Assembly: GCA_035765895.1 (NCBI GenBank)
Contig: DASTWL010000049.1
Location: 1-48,221 of the forward strand
DNA: 48,221 bases
DNA from: Verrucomicrobiia bacterium
GTDB taxonomy: Bacteria > Verrucomicrobiota > Verrucomicrobiia > Limisphaerales > DSYF01
Direction: 5' to 3'
The notes under the pieces are model-generated. The model saw only the letters and a list, made by a program, of their open reading frames with translations, was not told the DNA's origin and ran no database searches. The translations under genes were made by a program, and so were the position numbers. Shown one piece after another: positions 1 through 48,221 of this stretch (the stretch's first letter is position 1; each line of letters starts with the position of its first letter).

Positions 1-2
1 AT

Positions 3-2939
3 GACGACTACCAGAATCCGCCCAAGGGCATCGTCGAACATTGCATGGAAGGTCCGTATATGTTCAAGCGGCGGGGCATCTACTATTTGATGTATTCAGA
101 CAACATGTGTCAGGACTCGACCTACAACGTCAAATATTCCACCGGCACATCGCCCACCGGTCCGTTCACGTATGATCCGGCGAAGAATCCCATTCTGGAA
201 ACCACCGACGACGATACGGTGGACGGCCCGGGGCATCATTCGATGCTCGTGGATGGCGACCGGGTGTTCATTGTTTATCACCGGCATGACAACCCACACG
301 ATCCGGATGGTGCCCACCGCCAAACCTGCATTTCGGAGCTGCATTTCAACGCCGACGGTTCGATCAAAAAAGTTGAGCCAGACCATCTGGGCGTGGGTTA
401 CCTTGCCCCGTCCACCGTTCGCGACTCCAACCTGGCGCTCGGCAAACCGGTGACGGCCTCGTCTTATCTAAGTCCGGATTTCAGACCTGAATACGCGGCG
501 GACGAAAACAACGGCACCCTTTGGAAAGCGGCGGACAAAAATTATCCCCAATGGTTGCAGGTGGACCTGGGCAAGAAATCGCCGGTCCGGCGGGTCGAGA
601 CGGAATTTCAGTATCCGCAGGTGACGAACCGTTACTTGATCGAATGCTCCAACGACGGCCGGCGCTGGCAGACTTTTGCTGATCGCCGGCAAAACGCCCA
701 GCCGGGCATCATGATTGACCGGGGCGACGCGCAGGCACGCTACGTCAAAATTACCCTGCTCGGACAAAACTCGGGCCGTCCCGACCAGTGGGCCGCGCTG
801 TGGGGATTCAGAGTTTATGACGGCATCGACCGGCCCAATCAAGCGCCCGTGGTGAAGCTTGGGTCCACCCTGCATCTCAACTTCCGTTACCCCACGGTCA
901 CCCTCGAAGCGACCGTTCACGATGACGGCCTGCCGAACGGGCCCCTGGCGCTCGCGTGGAGCAAGGTGAGCGGCCCGGGCAACGTCACGTTTACACATCC
1001 GGAGCGTGTGCGCACCGGCGTTGCCGTGGACCGGCCCGGCAAATATGTGCTGCAACTGACGGCTGACGACGGCCAGCTAAAGGGCAGGGGCACGCTGGAA
1101 GTTGATTTCGCCGCGCCTACGGAGCGCATCCTTGACTACAGTTTCGATGAAGCGAGCGGCGCCATTGCGAATGACTTTAGCGGCAATGGCCAGGATGCCG
1201 TTTTGCGGGACGGCACCACGCGCAGCTTGGGGATGCACGGGCGGGCCATTTACCTGGACGGAGTGAATGACTATGTGGCTGTTCCCGCCCTCGGTGCGTT
1301 GAAGTGCGCCACCATCGCGGCGTGGATCAATCCCCGTGTCGTGCGTCCCAATACGGGCGTCTTCTGTTCCACCGGGACGGGGCGGGGAGCCTTGCGATTG
1401 ACGGTCAACGGGAACGGGGCCGTGCAGTTGGCCGTCGAAGGCGCTGCGCCTCAGGCCTCCGAGTTTCGCTTTGCGCCGGACCAGGCCGGGGAATGGCGAC
1501 ACGTCGCGGTAACGTATGATTCGGAGGCCAAGACGGTGGCGTTCTACATCGACGGCAAGCTGGATGTCCAACGGCCCCTGAAGGAAGCTCCCGCTCTCCA
1601 ACTTGCCACTCCTCTGCGGCTGGGCGGCGCCAATTCCGGAGCGCACAACTTCAGCGGGGAAATTGACGACTTCCAACTTCACGAACGCGTGCTGTCGGCG
1701 CGTTCCATCGCCCGCCTCGCCCGGCGGTCCTCGTTCGTGAGCGTGGCGGAGGCGCGCCGCCTCAAGGATGGTCAATCCGTGGCCCTGGTAAGCAAGCCCG
1801 TGACGTTTGCAGCCGCCAATCCGCTCAGCTTGGAGCGTTCCACAGATTTCTTCTATGTGGCTGATCGCGATGGCCGGGCTGGTCTCCGGGTGGAGGATGG
1901 AAAGGTCGGACCGGACAAAGTGCGGGCCGATGCTTGTGCCAGTTTCACCGGGATTTTGCGGACCAAGGCCACCGGCGAACGTTATGTTGAATTGACGTCC
2001 ACACCGACGGTGGGCGCCGCCCGGCCGGTCGCCGCGCAGACAATCAAAATTGCGAACTGGCCGACGGCCATTGGCTGTCCGGTCCGGATCGAGGGCGTGG
2101 TGAAACAAATTGCGGCCGATGGCCAGTCGTTGATCATGAGCGACGGCTCCGAAACGGGTGAAGTCAAAGTCATTACGGGTGACGCCACGCCACGGACGAA
2201 GCTCGAATCGGGCAACTCCATCGCGGTTGTGGGGGTTGTGAGTTGCGAGGACGTCCCCCGGCGACCGGTGATTTGGACGAGCGAATTGACGCGGCTAAGT
2301 CCGCCCGCCACGGATGTGCTGGCGGTTTATTCCTTCGAGGGAACCGGTGAAACTGCGCAGGATTCGTCCCCGAATCATCAGGATGCCCGGCTGCTGGGCG
2401 GGGCGACGCGCACGGCCGGCAAAGCGGGCCAGGCGCTGCAACTGGATGGGGAGCATGGCTATCTGCAACTGCCGGACCTCGGACAGCAAACCGCGGTGAC
2501 GGTTGCCTTGTGGGTGAACTTGGCTGACTATGCCAAGGATACTTTCGCATCGGTGCTCCATTGCGATGGCTGGAACTGGGGGGACTTCCATTGGAACGTG
2601 GCCGCTGACAATCATAAACTGAACGCCTACCTGAATGGCATCGGCGAGCTGCATTCGCAGTTCCAGTTTACGCCCGACAAGCTGGGCCAGTGGGTGCATG
2701 TGGCGCTGACTTATGACGCCAGGGCGCGCAGTCTCCGGCTGTATGTCAATGGGGTCGAGGAAGCGGCTTCCGGGATCGAAGCTCCCCGCGCCGTAAATCT
2801 CTCCCACGTCAAGGTGGGTTGTTGGGAAGGGCATGCCCGCTTCTGGAAGGGCGCCTTGGATGAAATCCACTTTTACAACCGGGCACTGACGGCCGCCGAG
2901 ATCCGCAGCCTGGCGGCCGCCGCTCCGGCAAATCCATGA
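3..2939 (+). CDS. GH43-type glycosidase, C-terminal part, with discoidin and two LamG domains (5' end outside window)
   Basis: The frame is open to the left edge, so the N-terminal part of the GH43 beta-propeller is missing. What remains starts with DDYQNPP, followed by the GH43 signature EGPYMFKRRGIYYLMYS (Glu codon at nt 48, expected general acid) and GPGHHSML...YHRHDNP, the last propeller blade. Downstream domains, counted from the Met at nt 45: discoidin/F5/8-type domain about 125-262; PKD/Ig-like domain about 265-360; LamG-like domain 362-555; an OB-fold-like region about 575-760; second LamG-like domain 765-955. GH43 enzymes of this kind mostly release alpha-L-arabinofuranose or beta-xylose; the neighbouring arabinosidases favour arabinose. 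It is presumably secreted, but the signal peptide lies outside the window. The next gene starts 37 nt downstream, so co-transcription is likely. The exact GH43 subfamily cannot be told from this fragment. Confidence 0.88.
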   Translation, partial: DDYQNPPKGIVEHCMEGPYMFKRRGIYYLMYSDNMCQDSTYNVKYSTGTSPTGPFTYDPAKNPILETTDDDTVDGPGHHSMLVDGDRVFIVYHRHDNPHDPDGAHRQTCISELHFNADGSIKKVEPDHLGVGYLAPSTVRDSNLALGKPVTASSYLSPDFRPEYAADENNGTLWKAADKNYPQWLQVDLGKKSPVRRVETEFQYPQVTNRYLIECSNDGRRWQTFADRRQNAQPGIMIDRGDAQARYVKITLLGQNSGRPDQWAALWGFRVYDGIDRPNQAPVVKLGSTLHLNFRYPTVTLEATVHDDGLPNGPLALAWSKVSGPGNVTFTHPERVRTGVAVDRPGKYVLQLTADDGQLKGRGTLEVDFAAPTERILDYSFDEASGAIANDFSGNGQDAVLRDGTTRSLGMHGRAIYLDGVNDYVAVPALGALKCATIAAWINPRVVRPNTGVFCSTGTGRGALRLTVNGNGAVQLAVEGAAPQASEFRFAPDQAGEWRHVAVTYDSEAKTVAFYIDGKLDVQRPLKEAPALQLATPLRLGGANSGAHNFSGEIDDFQLHERVLSARSIARLARRSSFVSVAEARRLKDGQSVALVSKPVTFAAANPLSLERSTDFFYVADRDGRAGLRVEDGKVGPDKVRADACASFTGILRTKATGERYVELTSTPTVGAARPVAAQTIKIANWPTAIGCPVRIEGVVKQIAADGQSLIMSDGSETGEVKVITGDATPRTKLESGNSIAVVGVVSCEDVPRRPVIWTSELTRLSPPATDVLAVYSFEGTGETAQDSSPNHQDARLLGGATRTAGKAGQALQLDGEHGYLQLPDLGQQTAVTVALWVNLADYAKDTFASVLHCDGWNWGDFHWNVAADNHKLNAYLNGIGELHSQFQFTPDKLGQWVHVALTYDARARSLRLYVNGVEEAASGIEAPRAVNLSHVKVGCWEGHARFWKGALDEIHFYNRALTAAEIRSLAAAAPANP

Positions 2940-2976
2940 GCCAGCCGTTCAACCAAAAATTCACCAATCATTGATC

Positions 2977-5397
2977 ATGTTCATGCGCATACCTGCAGTT
3001 TGTCTTTGTCTCACAATCGGCGTTTCCAGCCTCCCGTTGGCCGCTCCGGCGGCGGAAACGCGGTGGGCGGTAGAGCCCGTTGTTCCCAGCGCTCAACAGT
3101 TGTTCGCGCCCGGCGCGGTGCGTTTGTTGGACGGTCCCTTCAAGGATTTGCAGGCTGCGGATCTTGCCTATCTCCTCCGGTTGGAGCCGGACCGGTTGCT
3201 TGCCCAGTTCCGGGTCGAGGCCGGCCTGGAACCGAAGGCCAAGCCCTACGGGGGTTGGGAATCGCCGGCGCAACCCGGCAAGACCTGGTCCCTGGCCGGT
3301 CACAGCCTGGGCCACTATCTCAGCGCCGTGAGCCGGATGTATCGCCTGACCGGGGATGAGCGGCTGAAAACACGCGTCGCCTACATCAGCCGGGAACTCA
3401 AGGAATGCCAGGACAAGCGCGGAGATGGATCGTTGGTGGCGTTCCCTTATGAGCGCGAGTTGGAGGCCGACATCCGTGCGGGAAAAGTCGAGACCATCGA
3501 CAAGTATTGGGCGCCTTTCTACACGATCCACAAGGACATGGCGGGACTGCGCGACGCGTGGCTCTGGTGTGAAGACGCAACAGCGCGTGATGTGCTCGTT
3601 CGCATGGCGGATTGGTGCGGTGGCCTGGTGAAGGATCTTTCCGACGAACGGCGCGAACGCCTGCTGCAAATGGAGCATGGCGGCATGGCGGAAGTGCTGG
3701 CCGACGTTTACGCGATCACCGGCGACCATAAGTATCTGGAGTATGCCCGGCTCTTCGAGCACCACGCGGTCATGGATCCGCTGGCGCAAGGCAAGGACAT
3801 TCTTACCGGCCTCCACGCCAACACCCAGGTTCCGAAATTCATCGGTTACGAACGCATCCACGAGCTGGCTGGCGATGAGAAACCTGGAGCGGCTGCGGCA
3901 TTTTTCTGGGACACCGTCGTCACCAATCGCACCTGGGTGAACGGCGGCAACAGCATGCACGAGCATTTCCCCGCGCCGCAGGAGATGGGGGAGTTGATCC
4001 CTCATGATGGCGGACCGGAGACGTGCAACACCTACAACATGCTCAAACTTACCGAGGCGCTCTACCGGGAGGAGCCGACGGCGGATCAGGTGGATTTCTA
4101 TGAGAATGCCCTGTTCAATCACATTCTTGCCTCGGAAGCCCCGTTGGTGGGGGCGGGGGCGTTTGTCTATTACACACCATTGCGTCCGGATTTTGCCCGC
4201 TCCTACGGCACGGACTTCAACTCGTTCTGGTGCTGCACGGGAACCGGCATGGAGAATCCCGGGCGTTATCCCGATTTCATCTATTCACACACGACCAACA
4301 CGCTCACCGTGAATCTGTTCCTGGCCTCGGAGTTGAACTGGTCCGAGCGCGGCGTGGCGCTCCGCCAGGAGACTCGTTTTCCCGACGAGCAGCGCAGCAC
4401 GCTGGTGTTTACGGCGGCGCCAAAAGACGCGTTGACCTTGCGAATCCGTCATCCCTTTTGGCTGGCGTCCGACCGCTTGCGGGTAAGCGTCAACGGGCAC
4501 CTGGTCAAGGCCGCATCACAAGCTGGCGGTTATGCGGAGTTGACGCGCCGATGGCAGGCGGGTGACCGCGTGGACATCGAATTGCCGATGAGCATCCGTG
4601 TCGTCCGCGAGCCGCAAACGCCGGGATGGGTTTCGTTCTTTTACGGCCCCATTCTGCTGGTGGGCCAGTTGGGAGCGGAGGGCACCACGCAATCCGATTA
4701 CATCGGACCTTACACGCCGATCAAAGCGATGCGGCCATTGGAGAAGGCGCCCGTGGTCGTGGTCCGCAAGGACAAGGACATGATCGCTGACATTGCCCCG
4801 GTCCCGGGCGAACCGTGCGTCTTCCAAACCTCCGGATTGGTGAAACCCGAGGATGTCACATTGGCGCCGTTCTTCCGCACGCACTTTCAGCGCTACGCGA
4901 TGTATTGGCAGGTCACAGACCCTCAGAGTTGGGAAGCCAACCAGCGCAAGATCGCCGAGGCGGAACGGGCCGAACGCGAACTGGACGCCCGCACCGTGGA
5001 TCAGGTGCGCATTGGGGAACAGCAGCCGGAGATTGATCACAATTTGCGGTTTGAACATTCCGAAAGCGGCACCGGGCCGCAGAACCGGCGCTGGCGGGAC
5101 GCGCGCGCCGACGGCTGGTTCAGCTATGAACTGAAACTGCCGCCCGCCGGAACGAAATCAGCGCTGCACCTGGTCTATTGGGGAGGCGATGGCGGACGGG
5201 CATTTGACATTCTTGTCGATGGGCAGGTGCTCGCGACCGAAACGCTTCGTGGCGGCCAGGACGGATACTTCGTCGTCGAGCATCCGCTGCCCGACGCCAT
5301 GGTGGCCGGCAAGGACAAAATCACCGTGCGGTTTCAGCCCAAGCCAGGAAGCATGGCTGGCGGTGTCTTCGGGATTCGCATCGTCAAAACCAAATGA
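2977..5397 (+). CDS. Secreted DUF1680 beta-L-arabinofuranosidase, GH146/GH127-like
   Basis: About 806 residues with an N-terminal signal peptide (MRIPAVCLCLTIG...APAAE). The body is an (alpha/alpha)6-barrel DUF1680 enzyme. The zinc/catalytic motif of the family is visible: E348-T-C350 inside PETCNTYNMLKL, and C419-C420 in WCCTGTGMENPGRY. In characterised GH127 the equivalent Glu and three Cys bind zinc and the first Cys of the CC pair is the nucleophile. E329 (MHEHF) is a candidate acid/base. The TYNMLKL context resembles GH146 more than classical GH127. A C-terminal beta-sandwich (about 640-806) looks like the DUF4986/DUF6805 tail of these enzymes. It would remove beta-linked L-arabinofuranose outside the cytoplasm. 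ATG 2977 was preferred to an in-frame TTG at 2971; ATG 2983 is also possible. No clear Shine-Dalgarno. Confidence 0.92.
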   Translation: MFMRIPAVCLCLTIGVSSLPLAAPAAETRWAVEPVVPSAQQLFAPGAVRLLDGPFKDLQAADLAYLLRLEPDRLLAQFRVEAGLEPKAKPYGGWESPAQPGKTWSLAGHSLGHYLSAVSRMYRLTGDERLKTRVAYISRELKECQDKRGDGSLVAFPYERELEADIRAGKVETIDKYWAPFYTIHKDMAGLRDAWLWCEDATARDVLVRMADWCGGLVKDLSDERRERLLQMEHGGMAEVLADVYAITGDHKYLEYARLFEHHAVMDPLAQGKDILTGLHANTQVPKFIGYERIHELAGDEKPGAAAAFFWDTVVTNRTWVNGGNSMHEHFPAPQEMGELIPHDGGPETCNTYNMLKLTEALYREEPTADQVDFYENALFNHILASEAPLVGAGAFVYYTPLRPDFARSYGTDFNSFWCCTGTGMENPGRYPDFIYSHTTNTLTVNLFLASELNWSERGVALRQETRFPDEQRSTLVFTAAPKDALTLRIRHPFWLASDRLRVSVNGHLVKAASQAGGYAELTRRWQAGDRVDIELPMSIRVVREPQTPGWVSFFYGPILLVGQLGAEGTTQSDYIGPYTPIKAMRPLEKAPVVVVRKDKDMIADIAPVPGEPCVFQTSGLVKPEDVTLAPFFRTHFQRYAMYWQVTDPQSWEANQRKIAEAERAERELDARTVDQVRIGEQQPEIDHNLRFEHSESGTGPQNRRWRDARADGWFSYELKLPPAGTKSALHLVYWGGDGGRAFDILVDGQVLATETLRGGQDGYFVVEHPLPDAMVAGKDKITVRFQPKPGSMAGGVFGIRIVKTK

Positions 5398-5466
5398 CCC
5401 GCGGCACAGGGCGGAACGCACCTGATTCATAACAAATCACAGAACCAAGCAAAGCGAACTACATCT

Positions 5467-8079
5467 ATGCATCGTCACACTCATTTGTTCATACTCACGC
5501 TGGGCTTGCTGGCCGTGTTTCCCTTGTCGAGCCACGCGCAATCGCCGGAGCCGGCAGCCACCATCCGCGTCAACCTCAAGGCAGAGAAGGCGCCGGTGTC
5601 GCCGAATCTCCACGGCATCTTCATGGAAGAGATCAGCCATGCCTTCGATGGCGGCATCTACGCCGAGTTGATTCAAAACCGCAGTTTCGAGGAAGGCGTT
5701 GTGCCGCCGGGCATGAAGCTGGTCGAGAAGCCGGACGGCGGATTGAAGATGGAACTAAAGTCACTGCCGCCGGGCGTGCCGACAAATCAATGGGACATGC
5801 CGTGGCCGTGGAACGGGAATTGTGGCTGGGATACCAACCGGGCGCTCATCGGCTGGTCGCTTGAAAATCGGGGCGGCGCGAAAGGCGAAATGCAACTTAC
5901 GGAAGCCAACCCGATGAACGCCGCCTCAAGCCGTTCGTTGGCCATGCACATCACGCCCGGCGACAATTCGGCAGGCCGCGTGGCACTGATCAACAGCGGT
6001 TATTGGGGCATCAATGCGCAGTCCGGCGTGGCTTACGATCTGAAATTCTATCTGCGTCCGGGAACGTTCACCGGGCAAGTGACCGCATCCCTCGAAAGCA
6101 GCGACGGGAAAATTCTCGCCAGTCGCGATCTGGGACAGATTAAGGCCGGGACGACCTGGGAAAAGCACACGGCCAAACTCAAGGCGACGGGCACCGATCC
6201 GCAGGCGCGCTTTGTCCTTTCCTTCCGGGGTCAGGGCGACTTGCAAGTGGACTGGGTTTCGCTCTTTCCACCGACTTTCAAAAACCGGCCCAACGGCCTG
6301 CGGCCCGAACTGGCCAAATACCTTCAAGACCTGAAGCCGGCGTTCATTCGTTATCCGGGCGGTTGCTATGTTGAAGGGCTATCGTGGGAATCGGCCCCTG
6401 ACTGGCGCACGATGGTTTGCCCGCCGGAAGAACGTCCGGGGCAGTGGGGCTATTGGCAATACCGCTCGACGGACGGGTTCGGTTATCACGAGTTCCTTCA
6501 GTTCTGCGAGGACATCGGCTCGGACGCGATGTATGTCAGCTTTGCGGGCATGACGGTGCATCCGGAGAACAACTGGCCGCTCGACAAGATCGCGCCGGTT
6601 GTGCAGCGCACGCTCGACGCCATCGAATATGCCATCGGACCGGTGAATTCCAAATGGGGCGCCCGTCGTGCGGCCATGGGGCATCCCAAGCCGTTTCCCC
6701 TGAAATACGTTGAGATCGGCAATGAACATCCGCCCGCCATCTATGGCGACTACTACAAAAAATTCCGCGACGCGATCAAAGCCAAGTATCCCGACATCAC
6801 GGTCGTGATGAGCATGTTTTGGAGCGGATTGAATCAGGCGGCCATTGCCCGCGCCGGCGATCAGAACATCGACATGGTGGACGAGCATGCCTACCGCGAC
6901 GCGTCTTGGATCCGCTCGAACTTTGGCTATTTCGACAAATATCCGCGCAAACCGTGGAGCATTTACGTGGGCGAATATGCCTCGCATCATGGCGGCGGCG
7001 ACTGGTATGGCGGCATGGGGGACTCGCTCTACCTGATGATGTGCGAGCGCAATGGGGATCTCGTCAAACTGGCGAGCTACGCGCCGTTGTTCTGCAACGT
7101 CAACAAGCGGGATTGGGGCATCAACCTGATCGAGTTCGATTCGTCCCGGAGTTTTGCCCATGCCTCCTACTACGTGCAGAAGGTGTTTGCGGAGAACCGG
7201 CCCGATGTGAATCTGGCCACCACCGTGGCGCTTCAATCCACCGAAGCCAGTCGGCCGCTGCTGGCGGGACGGTTCGGACTGTGCGCCTGGAGCACGCTAA
7301 ACGAGTTCAAGGATCTCCGCATTTATGATGAAAAGGGCAACTTGGTTTGCAGCGACGATTTCCAGACGCTGACCAACTGGGATACGCCTGGCACCGGCAC
7401 ATGGCGCGTCGAGAACGGCGTGCTGCAACAAACCGACCCGGGCGTGGCTCCGGCGATGCTCTTTCTTAAAAATTTCCGATTCGCAACCGGGCGGGTCACA
7501 ATCAAGGCGCGGCGCGTCAGCGGCGCGGAGGGCTTCCAACTGCTCTTTGGCACCGACCGGCCCGAGCGTGGCCTCGATTGCAATTACGGCGGGTGGGGCA
7601 ACACGCGATCCGCCATGGAAGTCGTCTCCGCCCAAGGCATCTCCGCCCGCGTGGATGGTGAACTCCAAGGCGCGCTCGAAAACAATCGCTGGTATGACCT
7701 CAGTCTCGTGCTGACCAAGGACTCCGCGGAAATGTTCCTGGACGGCAAGCGGGTGAGCCGCGTGACGGCGGAGTTCCTGCGGGAATTCTTTGCCACGGCG
7801 GGTTACGATCGGAAAAACAAGACGGTGGTGGTCAAGGCGACCAGTTACAGCAGCAAGCCGCTGCGGGCCGAAATTCAACTCGACGGTGCGGCGCGCGTGG
7901 GCCGCTCGGGCCGGCAGATCGTCATATCCGCTCCGCAACAGTTCGATGAGAACTCGTTGGAGAATCCCCGCCTGATTGTGCCGCGGGAATTGCCGCTGTC
8001 CGACGTGTCCGAGCGTTTTTCGGTCGAATTGCCGCCGTATTCGGTCAATGTGCTGCGCCTCCCAGCCCGGCCCAAGTAA
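5467..8079 (+). CDS. Secreted alpha-L-arabinofuranosidase, GH51
   Basis: 870 residues; the signal peptide ends near SSHAQ (residue about 25). An N-terminal GH51 segment (FMEEISHAFDGGIYAELIQNRSFEEG) is followed by a CBM4/9-like insert (about 130-275) and the TIM barrel. Acid/base E420 lies in VEIGNEHPP and nucleophile E503 in YVGEYASHH, both in the expected contexts. The C-terminal GH51 beta-sandwich (FATAGYDRKNKTVVVKATSY...NSLENPRLIVP) is preceded by an extra jelly-roll of about 160 residues (617-775, starting LRIYDEKGN) that looks like a concanavalin-type carbohydrate-binding or DUF1080-like module. The enzyme releases terminal alpha-L-arabinofuranose from arabinan, arabinoxylan or glycoproteins. 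It lies 69 nt after the GH146-like gene and 17 nt before the next, in an operon-like run. No strong Shine-Dalgarno precedes ATG 5467. Confidence 0.94.
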   Translation: MHRHTHLFILTLGLLAVFPLSSHAQSPEPAATIRVNLKAEKAPVSPNLHGIFMEEISHAFDGGIYAELIQNRSFEEGVVPPGMKLVEKPDGGLKMELKSLPPGVPTNQWDMPWPWNGNCGWDTNRALIGWSLENRGGAKGEMQLTEANPMNAASSRSLAMHITPGDNSAGRVALINSGYWGINAQSGVAYDLKFYLRPGTFTGQVTASLESSDGKILASRDLGQIKAGTTWEKHTAKLKATGTDPQARFVLSFRGQGDLQVDWVSLFPPTFKNRPNGLRPELAKYLQDLKPAFIRYPGGCYVEGLSWESAPDWRTMVCPPEERPGQWGYWQYRSTDGFGYHEFLQFCEDIGSDAMYVSFAGMTVHPENNWPLDKIAPVVQRTLDAIEYAIGPVNSKWGARRAAMGHPKPFPLKYVEIGNEHPPAIYGDYYKKFRDAIKAKYPDITVVMSMFWSGLNQAAIARAGDQNIDMVDEHAYRDASWIRSNFGYFDKYPRKPWSIYVGEYASHHGGGDWYGGMGDSLYLMMCERNGDLVKLASYAPLFCNVNKRDWGINLIEFDSSRSFAHASYYVQKVFAENRPDVNLATTVALQSTEASRPLLAGRFGLCAWSTLNEFKDLRIYDEKGNLVCSDDFQTLTNWDTPGTGTWRVENGVLQQTDPGVAPAMLFLKNFRFATGRVTIKARRVSGAEGFQLLFGTDRPERGLDCNYGGWGNTRSAMEVVSAQGISARVDGELQGALENNRWYDLSLVLTKDSAEMFLDGKRVSRVTAEFLREFFATAGYDRKNKTVVVKATSYSSKPLRAEIQLDGAARVGRSGRQIVISAPQQFDENSLENPRLIVPRELPLSDVSERFSVELPPYSVNVLRLPARPK

Positions 8080-8080
8080 G

Positions 8081-8086
8081 AAGGAG
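8081..8086 (+). promoter_or_regulatory. Ribosome binding site deciding a GTG start
   Basis: AAGGAG lies 10 nt upstream of the GTG at 8097. An ATG at 8089 and a GTG at 8092 both run into the TGA at 8098-8100 after two or three codons, so GTG 8097 is the only start that opens the long frame at this spacing. This is one of the few clear Shine-Dalgarno sequences in the window. Confidence 0.75.
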
Positions 8087-8096
8087 ACATGGTGCT

Positions 8097-11000
8097 GTGA
8101 ATGCAATTGCTTTGCGTCGGCCGGTTGGGCGGTGGTGGCACACTCTGGTTTTGGTTGCGTTGCTCGGCCTTGCGGCCGCCGCGCGGGCGGATGTCAACCC
8201 GCTGGCCGTGGATCCACCGTCGCCGGCGCTCACCAATTACACGAGTCTGGGGGAGTGGAATGTGAGCGGGGATTTCGAAGGCTGGACCACGGCGCAACTG
8301 GCGGCCACGTCGGTGGCCGGCGGCGTGCTTGCCGGCACGCCCTCCGGCGCCAATCCACAAGTCATGTTGCTCAACCTGGCCAACGGGCCGGATTTGGATC
8401 TGGCCTTCAACGATTATCTCGACATCCGGCTCCAGGTGTCGGCGGGTTTCAGCGGCAGCATTCAAGTTTACTTTGGCACGACGAACACGCCGGGCATCAG
8501 TGCCGCGCGGGTCTTTACCATCGGCAACACCAACATCCCAAACGACGGCGCCTTTCATCTGTATCGGCTCTTTTTGGGCCCGCAGGCGTATTGGCGCGGC
8601 AGCCTGTCGGATCTGCGCATTGATCCGCTTGGCACGGGAGCCAGGCCCAACCAGACCTTTGCCATTGATTATGTGCGGCTCGGCGATCTCGCGGGCGACA
8701 TTTACCATCCCTCCTACGTGGCCGGCAGCGTGCCGGGTCCGGGAACCAACAGTCCCAATGGCTTCCCAACTCTGGAACTGTCCTCGAAACACTTCCGCTT
8801 CTGCTGGGACATCAGCATCACCTCGAACAGCTTCTGGACGGCGGACATGCCACATGGGACGCTCCGCAATTTTGAGGAGGTCTGGAAGAGCCAAGTCTGG
8901 CACCTGGGCTTTCCCGAACCCAGCCGTCCCATGGGGACATCGCTGCCTTACACAGGACCGAAATACAAGGTGAACGTGACCACCTGGTATGGCGGTTATT
9001 GGACGGGGGGCGACGGCAACGGAATCCCCTGGGTCAACATCACGCCCGACGGGCTCCGGGTGGATCCGCCGACGTGGGTGCCACCGCATGAATTCACCCA
9101 CGCATGTCAGGAGGACGCCAATGCCGGCGGGAATCAGACAGTGGATGGCCAGTTTTGGGAGAATCACGCCAATTACGGTCGCGAACAATGGCTTTACTAT
9201 TTTCCGTGGAATACGAATCAAAGCAATTTGGATCCCTATTATGCCGACACGTCGCATTTTTGGATCGGCCACGGACGGAATTATTATCTCTGCTGGCCAT
9301 TTTGGCTGTATCTGGACGAAAACCCGGACAACCTGCCTGGATTGGGCGTCAGCAATGGCGTGTTCATCTCCACGAAGCTTTGGCAAGCGGCGCAGTCCGG
9401 GGAATACCTGTGGGACACGCTTGGACGGTTGGCGCCGGGCGCCCCGGTTCAGGACATCATTGGTTACATGGCACGACGCAACGTGATGTGGGATTACTCA
9501 CATCGGGCGGCCTTGACCAATGCGGCCAAAACGGGTGACACGGAGCTTAATCAGCGCTGGACTTACGCGGAGTTGCGCCAGCGGCCCGACGATCCGACAT
9601 GGTGGCAGACGCCGCTTGAATTCGCGCCGCAACAGACCGGCTACAAAATCGTCCGCCTCGTGCCGCAAGGCACCGGCTCCGGACGTGTGGTGAGCGTGAA
9701 TTTTCACGGCCTGCCTGACAGTGCCCGCGGTGCGGACTGGCGGGCCAGCCTGGTCGTCGTGTCCACCAGCGGCGCGGTGCGCTACAGCAGTTTGTGGAAC
9801 GCCGGTGTCAACTCGGTCACGCTGGCGGCCAACGAGAACGACGTTTATCTCAGCGTCGCCGGCACACCGGCGTTGCCGTTCCTCCCCGAGTCCATCGATG
9901 ATGGCCAGCAGTCGTATCAATCATCCCCGGCCAAGGCGCGGTTTCCCTACGAAGTGCAGATGAGCGGCGCCGTGCCTTACGAGAGCGCGAACGGGAGCAC
10001 GGCCGGCCTGGTCCACGTGTCGAATGGAGGCGGTTGGCGGGCTTCAAGTGCCATCGTGGATGCCACCGCCTACGTGGGCCCCAATGCCCGTGTGCTGGGG
10101 ACGGCGCAGGTGCGAGGCGCCGCGCGCATCGAGGATTACGCCGTCGTGGAGGGCAACGCGATCGTCCGGGACAACGCGATTGTCAGTGGTCACGCCCTGG
10201 TGCGCAACAGTGCCCTTGTGAAGGACTATGCGAAGGTGCGCGATTACGCGATGGTGGTGGACAGTGCCGTGGTCAGTGGCTCCGCGCGCGTGATCGAGCA
10301 CGGCCAGATTACCGGCAGTTCGGTCATCACTGACTGGGCGACGGTCAAGGGTTCTGTTTCCACGTGGCACGACAACAACGTCGCCACGGGGTCGCAAGCT
10401 TGGAACGATGCGGTGCTTGACGGTGACTTTTCCACCTGCCAGTCCGTCAGCAACGGCTTTCACTTCGGCTTTGAGGAATACAATCCGGGGCCGCTGATCT
10501 GGATCACCAACCGCACCGCCCCCCGCCGTTTGTATGCCGCCTATGAATTCACTGCGCCGCACGATTCGCTGGCCAAGGATCTGCTCGGCGTCACTGATGG
10601 ATACCTCGAGGGAAATCCGGCTTGGTTCAGTGGCGACCGGCAGCACCGGGGATTCCTGGCCTTCAATGGCGCGGACCAATACGTGATTTTGGACCGATCC
10701 TTGTCGGATCTGAGGGAGACGACCATCACCGCCTGGGTGAAATGGTCGGGCGGCCCCGCCAACCAGCCGGCGTGGTATTTTGGCACCGCGCCGACCAACG
10801 GCATGTTTTTCACGCCCGACGACGGCACCGGGAAGGCCGCTTTTTCCATCGCCCATGCGGGGGTGACGCAGACGCTCACCGGGTCAAATGCATTGTCCGT
10901 GGGAGTCTGGACGCATGTGGCCGTGTCCCTTTCGAACAATGTGATGGGCCGGCTCTATCTCGACGGCGTCAATGTGGCCACGGGAAGCATCACGATTTCT

Positions 11001-12380
11001 CCCGACCAGCTCAATGCGCCAAATGTGAACACCGCGGCCCAGCAGAATTATCTGGCGCGCGGCGCCGGCCGTTCGCTGCCGTTCTTCCGCGGCGCGCTGG
11101 ATGGTGTGCGCGTTTACACCGGCCCCCTGACCGATGCGGAAATTGGCGCGATGCAGCCGCCGGCAAACTTCACCGGCACCGGCACGTTGTATGTTGATTT
11201 GCGGGCCACCAATGCCGCCTCCAGTTCGCTGTCCCTGTTCAATACGTGGACCAACTTGGGCGCCTCGGTCGGCAACTTCACCAAGAGCGGCGGCCTGTCC
11301 TACTCGACCAATGTCGCGGGCACGGGCATCCCGGGAATCTTGTTCGATGGTGCCAGTGGGCGCTACAGCTCGGCAAACATGTCCATCGCAGATCTCACGG
11401 GCGCGAGCGACCGGACGATTGAGGTCTGGGCTTGCAATCCCACCCTGGCCGGTGAGGAAACCATGGTCTCCTTGGGAGACCGGAGCGGCACCCGAAAGAA
11501 TTGTGGTTTCAATTTTGGCAACGCGCCGGGTTGGGGCGCGGCAACTCATTTCAATGACGACGTTCCGTGGGGCGCAATGGGACTGCCCGCGGCCAATGCG
11601 TGGCATCATCTTGTCTACACTTATGACGGCAGCCGGACGGTGAGAATCTACGTGGATGGATTGTTGTGGTATACCGATCCGCTCAACGGATCACTCGTTA
11701 CTCCCAACGGGGATTCAGTCAATGTCGGTTGCCAGCGGGCTGCCGGAGGTGGGGGGACGGCGGGGCAGTTCTTTTCTGGCTACATCAATGCCGTCCGCGT
11801 TTGGGGCGGGGTGATGAGCGCCAGCCAGGTGGCATCGAATTATCTCCGTGGGCCGTGGACCTTCCCCGCAGCGCCCCAAGCCATTGCTTTCGCCCCCATT
11901 TCCAACGTCACCGCCAGCGTCGGTGTTCCCCTGGTCATCACCAACGCCGCGACTGATCCGAACCAGCCGCCGCTGCCGCTCACGTTCAGCCTGTTGAGCC
12001 CGCTCGATGGCGCGGCCATTGACGCCGCCAGCGGCTTGTTCACTTGGCGTCCCGCGGTGGCGCAGGCCGACACGACCAACTTGATCACGCTTCAGGTCGC
12101 CAACAACGGCATGCCCGGTCTGACGGCCACGCAGAGTTTTGTCGTGCGCGTGAACCCCGTGGCCTTGCCGGGCGTTGCGAATGCGGGAGTTTCCAATGGC
12201 CAGTTTGGGTTTCAGATCAATGGCGACGCGGGGCCGGATTATCTGATTCAAACTTCAACGAATCTGTTGGATTGGACAACGGTCCTCAGCACCAACTCGC
12301 CGGCGCTGCCGTTCAATTGGACCGATCCCAGCCCGGCGCTGGATGCGGCACGATTCTACCGGGTGCGCCTTGGACCTTGA
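8097..12380 (+). CDS. Giant Svx/AvrXca-like secreted gluzincin peptidase with hexapeptide repeat and LamG domains
   Basis: 1427 residues. The signal peptide ends at about residue 32 (ALLGLAAAARAD). A galactose-binding-like domain (about 40-205) precedes a metallopeptidase domain with H331-E332-F-T-H335 and a candidate third zinc ligand E355 in FWENHANYGREQ, the layout of a gluzincin. This resembles the Svx/AvrXca family (DUF6055-like) of plant-associated bacteria; from memory, Pectobacterium Svx has been described as a gluzincin presumed to act on extensins. Residues about 655-750 form a left-handed beta-helix of hexapeptide repeats (ARVLGTAQVRGAARI...). Then come two LamG-like domains (about 811-1018 and 1028-1250), a putative Ig domain (1260-1357) and a C-terminal YLIQTSTNLLDWTTV domain seen in Verrucomicrobiota secreted proteins. 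The predicted role is extracellular proteolysis of a glycosylated polymer. Substrate is unproven. A hairpin follows the stop. Confidence 0.85.
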   Translation: MNAIALRRPVGRWWHTLVLVALLGLAAAARADVNPLAVDPPSPALTNYTSLGEWNVSGDFEGWTTAQLAATSVAGGVLAGTPSGANPQVMLLNLANGPDLDLAFNDYLDIRLQVSAGFSGSIQVYFGTTNTPGISAARVFTIGNTNIPNDGAFHLYRLFLGPQAYWRGSLSDLRIDPLGTGARPNQTFAIDYVRLGDLAGDIYHPSYVAGSVPGPGTNSPNGFPTLELSSKHFRFCWDISITSNSFWTADMPHGTLRNFEEVWKSQVWHLGFPEPSRPMGTSLPYTGPKYKVNVTTWYGGYWTGGDGNGIPWVNITPDGLRVDPPTWVPPHEFTHACQEDANAGGNQTVDGQFWENHANYGREQWLYYFPWNTNQSNLDPYYADTSHFWIGHGRNYYLCWPFWLYLDENPDNLPGLGVSNGVFISTKLWQAAQSGEYLWDTLGRLAPGAPVQDIIGYMARRNVMWDYSHRAALTNAAKTGDTELNQRWTYAELRQRPDDPTWWQTPLEFAPQQTGYKIVRLVPQGTGSGRVVSVNFHGLPDSARGADWRASLVVVSTSGAVRYSSLWNAGVNSVTLAANENDVYLSVAGTPALPFLPESIDDGQQSYQSSPAKARFPYEVQMSGAVPYESANGSTAGLVHVSNGGGWRASSAIVDATAYVGPNARVLGTAQVRGAARIEDYAVVEGNAIVRDNAIVSGHALVRNSALVKDYAKVRDYAMVVDSAVVSGSARVIEHGQITGSSVITDWATVKGSVSTWHDNNVATGSQAWNDAVLDGDFSTCQSVSNGFHFGFEEYNPGPLIWITNRTAPRRLYAAYEFTAPHDSLAKDLLGVTDGYLEGNPAWFSGDRQHRGFLAFNGADQYVILDRSLSDLRETTITAWVKWSGGPANQPAWYFGTAPTNGMFFTPDDGTGKAAFSIAHAGVTQTLTGSNALSVGVWTHVAVSLSNNVMGRLYLDGVNVATGSITISPDQLNAPNVNTAAQQNYLARGAGRSLPFFRGALDGVRVYTGPLTDAEIGAMQPPANFTGTGTLYVDLRATNAASSSLSLFNTWTNLGASVGNFTKSGGLSYSTNVAGTGIPGILFDGASGRYSSANMSIADLTGASDRTIEVWACNPTLAGEETMVSLGDRSGTRKNCGFNFGNAPGWGAATHFNDDVPWGAMGLPAANAWHHLVYTYDGSRTVRIYVDGLLWYTDPLNGSLVTPNGDSVNVGCQRAAGGGGTAGQFFSGYINAVRVWGGVMSASQVASNYLRGPWTFPAAPQAIAFAPISNVTASVGVPLVITNAATDPNQPPLPLTFSLLSPLDGAAIDAASGLFTWRPAVAQADTTNLITLQVANNGMPGLTATQSFVVRVNPVALPGVANAGVSNGQFGFQINGDAGPDYLIQTSTNLLDWTTVLSTNSPALPFNWTDPSPALDAARFYRVRLGP

Positions 12381-12397
12381 AGCCCGCCGATTGTGCG

Positions 12398-12419
12398 CGT
12401 CGCCTGCATTCAGGCGACG
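12398..12419 (+). terminator. Hairpin after the Svx-like gene, possible terminator
   Basis: A perfect 9-bp stem (CGTCGCCTG / CAGGCGACG) with a CATT loop begins 18 nt after the stop codon at 12380. No U-tract follows (next bases GTCGGTTG), so it may pause or protect the 3' end rather than terminate on its own. It marks the largest gap in the otherwise compact + strand gene run. Confidence 0.5.
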
Positions 12420-12721
12420 GTCGGTTGACCGGCGGAGTTGGAATGAACCATCGCCACAGCCGCGCCGGGAAAGTTCATCTCAAGGATGCCGCCAACCGGT
12501 GGACCTTGAATCCCAACTCGATCCGCCTCCGGTCCGCGCAGCAGCGGAATTCCCCCTGACCGTCCAAGCTTGGTCTGCACCGATTTCCCGCCATCTCTCC
12601 GCGCCGTGCGGCGGCCGCGTGAAGAGCGCACGGGTTTTTCTAAAATCAGCAGTGGTGCGAGCAGGAAAGGCCGTGACTTAATTAGGGATTAACGACGACG
12701 GTGGCAAACTTGGAAACCGAC
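12420..12721. other. Intergenic stretch without a recognisable gene
   Basis: This makes up most of the 341 nt between the Svx-like gene and the first SASA esterase. Frames crossing it on either strand have no family-like sequence and no credible start. It holds an AT-richer patch near 12637-12690 (tttttctaaaatc; ttaattagggattaa) where a promoter for the downstream genes would be expected, but I cannot identify -35/-10 boxes with confidence. Confidence 0.5.
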
Positions 12722-14704
12722 ATGAAGAAATTCACTGGCGCCTTGCTGGTTTTGATGTTGTTCGCCGGCCTGGCCCGGGCGGATGTTCGATTGCCGCACA
12801 TTTTTGGCGACCACATGGTGCTTCAACGCAACGTGAAGGTGCCGGTCTGGGGTTGGGCTGACCCGGGTGAAAGGGTCACGGTCGAGTTTGCGGGCCGGCG
12901 GGTGTCGGTTTCGGCGGACAAGGACGGCAAGTGGATGGTAAAATTGGCGCCCCTCAATGCCAGCAGTGAAGGTCGCGAGCTTACGGTTTCCGGGAGGAAC
13001 ACGATTGTTTTGAAAGATGTCCTCGTGGGCGAGGTTTGGGTGTGCTCGGGCCAGTCCAACATGGATTTCAACCTGGGTGGCGTCATTAACGCACAGGAGG
13101 AGATCCGGCGTGCCAATCATCCCCAGATCCGCCATTTCACAACCGGCTACGCCGCTCCCGCCGAGCCTGCCAAGGACTGTCAAGGTCAGTGGGTGGTGTG
13201 CTCGCCTGAGACGGCTGGCGGATTCACCGCGGTTGGTTACTTCTTTGGCCTGGAACTGCATCAAGCGCTCAACGTCCCGGTCGGTTTGATCAAGTCGGCA
13301 GTGGGCGGCACCCCGGTGGAGTCTTGGACCGGCAAGGAAATGATGATGTCTGAACCGGCGTTTGCCGCAGCGCTCAAGCTTTACGACAACACGCTCAAGA
13401 ATTATCCGGAGGCCAGAAAGAAGTATGAGGCAGAAGTCGCGGCACGCGATGCCGTGATCAAGGCGCCGGTGGAGGACAAGGGGTGGGAGTCCCCCTCGCT
13501 GGAGGACGCGGATTGGAAAACGATTCCGCAGCCCGACATCTGGGAAAACCATGGTCTCAATATCGATGGCGTGGTCTGGGAACGATTCGCGGTCACGATT
13601 CCGCAAAGTTGGGCAGGCAAGGAACTCACCTTGCACCTGGCTCCGGTCGACAATGAAGATCTCACGTATTGGAACGGGACCAAGGTGGGCGAAGGCAACG
13701 ATTACAAACAGGTCCGGTCCTACACGGTTCCGGCCAGTCTCGTAAAGGCAGGCTCGACCGTCATTGCCATTCGGGTCAATGACACCGACGGCTGGGGCGG
13801 CATCAATGGGAAGCCCGAGGACATGTTCCTCGCGTGTGCAGGTCAGGGAAAGATCTCGTTGGTGGGGCAATGGAAATACAAGATCGCTTTCACGCTCCCA
13901 CCGTGGCCGCGGGAGCCGTTGGGTCCGGGAAACGCATTCCTGCCCACCGCACTTTACAACGGCATGATTGCGCCATACGCCGGCTACGGCATCAAGGGCG
14001 CCATCTGGTATCAGGGGGAGGGCAATGAAAGCGACAAACCCGGCAGCTATTTTTACAAGATGCGCGGCATGATTGCCGGCTGGCGCAAAGCCTGGGGCGA
14101 GGGGGATTTTCCGTTTTACTACACCCAGATCGCCAACTTCCGCGATCCAACCGATGATCCGGCTGGCAACGACGGCGTCCACTGGGCCACTGTCCGTCAA
14201 TCGCAACTCCAGACGCTGAACGTGAAGCATACCGGCATGGCCGTAACCATTGATCTCGCCGATCCGGACAACCCGGGCGACATCCATCCCAAGGACAAGC
14301 AGGACGTTGGCCATCGTCTCGCCCTGTGGGCGCTCGCGAAGGATTACGGCCAGCGCGGCCTGGTTTACAGCGGACCGATTTATAAATCGATGCGGGTCGA
14401 AGGCGACCAGATTCGCCTCCGCTTTGACTGCACGGGTGGCGGGCTTGTAGTGGGTTCCAAAGCGGGGATCAACCCGTTCCAGGAACTCAAAGGTGCCAAG
14501 CTGCAGTGCTTCGCAATCGCAGGTGCGGATCGCAAGTGGTTTTGGGCCAATGCAGTCATTGACGGCCATACCGTGCTCGTTTCCAGTCCGGAGGTGGAGC
14601 ATCCCGTCGCGGTGCGCTACGCGTATTCGATGAATCCGGCCGGCAACAAGCTTTACAACAAGGAGGGCCTGCCGGCGTCCCCGTTCCGCACCGATAATTG
14701 GTAA
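12722..14704 (+). CDS. Secreted sialate O-acetylesterase-type (SASA) esterase with jelly-roll insert
   Basis: 660 residues from ATG 12722 (MKKFTGALLVLMLFAGLARAD, a clean signal peptide); an in-frame GTG at 12701 would put seven extra residues before it and is less likely. SGNH/SASA hydrolase motifs: G110-Q-S112-N-M (nucleophile S112), IWYQGEGNES, and D520-I-H522-P for the Asp/His pair. A beta-galactosidase-type jelly-roll (about 245-375, GWESPSLEDADWKTI...VIAIRVNDTDGWGG) is inserted in the hydrolase fold, common in the larger members of this family. It probably removes acetyl groups from plant polysaccharide; sialate itself is unlikely in this context. The next gene, 15 nt downstream, is a clear paralogue lacking the insert. 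Confidence 0.92.
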   Translation: MKKFTGALLVLMLFAGLARADVRLPHIFGDHMVLQRNVKVPVWGWADPGERVTVEFAGRRVSVSADKDGKWMVKLAPLNASSEGRELTVSGRNTIVLKDVLVGEVWVCSGQSNMDFNLGGVINAQEEIRRANHPQIRHFTTGYAAPAEPAKDCQGQWVVCSPETAGGFTAVGYFFGLELHQALNVPVGLIKSAVGGTPVESWTGKEMMMSEPAFAAALKLYDNTLKNYPEARKKYEAEVAARDAVIKAPVEDKGWESPSLEDADWKTIPQPDIWENHGLNIDGVVWERFAVTIPQSWAGKELTLHLAPVDNEDLTYWNGTKVGEGNDYKQVRSYTVPASLVKAGSTVIAIRVNDTDGWGGINGKPEDMFLACAGQGKISLVGQWKYKIAFTLPPWPREPLGPGNAFLPTALYNGMIAPYAGYGIKGAIWYQGEGNESDKPGSYFYKMRGMIAGWRKAWGEGDFPFYYTQIANFRDPTDDPAGNDGVHWATVRQSQLQTLNVKHTGMAVTIDLADPDNPGDIHPKDKQDVGHRLALWALAKDYGQRGLVYSGPIYKSMRVEGDQIRLRFDCTGGGLVVGSKAGINPFQELKGAKLQCFAIAGADRKWFWANAVIDGHTVLVSSPEVEHPVAVRYAYSMNPAGNKLYNKEGLPASPFRTDNW

Positions 14705-14719
14705 TCGTCAAGCAATCCC

Positions 14720-16345
14720 ATGTCTGCCAAATGCCATGAGTTGGGGGGGGAAGCCGGTGGTCTGAGTGCTCACTTGTCCGGTGGGTGCGTCAGGTTTCGT
14801 GGCTTGGCTTGGGTGGCGATCGCGGTCTTGCTGGTTTTATCGGCTCGCGCCGAGGTTCGCCTGAACCGGTTGTTCACCGATCACATGGTGTTGCAACGCG
14901 AGATGCTCGCGCCGGTTTGGGGCTGGGCCGATCCGGGTGAGAGGGTCTCCGTGCAGTTTGCCGGTCAAAGCGCCACGGCTGTGGCGGGTCCGGATGGAAA
15001 ATGGATGACCAGATTGGGGCCTTTCGCGGCGAGTTCCTCCGGGCGGGACCTCGTTGTCACGGGAAAGAACACCCTCACAGTCACCGACGTGTTGGTGGGA
15101 GATGTGTGGCTGGGATCCGGCCAGTCCAACATGGAATTTGCGATGCGTGACGTGGAGAATTCAAAGGATGAGATCGCCGGAGCCGACAGACCTTTAATCC
15201 GCCTTTTCACGGTGCCGCGCTCGGAGAAGAGCCAGCTCGCAGATGATGTGGATTCGAAATGGGTGGTTTGTCGGCCGGACACCGTGAGGGATTTCTCGGC
15301 GGTGCTGTATTTGTTTGGTCGCGAGATCAATGCTGAGACGAAGGTGCCGGTCGGCCTCATTCACAGTTCGGTTGGCGGGACGCGCATCGAGTTGTGGACG
15401 GCGCCGGAGGGTTTCGCCACCGTGCCGGAGTTCGCGGGTGCGGTGCAGGGCATTGAGGCTGCGGAGCGACAGTATCGCGAGCAAATCCTGCCCAAGGCGC
15501 TTCCGCTGTTGGAGGACTGGATTGCGCGGACCAAGACGGCTTTGGCGAATGGCACCCGAGTGCCGGTCGCGCCGGACTGGCCCGATCATCCGCGACTTGG
15601 AAACTCCGGTTTATATTTGGGAATGATTCATCCGCTCGTGCCGTTCGGCTTGCGCGGCGTGGCCTGGTATCAGGGCGAATGGAACGGGGGCGAGAACGAC
15701 ATTTATGTCAGGCGGATGCAAGCGTTGATCGCTGGTTGGCGGCAGGTATGGAACCGTCCGGATCTGCCGTTCTATTACGTGCAGCTCGCGCGCATGCCGC
15801 AGAAGGATGATCCGCCCTGGCTGGGTGACGGATTGTCGCCCACACGGGAAGCGCAGCGCAAGAGTCTCGCCATCCCGCATACTGGCATGGCGGTGATCAT
15901 TGACTTGCCCGGTGACTCTGGCTGGCATCCGCGCAACAAGCAGGATGTGGCCAGGCGGCTGTCGCTTTGGGCGCTGCATAATGAATACGGCCGGAAAGAC
16001 CTCGTTTTCAGTGGGCCGCTTTATCGCGAGATGACCGTGGAGGAGGACAGAATTCGGCTGCGCTTTGATCATGTCGGATCGGGACTGATGGCGGGGAGCA
16101 AGAACGGCCTTGAGCCAGTGAAGCCGGCGCCGGACCAACCACTAAAAGAGTTTGCAGTGGCGGGCGCGAATCGGAAGTGGGTTCTGGCGGAGGCCAGAAT
16201 TGACGGTGCCGATGTGGTGGTTTCTTCCCTCGAGGTTCCTCATCCCGTCGCGGTGCGTTACGCCTATTGCAATGATCCCGAAGGCGCAAACCTTTACAAC
16301 AAGGAAGGCCTGCCGGCATCGCCATTCCGAACGGATGATTGGTAA
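14720..16345 (+). CDS. SASA-type acetylesterase, paralogue without the jelly-roll insert
   Basis: 541 residues, collinear with the preceding esterase: the N-terminal domain (DHMVLQREMLAPVWGWADPG), nucleophile S136 in GSGQSNM, AWYQGEWNGG, and an almost identical C-terminus (LYNKEGLPASPFRTDDW versus ...RTDNW). The roughly 120-residue jelly-roll insert is absent. The Asp/His region reads GDSGWHPRNKQD with H403, so Asp-His spacing differs from the GDIHP of the neighbour. The hydrophobic signal segment (LAWVAIAVLLVLSARA) starts only at about residue 29, preceded by a glycine-rich leader that contains a run of eight G (14743-14750). GTG 14812 would be an alternative start but would cut into the signal segment. 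Most likely a tandem duplication product acting on other acetyl positions of the same polymer. Confidence 0.9.
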   Translation: MSAKCHELGGEAGGLSAHLSGGCVRFRGLAWVAIAVLLVLSARAEVRLNRLFTDHMVLQREMLAPVWGWADPGERVSVQFAGQSATAVAGPDGKWMTRLGPFAASSSGRDLVVTGKNTLTVTDVLVGDVWLGSGQSNMEFAMRDVENSKDEIAGADRPLIRLFTVPRSEKSQLADDVDSKWVVCRPDTVRDFSAVLYLFGREINAETKVPVGLIHSSVGGTRIELWTAPEGFATVPEFAGAVQGIEAAERQYREQILPKALPLLEDWIARTKTALANGTRVPVAPDWPDHPRLGNSGLYLGMIHPLVPFGLRGVAWYQGEWNGGENDIYVRRMQALIAGWRQVWNRPDLPFYYVQLARMPQKDDPPWLGDGLSPTREAQRKSLAIPHTGMAVIIDLPGDSGWHPRNKQDVARRLSLWALHNEYGRKDLVFSGPLYREMTVEEDRIRLRFDHVGSGLMAGSKNGLEPVKPAPDQPLKEFAVAGANRKWVLAEARIDGADVVVSSLEVPHPVAVRYAYCNDPEGANLYNKEGLPASPFRTDDW

Positions 16346-16402
16346 AACGGTTTTGGTGAACAGCCTCCGGCTATCACGAATTTTGAGAGACACATTTGCC
16401 GT

Positions 16403-19381
16403 ATGAAAGACTCGACGATTATGATCAAATCAAGGAACCAGTTCCTTTGTGCGATGATTTTTTTGGCTGCGATTGGCGGGCCTGCGCCAATCGTCCGCGC
16501 CGCCGCGACGGCACGGGACCCGGTGGTGGAAGTTGTTGCCAGTCCCGACGCCGCGCTCGGCAACCAAAATTACCCGGGCAACCGCGCGCCACTGCTGCCC
16601 AGTCCGCTCATCAATTTGCCGTTCGGTGCAATCAAGCCCCAAGGCTGGCTGCGCAAGCAGTTGGAGCTGGAGGCGGACGGCTTCACCGGACATCTCACCG
16701 AGATCAGCCCGTGGTGCAACAAAGAGGACAACGCCTGGCTGAGTCCAGAAGGTGAGGGGGCCAATTCATGGGAGGAAGTGCCCTATTGGTTTCGCGGCTA
16801 CGCGGCACTCGGCTATGTGCTCGACGACCAGAAGATCATCAAGGAAGCCCAGCCGTGGCTTGAAGCCGCCATCGCCAGCCAGACCGAATACGGCTATTTC
16901 GGCCCGCGCGCCAATTTGGGTGCGCCGGTTCACCCGGCCGTGCCGGCCGATCTGTTCACGACGGGCGACGGTCAGCCCGGGCTTACGGCAGAATATTTTT
17001 CCGACCAGAATTTCGAGAAGCTCCAGGGCAAACGGGTGGATCCGCAGGTGGATTTCAACTGGCGAAAGACCAGTCCTCCGATGGCGGGGCTCGGCGGAGA
17101 GCATTACAGCGTCCGCTGGACCGGCCGACTGACGGCCAAACAGACGGGTGACTATGTCTTCTCGTTGTATTGTGATGACGGCGCCCGGCTCTGGCTGGAC
17201 GGCAAGGTGGTCGTTGAAGATTGGGGCGGTCATCCAGCGCGCACGACCGTGGCCCGCCAATCCGTGCATCTGGAAGCCGGCAAACCGTGCGACCTGCGAT
17301 TGGATTACTTCAACGACATCAACGACGGCGAAATTCGCCTGGGTTGGAAGCAGCCTGGCGCGGTGTATGAGGCCCGCAACATGCCGGACCTGATGCCGAA
17401 CCAAAACATGCTCTTCGCGCTCCGGTCGTATTACGAATACAGCGGCGATGAACGGGTGTTGAAGCTGATGCAGCGCTACTTCGACTGGGAGCTGCAGATT
17501 CCGGACAACAAGTTCTTCTCCGGTGGCTGGCAGGTGCCGCGCAATGGTGACAATCTCGACAGCGTTTACTGGCTCTACAATCGGACCAGCGATCCCAAGT
17601 TGCTTGAGCTGGCAGCCAAGCTGCAACGCTGCGGTGCCAGTTGGATGGGCAAAGTCACCGGCGGGCACAACGTGGATTTCTCCCAGGGCTTCCGCAAACC
17701 CGCTGAGTTCTACCAGCAGAACCACGATCCGAAATTCCTGGCCGCCACGGAGAACAACTGGAACAGCATGATGGACATTTACGGGCAGGTGCCGGGCGGC
17801 ATGTTCGGCGGCGACGAATTTGCGCGCGCGGGCTTCACAGACCCGCGGCAGGCGATTGAGACGTGCGGCGCCGTCGAGATGATCATCTCCGAAGCAACAT
17901 TGCTCGATGTGACCGGCGACACCAAATGGGCCGACCGCTGCGAGGACATCGCTTTCAATACGCTGCCCGCGACGATGACGGCGGACATGAAGGCGTTGCG
18001 TTATCTGACTTCGCCCAATCAGGTCAACTCAGACGCGCGCAGCAAGGCGCCGGAGCTGGCCGATGGCGGACCGATGCAGGTGATGAATCCCCATGACCAC
18101 CGCTGCTGCCAGCACAACAGTGGCGCTGGCTGGCCCTACTTTGCGCAGAGTTTGTGGAAAGCCGCCCCGGGCAACGGACTGGCCGCCGTGATGTATGCGG
18201 CCAGCACGGTAAACGCCAAAGTCGGCGATGGCGTGAAGATCAGTGTTGCCGAGGAAACGCATTATCCCTTCGATGGCACGGTCACGCTCAAGCTCCAGAC
18301 TCCGACGTCCGTGGACTTCCCGCTGTATCTGCGCATCCCGGCCTGGTGCCAGAAGGCGAGTCTCGAATTGAATGGTCAGAAGTTGCCGTGCGACAGCCAG
18401 CCGGGCGCCTATCTCAAAGTTCAGCGGCAATGGAAGAACGGCGACACGGTCACGTTGAGTCTGCCCATGCCGGTCCGGGTGAAAACCTGGACCGCGAACC
18501 AAAACAGCGTTTCGGTCGAGCGCGGCCCGTTGACCTTCTCGGTCCAGATTGGCGAGAACTACGTTCGCTACGAACCCGCGCGCTTTCCGGAGCCGTGGCC
18601 CGCGTGGGAAATCAAACCGGCGTCGCCCTGGAATTACGCGTTGCAGATCACGCCCGCCGATGTCGCTGATTCCTTCAAGGTGGTAACGAAACGATGGCCG
18701 GAGAACAACATGCCGTGGACCCAGGAAGGCGCTCCGGTGGAGTTGCTGGCGAAGGCGCGGCAACTTTCCAACTGGCAGGAGGACCATCTGGGGCTGGTTG
18801 ACAAGTTGCAGCCCAGTCCGGTCAAATCGGATCAACCGCTGCAGACGATCACGCTGATTCCCATGGGCGCGGCGCGATTGCGGGTCGCGGCCATTCCCGT
18901 GTTGGGCGACGGGCCGGACGCCCACGCCTGGCAGCCGCCGCCGGAACCGCTCACTTCCTATAGTCGTGGTGGACCCGACCCTTACGAGGCCATGTTCGAC
19001 GGCAAGGTGCCGGAAAAGTCGAACGACCGGAACCTGCCGCGCTTCACCACCTACTGCTTTGGTGGCGCTGAAGATGGGAAGCTCCAATGGGTCAGGAAAA
19101 ACTTTGACGCCGAAACCACTGTCTCTTCGTGCGAAGTCTTCTGGTATGACGAATCACAGCCGCCGGGCGACGTGCGGCTGCCGAAATGGTGGCGGGTGCT
19201 TTATCGGGACGGCGACGAGTGGAAGCCGGTGCAAAATCCTTCCGGCTACGGCGTCGAGCCGGACAAGTTCAACGTCGTGACGTTTGCGCCGGTCAAAACC
19301 ACCGCGCTGCGCCTCGATGTTCAATGTCAGGACGAGCCCAATCGCCATGCCATGGGCATTTACGAATGGCGAATCAAGTGA
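16403..19381 (+). CDS. Secreted DUF1680 beta-L-arabinofuranosidase-like enzyme with PA14 insert
   Basis: 992 residues; signal peptide about 1-35 (start ATG 16403, or ATG 16421). The (alpha/alpha)6 barrel begins with LPFGAIKPQGWLRKQLELEADGF, is interrupted by a PA14 sugar-binding domain (about 183-326, LTAEYFSDQNFEKLQ...RLWLDGKVVVEDWGG), and resumes. The DUF1680 zinc/catalytic motif is present: E486-T-C488 and C568-C569 in HDHRCCQHN. A discoidin-like domain closes the protein (about 850-992, ending GIYEWRIK) and resembles the N-terminal domain of the GH127 at 20327. Predicted beta-L-arabinofuranosidase or a related activity; it is distant from the canonical GH127 downstream and from the GH146-like gene upstream, so the linkage may differ. 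It lies 57 nt after the SASA pair. Confidence 0.85.
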   Translation: MKDSTIMIKSRNQFLCAMIFLAAIGGPAPIVRAAATARDPVVEVVASPDAALGNQNYPGNRAPLLPSPLINLPFGAIKPQGWLRKQLELEADGFTGHLTEISPWCNKEDNAWLSPEGEGANSWEEVPYWFRGYAALGYVLDDQKIIKEAQPWLEAAIASQTEYGYFGPRANLGAPVHPAVPADLFTTGDGQPGLTAEYFSDQNFEKLQGKRVDPQVDFNWRKTSPPMAGLGGEHYSVRWTGRLTAKQTGDYVFSLYCDDGARLWLDGKVVVEDWGGHPARTTVARQSVHLEAGKPCDLRLDYFNDINDGEIRLGWKQPGAVYEARNMPDLMPNQNMLFALRSYYEYSGDERVLKLMQRYFDWELQIPDNKFFSGGWQVPRNGDNLDSVYWLYNRTSDPKLLELAAKLQRCGASWMGKVTGGHNVDFSQGFRKPAEFYQQNHDPKFLAATENNWNSMMDIYGQVPGGMFGGDEFARAGFTDPRQAIETCGAVEMIISEATLLDVTGDTKWADRCEDIAFNTLPATMTADMKALRYLTSPNQVNSDARSKAPELADGGPMQVMNPHDHRCCQHNSGAGWPYFAQSLWKAAPGNGLAAVMYAASTVNAKVGDGVKISVAEETHYPFDGTVTLKLQTPTSVDFPLYLRIPAWCQKASLELNGQKLPCDSQPGAYLKVQRQWKNGDTVTLSLPMPVRVKTWTANQNSVSVERGPLTFSVQIGENYVRYEPARFPEPWPAWEIKPASPWNYALQITPADVADSFKVVTKRWPENNMPWTQEGAPVELLAKARQLSNWQEDHLGLVDKLQPSPVKSDQPLQTITLIPMGAARLRVAAIPVLGDGPDAHAWQPPPEPLTSYSRGGPDPYEAMFDGKVPEKSNDRNLPRFTTYCFGGAEDGKLQWVRKNFDAETTVSSCEVFWYDESQPPGDVRLPKWWRVLYRDGDEWKPVQNPSGYGVEPDKFNVVTFAPVKTTALRLDVQCQDEPNRHAMGIYEWRIK

Positions 19382-19509
19382 GCGCATTCCTGAAGACGGC
19401 TTGGGGGACGGCGCTCTGGCGCGGCCTCGGGCGTTGGCAACCGCTGAATCCGGCGCCAATTTTCGCCTGACAAAAACTGAATTCGGGACAAGCCGATCAA
19501 GTCATAGAC

Positions 19510-20325
19510 ATGATGATCATCTCACGGACATTCCCCATCGGATTGCTGGTTTTCTGCCTTGTCCCGGCGCGCTTGTCCGCCGCGCCGGCTGAAGGTCAGC
19601 CAGGCGTCAGGACGATCAAAGTCATCCATCCGCCGGAGCAAGGCTTCTTTGCCAAGGAACTCGACTACGAGGGCATACCCATCAAGGCGCCGGACGTCGT
19701 GGTGGATGCGGCTCTCTACGCCGCCTACGACCGGCTCTCCATGATGTTGACCAACCTCCCGAGCGTGCGCGCGAAACTCCGCGCTGCCGGAGCGGAATTG
19801 CAAATCATCGGGCGCGATCAGGTCACCACGGATTTGCCGGATTGGCGGCACGACAAAGGCAAGCCGCTGCCCGAATACAACGGGCTGACCCGCGACCAGC
19901 GCACGCGCGGCATGGGCGGCCTGCACACGTCCTGCGGCGAGGAGAATCTGCTCAAGCTCGAGAAGGACCGCTATCGCGGACGCGATATCTGCGTCCACGA
20001 ATTTGCCCACAACATCCTCGGCAGCGGCGTGTCGCGTGAGGTTCGTGAAATGGTGCGCGCGCAATATCGCCGGTCGCTCGACCACGGTTTATGGGTTGGT
20101 TCCTACGCCGGCTCGAACCTCGACGAATTCTTCGCCGAGTTGACGATGTGGTATTTCGGCACGCACGGCGACCTCGGCATGAATGGCCCCAAGCCTGCGA
20201 ATGGCCGCGCAGGATTGAAAGCCTACGATCCGGAAGCGTTCAAGCTGCTGGATGATTTTTACAGCGGACGTCTGGAAGCAGGCGCTCCCATTGCCGCATC
20301 GAAGACCAATTCAGCAAACCAGTGA
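19510..20325 (+). CDS. Secreted zincin resembling the anthrax lethal factor/Pro-Pro endopeptidase fold
   Basis: 271 residues with a signal peptide (MMIISRTFPIGLLVFCLVPARLSAAPA). Zinc motif H163-E164-F-A-H167, followed by Y199 and E206 in SYAGSNLDEFFAEL. In anthrax lethal factor the catalytic domain reads HEFGH and then SYGRTNEAEFFAE, with the same Tyr-to-Glu spacing (from memory). That fold (ATLF-like, M34) also includes secreted Pro-Pro endopeptidases. It is therefore predicted to be a small secreted metallopeptidase. Similar proteins are often found beside polysaccharide genes and left as hypothetical. It sits between two DUF1680 enzymes; its stop (20323-20325) is one base before the next ATG, which suggests translational coupling. 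Whether it cuts at proline is not shown by the sequence. Confidence 0.75.
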   Translation: MMIISRTFPIGLLVFCLVPARLSAAPAEGQPGVRTIKVIHPPEQGFFAKELDYEGIPIKAPDVVVDAALYAAYDRLSMMLTNLPSVRAKLRAAGAELQIIGRDQVTTDLPDWRHDKGKPLPEYNGLTRDQRTRGMGGLHTSCGEENLLKLEKDRYRGRDICVHEFAHNILGSGVSREVREMVRAQYRRSLDHGLWVGSYAGSNLDEFFAELTMWYFGTHGDLGMNGPKPANGRAGLKAYDPEAFKLLDDFYSGRLEAGAPIAASKTNSANQ

Positions 20326-20326
20326 T

Positions 20327-23011
20327 ATGCCCATGAAACCCATTCAGAACATCCAAGGCATTGCGTGCCTCGCAGTATTGCTCCTCGCCGTCGGGCGCGC
20401 CGGTGCAGCGGAGGAATCACCTCAATCCGCGACAACTACGGGCGTCAATCTCGCGGTCGTGGCCGAGACCGCCACCTCGTATGTGTCGGGACACGAGACG
20501 ATCACTGCGCTGAATGACGGCGCCACGCCGGCCAATTCCAATGACAAGAGCCACGGCGCCTACGGGAATTGGCCCCAGCGCGGCACGCAATGGGTTCAAT
20601 ACACCTGGCCCAAACCGGTCTCGATCAACCGCATGGACGTTTACTGGTTCGATGATCACGGTGGCGTGCGTCTGCCCAAGGCGTGCCGGTTGAAGTATTG
20701 GGATGGGAATGCGTTCGTTGAAGTCAGCCAGGCGAGCGGACTCGGGCTGGCGGAGAATTGCTTCAACACCACGACGTTTCCGGAATTGACCACCGCGAAG
20801 CTGCGGCTGGAGTTTGATGGGAACGACGATGGGGCCTCCACCGGCGTCCTGGAATGGCGGGTTTATGATTCCGGCAAATCGCCCAACTTTGCGCCCAGTG
20901 TCACCGCGGGTGTGGACCGCGTGGTGGTTCTCGCGGGTCAGACTTACTTGAGCGGGACGGTGAAGGATGACGGCAAGCCGGCCGGGAAGGCTCGAGTTCG
21001 TTGGCTGAAGGAATCGGGGCCGGGGCGTGTTGATTTTGCCGACGCCAGCGCGCCGGAGACCACGGCGCGGTTTTCCAAGGCTGGCGATTACGTGCTCAAA
21101 CTCACGGCCGACGATGGGCAGCTCAATTCATCCAGCTCCGTCAAAGTCCGTGTTACGCCGCCGGCACCCAAGGCCCATTTGATGCCGGTGTGGACCACAC
21201 GTTATCAGGTCAGCAGTCCGTTCTGGCGGCCGCGGCTCAAGAATTTGATCGTGAACTGGATTCCGCATTGTGTCCGGCAATGTGAAGACCCGACGTTGAA
21301 GGAAGGCGAAGGCGGCATTGAAAATTTCGTGCAAGCGGGCCGGAAGCTTGCCGGGTTGCCCGCCAAGCACACCGGCGCGGTCTTTGCCAACACCTGGGTT
21401 TACAACACGCTGGAGGCGATGTGCAACGCGGAGATGTTCGACGCGCAGGGCGATCCGGAAATCATCGCGGCCCAGGCGTCCATGCGGCGGACGATTGACG
21501 ACTGGGTGCCCAAGATCTTGAGCGCCCAGGAACCGGATGGTTACATTCACACGCAATATACCATCGAGGGACATCCCCGTTGGACTGACAAAGGGGCTCA
21601 CGAAGACTATCAGGCCGGAAATTTCATCGAAGCTGCGATCGCCCATTACCTGATGACGGACGGCACGGACCGCCGGATGCTTGATGCGGCCAAACGTGTC
21701 GCCGACTGCTGGGTGAGAAACATTGGCCCCGCTCCCAAGCGTGCCTGGTATCCCGGGCACCAGGAAATGGAGCAGGCGCTGGTCAAACTCGCACGCCTGG
21801 TTGAGCAGGTGGACGGCCCAGGCCAGGGCCGGGACTATGTCGCCATGGCCAAGTTCCTTCTCGATTCCCGTCGTAATGGCGAGGAATACGACCAGAGTCA
21901 CCTGCCGGTCACCCGGCAATACGAAGCAGTGGGGCATGCGGTGCGGGCGGTTTATTCCTACTCCGGCATGGCGGACGTGGCCATGGAGACCGGCGACGTG
22001 GATTATCTCAGCGCCGTGCAGTCGCTCTGGGACAACATCGTCAATCGCAAGTATTACCTCACCGGCGGCGTGGGCAGCGGTGAAACGTCCGAGGGCTTCG
22101 GCAAGGATTTCTCACTGCCCAACAACGCCTACTGCGAGTCGTGCGCCAGCTGCGGCGAACTCTTCTTCCAGACCAAGATGCAGATGATCTTTCAGGATGC
22201 CCGCTACGCGGATTTGGCCGAGGAGACGATATACAATGCCATCCTCGGCGATGTTGATCTGGACGGTCAGAATTACACCTACACGAATCCGCTGGATTCC
22301 AGCGGGCACCGTTACAAGTGGCATGTGTGCCCGTGCTGTGTAGGCAACATTCCGCGCACGCTGCTCAGCCTGCCCACGTGGACCTACACGAAAGGCGAAA
22401 AGGAACTTTACGTGAATCTCTTCGTCGGCGGCACCGTCAACGTCGGCGAGCTCGCCGGGACGCCGGTGAAGATCACTCAGGCGACTGAATATCCCTGGCA
22501 GGGCAAAATCACGTTGACCGTCAATCCTGAAAAGACCGCCCGTTTCGCGCTCCATGTGCGCGTGCCGGACCGGCAGACCAGCGGGCTTTACACCGCCACG
22601 CCGGCCGTGGTCGGGCTGGCTTCGCTGGCGGTCAACGGAAAGACGGTCAAGCCGGTTGTTGTCCGCGGTTATGCCGTGATTGACCGCGCTTGGGCGGCGG
22701 GGGACAAAGTCACCTGGGAAGTGCCGTTGAAGGTTCAGCGCGTGACGGCCGACGAACGCATCGCCGCCGATCGCGGCCGGATGGCGTTGCGTTACGGACC
22801 GCTGATTTACAACGTCGAGAGCGTGGATCAGGATATGGATTCTCTTCTGAGCCCGAACGCGCCGTTGGCCACCGAGTGGCGTGGCGATTTGCTCGACGGC
22901 GTGATGGTCATCAAGGGGAAATACACGGACGGCAAGCCGCTGCTGGCAATCCCCAACTATGCGCGTTTGAACCGGGGCGGGCGTTCGCTGGTCTGGCTGA
23001 AACGTCAGTGA
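20327..23011 (+). CDS. Secreted GH127 beta-L-arabinofuranosidase with discoidin and Ig-like N-terminal domains
   Basis: 894 residues from ATG 20327 (ATG 20333 also possible; a frame extension to 20252 only overlaps the upstream gene). The signal peptide ends near GRAGAAEE. A discoidin-like domain (about 40-190) and a PKD/Ig-like domain (about 195-285) precede the GH127 barrel. The catalytic layout follows HypBA1 closely: E589 in SEGFGKDFSLPNN (acid/base candidate), E604-S-C606, and C670-C671 in HVCPCCVGNIPR, with a C-terminal beta-sandwich. It cleaves terminal beta-1,2-linked L-arabinofuranose; in plants such linkages occur on hydroxyproline in extensins and in some pectin side chains. This is the most canonical of the three DUF1680 enzymes here. 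It is coupled to the zincin upstream and followed by the DUF5695-like gene within 30 nt. Confidence 0.93.
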   Translation: MPMKPIQNIQGIACLAVLLLAVGRAGAAEESPQSATTTGVNLAVVAETATSYVSGHETITALNDGATPANSNDKSHGAYGNWPQRGTQWVQYTWPKPVSINRMDVYWFDDHGGVRLPKACRLKYWDGNAFVEVSQASGLGLAENCFNTTTFPELTTAKLRLEFDGNDDGASTGVLEWRVYDSGKSPNFAPSVTAGVDRVVVLAGQTYLSGTVKDDGKPAGKARVRWLKESGPGRVDFADASAPETTARFSKAGDYVLKLTADDGQLNSSSSVKVRVTPPAPKAHLMPVWTTRYQVSSPFWRPRLKNLIVNWIPHCVRQCEDPTLKEGEGGIENFVQAGRKLAGLPAKHTGAVFANTWVYNTLEAMCNAEMFDAQGDPEIIAAQASMRRTIDDWVPKILSAQEPDGYIHTQYTIEGHPRWTDKGAHEDYQAGNFIEAAIAHYLMTDGTDRRMLDAAKRVADCWVRNIGPAPKRAWYPGHQEMEQALVKLARLVEQVDGPGQGRDYVAMAKFLLDSRRNGEEYDQSHLPVTRQYEAVGHAVRAVYSYSGMADVAMETGDVDYLSAVQSLWDNIVNRKYYLTGGVGSGETSEGFGKDFSLPNNAYCESCASCGELFFQTKMQMIFQDARYADLAEETIYNAILGDVDLDGQNYTYTNPLDSSGHRYKWHVCPCCVGNIPRTLLSLPTWTYTKGEKELYVNLFVGGTVNVGELAGTPVKITQATEYPWQGKITLTVNPEKTARFALHVRVPDRQTSGLYTATPAVVGLASLAVNGKTVKPVVVRGYAVIDRAWAAGDKVTWEVPLKVQRVTADERIAADRGRMALRYGPLIYNVESVDQDMDSLLSPNAPLATEWRGDLLDGVMVIKGKYTDGKPLLAIPNYARLNRGGRSLVWLKRQ

Positions 23012-23039
23012 ACATTCTTTCCGAGTGGGAAAGCTCGCC

Positions 23040-25829
23040 ATGGTGACGCGCCACCGAACTTGCGGGATGGTCTTCGCGGGGCGTGGCTTTGCCCGGACGG
23101 CACGAACCGCGTGGTGGGCCGGTCTCGTCGGTGCGGCACTGCTTGCCGCGGCGGCGGAGCCCAAACCGGAAACATTGCAAAATGACCAGTTCAAGCTGCA
23201 GGTGGCCGACGGAGCAATTGTCAGTCTGCGATCCGCGGCGGGGAATGCGGTGGAATTCGTGCCGGCCGGCGCGCGAGTGGGGGACGTGCTGCTCCGTTAC
23301 CGCCAGACCGGCATGGAATGGACGGCGGTTCACACCGGCGAACTCAAGCCTGTGGTGGACACCCTCCATGGGGCCAAGGGGGCAAGTTATCGCGTGCGCT
23401 ACCAGACCACGAACGGGTTGGCTGGATCGCTCGGAATGGAAATACAGCTCAACCTGGCGGGGGCGGCGGTTGAATGGACGTTGAGGTTGCGAAACAACTC
23501 GAGCCAGCCCCTCGAAGTCGGCGATCTGGCGATTGCGTTGATGAACACGTCCTCACGCCCGGGCGGACCTGTGGTGTTGAAGCACAGTTTTCTTGCGGGC
23601 CACGGTTCGCATGTCATGTGGTTGCGCGCGGATGGGGTCGGCCCCTTTCTGACCCTGACGCCGACGGGTGACACCTCGTTCGAGTATTGGGAGGCGAGGG
23701 ATGGGTTTCGCGCGTTCATACACTCCGCCGCCGCGGCGGTTGACATCGCACAGCACGGCTCGCATTGGCGCCTGCCCCACACATCCCTCACGCTGGCCCC
23801 GCAGGGTCAGACAGGCAGCGACCACACCTATGGTTTCAAATTTCGCTGGGCGGCTGACTACGCCGGCGTCCGGAACATTGTGGTGGCGGAGGGCGGGGTG
23901 GATGTGGAGGTGGTTCCGGGCATGACAGTGCCGGATGATCTGCCCGTGCAACTCGCGCTCCGCACCACGCAGAAGCTCGAAGGAATCGAAGCGGAGTTTC
24001 CCCGGCAAACCCAAATCGAATCGGCCGGCACCAATGGCGGCTATCATCTGTTTCAGGTGCGCTTCGCCCGGCTCGGCGAAAACCGGTTGACCATTCATTA
24101 TGGCGACCAGCGTCGGATGTTCCTGGAATTTTTCTGCACCGAGCCCATCGAGACCTTGATTCGAAAGCGCGCCGCCTTCATTGCCAGGTGCCAGCATCGT
24201 GATGCCAGCAAGTGGTATGACGGCCTGATCTCCGAATGGAACATGGAAACCCAAACGTTGCTGGGGCCGGACAACTATGATCGCATCAAGGGCTGGCGGA
24301 TTTACGAAGTCACCTGCGACGATCCCGGATTGAGCAAACCCGCCTTTCTGGCGGCGAAGAACGCCGAGTTTCCCGTGCAAGGTGAGGTGGCGGCGCTGGA
24401 CTACTACCTCCAGCATTTCGTCTGGGGCGGTTTGCAGCGCACCACGGACGAAAGCCATTCCTATGCGATTTACGGCATTCCGGACTGGAAACAAAACCGC
24501 GAGAGCAAGGACCCCGGTTCCAAGGGGCAGCAGCATTTCTGGCGGGTTTATGATTATCCCCACGTGATCCTCATCTACGAAAGCATGTATCGGGTCGCGC
24601 ATGATCATCCGGAAATCAAAACGGTGTTGCCGGCCGCGGACTATCTGCGGCGCGCCTACGGCACCGCCATCGCCATGTTCACCATTCCCCTTGAGATCGC
24701 CGGCTGGGGCGCCGACGGGACCGGCTATTACAACGAGTTGGTCATCGTGAAATTGATTGATGATTTGGAACGGGCGGGGCTGACCGATGAGGCGGCGCGC
24801 CTGCGTGCCCACTGGGAGCGCAAGGTCAAGACCTTCGTTTCCGGCGGCGGAGACTTGTTCCGCTCCGAGTATGCCTTCGACACGACTGGATTCGAGTCCA
24901 CGCAGGCCCTGGCGGCTTATGCCGTGGCGCACACGAATGACGCGGTCGGGCACCGGCTTGGCCTCACGGCGTCGCAGGCGGAGCAGTTCATGGAGCGGCA
25001 AATGGCGGCGAACATTGCGTGCCGCGGCTGGTTGGAACCGGCCTACTATTTGTTGGGCAGTGACTGGCGCGGCAGCGGCAATGGCTACATGCTGACTTAC
25101 ATGGCGCAAATGGGCGGCTGGGGCGTGCTCGATTACGCGCTGCATTACACCACCAATGATGCGCCATTCCTGCGGCTGGGCTACGCCTCCATTTTGAGTG
25201 CCTGGGCCTTGATGAACACGGGCACGCCGCAGTCAAACTATGGCTACTGGTATCCAGGCCGGGCCAACGACGGCGGCGCCGGTGGTGGTTTTGAGCCCGC
25301 AGCGTTCGGCCAGACATGGCTCGAACAACCGCATCATCGCGGCTCCTGGTATTACGCTTGCGAAATTGATCTCGGCTTTTGCGGCGCGTTGCGGGCAGCG
25401 GCTACGATTCTCACGGACGACCCAATTTTCGGACGCATTTGCCTCGGCGGTGACTGGCACAAGTCCGGCGGCCAGTTGATGGTCATCCCGAAGGATGGCG
25501 TGCGCCGGCGTTTTCACGTCCGGCTTGCCGGGGGACGGTTTGATCTGGTCACTCCGGTGGAACACTTCGCCGCCGGCCGGCCGCTCGTGTTCACCGAAAC
25601 CGGAACCCAAATCGAGTTTACGCTGGAAACCTCCAACACGCGCGCACATACGACGGAGGTGCGTGTGGCAGGGTTACCGCCTGGAGAATACTCCGTCCAC
25701 GCGGGGTCTCGAAAGGTGAGCACGCTCACAGCCCCTGGCGGTGCAGAAGTAGTGCTTGAACTCCCGTTCGCTGCCGGCGGCAAGGACCAAGTCTTCAAAC
25801 TCAAGCGCACCGGGGGGCTGCAACCATGA
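23040..25829 (+). CDS. DUF5695-like secreted protein, probable glycoside hydrolase
   Basis: 929 residues from ATG 23040; GTG 23025 is an in-frame alternative. The N-terminus ([20 protein letters not shown]) is a signal peptide with a long basic n-region. The mature start [20 protein letters not shown] and the beta-sandwich plus helical-toroid layout resemble DUF5695 proteins of Bacteroidota and Verrucomicrobiota, recalled without a search. The first about 360 residues are beta-rich; from about 400 ([19 protein letters not shown]) the sequence looks like an (alpha/alpha)6 toroid with many Trp/Tyr-Gly pairs, typical of a glycan cleft; a beta-domain ends the protein. I cannot name catalytic residues. 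Its position after GH127 suggests a role on the same substrate. Its stop overlaps an ATG at 25826. Confidence 0.7.
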
Positions 25830-25897
25830 AGCCGCTTCGCCTGGTTTGCACTGGTGGCGGCGCTGGCGGGGAATCCGCCCAAGAACTTCCAATTGCG

Positions 25898-26746
25898 ATG
25901 AAATGCCCGGTGAAGAACATGCAGCCAGCTCCTTCCCGACCCCGGCATGCGCCCAACCGCGCGTTCACCTTGATCGAATTGTTGGTGGTCATCGCCATCA
26001 TCGCCATACTGGCGGCGCTGCTGCTTCCTGCCTTGAGCATGGCCAAGGCCAAGGCCAAAGCCATCAATTGTGTGAGCAACCTCAAACAGATTGGCCTTTT
26101 CAGCCGGCTCTACATGGATGACAACGACGGCGTCATGATTCCCTTGTGGCTCGCGTCGGGCGCGCCGGGCTGGAATATGCCGGCTTACGACCCGGAGACC
26201 TTTGTGGTTCAGAGCGCAGATCATCTTTGGTGGCCCGACAAACTTCGGCTGGACGGTTTCAAGCCGGGGCAGCGGTTGTTTGATTGTCCCGCGCTCACCC
26301 AGGCTGCGACAGGCGGTGCGGGCGGCTCGATCAGCAGGGTGCATTCTCTCGGTTTGGGCATGAATTTCCCCGAATACGGCCGGATCATTTCGTCCGCATC
26401 CGGGCCGACCTATCCGCGCGGCGTCGCCAAGGATAATCTGGTGGCCGCGCCCAGCCGGTTCGTTGCCTTTGCCGATGCGGCGGGCGTTGCGAATCCGGGC
26501 GAATCCAATCCGGACAACTGGACCGAGACCGCGGGGACCGGCGGCTGCTTTTTTCGGGCGCCGAGCGATTCTGAGAACTTTCCCGCTGGCGATGCGCGGA
26601 CGGTCGCGAGACATGCCAAGCGGGTGAATGCCGCCTGCTTTGACGGACATGTCGAAGCCATCCGCAACAGCGCCATTCGTTACAATCTGCCCCGGCAAAG
26701 TGCGTCTGTGTTGTGGGCCAGAAATAATGATGGAGACAGCCCTTGA
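25898..26746 (+). CDS. Pseudopilin with prepilin cleavage/methylation N-terminus and H-x9-DG motif
   Basis: About 282 residues from ATG 25898. A basic leader ends at NRA, then [18 protein letters not shown] (Glu at +5) forms the prepilin helix; the residue before the cleavage site is Ala instead of the usual Gly. The globular domain ends with [14 protein letters not shown], matching the H-x9-DG motif of PVC-group DUF1559-type pseudopilins. The frame extends to ATG 25826, which overlaps the upstream stop, but the bases 25826-25900 look like a frameshifted remnant of another signal peptide, so I prefer 25898; 25919 is also possible. The protein is inserted in the inner membrane and processed by a prepilin peptidase. 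Such pseudopilins are numerous next to glycosidase genes in this group; their role is unsettled. Confidence 0.85.
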
Positions 26747-26749
26747 GTT

Positions 26750-29680
26750 ATGAAGTTGAAACGTCTGGCACAAATAAAACGGGCGCTGCCGCTGCTGTTC
26801 GTGGCGGTTATTGCGGCATTTTGCCCGGCCGCTTCTGTTCGAGAGGCAAACACCGCGGAGCACGGGCAAGTTTTGCCGCGCCTAGAGGAGCGCTTCGACG
26901 ACGACTGGCGTTTTCATTTGGGCGATGTGCCGGAAGCGTCGGTGATGGACTTGGATGATTCCTCCTGGCGGACCGTCAATTTGCCGCATGACTGGAGCAT
27001 CGAAGATCTCCCTCCCTCGCCGGCAGCAAACCTGCCGACCGTGAATGCCGGGCGGGGAACGTGGCGGTTCAAGGAGGGGGACGATTCCTCGTGGCGGGCC
27101 GCCGACTTGGACGACTCGTCGTGGCGGGACATTAAACTTCCGGCCCGGTGGAGCGAGCTTGGCTTGAAAGCGGAGAATGCTTTCGGCTGGTATCGTTGTC
27201 ACATCCAGGTGCCCGCGGATTTGCGTGGCAAAGAAGTTCTGCTCCTGCTGGGCAAGGTGGACGACGTGGACGAAACCTTTGTCAATGGCACGCGCGTCGG
27301 AGGCATGGGCTCCTTTCCTCCCGCCTATGAGACGGCGTGGGACCGGGTCCGGCGGTATCGCGTGCCGGCGAATCTGTTCAAATGTGATGGCACAGATGTG
27401 ATCGCCGTGCGCGATTACAACGGCTCAGCGGATGGGGGCATCATCGAGACGGCTGCGCCTTTGCTGCGGAGCGGACCCTTCACCATGGACAGTCCGAATG
27501 GCGGTCCGCAGGGCTACACGGAAGGCGGGCTGGCTTGGTATCGCAAGACCTTCACGCTTCCGGCCGCGGAACAGGGGCGTCAGGTGGGCATCACCTTCGA
27601 GGGCGTTTACATGAATTCCGAAGTCTGGTTCAACGGCCAGAAGCTGGGCGGGCGGCCCTACGGCTACAGCAGTTTCTATTTTGACCTCACGCCGCTGGCG
27701 CGCTTTGGCAAGCAGCCGAATGTTCTGTCAGTGAAGGTGGATTCCCGCGGGAAAACCAGTCGCTGGTATTCCGGCTCGGGGATTTACCGGCATGTGTGGC
27801 TCACGCTCACCGACCCTGTTCACATTGGACAATGGGGCGTTTACATCACAACCCCGCGCGTCAGCAAAGACGAGGCGGAGGTTTCGGTGCGCACAGCCGT
27901 GAACAATGAAGGCCACGCTCCGCAAAACGTGACCATCGAGTCGCGCATTGTGCGGGCGGCAGCCCCCAACAAGACGCTCGCGATCGTAAATGGTCACGTT
28001 GCCATGGCGGCTGCCGGTGCACAGGAAGTTCAGCAAACCGTCAAGGTGCCGCGCCCGCATCTCTGGTCGCCGGACAATCCCGAGTTGTATTGTCTCATCA
28101 GCACCATCAAGCGTCAGGGAATCGTGCTGGACGAAGTGCGAACAACCTTCGGCATTCGTTCCGTGTCCGTGGATGCCGAACGAGGATTTGTTCTGAACGG
28201 CGAGCCCTTGAAATTGCGCGGGGGCTGTCTGCATCACGACAACGGCTGTTTGGGTTCCTGTGCCTACGACCGGGCCGAGGAGCGCAAGGTCGAATTGCTC
28301 AAGGCGGCCGGCTACAATGCGGTTCGGACCAGTCATAATCCGCCTTCGCCGGCGCTGCTGGCGGCGTGTGACCGCCTGGGCCTGCTGGTGATTGATGAAG
28401 CCTTCGACTGTTGGGAGATTGGCAAAAACAGCGACGACTACGCACGCTACTTCAAGGACTGGTGGCGGCGCGATCTTGGTGACATGGTCCGGCGCGACCG
28501 GAATCACCCCAGCGTGGTGCTGTGGAGCATTGGCAATGAGATTCCCGGACAGCCAACCCCGGAGGCTGCCAAAATCGGCGGCGAACTGGCCCAATGCGTG
28601 CGCGAACTCGACCCCACGCGGCCGGTCACGCAAGCGGCTTTTGCGGGAGAAACCAAGAACCTGCTGCTCTTCACCAATCTGGACGTGTGCGGCTACAATT
28701 ACATGCCCGACCATTACGTTCCCGATCACGCCGTGCAACCCGGGCGAGTCATGTGCGGCACCGAGTCTTTTCCGCGGGACTGTTTTGCCGCCTGGATGCC
28801 CGTTGTGGATCATCCGTATGTAATTGGCGACTTCGTGTGGACGGCGTTTGATTACATCGGCGAAGCCGGGCTCGGGCACGAGGAGCACACCGTTTATCCG
28901 CCGGGGCAATTCGAGGCACGACCGTTCACCATGGCCAACTGTGGTGATTTTGATCTGTGCGGCTTCCGACGTGCGGCCTCTTACTATCGCAGCGCGGTTT
29001 GGGGCGTCGGCAGCGGCGTTTCCTGTTTCGTCGAAGCATTGGGCGACCACGGCGAAAGCTCCAGAGTTGATGGCTGGAACTGGGGCTGGTATGACGAACG
29101 GCCCTCATGGACCTGGCCCGGCTGGGAGGGGAAAATGGTGAGGGCGCACGTTTACTCGCACGCACCCAAAGTGCGACTGACGTTGAACGGGCGGAATCTG
29201 GGGGAACGCAAGACCGACCGCGCGACGCACTTTTTGGCGACTTGGGAAATGCCTTATGAACCCGGTGAACTTGTGGCTGTCGCGCTGGCCGAGGATGGCA
29301 AGGAACTGGATCGTTGGGCCCTGCGCACCGCCGGCCAGCCCGCAACCATTAGGCTGACGCCCGATCGGGCCAGGTTGACCGCCAACGGGCAGGATCTGTC
29401 GTTCGTAACTGTGGAGATTTTGGATCAGCGAGGCGTGCGGGTTCCCAATGCCGACAGTGAATTACATTTCCGCGTTTCGGGTCCGGGCGAGATTATTGGC
29501 GTCGGCAATGGAGACCCGCACAGTTGGGAAAGCTTTCAACAGCCGCTGCGACGCGCTTACCGCGGTCGCTGCCTGGTTGTGATTAAAACAACGGCCAAGG
29601 CCGGTAAAATCAAGTTGGAAGCTGCCGGGGCAGGTCTTAAGGAGGCCAGCGTGCTGTTAAAGACGATAACTGTGCAATGA
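26750..29680 (+). CDS. Secreted GH2 beta-galactosidase-like enzyme with nested jelly-roll domain
   Basis: 976 residues; signal/anchor segment about 10-28 (ALPLLFVAVIAAFCPAA). The GH2 sugar-binding domain (RFDDDWRFHLGD...LPHDWSIED) is interrupted at about residue 90 by a second jelly-roll of about 170 residues (WRFKEGDDSSWRAAD...VIAVRDYNGSADGG) and resumes at GLAWYRKTFTLP. An Ig-like domain follows, then the TIM barrel with acid/base E597 in SIGNEIPG and nucleophile E672 in MCGTESFP. C-terminal DUF4982-like and Ig-like GH2_C5-type domains end the protein. Substrate cannot be fixed by sequence: beta-galactoside is likely, other beta-glycosides possible. It starts 3 nt after the pseudopilin stop, and its own stop overlaps the next start. 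Confidence 0.92.
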   Translation: MKLKRLAQIKRALPLLFVAVIAAFCPAASVREANTAEHGQVLPRLEERFDDDWRFHLGDVPEASVMDLDDSSWRTVNLPHDWSIEDLPPSPAANLPTVNAGRGTWRFKEGDDSSWRAADLDDSSWRDIKLPARWSELGLKAENAFGWYRCHIQVPADLRGKEVLLLLGKVDDVDETFVNGTRVGGMGSFPPAYETAWDRVRRYRVPANLFKCDGTDVIAVRDYNGSADGGIIETAAPLLRSGPFTMDSPNGGPQGYTEGGLAWYRKTFTLPAAEQGRQVGITFEGVYMNSEVWFNGQKLGGRPYGYSSFYFDLTPLARFGKQPNVLSVKVDSRGKTSRWYSGSGIYRHVWLTLTDPVHIGQWGVYITTPRVSKDEAEVSVRTAVNNEGHAPQNVTIESRIVRAAAPNKTLAIVNGHVAMAAAGAQEVQQTVKVPRPHLWSPDNPELYCLISTIKRQGIVLDEVRTTFGIRSVSVDAERGFVLNGEPLKLRGGCLHHDNGCLGSCAYDRAEERKVELLKAAGYNAVRTSHNPPSPALLAACDRLGLLVIDEAFDCWEIGKNSDDYARYFKDWWRRDLGDMVRRDRNHPSVVLWSIGNEIPGQPTPEAAKIGGELAQCVRELDPTRPVTQAAFAGETKNLLLFTNLDVCGYNYMPDHYVPDHAVQPGRVMCGTESFPRDCFAAWMPVVDHPYVIGDFVWTAFDYIGEAGLGHEEHTVYPPGQFEARPFTMANCGDFDLCGFRRAASYYRSAVWGVGSGVSCFVEALGDHGESSRVDGWNWGWYDERPSWTWPGWEGKMVRAHVYSHAPKVRLTLNGRNLGERKTDRATHFLATWEMPYEPGELVAVALAEDGKELDRWALRTAGQPATIRLTPDRARLTANGQDLSFVTVEILDQRGVRVPNADSELHFRVSGPGEIIGVGNGDPHSWESFQQPLRRAYRGRCLVVIKTTAKAGKIKLEAAGAGLKEASVLLKTITVQ

Positions 29681-31035
29681 GCCTCAAGCCGATCCTATGC
29701 CTCCTGGCAGGCACACTGGAACTGTTTGCGGCAGGCGGCCTCACCTCGCCCGTCGTCGCCGACAAACCGCCCATGGGATGGAACAGCTACGATTGCCTCG
29801 GCTACACGGTCACGGAAGAACAGGTCAAGACCGTGGCCGACTACATGGCGCAGCATCTCAAATCATGCGGATGGGATTATGTCGTGATTGACTGGTGCTG
29901 GTATGCGCCTTCCACGGGGAGCAAGTGGCCGCCCAATCAGAATGAACACTTCGAGCCACCGCTGGCGATGGATGCTTATGGCCGCTTGATCCCCAGTCTG
30001 GACCGCTTTCCCTCGGCGGCTGAAGGCAAGGGTTTCAAGCCGCTGGCTGATTACGTGCATGGGAAGGGGCTTAAGTTTGGGATCCATATCATCCGCGGCA
30101 TTCCCCGCCAGGCAGTCGCCCGGAAAACACCGGTTTTGGGTTCCACCGCGACCGCGGCCGACATCGCGTGGATTGGCAGTTCCTGGGGCAATCCCAACTG
30201 CACCTGGGGCATTCGAATGGATCAGCCTGGGGCGCAGGAATACCTGGATTCGGTTTTCAAACTCTACGCCCAGTGGGGTGTTGATTTCGTCAAAATTGAT
30301 GATCTTACCCAGCAGTATTATCAGGCAGAGATTGAGGGTTATCGCAAGGCCATCGACAGGTGTGGACGCCCCATGGTTTTCAGCGGATCGCCGGGAGCAA
30401 CGCCGCTGGAGCAGGCCGCCCACGTTTCCCGCCAACTTAACATGTGGCGGCTCCTCGAGGATTTGTGGGATAACTGGAAACAGGTCGATCATGCCTTTGA
30501 AGTCATTCCGCAGTGGCTGCCCTATGCGGCACCCGGTCATTGGCCTGATCCGGACATGCTGCCGCTGGGCCGCGTCATGGACATTGGCCAGAGCCGGCTC
30601 AATCATGACGAGCAACGCACGCTCATGACCCTCTGGTGCATTACCCGTTGCCCTTTGATTCTTGGGGGATACCTGCCGGACAATGATGCGTTCACCACGT
30701 CACTGATCACCAACACCGAAGTGCTCGCCGTGGACCAGGAGCCCGCGCGGTGCTCTGTCTTGCGTTCAGGAGAGCTGCCTGTCTTTGTCGCCACCCGGAC
30801 CGGTGCGCGTGATCAATATGTCGCCCTGTTTAATCGCTCGGACAGGAACCTGGCGGATGTCACCATCAACCTGAGAGAGGTGGGAGTTCAGCAGTGCCGG
30901 GTCCGAGATTTATGGGCGCAGCAGGACTTGGGCGAATTCAGCGGAACCTTCACTGCCGCGATTCCCGCACACGGATCGGGACTCTTCCGCTTGACTGTCG
31001 TTGAGGCGGCTTTGGACGCGGCGACGAAGCCGTGA
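29677..31035 (+). CDS. Secreted GH27 alpha-galactosidase-like enzyme
   Basis: 452 residues, starting with an ATGA overlap on the GH2 gene, so translation is probably coupled. Signal peptide MSLKPILCLLAGTLELFAAGG. The GH27 hallmark PPMGWNSYDCLG opens the barrel. The nucleophile is D208 in VDFVKIDDL, and the acid/base D262 in NMWRLLEDLWDNW. A C-terminal beta-sandwich (about 360-450) closes the protein. Known GH27 enzymes hydrolyse terminal alpha-D-galactose, and some act on alpha-N-acetylgalactosamine or beta-L-arabinopyranose; the W-rich neighbourhood here does not distinguish these. A second clan-D alpha-galactosidase of GH36 type is encoded at 36695-39286 on the other strand. Confidence 0.9.
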   Translation: MSLKPILCLLAGTLELFAAGGLTSPVVADKPPMGWNSYDCLGYTVTEEQVKTVADYMAQHLKSCGWDYVVIDWCWYAPSTGSKWPPNQNEHFEPPLAMDAYGRLIPSLDRFPSAAEGKGFKPLADYVHGKGLKFGIHIIRGIPRQAVARKTPVLGSTATAADIAWIGSSWGNPNCTWGIRMDQPGAQEYLDSVFKLYAQWGVDFVKIDDLTQQYYQAEIEGYRKAIDRCGRPMVFSGSPGATPLEQAAHVSRQLNMWRLLEDLWDNWKQVDHAFEVIPQWLPYAAPGHWPDPDMLPLGRVMDIGQSRLNHDEQRTLMTLWCITRCPLILGGYLPDNDAFTTSLITNTEVLAVDQEPARCSVLRSGELPVFVATRTGARDQYVALFNRSDRNLADVTINLREVGVQQCRVRDLWAQQDLGEFSGTFTAAIPAHGSGLFRLTVVEAALDAATKP

Positions 31036-31187
31036 ACTGTTTTTCGCCGGCTGCGGCTTTGCCTCGTTCGCGGACGGCCACGGCCTGCCGGGCTGCCCGC
31101 GCCAGTCTGTGAATTACGCATCTGCTTTTGTTAAGAACACGGTGGCGCGGCGATTGGCGGGTTGCCACCATGACATCAATCAACTGA

Positions 31188-33782
31188 ATGAGATCGTTTC
31201 GCTTCGGTTTTATTGTTTTGCCGCTGGCGTGGACTTGGCTGTTGGCCGCGAACGCCGCGCCGCCGGAACAACTTTCCTTGGTCAGCCGAGGGCGTGATCT
31301 GACCTTCATCGTTGTTTCTGATACGCACTATGGCCTTGGCGGTGAAGAGGGTGCCCGGACTATTCCGCTGCTGGTGGACAAAATGAACGCCCTGCCGGGC
31401 ACGGCGTATCCCACCAATCTGGGCGGCACGGTGGGCCGGCCAAAAGGTGTGATTCACCTCGGTGACATCACCAATGATGGCAAGCCGGAGCAATGGGCCA
31501 TGTTCGTGCGGGATTACGGATTGACGGGCAAGGACGGACGGCTCGCCTATCCGGTTTATGAAACGTTTGGCAACCACGATGGCGGACCGCGCTCCCCTGT
31601 GCGGGAAGGCATTCGGGAACGCAACCGGCATCGCATTGGAGTCACGACGATTTCCACGAACGGACTGCACTACGGCTGGACATGGGATGGCATTCAGTTT
31701 GTCGCGCTCGGGGTGGCGCCCGGCTCGACCACGCATCCCTATGATCCGGAATACAGCATGGAGTTCCTCGAACGGGTGTTGCCGCATGCCACAAAGGGCG
31801 AGCCACTCATTCTGCTGCATCATTTCGGCTTTGATCCGCACAGTCTGGGTTGGTGGTCCGAAGAGCGCCGCGACCAGTATTATGACCTGATCAAGGGTGA
31901 GAATGTATTGGCGATTATTCATGGCCATGCCCATGAGCCGCTGATTTACCAATGGCGGGGACTGGATGTCTATCACCCGCCGCATTTCCGCCAGAAGGTT
32001 CCCAAGGGCGGTCCCAAGAACACCGGTCCGGTCACGCATGGGTTTTTCGTATTCCACATCACCGATACCGAACTGACCGTGGCGGAGCGCCGGTTGGATG
32101 ACACCTGGGGCATGACGTCGCGAAAAAGCCTCCCGCGTGGCCCCGCCGTGAATGCGCCTCCCAAAGCAACGACTTCCGGGGCTGAGCTCCCTTCGGAACA
32201 GGTGTTGACCATCGATCTGGCGGCTGCCGGCAAAATGATCGGCAACAAGTTCAGTGATCTCAACATGTGGTCGGTGGACCAGACTTGGACGCAGGAGGCG
32301 TCCGCCCGGCCCGGCAATTACTTCGCCAGCAACTTCCCGTTCGTTCAGCGGGTGCAACTGATGGCCGCCACGGGGGGCAACGGGCAGCGCGATTTGTTCA
32401 AGGATCCCAACGACCGGCGAACCCTGACCGACTACGATTTCTCGCCGTTGATTAAAGCCTGCGAAGGGATCCTGGCTCACGGCTTGAAACCCATGATCAA
32501 GACGGGGTGGGTGCCTTTGAAAATGAGCACGCCACCGCGCCTTGGTGCTTTTGGCACCAACGTCCGTCCGCCCGATGATTACGCAGCCTACGGTGCTTAT
32601 ATTCGCGCGCTGTGCCAGGCACTCAAGGAGCGATTCGGCGTCGATGAGTTGAGGCAGTGGTCGTGGGGCGTCGGCGTGGAATTCGAGAATCGGGATTGGT
32701 TTGCGGCGCAGGACGAAACACCGGAGAGCACGAAGCAGGCTTATTTCCGCCTCTACGACGAAACCGTTGCGGGGTTGGAGGAGGTGCTGGGGGCGAGGAA
32801 TGTCACCGTGGGGGCGCATGGCATGGTCGTCAGCCGTGGCTGGTGGGATCCGCGTGATTTCATCGAACACTGCGCCACGGGGGAAAATTTGCAGCATGGC
32901 GGCAAGGGCACGCACTTGGACTTCGTTGGAGTCTCCTACTACACGGGCGAGCCGGGATTTGACCCCGCGCTGTTCGTGAAGACCGTGCACGCCATCCGGG
33001 ACAAGGCCAATGAACTTGGCTTGAAACGGCTGCGGATAGGCATGGACGAAGGACGCGTGCTCAATGGTTGGGACGGGCGGGTGCTCTATCCCCGCGAAGT
33101 GGAACACCCCATCCAGGCTGCAGGCGATGCACGGCTTTTCCACCTGATGGTGGATGAGGATGTGGATTACTGTTCGACCTGGTGCCTGACCACGGCGGGA
33201 ATCTTTGGTGGAATCCCCGTCGTCAGCGCGAACCTGCGCAACCTGGCGTTTCGGATGGCCGGCAGCGTGACCGTAAACGTGCAATCCTCCGGGCCGACGG
33301 TGGCAGGTGCGGACCGGGTGATGTGCCTCGCCGGTTACGAACAACCGACCCAAACCCTGCGCGTGCTGCTTTACAATTTTGATCGCGATCGGACCGGCCG
33401 CGGGCCCGGCAAGGTTCGGCTTGCATTGAACCACGCCCGTCTCCCGCAGCCTGACGCGGTGCATCTGTCCGCCTGGAGATTGGATGAAACGAACGGGAAT
33501 TGGTGGTCGGCGTGGGAGGCCGATGCCGCCGCGCGCGGCCTTGCGGCCGACGCATATCGGGCATCCGCCTGGACCCTGTATCTGCCGGGTGAACTGGTGC
33601 GTCCTGCCGATGTGCAGTTCTGGAATTCGCGGCGGCCCGCTTATGAAGCGCGGGCGAGAATGGACTGCACCAGACACGCCTTGTCCCCCGGTCGCGGAGG
33701 CGAACTCTTTTGGGATGCGGAATTGAATCCCAACACGGTCTTGCTTTACGAAATCGCACCCATTGAAAAGGCAACGTTATGA
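31188..33782 (+). CDS. Fusion of a calcineurin-like metallophosphoesterase and a GH39-like glycosidase
   Basis: 864 residues; signal peptide MRSFRFGFIVLPLAWTWLLAANA. Residues about 35-300 are a complete metallophosphoesterase: D45-x-H47, G-D93-ITNDG, G-N129-H130-D131, H211/H212 and G-H247-A-H249. After a linker with APPKATTSG, residues about 335-750 read as a clan-A TIM barrel with the context WGVGV-E498-F-E500-N (acid/base candidate) and RIGMD-E621 (nucleophile candidate), and the C-terminus looks like the beta-sandwich of GH39-type enzymes. Family assignment of this half is by eye and only moderate. The combination suggests joint removal of a phosphate-type group and a sugar, or recent fusion of neighbours. 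It overlaps the next gene, a paralogue of the first domain, by 4 nt. Confidence 0.85.
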   Translation: MRSFRFGFIVLPLAWTWLLAANAAPPEQLSLVSRGRDLTFIVVSDTHYGLGGEEGARTIPLLVDKMNALPGTAYPTNLGGTVGRPKGVIHLGDITNDGKPEQWAMFVRDYGLTGKDGRLAYPVYETFGNHDGGPRSPVREGIRERNRHRIGVTTISTNGLHYGWTWDGIQFVALGVAPGSTTHPYDPEYSMEFLERVLPHATKGEPLILLHHFGFDPHSLGWWSEERRDQYYDLIKGENVLAIIHGHAHEPLIYQWRGLDVYHPPHFRQKVPKGGPKNTGPVTHGFFVFHITDTELTVAERRLDDTWGMTSRKSLPRGPAVNAPPKATTSGAELPSEQVLTIDLAAAGKMIGNKFSDLNMWSVDQTWTQEASARPGNYFASNFPFVQRVQLMAATGGNGQRDLFKDPNDRRTLTDYDFSPLIKACEGILAHGLKPMIKTGWVPLKMSTPPRLGAFGTNVRPPDDYAAYGAYIRALCQALKERFGVDELRQWSWGVGVEFENRDWFAAQDETPESTKQAYFRLYDETVAGLEEVLGARNVTVGAHGMVVSRGWWDPRDFIEHCATGENLQHGGKGTHLDFVGVSYYTGEPGFDPALFVKTVHAIRDKANELGLKRLRIGMDEGRVLNGWDGRVLYPREVEHPIQAAGDARLFHLMVDEDVDYCSTWCLTTAGIFGGIPVVSANLRNLAFRMAGSVTVNVQSSGPTVAGADRVMCLAGYEQPTQTLRVLLYNFDRDRTGRGPGKVRLALNHARLPQPDAVHLSAWRLDETNGNWWSAWEADAAARGLAADAYRASAWTLYLPGELVRPADVQFWNSRRPAYEARARMDCTRHALSPGRGGELFWDAELNPNTVLLYEIAPIEKATL

Positions 33783-34858
33783 AAACCATTTCTCACCGCG
33801 CCGGACGCCATCCGGGCGCACTGCTGTGGGCCGGACTGCTCGTGGCCGCTTTCGGTGTCTGGGCGGCAGCCCCCGGGCGCGAGGTCACGTTCATCTCGAC
33901 CTCCGACCTGCACTACCGTGAACCCGACCATGCGGGGGGAACGCATAATGATTTGAACCGCGCCTCGGTGGAGGAGATCAACCGCATCGCCGGATGCAAA
34001 TGGCCGGAAGGTCTGGGCGGCGACGTCATTCAAAAACCGCGCGGCGTTCTGGTGCTCGGCGACGTCATCGATGATGGCGATCGGGGTGGCAACGGCCGGA
34101 AGATCAGCGAGGAGCAATACAAGTTGTTCCTCGTGGATTTTGGCCTTGATGGCACGGATGGGTTGCTGAAATACCCGGTCTTTGAAGGTTGGGGCAACCA
34201 TGATGGTCCACCGGAGGGCAGTGAGAAGAACGGGTTCAGCTTCCAGGCTCAACTCAAAAAGCGCAACCAGATCCGCTTGAAGAAAGGGCTGATTTCCAAC
34301 GTCTCGAGCAACGGCCTCCATTACTCCTGGGATTGGGACGACGTGCATTTTGTGCAATTGAACATTTACCCGGCGGACCAGCAGCGTGCAGGCGTGCATT
34401 ACTCACCGGTCTGGCACAATCCGCAGGGCGCGCTGAGCTTTTTAAAACAGGACCTGGCCCAGAAAGTCGGCCGGAGCGGCCGGCCGGTGGTGCTGATGTC
34501 GCATTGCGGGTTCGACACGGACTGGTGGACCAAGGAGGACTGGGCGGATTTATATGAAGCGGCCAAAGACTACAATGTCGTTCTTTACCTCTACGGCCAT
34601 TCGGGCACGGGTTTGCACGACTGGGCTCCGCCGGGGGCGGTCAAAAAATGGACGTGCATCAACGATGGTCAGCTGGAAAAGGGCTTTTTCGTCATTCAGC
34701 TCGGCGGCCATCGGTTGCGCGCAGCCATGCGCGTGAAAGCGGGCCTGACGTATGCCAAAACGGCGGGCAAGGTGACGCATGATTGGGCGGGCCAGTGGGA
34801 GTGGAAATGGGTGCTGGACAAAACAATCATCGAGCCGCCCACCGCCGACCGGCCATGA
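33779..34858 (+). CDS. Secreted metallophosphoesterase, paralogue of the preceding N-terminal domain
   Basis: 359 residues; signal peptide ends near FGVWAAAPG. Motifs: D43-x-H45 in TSDLHYR, G-D95-VIDDG, G-N140-H141-D142, S-H242-C. The last motif reads YG-H274-S-G276-TG, so the second His of the usual GHxH is replaced by Gly; the upstream paralogue keeps GHAH. The two proteins share collinear stretches (SNGLHYSWDWD versus TNGLHYGWTWD). The substrate is unknown; such proteins may hydrolyse phosphodiesters of secreted or cell-wall material. Start ATG 33779 overlaps the upstream stop, so it is probably coupled. It is the last gene of the + strand run, ending 27 nt before a convergent gene. Confidence 0.9.
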   Translation: MKTISHRAGRHPGALLWAGLLVAAFGVWAAAPGREVTFISTSDLHYREPDHAGGTHNDLNRASVEEINRIAGCKWPEGLGGDVIQKPRGVLVLGDVIDDGDRGGNGRKISEEQYKLFLVDFGLDGTDGLLKYPVFEGWGNHDGPPEGSEKNGFSFQAQLKKRNQIRLKKGLISNVSSNGLHYSWDWDDVHFVQLNIYPADQQRAGVHYSPVWHNPQGALSFLKQDLAQKVGRSGRPVVLMSHCGFDTDWWTKEDWADLYEAAKDYNVVLYLYGHSGTGLHDWAPPGAVKKWTCINDGQLEKGFFVIQLGGHRLRAAMRVKAGLTYAKTAGKVTHDWAGQWEWKWVLDKTIIEPPTADRP

Positions 34859-34885
34859 CCCGTCGCGTTCCGCCCGGGTGTTGCC

Positions 34886-36652
34886 TCAATGCGCTTCGGC
34901 GAGCCGCCGATGCACCAGTTCCGGCAGATACTTGGTGGGGACGGAAGCGGTTTCCAGCACAGCCTCGTGGTAGCGGGCGAGGTCGAACTTGTCACCGAGT
35001 TCCCTTTGCATCTGCTGGCGCAGCCGGTAGTGGGCCATGCGTCCCACGAAATAGGTGCTCAATTGCACGGAGGATTGCTTGGCCCGGATGACCTTGAGTT
35101 TCGCCTCGCCCTCGGATTGAAAGGCGTCCTCGGTCAGGAATTTCATGGCCTCGGCATCGCTCATCTGCGTGCAGTGCATGCGGTAATCCAGGATCGAGTT
35201 GGCCACGGCGCGCAGGTAGAACTTGAGCTGCATCAGGCGCAGCCGCAAATCGCCGCCCCCGTAGCCCGCGTTCAGCATGCTGACTTCGCCGTAAACCGCC
35301 CAGCCTTCGATGTAGGTGCCGGATTGGAGCACGCGACGGATGATGGAGGGATTCCGGTTGGCGTATTCGAGCTGGACGTAGTGCCCCGGGTAGGCCTCGT
35401 GAATCGTGAGGATCTGCAGCATCCAGCGGTTGTATTCTTCGAGAAAGCTCCTGACCTGTGGTGCGGTCCAGTCGGCGGGCGGCGGACTGACCGCATAGTA
35501 ACTGCGGGCGTCGGGATCGAGGGGCGGTGCATTGTCGAGGTAGGCCAGCGAATTGCCCCGTCGGAATTCCGGCATCTCAATCACAGCGCAGCGGTCCGGT
35601 TCGGGCAGGCGCAGGTAGTCGCGGTCGCGGATGAAGGATTTGATCCGCTCCACGGTGGCGCGGGCATCCGCCACGAGCGCGCCGGCCTCGCCGTGCTCCT
35701 GGTTCACGGCGTCAATGACCCGCAGGATGGTGGCCCGGCGGCCGGTGTCATCATCGGCGGGCAGATTCTCCCGGGGAAAATACTGCGGCCACAACTGGCG
35801 CGCGATGATGTAGAGCTCGGTCCGCACCCGGTCGAATTCAGATCGGGCATCGGCCAGATTCTGCTCCGCCGTCAGGCCGGCGTTGACCTCCAGCTCAAAT
35901 TTTTTGGCGAACTTCGCCTTGCCGAGCCGCCAGTTGTCCTCCGCGCGGGCGCGCGCGGGACCTTCGAGAAACGCCTGGTAGTCCTGCAACGCGGAAACAA
36001 CCTTCGCGGCCGCCGCCTTGAGCGCCGCCTGTTGCGCTGTTTCGCCGACGTAATGGAACAGGTCCGTTTCGTAAAAGGTGATGGCGCCGGCATTCTGCCG
36101 GATGGCGGTTTCGAGAATCGGACGTGCCGGATGCGTCAGGGAATTTTTTGCGGTGGCAATGATGCGGGGCATTTGCGCCATGCGGGCAATGGCGTTGGCC
36201 ACGTTGGTTTCCTTGGGCAGCGTGGACTGGGCCACCAGCAAATAGACGCTGTCGTTGAGGTAGCTGCCATAGGTGCGCGGATCTTCCGCAAAAGGATGCG
36301 TGTGGTCGGCCAGCCACAACTGGCGTTGCAGCTCGTGCTGGAAAATTTCGTAGTCAATCTGCCCATCCCGGCTGAGCTGCCGGTAATCGACCGTCCCGGG
36401 CAGGGCCTTGAGCGTGCTTTTGGCCAGGGCCCGCCACCGGGCCCGCGCCGCGGGTGAAATGTCGTCCAACCGGGCATCGAACCGGTGATCGCCAAGCTGG
36501 GTGGCTTCCAGTGGCTGCAACTGAAAGTGGGCGTCGAGGTAGTTTCCAAAAAATTCGTTGAGCCGCGAATCTTCGGTGTTTTGCGACCAGACGGTTGTCA
36601 GGCTGCCGGTCAGCAGCAATGCGGCAAGCGCGCCGCGGAATGACTTTTTCAT
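34886..36652 (-). CDS. DUF885 family secreted metallopeptidase-like protein
   Basis: 588 residues from ATG 36652 (MKKSFRGALAALLLTGSLTTVWSQ, signal peptide); a GTG at 36664 would add four residues before it. The DUF885 motif H418-E419-A-Y-P-G-H424-Y is present, and so is the family's C-terminal region (YIEGWAVYGEVSML...YRMHCTQMSDAEAMKFLTEDAF). Length is normal for the family. DUF885 proteins are thought to be zinc-dependent peptidases with a thermolysin-like, mostly helical fold; few have known substrates. It is exported to periplasm or outside. It lies downstream of the GH36-type gene on the same strand (gap 42 nt), so the two are probably co-transcribed. Confidence 0.9.
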   Translation of the reverse strand: MKKSFRGALAALLLTGSLTTVWSQNTEDSRLNEFFGNYLDAHFQLQPLEATQLGDHRFDARLDDISPAARARWRALAKSTLKALPGTVDYRQLSRDGQIDYEIFQHELQRQLWLADHTHPFAEDPRTYGSYLNDSVYLLVAQSTLPKETNVANAIARMAQMPRIIATAKNSLTHPARPILETAIRQNAGAITFYETDLFHYVGETAQQAALKAAAAKVVSALQDYQAFLEGPARARAEDNWRLGKAKFAKKFELEVNAGLTAEQNLADARSEFDRVRTELYIIARQLWPQYFPRENLPADDDTGRRATILRVIDAVNQEHGEAGALVADARATVERIKSFIRDRDYLRLPEPDRCAVIEMPEFRRGNSLAYLDNAPPLDPDARSYYAVSPPPADWTAPQVRSFLEEYNRWMLQILTIHEAYPGHYVQLEYANRNPSIIRRVLQSGTYIEGWAVYGEVSMLNAGYGGGDLRLRLMQLKFYLRAVANSILDYRMHCTQMSDAEAMKFLTEDAFQSEGEAKLKVIRAKQSSVQLSTYFVGRMAHYRLRQQMQRELGDKFDLARYHEAVLETASVPTKYLPELVHRRLAEAH

Positions 36653-36694
36653 GACGTTTTGCACAGTGAGTGACGCCGTCAGCCGGTTTCGGCA

Positions 36695-39286
36695 TCAGGG
36701 GGTGGATTTGGCCGGGGTGCCGGCGGGTGCCGGATTCGTCGCCGCCCGGATGAGCAGGGGATCGGCCCAGCCGCCCTCGTCGTGCGAGCGGTAACCGGCC
36801 GTGGCGCCGCCGCGGTCGCCCTCGACCCGCAACACGAGGCGCTGGATATTCTGGACATCGACCCGGGCCGGTTTCGGGGCGTCATCTTTTTTCATCGGCC
36901 CGCTGCGCCACAGCTCGCGACCGTCGCCAAGGACGATAAATTCCAGCGTCTGACCGTCGCGGGTGTGCGGGCCGACGCCCACCAGGGCGGTGAAGGTTTT
37001 GAACGCGCCGTGGATTTGGTAGGCCACCTCGGAGTCAGCCAGCGCACCCACTCCCTCGTGTTGCTCGCCACCGAAGGTGAGCGCCCCGGCGGAGACGGTT
37101 TCCTCCGACCACGCGCCGCGCGTGCCGGCGGAGTGATCCGGAGTCAAATCCGTCAGTGAAAGGCGGGGCGGCAACAAGTCGGACAAGTTGAAGGTGATTT
37201 CGCCGCGTTTCCGGCTTTCGATGCCATCCTGCCAGACGGCGGCGACGCTGGCCATGTGGGAACGGTTCCAGTCCAGCCCGCGCAAGGGAAAGCCAGCGTC
37301 GGCGGTGTAGCCGGCCAGCGCGCCGTCGAGGTAAACCTGATAGCCGCAGTTGAGGTAATATTGCTCCTGCCAGTGGAGGTTGACGCCTTCCAGACCGGCG
37401 CGCTCCACCGTCAAACCTGCCGGTGTGCCGGGGGGGAAATGATAAACGTCACCCGGGCCAAATGTAACCTCCCAGCGGATGCGACCGGTGTGGCGTGGCG
37501 TCACGATGACCGAGGCCCAGCCCTGGTGGTTTTCAATGCGCACCGGCAACGTCCCTCCGCTTCCCCGCGCCCGGACGGATTTCACGACACAGTTGGTGCC
37601 GCGCGGAAACGCGAACCGCAGTGCGTAGGGATCATTGCCAATCACCTCGCTGACGCCCTTGAAACCATGGCCGTCCGCGCTTCGGGTCAAGGAAACCAGG
37701 TCAATCCAGCCTTGAGTGAGGTGGCGGCTGGTGGAAACGAGTTCGATGCGGCCCGTGTCGGGCACAAGCGTGAGCACGCGGCAGCTCGTGGGGTCGAGCG
37801 TTATGGACAGGCCGGCTTCCCACGCGCCGAGATACTCCTGGTTCCAGAAATCAAACACATGGTAACGCTGCGTGGCGGACAGTCCGAGGTCCGTCCAGGA
37901 CACGCGCAGCGGTTTTGCCGAGCCTGCGGAAAAGTTGAACAGCCCGACCACATCGTAACGCCGGTCCAGGTGGTGAATTTTCAAATCCCAAATGTGTTTC
38001 TCACCTTCAACCGGAAAGAGATCCAGCGGGCGCACATCCGCGGCCGGGAAAATGCGCTTGAGCAATTCAACCCGACCGGCCGGGAGGTCCATGAGCCGGT
38101 CGCTGGACATCACCGCCTGCCCGGTCAGTCCCTGCAGCGTGGCCCAAACTCGGGCCTGCTCGAAGGGCAGGGGAGGGCGGACAAGCACCACGTCAGGGTC
38201 GGAATACCAGACGATATTGTGAAGATAATAGCCCTGGAACGTTGCGCGCAGGGCCACTTGAAAACCGCTCCAGCCGAGGACGATGTCCCCGCCGGTGCGC
38301 GAACCGTTCATGATGCCCGCGCCTTCGATGGGCAATCCCCAGCAGCCGAGCAGATAACGGTCGGGCCCAATGGCCGCCCGAATGGCCTCCAACGTATTCC
38401 GGTAGAGGGCCGGTGCGTCATCGGCGGGTTCGTGCATGAACGCTTTTTTCCGGGCGTATTCGTCCACCACGATGGGCTGGCCATCAATTTTGAAATAGTC
38501 ATAGCCGGCTTGGGCAAGTCCGGCGAAAAGGTTGCTCAGGTAACCACGGGCCGCCGGTGCGGTGGGATCGACCAGGAATTTCCCCTCCCAGGTGTCCGAC
38601 GCGGTCGTGCCATCGGGCTGCTGGAGAAACAACCCGGGATGATTGCTGACCACTTGGGGCAGGCTTTGGCCGTGCGGAGCGAGCCACAGACCCGGTTTCA
38701 AGCCGAGCGCCTTGATGTGGTGCGCCACTTCCCCGAGGCCGCGCGGAAAACGTTCGGGATTGACGTGCGTCCAGTCGCGTGTGCCGTCCGGGCCGCCCAA
38801 CCCCTGCCAGCCATCGTCAATTTGCACGTAGCGGGCGCCGTAGTCCTTGAGATTGGCCGCCAGCCAGTCGGCATTGCGCTCCACTTCCTTGGCGGTGATG
38901 CGGTTGTAGTAAAAATACCAGGTGCACCAGCCGGACGGTGGCGCTGGAAAGCGCGTTTTGTCGATCGGCTGATAAAAACGGACGCCCAGTGTGTCGCGAA
39001 AGTAGTGGGGGCGTGTGGTGCCGTCGTTGAGCGTGACCGTGTCGCGTTGCGGATCGAATTTGCCCTGCGCGAGTGGGGTTTCCACGTCGCCCAGCGTCAT
39101 TACCCAGACATCCGGGTTGGTTCCCTCCTGGATGCGGCAGGGGACGGGGGCCGGCCACGGGGAGCCCGATGGTCCGGGACCGTCCGCCGCTGCCGGGTGG
39201 CCGCTGAAGGCGGCCAGCAGCAGCACGAATTGAAGACCGGTGAACGGGGCGCCGCGTTTTGCGTCGCGGATCATGGAGTGGTTCAT
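36695..39286 (-). CDS. Secreted GH36-type alpha-galactosidase with C-terminal NPCBM domain
   Basis: 863 residues, start ATG 39286 (ATG 39274 also in frame); signal segment about 15-35. The barrel starts with PPSGWCTWYFYYNRIT. Clan-D residues: nucleophile D268 in YDYFKIDGQ and acid/base D334 in SRTGGDIVLGW. A beta-sandwich follows, then a fibronectin/Ig-like part (about 615-690, LTVERAGLEGVNLHWQEQYY) and an NPCBM domain (about 705-850, LSLTDLTPDHSAG...VLRVEGDRGG), a module that binds galactose-type sugars. Predicted to release terminal alpha-galactose outside the cell; related plant raffinose-type enzymes make alpha-galactosidase only one option. It is the first gene of a short minus-strand pair with the DUF885 gene; a 130-nt gap separates it from the aminopeptidase gene. 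Confidence 0.88.
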   Translation of the reverse strand: MNHSMIRDAKRGAPFTGLQFVLLLAAFSGHPAAADGPGPSGSPWPAPVPCRIQEGTNPDVWVMTLGDVETPLAQGKFDPQRDTVTLNDGTTRPHYFRDTLGVRFYQPIDKTRFPAPPSGWCTWYFYYNRITAKEVERNADWLAANLKDYGARYVQIDDGWQGLGGPDGTRDWTHVNPERFPRGLGEVAHHIKALGLKPGLWLAPHGQSLPQVVSNHPGLFLQQPDGTTASDTWEGKFLVDPTAPAARGYLSNLFAGLAQAGYDYFKIDGQPIVVDEYARKKAFMHEPADDAPALYRNTLEAIRAAIGPDRYLLGCWGLPIEGAGIMNGSRTGGDIVLGWSGFQVALRATFQGYYLHNIVWYSDPDVVLVRPPLPFEQARVWATLQGLTGQAVMSSDRLMDLPAGRVELLKRIFPAADVRPLDLFPVEGEKHIWDLKIHHLDRRYDVVGLFNFSAGSAKPLRVSWTDLGLSATQRYHVFDFWNQEYLGAWEAGLSITLDPTSCRVLTLVPDTGRIELVSTSRHLTQGWIDLVSLTRSADGHGFKGVSEVIGNDPYALRFAFPRGTNCVVKSVRARGSGGTLPVRIENHQGWASVIVTPRHTGRIRWEVTFGPGDVYHFPPGTPAGLTVERAGLEGVNLHWQEQYYLNCGYQVYLDGALAGYTADAGFPLRGLDWNRSHMASVAAVWQDGIESRKRGEITFNLSDLLPPRLSLTDLTPDHSAGTRGAWSEETVSAGALTFGGEQHEGVGALADSEVAYQIHGAFKTFTALVGVGPHTRDGQTLEFIVLGDGRELWRSGPMKKDDAPKPARVDVQNIQRLVLRVEGDRGGATAGYRSHDEGGWADPLLIRAATNPAPAGTPAKSTP

Positions 39287-39416
39287 GAAGAAATGCGGTT
39301 GGTTAAACTATTCTGGCAACGCGGCGCCTTTCTGAAAACGTGGATGCCTTTTCAACGGCGTGGCGGCGATGAGTGGCCGCCTGCCTGACGTTCTTTCCCG
39401 GCGTCCGATCGCGGCT

Positions 39417-40703
39417 TCAGCGGTGCATCAAGGCCTCAATTTCTCCGGCTTCGATGGGAATGTGCGCCATCAAGTCAACGTTGCCGCCTTCGCGCACGAG
39501 GATGTCGTTTTCCAGGCGAATGGCAAATCCCTCCTCGCGAATATAAATCGCCGGCTCCACGGTCATGACCCAGCCCGCTTGAATGGGGCTGTCGGCCGGA
39601 GCCACATCATGCACGTCCAGCCCCAGTGGATGACCGACTCCGTGCATGAAATACTTTTTGAATGCCGGCTCGTCGGGCGGCTGGCGTTTGAGGTCCGATG
39701 GTTTGAGCAGGCCGAGGTGGACGAGTTCCCGTTCAACCAGCATCTCCGCCTCCTTTTGCCAGTCCTTGGGGAGTTTGCCCGGCGTGGCCGCCTTGCTGAT
39801 GGCGCGCAGCAGCCGCAGCACGGCGTCGTAAACTTGACGCTGGCGGCGGGTAAATCGGCCGTTGACCGGAATGGTGCGCGTCAGGTCGGCGTTGTAATTG
39901 GCGTAACTGGCTGCCACGTCGAGCAGCAACAACTGGCCGCTGCGACAGGGCTGGTCGTTGCGCAGGTAATGCAGAGCGCATGCATTGAGGCCGGTGGCAA
40001 TGATGGGGCTGTAGGCGAAATGGCCGCCGCAGCGCAGGAACTCGTGCGCCAGTTCGGCCTCCACCTCCATTTCGTTGAAGCCCGGCCGGACTTTCCGGCA
40101 GACGCGGCGAAAGCCCCTGGCCGTGATGTCACAGGCCTTTTGCAGGAGTTCCACCTCAATGGGCGATTTAATGGCGCGGAGCTGGTGAAGCAATGGCGCG
40201 AGGCGGCGGTAATCGTGCAACGGATACTTGCGACGCGTCTCCTTGATGAAGCGGGCGTCGCGGCTTTCGACGGCGACCTGGGCCCGCCGATGTTCGTTGT
40301 GATTCAGAAAGACGTGCTGACATTCACACATCAGCCGATGAAAAATCGCCGGGAAATCGGCCAGCCATTCCACCTTGGCCACGCCCGCGATCTTTTTTGC
40401 CTCGGGCTTGGTAAGCTTGCGTCCTTCCCACGTTTCCAGATGGGCATTGGGCTGCCGGAGGAAAAGGATTTCGCGATCCTCCGGATCATGCGCGCCGGGA
40501 AACAACAATAAAACGCTTTCCTCCTGCTCCACGCCCGTCAGGTAGAACAGGTCGGAGTTGGGCTTGATCAGGAAGGTGCCATCGCCGTTGGTGGGCAGCA
40601 CGTCATTGGCGTTCACCACGGCCAGGGATCGCGGCGGCAGCAGGTTCCGCAAATTGGACCGGTTTTCGATGAAAAGCCGCGGATTGATGGGCGCGTGTCT
40701 CAT
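39417..40703 (-). CDS. Xaa-Pro aminopeptidase (M24B)
   Basis: 428 residues from ATG 40703 (GTG 40709 is less likely); no signal peptide, so cytoplasmic. An N-terminal aminopeptidase P domain (RSNLRNLLPPRSLAVV...YLTGVEQEESVLLL) is followed by a pita-bread domain with all five metal ligands: D262, D273 (DVAASYANYNAD), H358 (GVGHPLG), E383 (TVEPAIY) and E398 (RLENDI). It removes the N-terminal residue from peptides with proline at position 2. It can be a housekeeping gene, but its placement next to glycan and peptidase genes would also suit final digestion of proline-rich peptides. It is divergent from the PAS-AraC gene, across a 283-nt region containing the 33-bp shared element. Confidence 0.93.
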   Translation of the reverse strand: MRHAPINPRLFIENRSNLRNLLPPRSLAVVNANDVLPTNGDGTFLIKPNSDLFYLTGVEQEESVLLLFPGAHDPEDREILFLRQPNAHLETWEGRKLTKPEAKKIAGVAKVEWLADFPAIFHRLMCECQHVFLNHNEHRRAQVAVESRDARFIKETRRKYPLHDYRRLAPLLHQLRAIKSPIEVELLQKACDITARGFRRVCRKVRPGFNEMEVEAELAHEFLRCGGHFAYSPIIATGLNACALHYLRNDQPCRSGQLLLLDVAASYANYNADLTRTIPVNGRFTRRQRQVYDAVLRLLRAISKAATPGKLPKDWQKEAEMLVERELVHLGLLKPSDLKRQPPDEPAFKKYFMHGVGHPLGLDVHDVAPADSPIQAGWVMTVEPAIYIREEGFAIRLENDILVREGGNVDLMAHIPIEAGEIEALMHR

Positions 40704-40861
40704 GACCACTTGAAAAGTTTGCCGCCGTCATGGTCAAGGTTTACGGACGGAGAGTCTTGGCAGGAATTGACGCATGGATCGTGAAATTCAACCAAAGCCG
40801 CCCGTGGGCCTGTGGACGCGTTGTCACTGCAAGCAACCACGCCCGTCTTTGACCTTTCCAG

Positions 40862-40876
40862 CCAAGGTCGCCTTGG
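40862..40876. promoter_or_regulatory. Short palindrome CCAAGG-TCG-CCTTGG
   Basis: A perfect 6-bp inverted repeat with a 3-nt centre in the divergent region between the aminopeptidase and PAS-AraC genes, about 30 nt upstream of the 33-bp shared element. It could be an operator; alone it is weak evidence. Confidence 0.3.
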
Positions 40877-40907
40877 GGCGGGATCGTGCCGGCCGCGCGG
40901 TCGGATC

Positions 40908-40940
40908 GGGCATGTTAAATTTGCACCGGCTTTGGTAAAT
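40908..40940 (+). promoter_or_regulatory. 33-bp shared element, copy A
   Basis: Begins GGGCATGTTAAATTT, then G, CACCGG, C, TTT, G, GT, A, AAT. It matches copy B (43792-43824) at 29 of 33 positions without gaps. It ends 46 nt before ATG 40987 of the PAS-AraC gene. It contains GTTAAAT and GGTAAAT 20 bp apart, which may be paired half-sites for an AraC-type protein or the two boxes of a promoter with a conserved spacer. Confidence 0.65.
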
Positions 40941-40965
40941 GCTCAGGTGGTGAGGGGGGCGTCGG

Positions 40966-40980
40966 CCGTGGTAAGCACGG
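40966..40980 (+). promoter_or_regulatory. Palindrome CCGTG-N5-CACGG before the PAS-AraC start
   Basis: CCGTG (40966-40970) and CACGG (40976-40980) flank GTAAG. The right arm overlaps GGAG at 40979-40982, the only Shine-Dalgarno-like sequence before ATG 40987 (spacing 4 nt). As DNA it could be an operator; as RNA a 5-bp hairpin would partly cover the ribosome site. A similar palindrome follows copy B of the 33-bp element. Confidence 0.45.
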
Positions 40981-40986
40981 AGCCAC

Positions 40987-41757
40987 ATGATCACCGTGAA
41001 GTTGAAAGCGGCAACCATGGCGGCGGTTCTGGGTGACATCAGAGGGTTCGCCCCCGAGGGCCTGGCCTTGGTGGAGCAGTTGTTCGACCATCTGCCCGAT
41101 GCGGTCTTTTTTGCCAAGGATGCCGAGGGACGATACGTGGCGGCGAATCAAACGCTGGTCCGGCGATGTGGCCGGCGTGCGAAACGGGAACTGCTCGGTC
41201 GTGCCGTGGGTGATTTTTTTCCGCCCGACATGGCGGCCCGTTATTCAGCGCAGGACGAAACGGTGCTGCGCTTTGGGCGGCATCTCACCGATCATCTGGA
41301 AATGCACTGGCTGGAACACCGGCGTCCAGGCTGGTGTCTGACCACGAAACTGCCCGTGCGTAGTGGGGCCGGTCAAATCATCGGCCTGATTGGTCTTTCC
41401 CGCGATTTGCGCACACCGGGCGGACGACTGAACATTCCCGCCGGCCTGGTGGCGGCCCTGGAGCATCTGGAAACGCATTACGCGGATGCGGTCTCACCCT
41501 CCTCCCTTGCGCGGCGGGCAGGATTGACGTCGGCCCGGTTTGCGCGGCTGGTCAAACGCATTTTCCAGCTCACCCCGCAGCAGTTGATTGTCCAAACGCG
41601 GCTGGCGGCCGCCGCGCGGCTGCTCACCGAAACGGATCGCTCGCTGGCACAGACTGCGCTGGAATGCGGCTTTTACGACCACAGTGCCTTTACGCGCGCC
41701 TTCCGGGCGGCAACGGATCTTACCCCGTCGAAATTCAGGGAGGCGCGCCGCTACTAG
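40987..41757 (+). CDS. AraC-family regulator with N-terminal PAS domain
   Basis: 256 residues (ATG 40987; ATG 41017 possible). Residues about 25-140 form a PAS domain (VEQLFDHLPDAVFFAKDAEGRYVAANQTL...GQIIGLIGLSRDLR), and residues about 155-256 carry two helix-turn-helix motifs of the AraC type (SPSSLARRAGLTSARFARLVKRIF; SLAQTALECGFYDHSAFTRAFR). PAS-AraC proteins of this short type are common in PVC bacteria and are thought to control sugar genes, with the PAS domain sensing a small ligand. A shared 33-bp element and a palindrome lie directly upstream, so autoregulation or control by the double AraC protein is plausible. It converges on the double AraC gene with a 67-nt gap. Confidence 0.92.
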   Translation: MITVKLKAATMAAVLGDIRGFAPEGLALVEQLFDHLPDAVFFAKDAEGRYVAANQTLVRRCGRRAKRELLGRAVGDFFPPDMAARYSAQDETVLRFGRHLTDHLEMHWLEHRRPGWCLTTKLPVRSGAGQIIGLIGLSRDLRTPGGRLNIPAGLVAALEHLETHYADAVSPSSLARRAGLTSARFARLVKRIFQLTPQQLIVQTRLAAAARLLTETDRSLAQTALECGFYDHSAFTRAFRAATDLTPSKFREARRY

Positions 41758-41824
41758 GGATGGCGCCGATGGGGGTCGGAATGGTGGCCGCCTGGGCGCC
41801 AGTTACCTTGCGCGGGCCCACAGG

Positions 41825-43678
41825 TCAGCTGCGGGTTGGTGCGGCAGGGTGCACCAAGGGAGCCTTTTTGCGGTATTCCGAGGGCCGGCATCCGACGTTG
41901 GACTTGAATTCTTTGGAGAAGGCCACGGGGTTGGGGTAGCCCACGGCCCGGGCGATTTCATTCAACGTGAGGGGGGTGGTGGTCAGCAATTCGGTGGCCC
42001 GCCGCATGCGGAGCGATGTGAGTTGCTGGAGCGGACTGCGGCCCAGTTCCTTCACGCAGGCGCGGCGTAGATTTTCGGCGCTGCATTGCGCTTCGCGGGC
42101 AAGGGATTCCATGTTCCACGGTTCGGCAAGCCGCGCGGAAACGCGCAGCCAGAGTGCCGGCACCGGGCTGGTGGAGGGCGACGGCTGGGCGAAGGCCAGG
42201 ACATACCCTTGAACCAGTTCCAGCCAATGGTCAATCTGGCCGGGCCGGTTGGGGCCGCGGCATTCGGCGGTCAGCCCTTGAATCGCCAGCCGGAGCGGTT
42301 CCGGATCAAATTCCGCCACCACGGGAGAACTGACCGAGCCAGTCGGGCGAACCGCCGGTTGGGCGGGGGAATGTTGGTAGCACACGTAGGCAAAGCGCCA
42401 GGCCTCCCCGGGCAGCGCGCCAAACGCCGTGTGCAAATGCTCGGGCAGCAAAAAGGCCAGCCCCGGCCGCACGGTCCGCCAACGTCCATCCACCAGAACC
42501 TGGCCGCGGCCGCCAAAACACGCCAGAAAGTAGCTGGTTGTCTGATTGGTGCGCACGATTTGGTAGGGGGCGTGGGCTTCGGCGATGCCGGTGTGAACCA
42601 TGCCGTGACGAGCCAGGGCGCTGGAAACGCCGTAATGTTTCAACCACGGTCTCGGCTCTTCGGTGCCCACGCGCACGCCTTCAAAGGTTGTGCCCTTGCC
42701 ATGAACCGTCACATCCTGTTTCAACCGGGCGTTGGTCAATCCCAGCGCCGATGTCGAGGCGCCGTTGACATCAATGGGCAGGCCGGCGCGTTCCGCACTT
42801 TGGGCCTGTTGCCGGAATGCCCGCGGAGAAATGTGGCGGAAGCGGCGGAATTGAGCATTGAAGTGCGAGAGATTGTTGAAGCCGGCGTCGTAGGCGATTT
42901 CAGTGATGGGCTGGTCGGTGTCAATCAACGCCCGGCTGGCGTTGCGAATTTTGATTTCGTTCACGTATTGAACGTAACTGGTGCCGAGGTTGCGCCGGAA
43001 AAACTGGCTGAAGGCCGCGGGCGAGAGGCGGACGGCTTTGGCGACTTCGCTCTGGGTCAGGTCCGGGCCCAGGTGGGCTTGAATGTAATTCAGGATCTTT
43101 CCGAGTTTGCCGTTCGCCTCGGCCGTGACGGGCACGATGAAGTCGCTCGCGGCCAGGGGCGCGAGTTCCTGACTTTGGGCGATGCCGTGGAGCATTTCCA
43201 GCAACGTGTTGAAGCGCATGAATGAGCCCGGTGGCTCCTGTTGCATGATGACAAAAAGCTTTTCCACCTCCCGGCGCACGGTGCCGGTGACTTGCAGGCC
43301 GCGCCGGGCATCAGTCAGCAGTTTGGCAATGCCTCGCATCTCCGGCATCTTCCAGAACGGTTCGCCCCACGCATCCGGGCGGAAATGCACGACCAATGAG
43401 AGCACGCCCGGCTCCAGATCCTTGTCGGAAACCCAGCAGTGAGGTGTGTCGGTTCCGATCAGGCAAAGGTCCCCATCGACAAACTTCTCGACCGAATCCC
43501 CGACGAATCGCAGCCCGCGTCCCCGGACAATCAAGGTCAACTCCACCTCCGGATGGTAGTGCCAGTTGAAGGGGAAATTCGGCCAGTCGAATTGTCTGAA
43601 CGTCAACGACGAGCCGACGTCCGCCGGCACGTTTTCAAAGTGAATGCTTTTCGATTTGGCGGGCAACATGGCAACCAT
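41825..43678 (-). CDS. Tandem AraC regulator: two complete cupin + HTH units in one protein
   Basis: 617 residues in one uninterrupted frame, about twice the usual AraC length. Unit 1: cupin-like sensor about 15-130 (FNWHYHPEVELTLIVRGRGLRFVGD...GTDTPHCW) and AraC HTH about 192-290 (LTQSEVAKAVRLSPAAFSQFF; PITEIAYDAGFNNLSHFNAQFR). Linker about 291-325. Unit 2: second cupin-like sensor about 330-440 (QTTSYFLACFGGRGQVLVDG...LPEHLHTAFG) and AraC HTH about 510-602 (NMESLAREAQCSAENLRRA; TLNEIARAVGYPNPVAFSKEF). The units are divergent, so this looks like fusion of two different regulators rather than recent duplication. Start ATG 43678 (ATG 43669 possible). It could read two ligands or bind two half-sites within one chain. 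Upstream are inverted repeats and copy B of the 33-bp element. Confidence 0.92.
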   Translation of the reverse strand: MVAMLPAKSKSIHFENVPADVGSSLTFRQFDWPNFPFNWHYHPEVELTLIVRGRGLRFVGDSVEKFVDGDLCLIGTDTPHCWVSDKDLEPGVLSLVVHFRPDAWGEPFWKMPEMRGIAKLLTDARRGLQVTGTVRREVEKLFVIMQQEPPGSFMRFNTLLEMLHGIAQSQELAPLAASDFIVPVTAEANGKLGKILNYIQAHLGPDLTQSEVAKAVRLSPAAFSQFFRRNLGTSYVQYVNEIKIRNASRALIDTDQPITEIAYDAGFNNLSHFNAQFRRFRHISPRAFRQQAQSAERAGLPIDVNGASTSALGLTNARLKQDVTVHGKGTTFEGVRVGTEEPRPWLKHYGVSSALARHGMVHTGIAEAHAPYQIVRTNQTTSYFLACFGGRGQVLVDGRWRTVRPGLAFLLPEHLHTAFGALPGEAWRFAYVCYQHSPAQPAVRPTGSVSSPVVAEFDPEPLRLAIQGLTAECRGPNRPGQIDHWLELVQGYVLAFAQPSPSTSPVPALWLRVSARLAEPWNMESLAREAQCSAENLRRACVKELGRSPLQQLTSLRMRRATELLTTTPLTLNEIARAVGYPNPVAFSKEFKSNVGCRPSEYRKKAPLVHPAAPTRS

Positions 43679-43713
43679 CAGATTGTCGACTGACTCAAGT
43701 CATTCATTTTTAA

Positions 43714-43751
43714 TCCGTGTTTGTGACGGCCCGGGCGGCCACAAACACGGA
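43714..43751. promoter_or_regulatory. Perfect 12-bp inverted repeat upstream of the double AraC gene
   Basis: TCCGTGTTTGTG (43714-43725) and its exact reverse complement CACAAACACGGA (43740-43751), separated by 14 nt that contain GGCC...GGCC. It is centred about 55 nt upstream of ATG 43678 of the minus-strand gene. It could be an operator or, in the transcript, a strong 5'-leader hairpin. Confidence 0.6.
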
Positions 43752-43752
43752 G

Positions 43753-43767
43753 CCGTGAGCAGCACGG
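43753..43767. promoter_or_regulatory. Palindrome CCGTG-N5-CACGG in the divergent region
   Basis: CCGTG (43753-43757) and CACGG (43763-43767) around AGCAG, directly beside the 12-bp inverted repeat whose arms also carry CCGTG/CACGG. The same 10 fixed bases with the same spacing occur at 40966-40980. Confidence 0.45.
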
Positions 43768-43791
43768 TGGATTCTCGGGGCGATAAATTTT

Positions 43792-43824
43792 GGGCATGTT
43801 AAATTTCCACCGGTTTTAGTCAAT
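43792..43824 (+). promoter_or_regulatory. 33-bp shared element, copy B
   Basis: Begins GGGCATGTTAAATTT, then C, CACCGG, T, TTT, A, GT, C, AAT: 29/33 identical to copy A at 40908-40940. It ends 36 nt before ATG 43861 of the pseudopilin gene, in the same orientation relative to its gene as copy A. GTTAAAT and AGTCAAT lie 20 bp apart. Confidence 0.65.
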
Positions 43825-43839
43825 CGTGCGGTAGCACGA
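43824..43839 (+). promoter_or_regulatory. Palindrome TCGTGC-GGTA-GCACGA after copy B
   Basis: A perfect 6-bp inverted repeat with a 4-nt centre, overlapping the last base of the 33-bp element and ending 21 nt before ATG 43861. It parallels the CGTG...GTA...CACG palindrome that follows copy A. If the 33-bp element is a promoter, this would be an early 5'-leader hairpin. Confidence 0.45.
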
Positions 43840-43860
43840 ATTTGATGCTATGCTAGACAT

Positions 43861-44742
43861 ATGAGCACGCAAATTATTACCGCCATGCAGACCCCTTATC
43901 GCTGCTCGTTTGGCGACGCCTTTTACCGGAAGGGCGGGCGAAGTTCCGTTGGCCGCGAAGCCGACCCCGTCTCGGGGAGTTTCCGTGGCGCCGGCTTCAC
44001 CTTGATTGAACTGCTGGTGGTGATTGCCATCATCGCGATTCTGGCGGCCATGCTGCTTCCCGCTCTCAGCCGGGCCAAGGCGAAGGCCAAAGAAACTTCA
44101 TGCATGAACAATCTCCGGCAAATCGGCGTTGCCACGGTGATGTATACCGCGGATTACAATCGTTATCCGGGCTGTCTTTTTATTTCGGGCAACGCGCATT
44201 ATGTATGGCCTGAACGTCTGTTCACCCTGATGAGTGAGAACCGGCAGGCGTTTTGGTGTCCTTCGGCCAATCCCAACAGCAGTTGGGATACAAACCTGAA
44301 CAAGACGCTCGGCTACCCAAGTGATCGATTTGCCGTCCGCCCCAATTCGCGCTTTTCCTATGGTTACAATGACTGGGGCGCTTACCCGTATTTTGGCGGC
44401 AACTACGGTCTGGGTGGCGATGTGGACAGTCCGGCCAATGAGGTAAAGGACACCCAGGTGCTGCACCCGTCGGAAATGATCATGCTGGCGGACAGCCGGG
44501 TGAACGGCGACTTCGATGGGAATATTGATCCGACAACGCCGGATGAGTGGCCATCCAGCCGCCACAATCGGCGGACGGTGATTATGTTTTGTGACGGGCA
44601 TGCCGAAAAGGTTCTCCGGCGGGAGGTCGTCAACCCGGCCAACGAGTATTGGAGCCGGCGGTGGAACAATGATGGACACTATCGCGGCGCGAACGCATGG
44701 TCTTACGATGCCAACGCTGCCAATTCGCTGGATGAAAATTAA
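43861..44742 (+). CDS. Pseudopilin with H-x9-DG motif
   Basis: 293 residues from ATG 43861; ATG 43885 would shorten the leader by 8 residues. A long leader (about 45 residues) ends in RGAG, followed by [19 protein letters not shown] with Glu at +5, the standard prepilin peptidase site with Gly at -1. The globular part includes CMNNLRQIG and ends with [14 protein letters not shown], i.e. H-x9-DG. It is a membrane-inserted, type II secretion/pilus-like pseudopilin of the DUF1559 type. It is transcribed away from the double AraC gene across a region with three inverted repeats and the 33-bp element, and is followed after 128 nt by a giant surface protein, which it may help to export or assemble (inference). 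Confidence 0.92.
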
Positions 44743-44870
44743 AATATCCGCCCGCCAACCGTCTCCGTTCCAACGAGTCCCGTATTGGACCGGTTTTTTC
44801 ACAAACACCATGCAGCACACAACAGACCCAACAAAAGCCAGTTAACTCAGGCATTCGGGACAACAAACTT

Positions 44871-47800
44871 ATGAAAACCACAACCCAAACATGGCGGCGT
44901 CATGAGCCGTCTTGTTCGTATGATGCCAACAACTCCCCCCAGGCGCCACGCCGCTCGTCCGGCGCACGGAACGTCAGAGCTTGGTCCGCGATCACACTCC
45001 TATGTCTCGGGACCAGCTTGAGTTCCACGCTGGCCGCCAACCTCCTTACCAACCCCGGCTTTGAAAGCGGACAGACCGGCTGGGCCAATCCCAATCCGAT
45101 TTACGGTGGCGCGTCGGTTGTGATCAATGATCCAGCCCTTGCTCACAGCGGAAACAGTTGCATTTCCAATTACAATGCCGGCGGCATTTCGGGGCCGGAA
45201 CAGGGCGACAGTGCCGGTGGCTGGAGTTCGGGAGTGTCGCTGCCCATCTCTTCCGCCAACTTTTATCGCCTGAGTGCCTACGTCAAAGTGCCGGGGGCCT
45301 CAACCAACCCTCAGCCCATCACCCTGCGCTACCGCTTTGAACCGTCAACCACGCGCAATGACGTGGGCACCAAGACCATCAATACGGAAAACTGGACGCT
45401 GGTGCAAAGCGGCTGGCTCTCGCCCGCCGCGGGCGATTATTTCGAGAGCTACTGGATGGTGCACTCGATCAACAACGGCGTCATGTTCTATGCCGATGAT
45501 TGCGCGCTGGAGGAGGCGACGCCATTAACGCTGCAGGGGCGGGTGGTTACCAATGGCGTTGGGGTGGATGGCGCGAATGTAAGGGCCGTTTCCGCTGACT
45601 ATTCAACCACGACCACGACGACGTCGGGCGGAGGATATTACACGCTGGCGGTGCCACCGGGCACGTATTTCATCGGAGCCAATGTTCCCGGTCTGCTGGG
45701 CAGCACCAACGCGACCGTCAGTTCGGATCCGACCACGGCGGGCGACATCGTCCTTAGCACGGATCCCGATTATGATCCGGACCTGATTTTGTTTGCGCGC
45801 AGTTCGGCATTCAATGCCGGAGCTCCATGGGCCACGGCCTTTCCGGCTGGCGGGGCGCTTTCGCTCATCAACAATCCCGGCGTGAAGAGCTTCGGGGGAG
45901 TCAAGTGGGAGAACAACGATGCGGTGAACAACACCGGCTTCCTCCTGGGCACCTACGACACCTCCATTCCGGCCAATGGCGCATCGGTAGTGCTGGTCGC
46001 CAAGCGCAAGCCCAGCATTGCCAGCGACAACTGGGATTCCATTGTGGATGTGTTTTATGATCGTCTGGTGCTGGGCATCCGCAACGACACCGGCGTCGTG
46101 AATGTGCGCCGCAACGGCAGCCTGGACTACAGCACCACCTCAATTCCGGTGGGGCAGACCACAGTGTTGAGTTTGGTGGTGCAGCCGGACGGCACTTACA
46201 AAGTCTGGGCCAATGGCGTTTCCATCATGACCAACACCAACACCAGCGACATGAGTGCCTTGGTGCCGATGGTGCCCGGTCCGTTTGCCAACGCCATCAA
46301 CGTGGGGCGCAACAATCCGGACACGTGGACGACCTTCAACGGCTACGTTGGCGATGTTTACATCTACCACACCGCGCTGGATGCCACCAAGCGCCAGGCG
46401 TTGGAAGCAAGCTTGATGAACAAGTTCGTCACCAATGCCACGCTGAGTTATACGATCGTATCCTCGGCTGACGCGAATGGTTCGATCAACCCGGCCGGCA
46501 CCAATATCGTGGTCCAGGGCAATGACCAGACCTATACCATCACAGCCAATGCAGGTTACGTCGTTTCGGATGTTTTGGTGGACGGGACTTCGGTGGGCGC
46601 GAAAACCAGCTATACCTTCACCGATGTTTCCACCAATCACACCATTGCTGCGAGCTTCATCTCCCTGCCGCCGCAAACCATCACGGCCACCGCCGGCGCG
46701 AATGGGACCATCAGTCCGACGGGCGCGGTTAGTGTGGCACCCGGAAACAATCAAAGCTTCGCGATGATTCCCGACGTCGGCTATGCGGTTGCGGACGTGC
46801 TTGTGGACGGGGTTTCGCAGGGTGAAATCTACAATTACACCTTCAACTTTGTGACGGCTCCCCACACCATTTCGGTGACCTTCCGCGCGCTCAGCATGCC
46901 TGTTCCGCGGACGGAACAGCTGGTCTTCGGTGCGGTGTCGAGTGTCCTGCCGGGTGATGCCATCACGATCACCAACTGGCCGGCCTATGTGCCCGCCAAC
47001 AAGACCTTGGTGACCATTGGTTCGCCCACCAGCACGCTGATCAATGGTCCGGTGGCGACCAACATTTGGGAAAACAACAACAGCGGGACGTCCGACGGCT
47101 ATCGTTATCCCGGTGGCGCGGGCGGCGGCGGCGAATACCTGTCACCGATCCCCTGCGCGGGCGCCACGATTGTCGCGGTGGCGGCGCCCAACACCACTTA
47201 TTCCGACACGGGTCCGTGGACCTCGATTGTGGACGTGTTCTACGATCAATTGGTGCTGGGCATTCGGAATCTGGACGGCACGGTCGTGGCACGTGTGAAG
47301 GGCGGGGGCGCCGTTTATAGCACAGACGTCATTCCCGTCGGCCAGCCCACCGTGTTGACCATGGTGGTGCAGCCGGACGGCAGCTACAAAGTGTGGGCGA
47401 ACACCGCGCTGATGTTGTCGGGCACGAGCGGCACATTCACCAACCTGACGCCCGGGGCCAACACGTTCCAGCATTACATCAATGTGGGACGCAACAATCC
47501 GGACGGCTGGACTGCGTTCAATGGCAACATCGGTGACGTGTTCCTCTACAAGACGGCCCTGACCGATGGCGAACGTCAGCAGCTTGAGGCCACCTTGATG
47601 GCCAAGTTTGGCGCGCCGCTGCCTCCGAAGTATGCGTGGAAGGGGAGCAATAACGGCAACTGGAGCAATCCGGCCAACTGGAATGACTCGGTTCCCGGCG
47701 TTGGCAACTTGGCCACCTTCTCGGACACCAACACCGCGGGTGCCACGGTGCAACTCGACACTGCCATCACCGTCAAGGGAATCGAATTCAACAATCTGGT

Positions 47801-48221
47801 GCCTAATACCACCATCGCCTCCACGCTCGGGAACACCCTGACCTTGGATGATGGCAAATCCACGTATAACACGCGTGCCCCGATCCTGGTCGATGGCGGC
47901 GCGCACACGATCAGCGCGGCTGTTGATGCGTGGGCGGGCATTGAACTGACCGGCCCTGGCAAGCTCACGATCTCGGGCACAACCAGCATCGGGACCTACT
48001 CTGTCGTCAATCCGGCGCTCGTCGTTAGCGGTGGGGGTGAACTTGAACTGGATGGGGCGAGCACCCTGACTTTCACCCGCGGCGCATTGGTCCAAGGCGG
48101 CGGCAAATTGACCATCACCGGGGCCTTTACCAGCCAGGACGCGGACCAGATCATTGGCGACAACGACACAACGGGCGAGGTCGTGTTGAGCGGGTCCGGC
48201 TCTTGGACTCATTCGGGCAGT
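44871..48221 (+). CDS. Giant secreted surface protein with CBM-like, LamG, InlB B-type and autotransporter-type repeats (3' end outside window)
   Basis: Open from ATG 44871 to the window end (1117 codons seen, no stop). A basic leader of about 40 residues precedes a signal helix (ITLLCLGTSLSSTLAAN). Domains by residue: CBM4/9-like about 55-215 (LLTNPGFESGQTGW); carboxypeptidase-regulatory-like 218-295; LamG-like about 339-519; two InlB B-type repeats about 523-668 (ANGSINPAG...; ANGTISPTG...); second LamG-like about 681-911; from about 920 beta-strand repeats of the autotransporter-associated kind (WKGSNNGNWSNPANWNDSVPG...GPGKLTISG). The two LamG-like domains are internal duplicates, sharing SIVDVFYD, LVLGIRN, VVQPDG and INVGRNNPD. 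Likely exported and cell-surface bound; no catalytic motif is seen. The 128 nt upstream hold no other gene and no obvious promoter. Confidence 0.85.
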   Translation, partial: MKTTTQTWRRHEPSCSYDANNSPQAPRRSSGARNVRAWSAITLLCLGTSLSSTLAANLLTNPGFESGQTGWANPNPIYGGASVVINDPALAHSGNSCISNYNAGGISGPEQGDSAGGWSSGVSLPISSANFYRLSAYVKVPGASTNPQPITLRYRFEPSTTRNDVGTKTINTENWTLVQSGWLSPAAGDYFESYWMVHSINNGVMFYADDCALEEATPLTLQGRVVTNGVGVDGANVRAVSADYSTTTTTTSGGGYYTLAVPPGTYFIGANVPGLLGSTNATVSSDPTTAGDIVLSTDPDYDPDLILFARSSAFNAGAPWATAFPAGGALSLINNPGVKSFGGVKWENNDAVNNTGFLLGTYDTSIPANGASVVLVAKRKPSIASDNWDSIVDVFYDRLVLGIRNDTGVVNVRRNGSLDYSTTSIPVGQTTVLSLVVQPDGTYKVWANGVSIMTNTNTSDMSALVPMVPGPFANAINVGRNNPDTWTTFNGYVGDVYIYHTALDATKRQALEASLMNKFVTNATLSYTIVSSADANGSINPAGTNIVVQGNDQTYTITANAGYVVSDVLVDGTSVGAKTSYTFTDVSTNHTIAASFISLPPQTITATAGANGTISPTGAVSVAPGNNQSFAMIPDVGYAVADVLVDGVSQGEIYNYTFNFVTAPHTISVTFRALSMPVPRTEQLVFGAVSSVLPGDAITITNWPAYVPANKTLVTIGSPTSTLINGPVATNIWENNNSGTSDGYRYPGGAGGGGEYLSPIPCAGATIVAVAAPNTTYSDTGPWTSIVDVFYDQLVLGIRNLDGTVVARVKGGGAVYSTDVIPVGQPTVLTMVVQPDGSYKVWANTALMLSGTSGTFTNLTPGANTFQHYINVGRNNPDGWTAFNGNIGDVFLYKTALTDGERQQLEATLMAKFGAPLPPKYAWKGSNNGNWSNPANWNDSVPGVGNLATFSDTNTAGATVQLDTAITVKGIEFNNLVPNTTIASTLGNTLTLDDGKSTYNTRAPILVDGGAHTISAAVDAWAGIELTGPGKLTISGTTSIGTYSVVNPALVVSGGGELELDGASTLTFTRGALVQGGGKLTITGAFTSQDADQIIGDNDTTGEVVLSGSGSWTHSGS

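Follow-up and report, generated by a model that had tools for sequence, protein, structure and literature searches.

A repeated element upstream of regulator and pseudopilin genes in a Verrucomicrobiia bacterium is probably an operator for a fused double-AraC protein

Introduction

In the arabinose system of Escherichia coli, the half-sites araI1 and araI2 recur with a period of 21 bp. They overlap the -35 region of the weak araBAD promoter, from which the araC gene is divergent. The I2 half-site, at -51 to -35, lies over the -35 box and is covered by AraC (PMC11434276). The Verrucomicrobiota considered here have dozens of genes for pilin-like proteins. In the open literature that we searched, we found no paper on such operators in Verrucomicrobiota, none on a regulatory site for the pilin-like proteins of these bacteria, and none on fused double AraC proteins.

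Here, we analyze a stretch of 48,221 nucleotides (the window) from a Verrucomicrobiia bacterium (assembly GCA_035765895.1, contig DASTWL010000049.1; genome of 4.64 Mb, 96% complete), in which one element is repeated upstream of two different genes. As at araBAD, an AraC-family gene is divergent from a target gene. Sequence comparisons make it very probable that the element is an AraC-type operator-promoter read by a double-AraC protein, predicted to tie three promoters into a regulon through binding and activation.

Results

The original prediction placed a 33-bp element at 40908-40940 and 43792-43824. Both copies are at these positions, ungapped, on the same strand, and identical at 29 of 33 nucleotides. 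Their distances to the first ATG codons (40987 and 43861) are 46 and 36 nt, as predicted, and a 21-nt core of the element was found in none of the shuffled windows. At ∼37-43 bp, the element exceeds the 33 bp first described. Across seven aligned sites, conservation begins at GTTAA (position 40914 of the window in copy 1) and continues to GTnG (near 40950). Operator copy 1 spans 40908..40950 (forward strand; the original 33 bp and 10 more columns), 5' of the gene for a PAS-AraC regulator. Operator copy 2 spans 43792..43834 (forward strand), in a divergent intergenic region 5' of a pseudopilin gene.

The element contains tandem direct half-sites ∼21 bp apart, the organization expected of an AraC-type operator. 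In the seven sites, direct-repeat autocorrelation has its sole peak at lag 21 (0.42 vs. ≤0.31 elsewhere), pairing GTTAA...G with GTCAA...G; the corresponding frequency in column permutations, 6 of 1000, is nominal and applies to one of 19 lags. The half-sites of the seven-site alignment are GTTAA (40914-40918) and GTAAA (40935-40939) in copy 1, and GTTAA (43798-43802) and GTCAA (43819-43823) in copy 2, all on the forward strand. The 20-bp offset reported earlier is correct for the starts of GTTAAAT and G/A-GT-A/C-AAT, but the true repeat period over the seven homologous sites is 21.

Downstream of the repeat, every one of the seven sites has a GnTA box at a constant distance (varying within a 3-nt window), and five of these boxes take the form TGnTA. 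Shared downstream patterns of this kind appeared in 0 of 3000 shuffled sets of the seven sites and in 3 of 2000 for the first four sites alone. The TGnTA box resembles an extended -10 and is 28-31 nt past the second half-site. With this GnTA spacing, the candidate extended -10 box of the PAS-AraC promoter is TGGTAAGCA (40969..40977, forward strand). The pseudopilin promoter has candidates within 43846..43859 (forward strand), either TGCTATGCT (43846-43854) or TGCTAGACA (43851-43859). Reading the GnTA box as an extended -10 places the conserved columns at about -69 to -33.

These features bear on a second reading in the original prediction, in which an alternative (e.g., ECF-type) sigma factor uses GTTAAAT as a -35 box and GT(C/A)AA as a -10 box, separated by a conserved spacer. 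The orientation of the copies and their distance to start codons fit such a promoter, and GTCAA resembles some ECF -10 boxes. However, promoters of this class have two short boxes, transcription starting immediately downstream, and no further -10, whereas here a separate -10-like box follows at fixed spacing. The conserved tandem repeat, with its 21-bp period, extends over ∼37 bp and is too long for such a promoter. The element also has only three sites in the genome and follows one AraC lineage (see below). The results do not support an unusual sigma factor, and we consider this reading very improbable.

The CGTG...CACG palindromes noted after each copy (40966-40980 and 43824-43839) are both present but carry no weight, being at unequal distances from the element and absent at the third copy described below. 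Inverted repeats of 5 bp with a short loop arise in 14-18% of shuffles of the palindrome stretches, and we rejected the palindromes as a shared part of the element because they are within chance. Elsewhere in the intergenic region, a perfect inverted repeat (CCGTGTTTGTG-14-CACAAACACGG; 43715-43750) lies between the start of the double-AraC gene and the operator. It is followed by a T-run on neither strand and is thus not a typical terminator. Among the loci compared, it is present only in copies of the window locus. It looks like an extra segment because the operator, 113 nt from the double-AraC start in the window, is no more than roughly 10 nt away from the AraC start in three other genomes (G088, G246, and G362).

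A whole-genome search allowing ≤3 mismatches found only the two window copies (control matches: 0), and an exact-consensus search of genome_contigs gave no match. A sequence-only model built from the two copies gave one extra match (GGGCGCGTTAAATCTGCATCGGTATTTGTCAGG, E 0.09) on contig C85, ∼56 nt ahead of a GTG codon at which a further pseudopilin gene probably starts. With a looser pattern, exactly three sites in the genome match at 0 mismatches, the two window copies and that on C85; two matches at 3 mismatches, both inside open frames, do not stand out from the four obtained with the reversed pattern as a control. Weaker matches in whole-genome scans were no more frequent than in controls. 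All three sites are in sense orientation, 36-56 nt 5' of a start codon. The matrix scan suggested with the original prediction hence uncovered a third copy, again before a pseudopilin gene, which supports the proposal that the regulator and pseudopilin belong to one regulon. In the window genome, the element is carried by three promoters only, those of PAS-AraC, the window pseudopilin, and the C85 pseudopilin.

The PAS-AraC gene targeted by copy 1 (40987..41757, forward strand) encodes Pfam PAS_4 and HTH_18 domains; judging from its orthologs, which begin at GTG 40996, this codon is perhaps the real start. The pseudopilin gene (43861..44742, forward strand) encodes N_methyl and the start of DUF1559, and an ortholog has the same divergent arrangement at locus L203. 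Use of an in-frame ATG at 43885 would give it a 5' leader. A large protein, encoded at 44871..48221 (forward strand) by a gene that runs off the window and is probably in the pseudopilin operon, has weak Laminin_G_3 and CarboxypepD_reg matches and is probably secreted. On C85, the pseudopilin is flanked on one side by an acetylesterase of sialic-acid type (SASA) and on the other by a protein of 1508 aa. Each has modules in common with the large protein of the window (43-48% identity). By eye, the next gene there looks like a sodium-solute symporter, and no AraC gene was recognized by eye in the ORF lists of this 23-kb contig. The genome encodes ∼70 N_methyl (pilin-like) proteins, and their upstream regions contain the element at the two named pseudopilins only. 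A general pilin promoter was rejected on these numbers.

The gene between the two window copies (41825..43678, reverse strand) encodes a double-AraC regulator of 617 aa in which two AraC units are fused. Pfam HTH_18 matches it twice (1.5e-44, above the cut-off), and its PDB matches include AraC and MarA. A cupin-type sensing domain, AraC_binding, is over the cut-off for the whole protein (1.6e-8) and just under it when the N-terminal half is scanned alone. The predicted structure (mean pLDDT 70) has a beta-rich, cupin-like region followed by a bi-HTH, in that order twice, with the second cupin poorly resolved. In the order sample, there is one full-length ortholog (70% identical, 629 aa), in genome G088, listed as an uncultured Verrucomicrobia MAG. 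Because this genome also has the fused protein, the fusion is not an assembly artefact. A single-AraC protein encoded on contig C95 shares 50% identity with the C-terminal half.

Across genomes, the element accompanies the AraC lineage to which the N-terminal half (42779-43678, reverse strand) belongs. A matrix whose sole training set was the three window-genome sites, applied to other Verrucomicrobiota genomes, finds the element in four (G088, G246, G362, and G045), always beside an AraC gene with 49-70% identity to the N-terminal half. In G088, which is from another family, the double-AraC gene and a pseudopilin gene (product 70% identical) are arranged divergently, and the element is in the same place and orientation (score of 24.0 in the divergent intergenic region). 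In the other three, the element adjoins single-AraC genes (49, 51, and 54% identical to the N-terminal half) and shares its strand with the divergent gene, with scores of 25.0 (G246, locus L208), 20.3 (G362, L209), and 16.6 (G045, L207). Among 1.86 million background positions, none scored ≥20.3 and four scored ≥16.6. The divergent gene encodes a Laminin_G_3 protein in G246 and a protein 43% identical to it in G045; for G362, Pfam gave no identity from a 107-residue piece. Besides the window genome, only one clearly independent locus is thus placed to drive a pseudopilin, two a LamG-type protein, and one this last protein.

The operator is linked with the regulator gene across genomes, as all five loci with at least 49% identity to the N-terminal half have the element, facing the divergent gene. 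Homologs with ≤41% identity have it in 0 of 28 cases, several of which have upstream stretches that are roughly anchored or incomplete. When a four-site model was run against 320 genomes from the order, G088 and the window genome alone had strong matches; its stricter filters missed the weaker G246 and G045 sites, and the scan therefore sets no bound on the spread of the element. Order-wide matches at E 0.03-0.2 were taken as chance, and those inspected had no consistent place before genes.

This pattern weighs on the possibility that the element is instead the operator of PAS-AraC, which would regulate its own gene and also control the pseudopilins. PAS-AraC is an AraC-type protein with copy 1 in front of its gene, and the three nearest relatives have neither a close PAS-AraC homolog nor the element. 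However, 117 of 313 genomes from the order encode a PAS-AraC homolog, and the orthologs examined lack such an element upstream; many have a different conserved motif, TCTGGCATCGC-N10-GTCTTGGCGCA. The element adjoins the lineage of the double-AraC N-terminal half in five of five loci, which also argues against PAS-AraC as its reader. We regard PAS-AraC as an unlikely reader.

The PAS-AraC motif is an observation in its own right. It is strongly conserved just 5' of PAS-AraC genes in several families, usually once per genome (e.g., L081, L083, L088, and L102; G309:C100:10611-10642 and G310:C259:4194-4225). The window PAS-AraC gene lacks it and has the operator there instead. A degenerate ortholog-type motif near 40826-40856 (by eye, 11 of 22) was dropped as chance.

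The copies could also be a small mobile or recently duplicated repeat that has no regulatory function, consistent with the 29 of 33 identity of the window copies. In addition, a further copy in G088 is a plain duplication of its locus: on contig C240 (L202:2690-3039), a piece of the double-AraC/pilin region is duplicated and the operator is kept with two changes, both in variable columns. We rejected this match as an independent site for that reason. Against a mobile repeat, the flanks of the two window copies are dissimilar and the element is kept at corresponding positions across families. The element-bearing pilins of the window contig and C85 are only distantly related as paralogs, and no element precedes a paralog that is 50% identical to the window pilin; the shared element is therefore not a by-product of gene duplication. 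Of the readings weighed, a nonfunctional repeat is the one we find hardest to credit.

Discussion

The AraC-operator reading of the original prediction gains support from the association with one AraC lineage in five genomes, the 21-bp tandem repeat, and the -10-like box at fixed distance. The most likely reader, judged from these comparisons, is the double-AraC protein whose gene separates the two copies, acting through its N-terminal AraC unit. This unit would bind the tandem half-sites GTTAA.../GTCAA..., 21 bp apart, in response to a signal, probably a sugar or a fragment of glycan. The same element serves single-AraC relatives, so recognition does not require the fusion. The operator ends at the position expected for a weak promoter's -35 box, and bound double-AraC may contact and recruit RNA polymerase there; we infer activation rather than repression. 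Predicted targets are the divergent pseudopilin operon, the PAS-AraC gene, which would create a regulator cascade, and the second pseudopilin/carbohydrate-enzyme operon on C85. In G088, G246, and G362, the bound protein would probably also restrain its own AraC gene, as in araC-araBAD, because the operator starts so near the AraC start codon. Several observations weigh against this overall reading: no AraC gene was recognized on the contig of the C85 copy, the window operator is 113 nt from the double-AraC start, the C-terminal AraC unit has no site assigned to it, and a single clearly independent locus pairs the element with a pseudopilin.

More speculatively, the double-AraC protein could be a covalent pseudo-dimer, one chain with two different DNA-reading heads and two sensors that integrate two signals at the tandem half-sites. 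We think this rather unlikely; if true, such a protein would control a cascade (through PAS-AraC) and two pilin/secreted-enzyme operons.

A regulator, an operator, a promoter geometry, and a three-promoter regulon can now be defined from sequence in an uncultured lineage. Under this model, some of the pilin-like proteins would be induced along with secreted proteins that bind or act on glycans. The site itself is an ordinary, well-known kind of arrangement. The fused reader is its unusual part, and the fusion and the regulator-to-regulator link are the parts of specialist interest.

Relative to araI1-araI2, the element likewise has two tandem half-sites, which would overlap or abut the -35 region of a weak promoter if the candidate -10 box is used. 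Unlike in araBAD, the half-site sequence is different, the regulator of the window genome fuses two AraC units, pseudopilin/LamG operons and another regulator gene are the predicted targets, and no CRP or looping site was identified. The double-AraC protein is also similar to AraC/XylS-family regulators of carbohydrate use, with a cupin-type N domain and a two-helix-turn-helix C domain (HTH_18), and, as at loci of that family, the regulator is beside operons for secreted, probably carbohydrate-acting proteins. It differs from those regulators in its linkage to pilin-like proteins, a combination on which we found no paper in the open literature.
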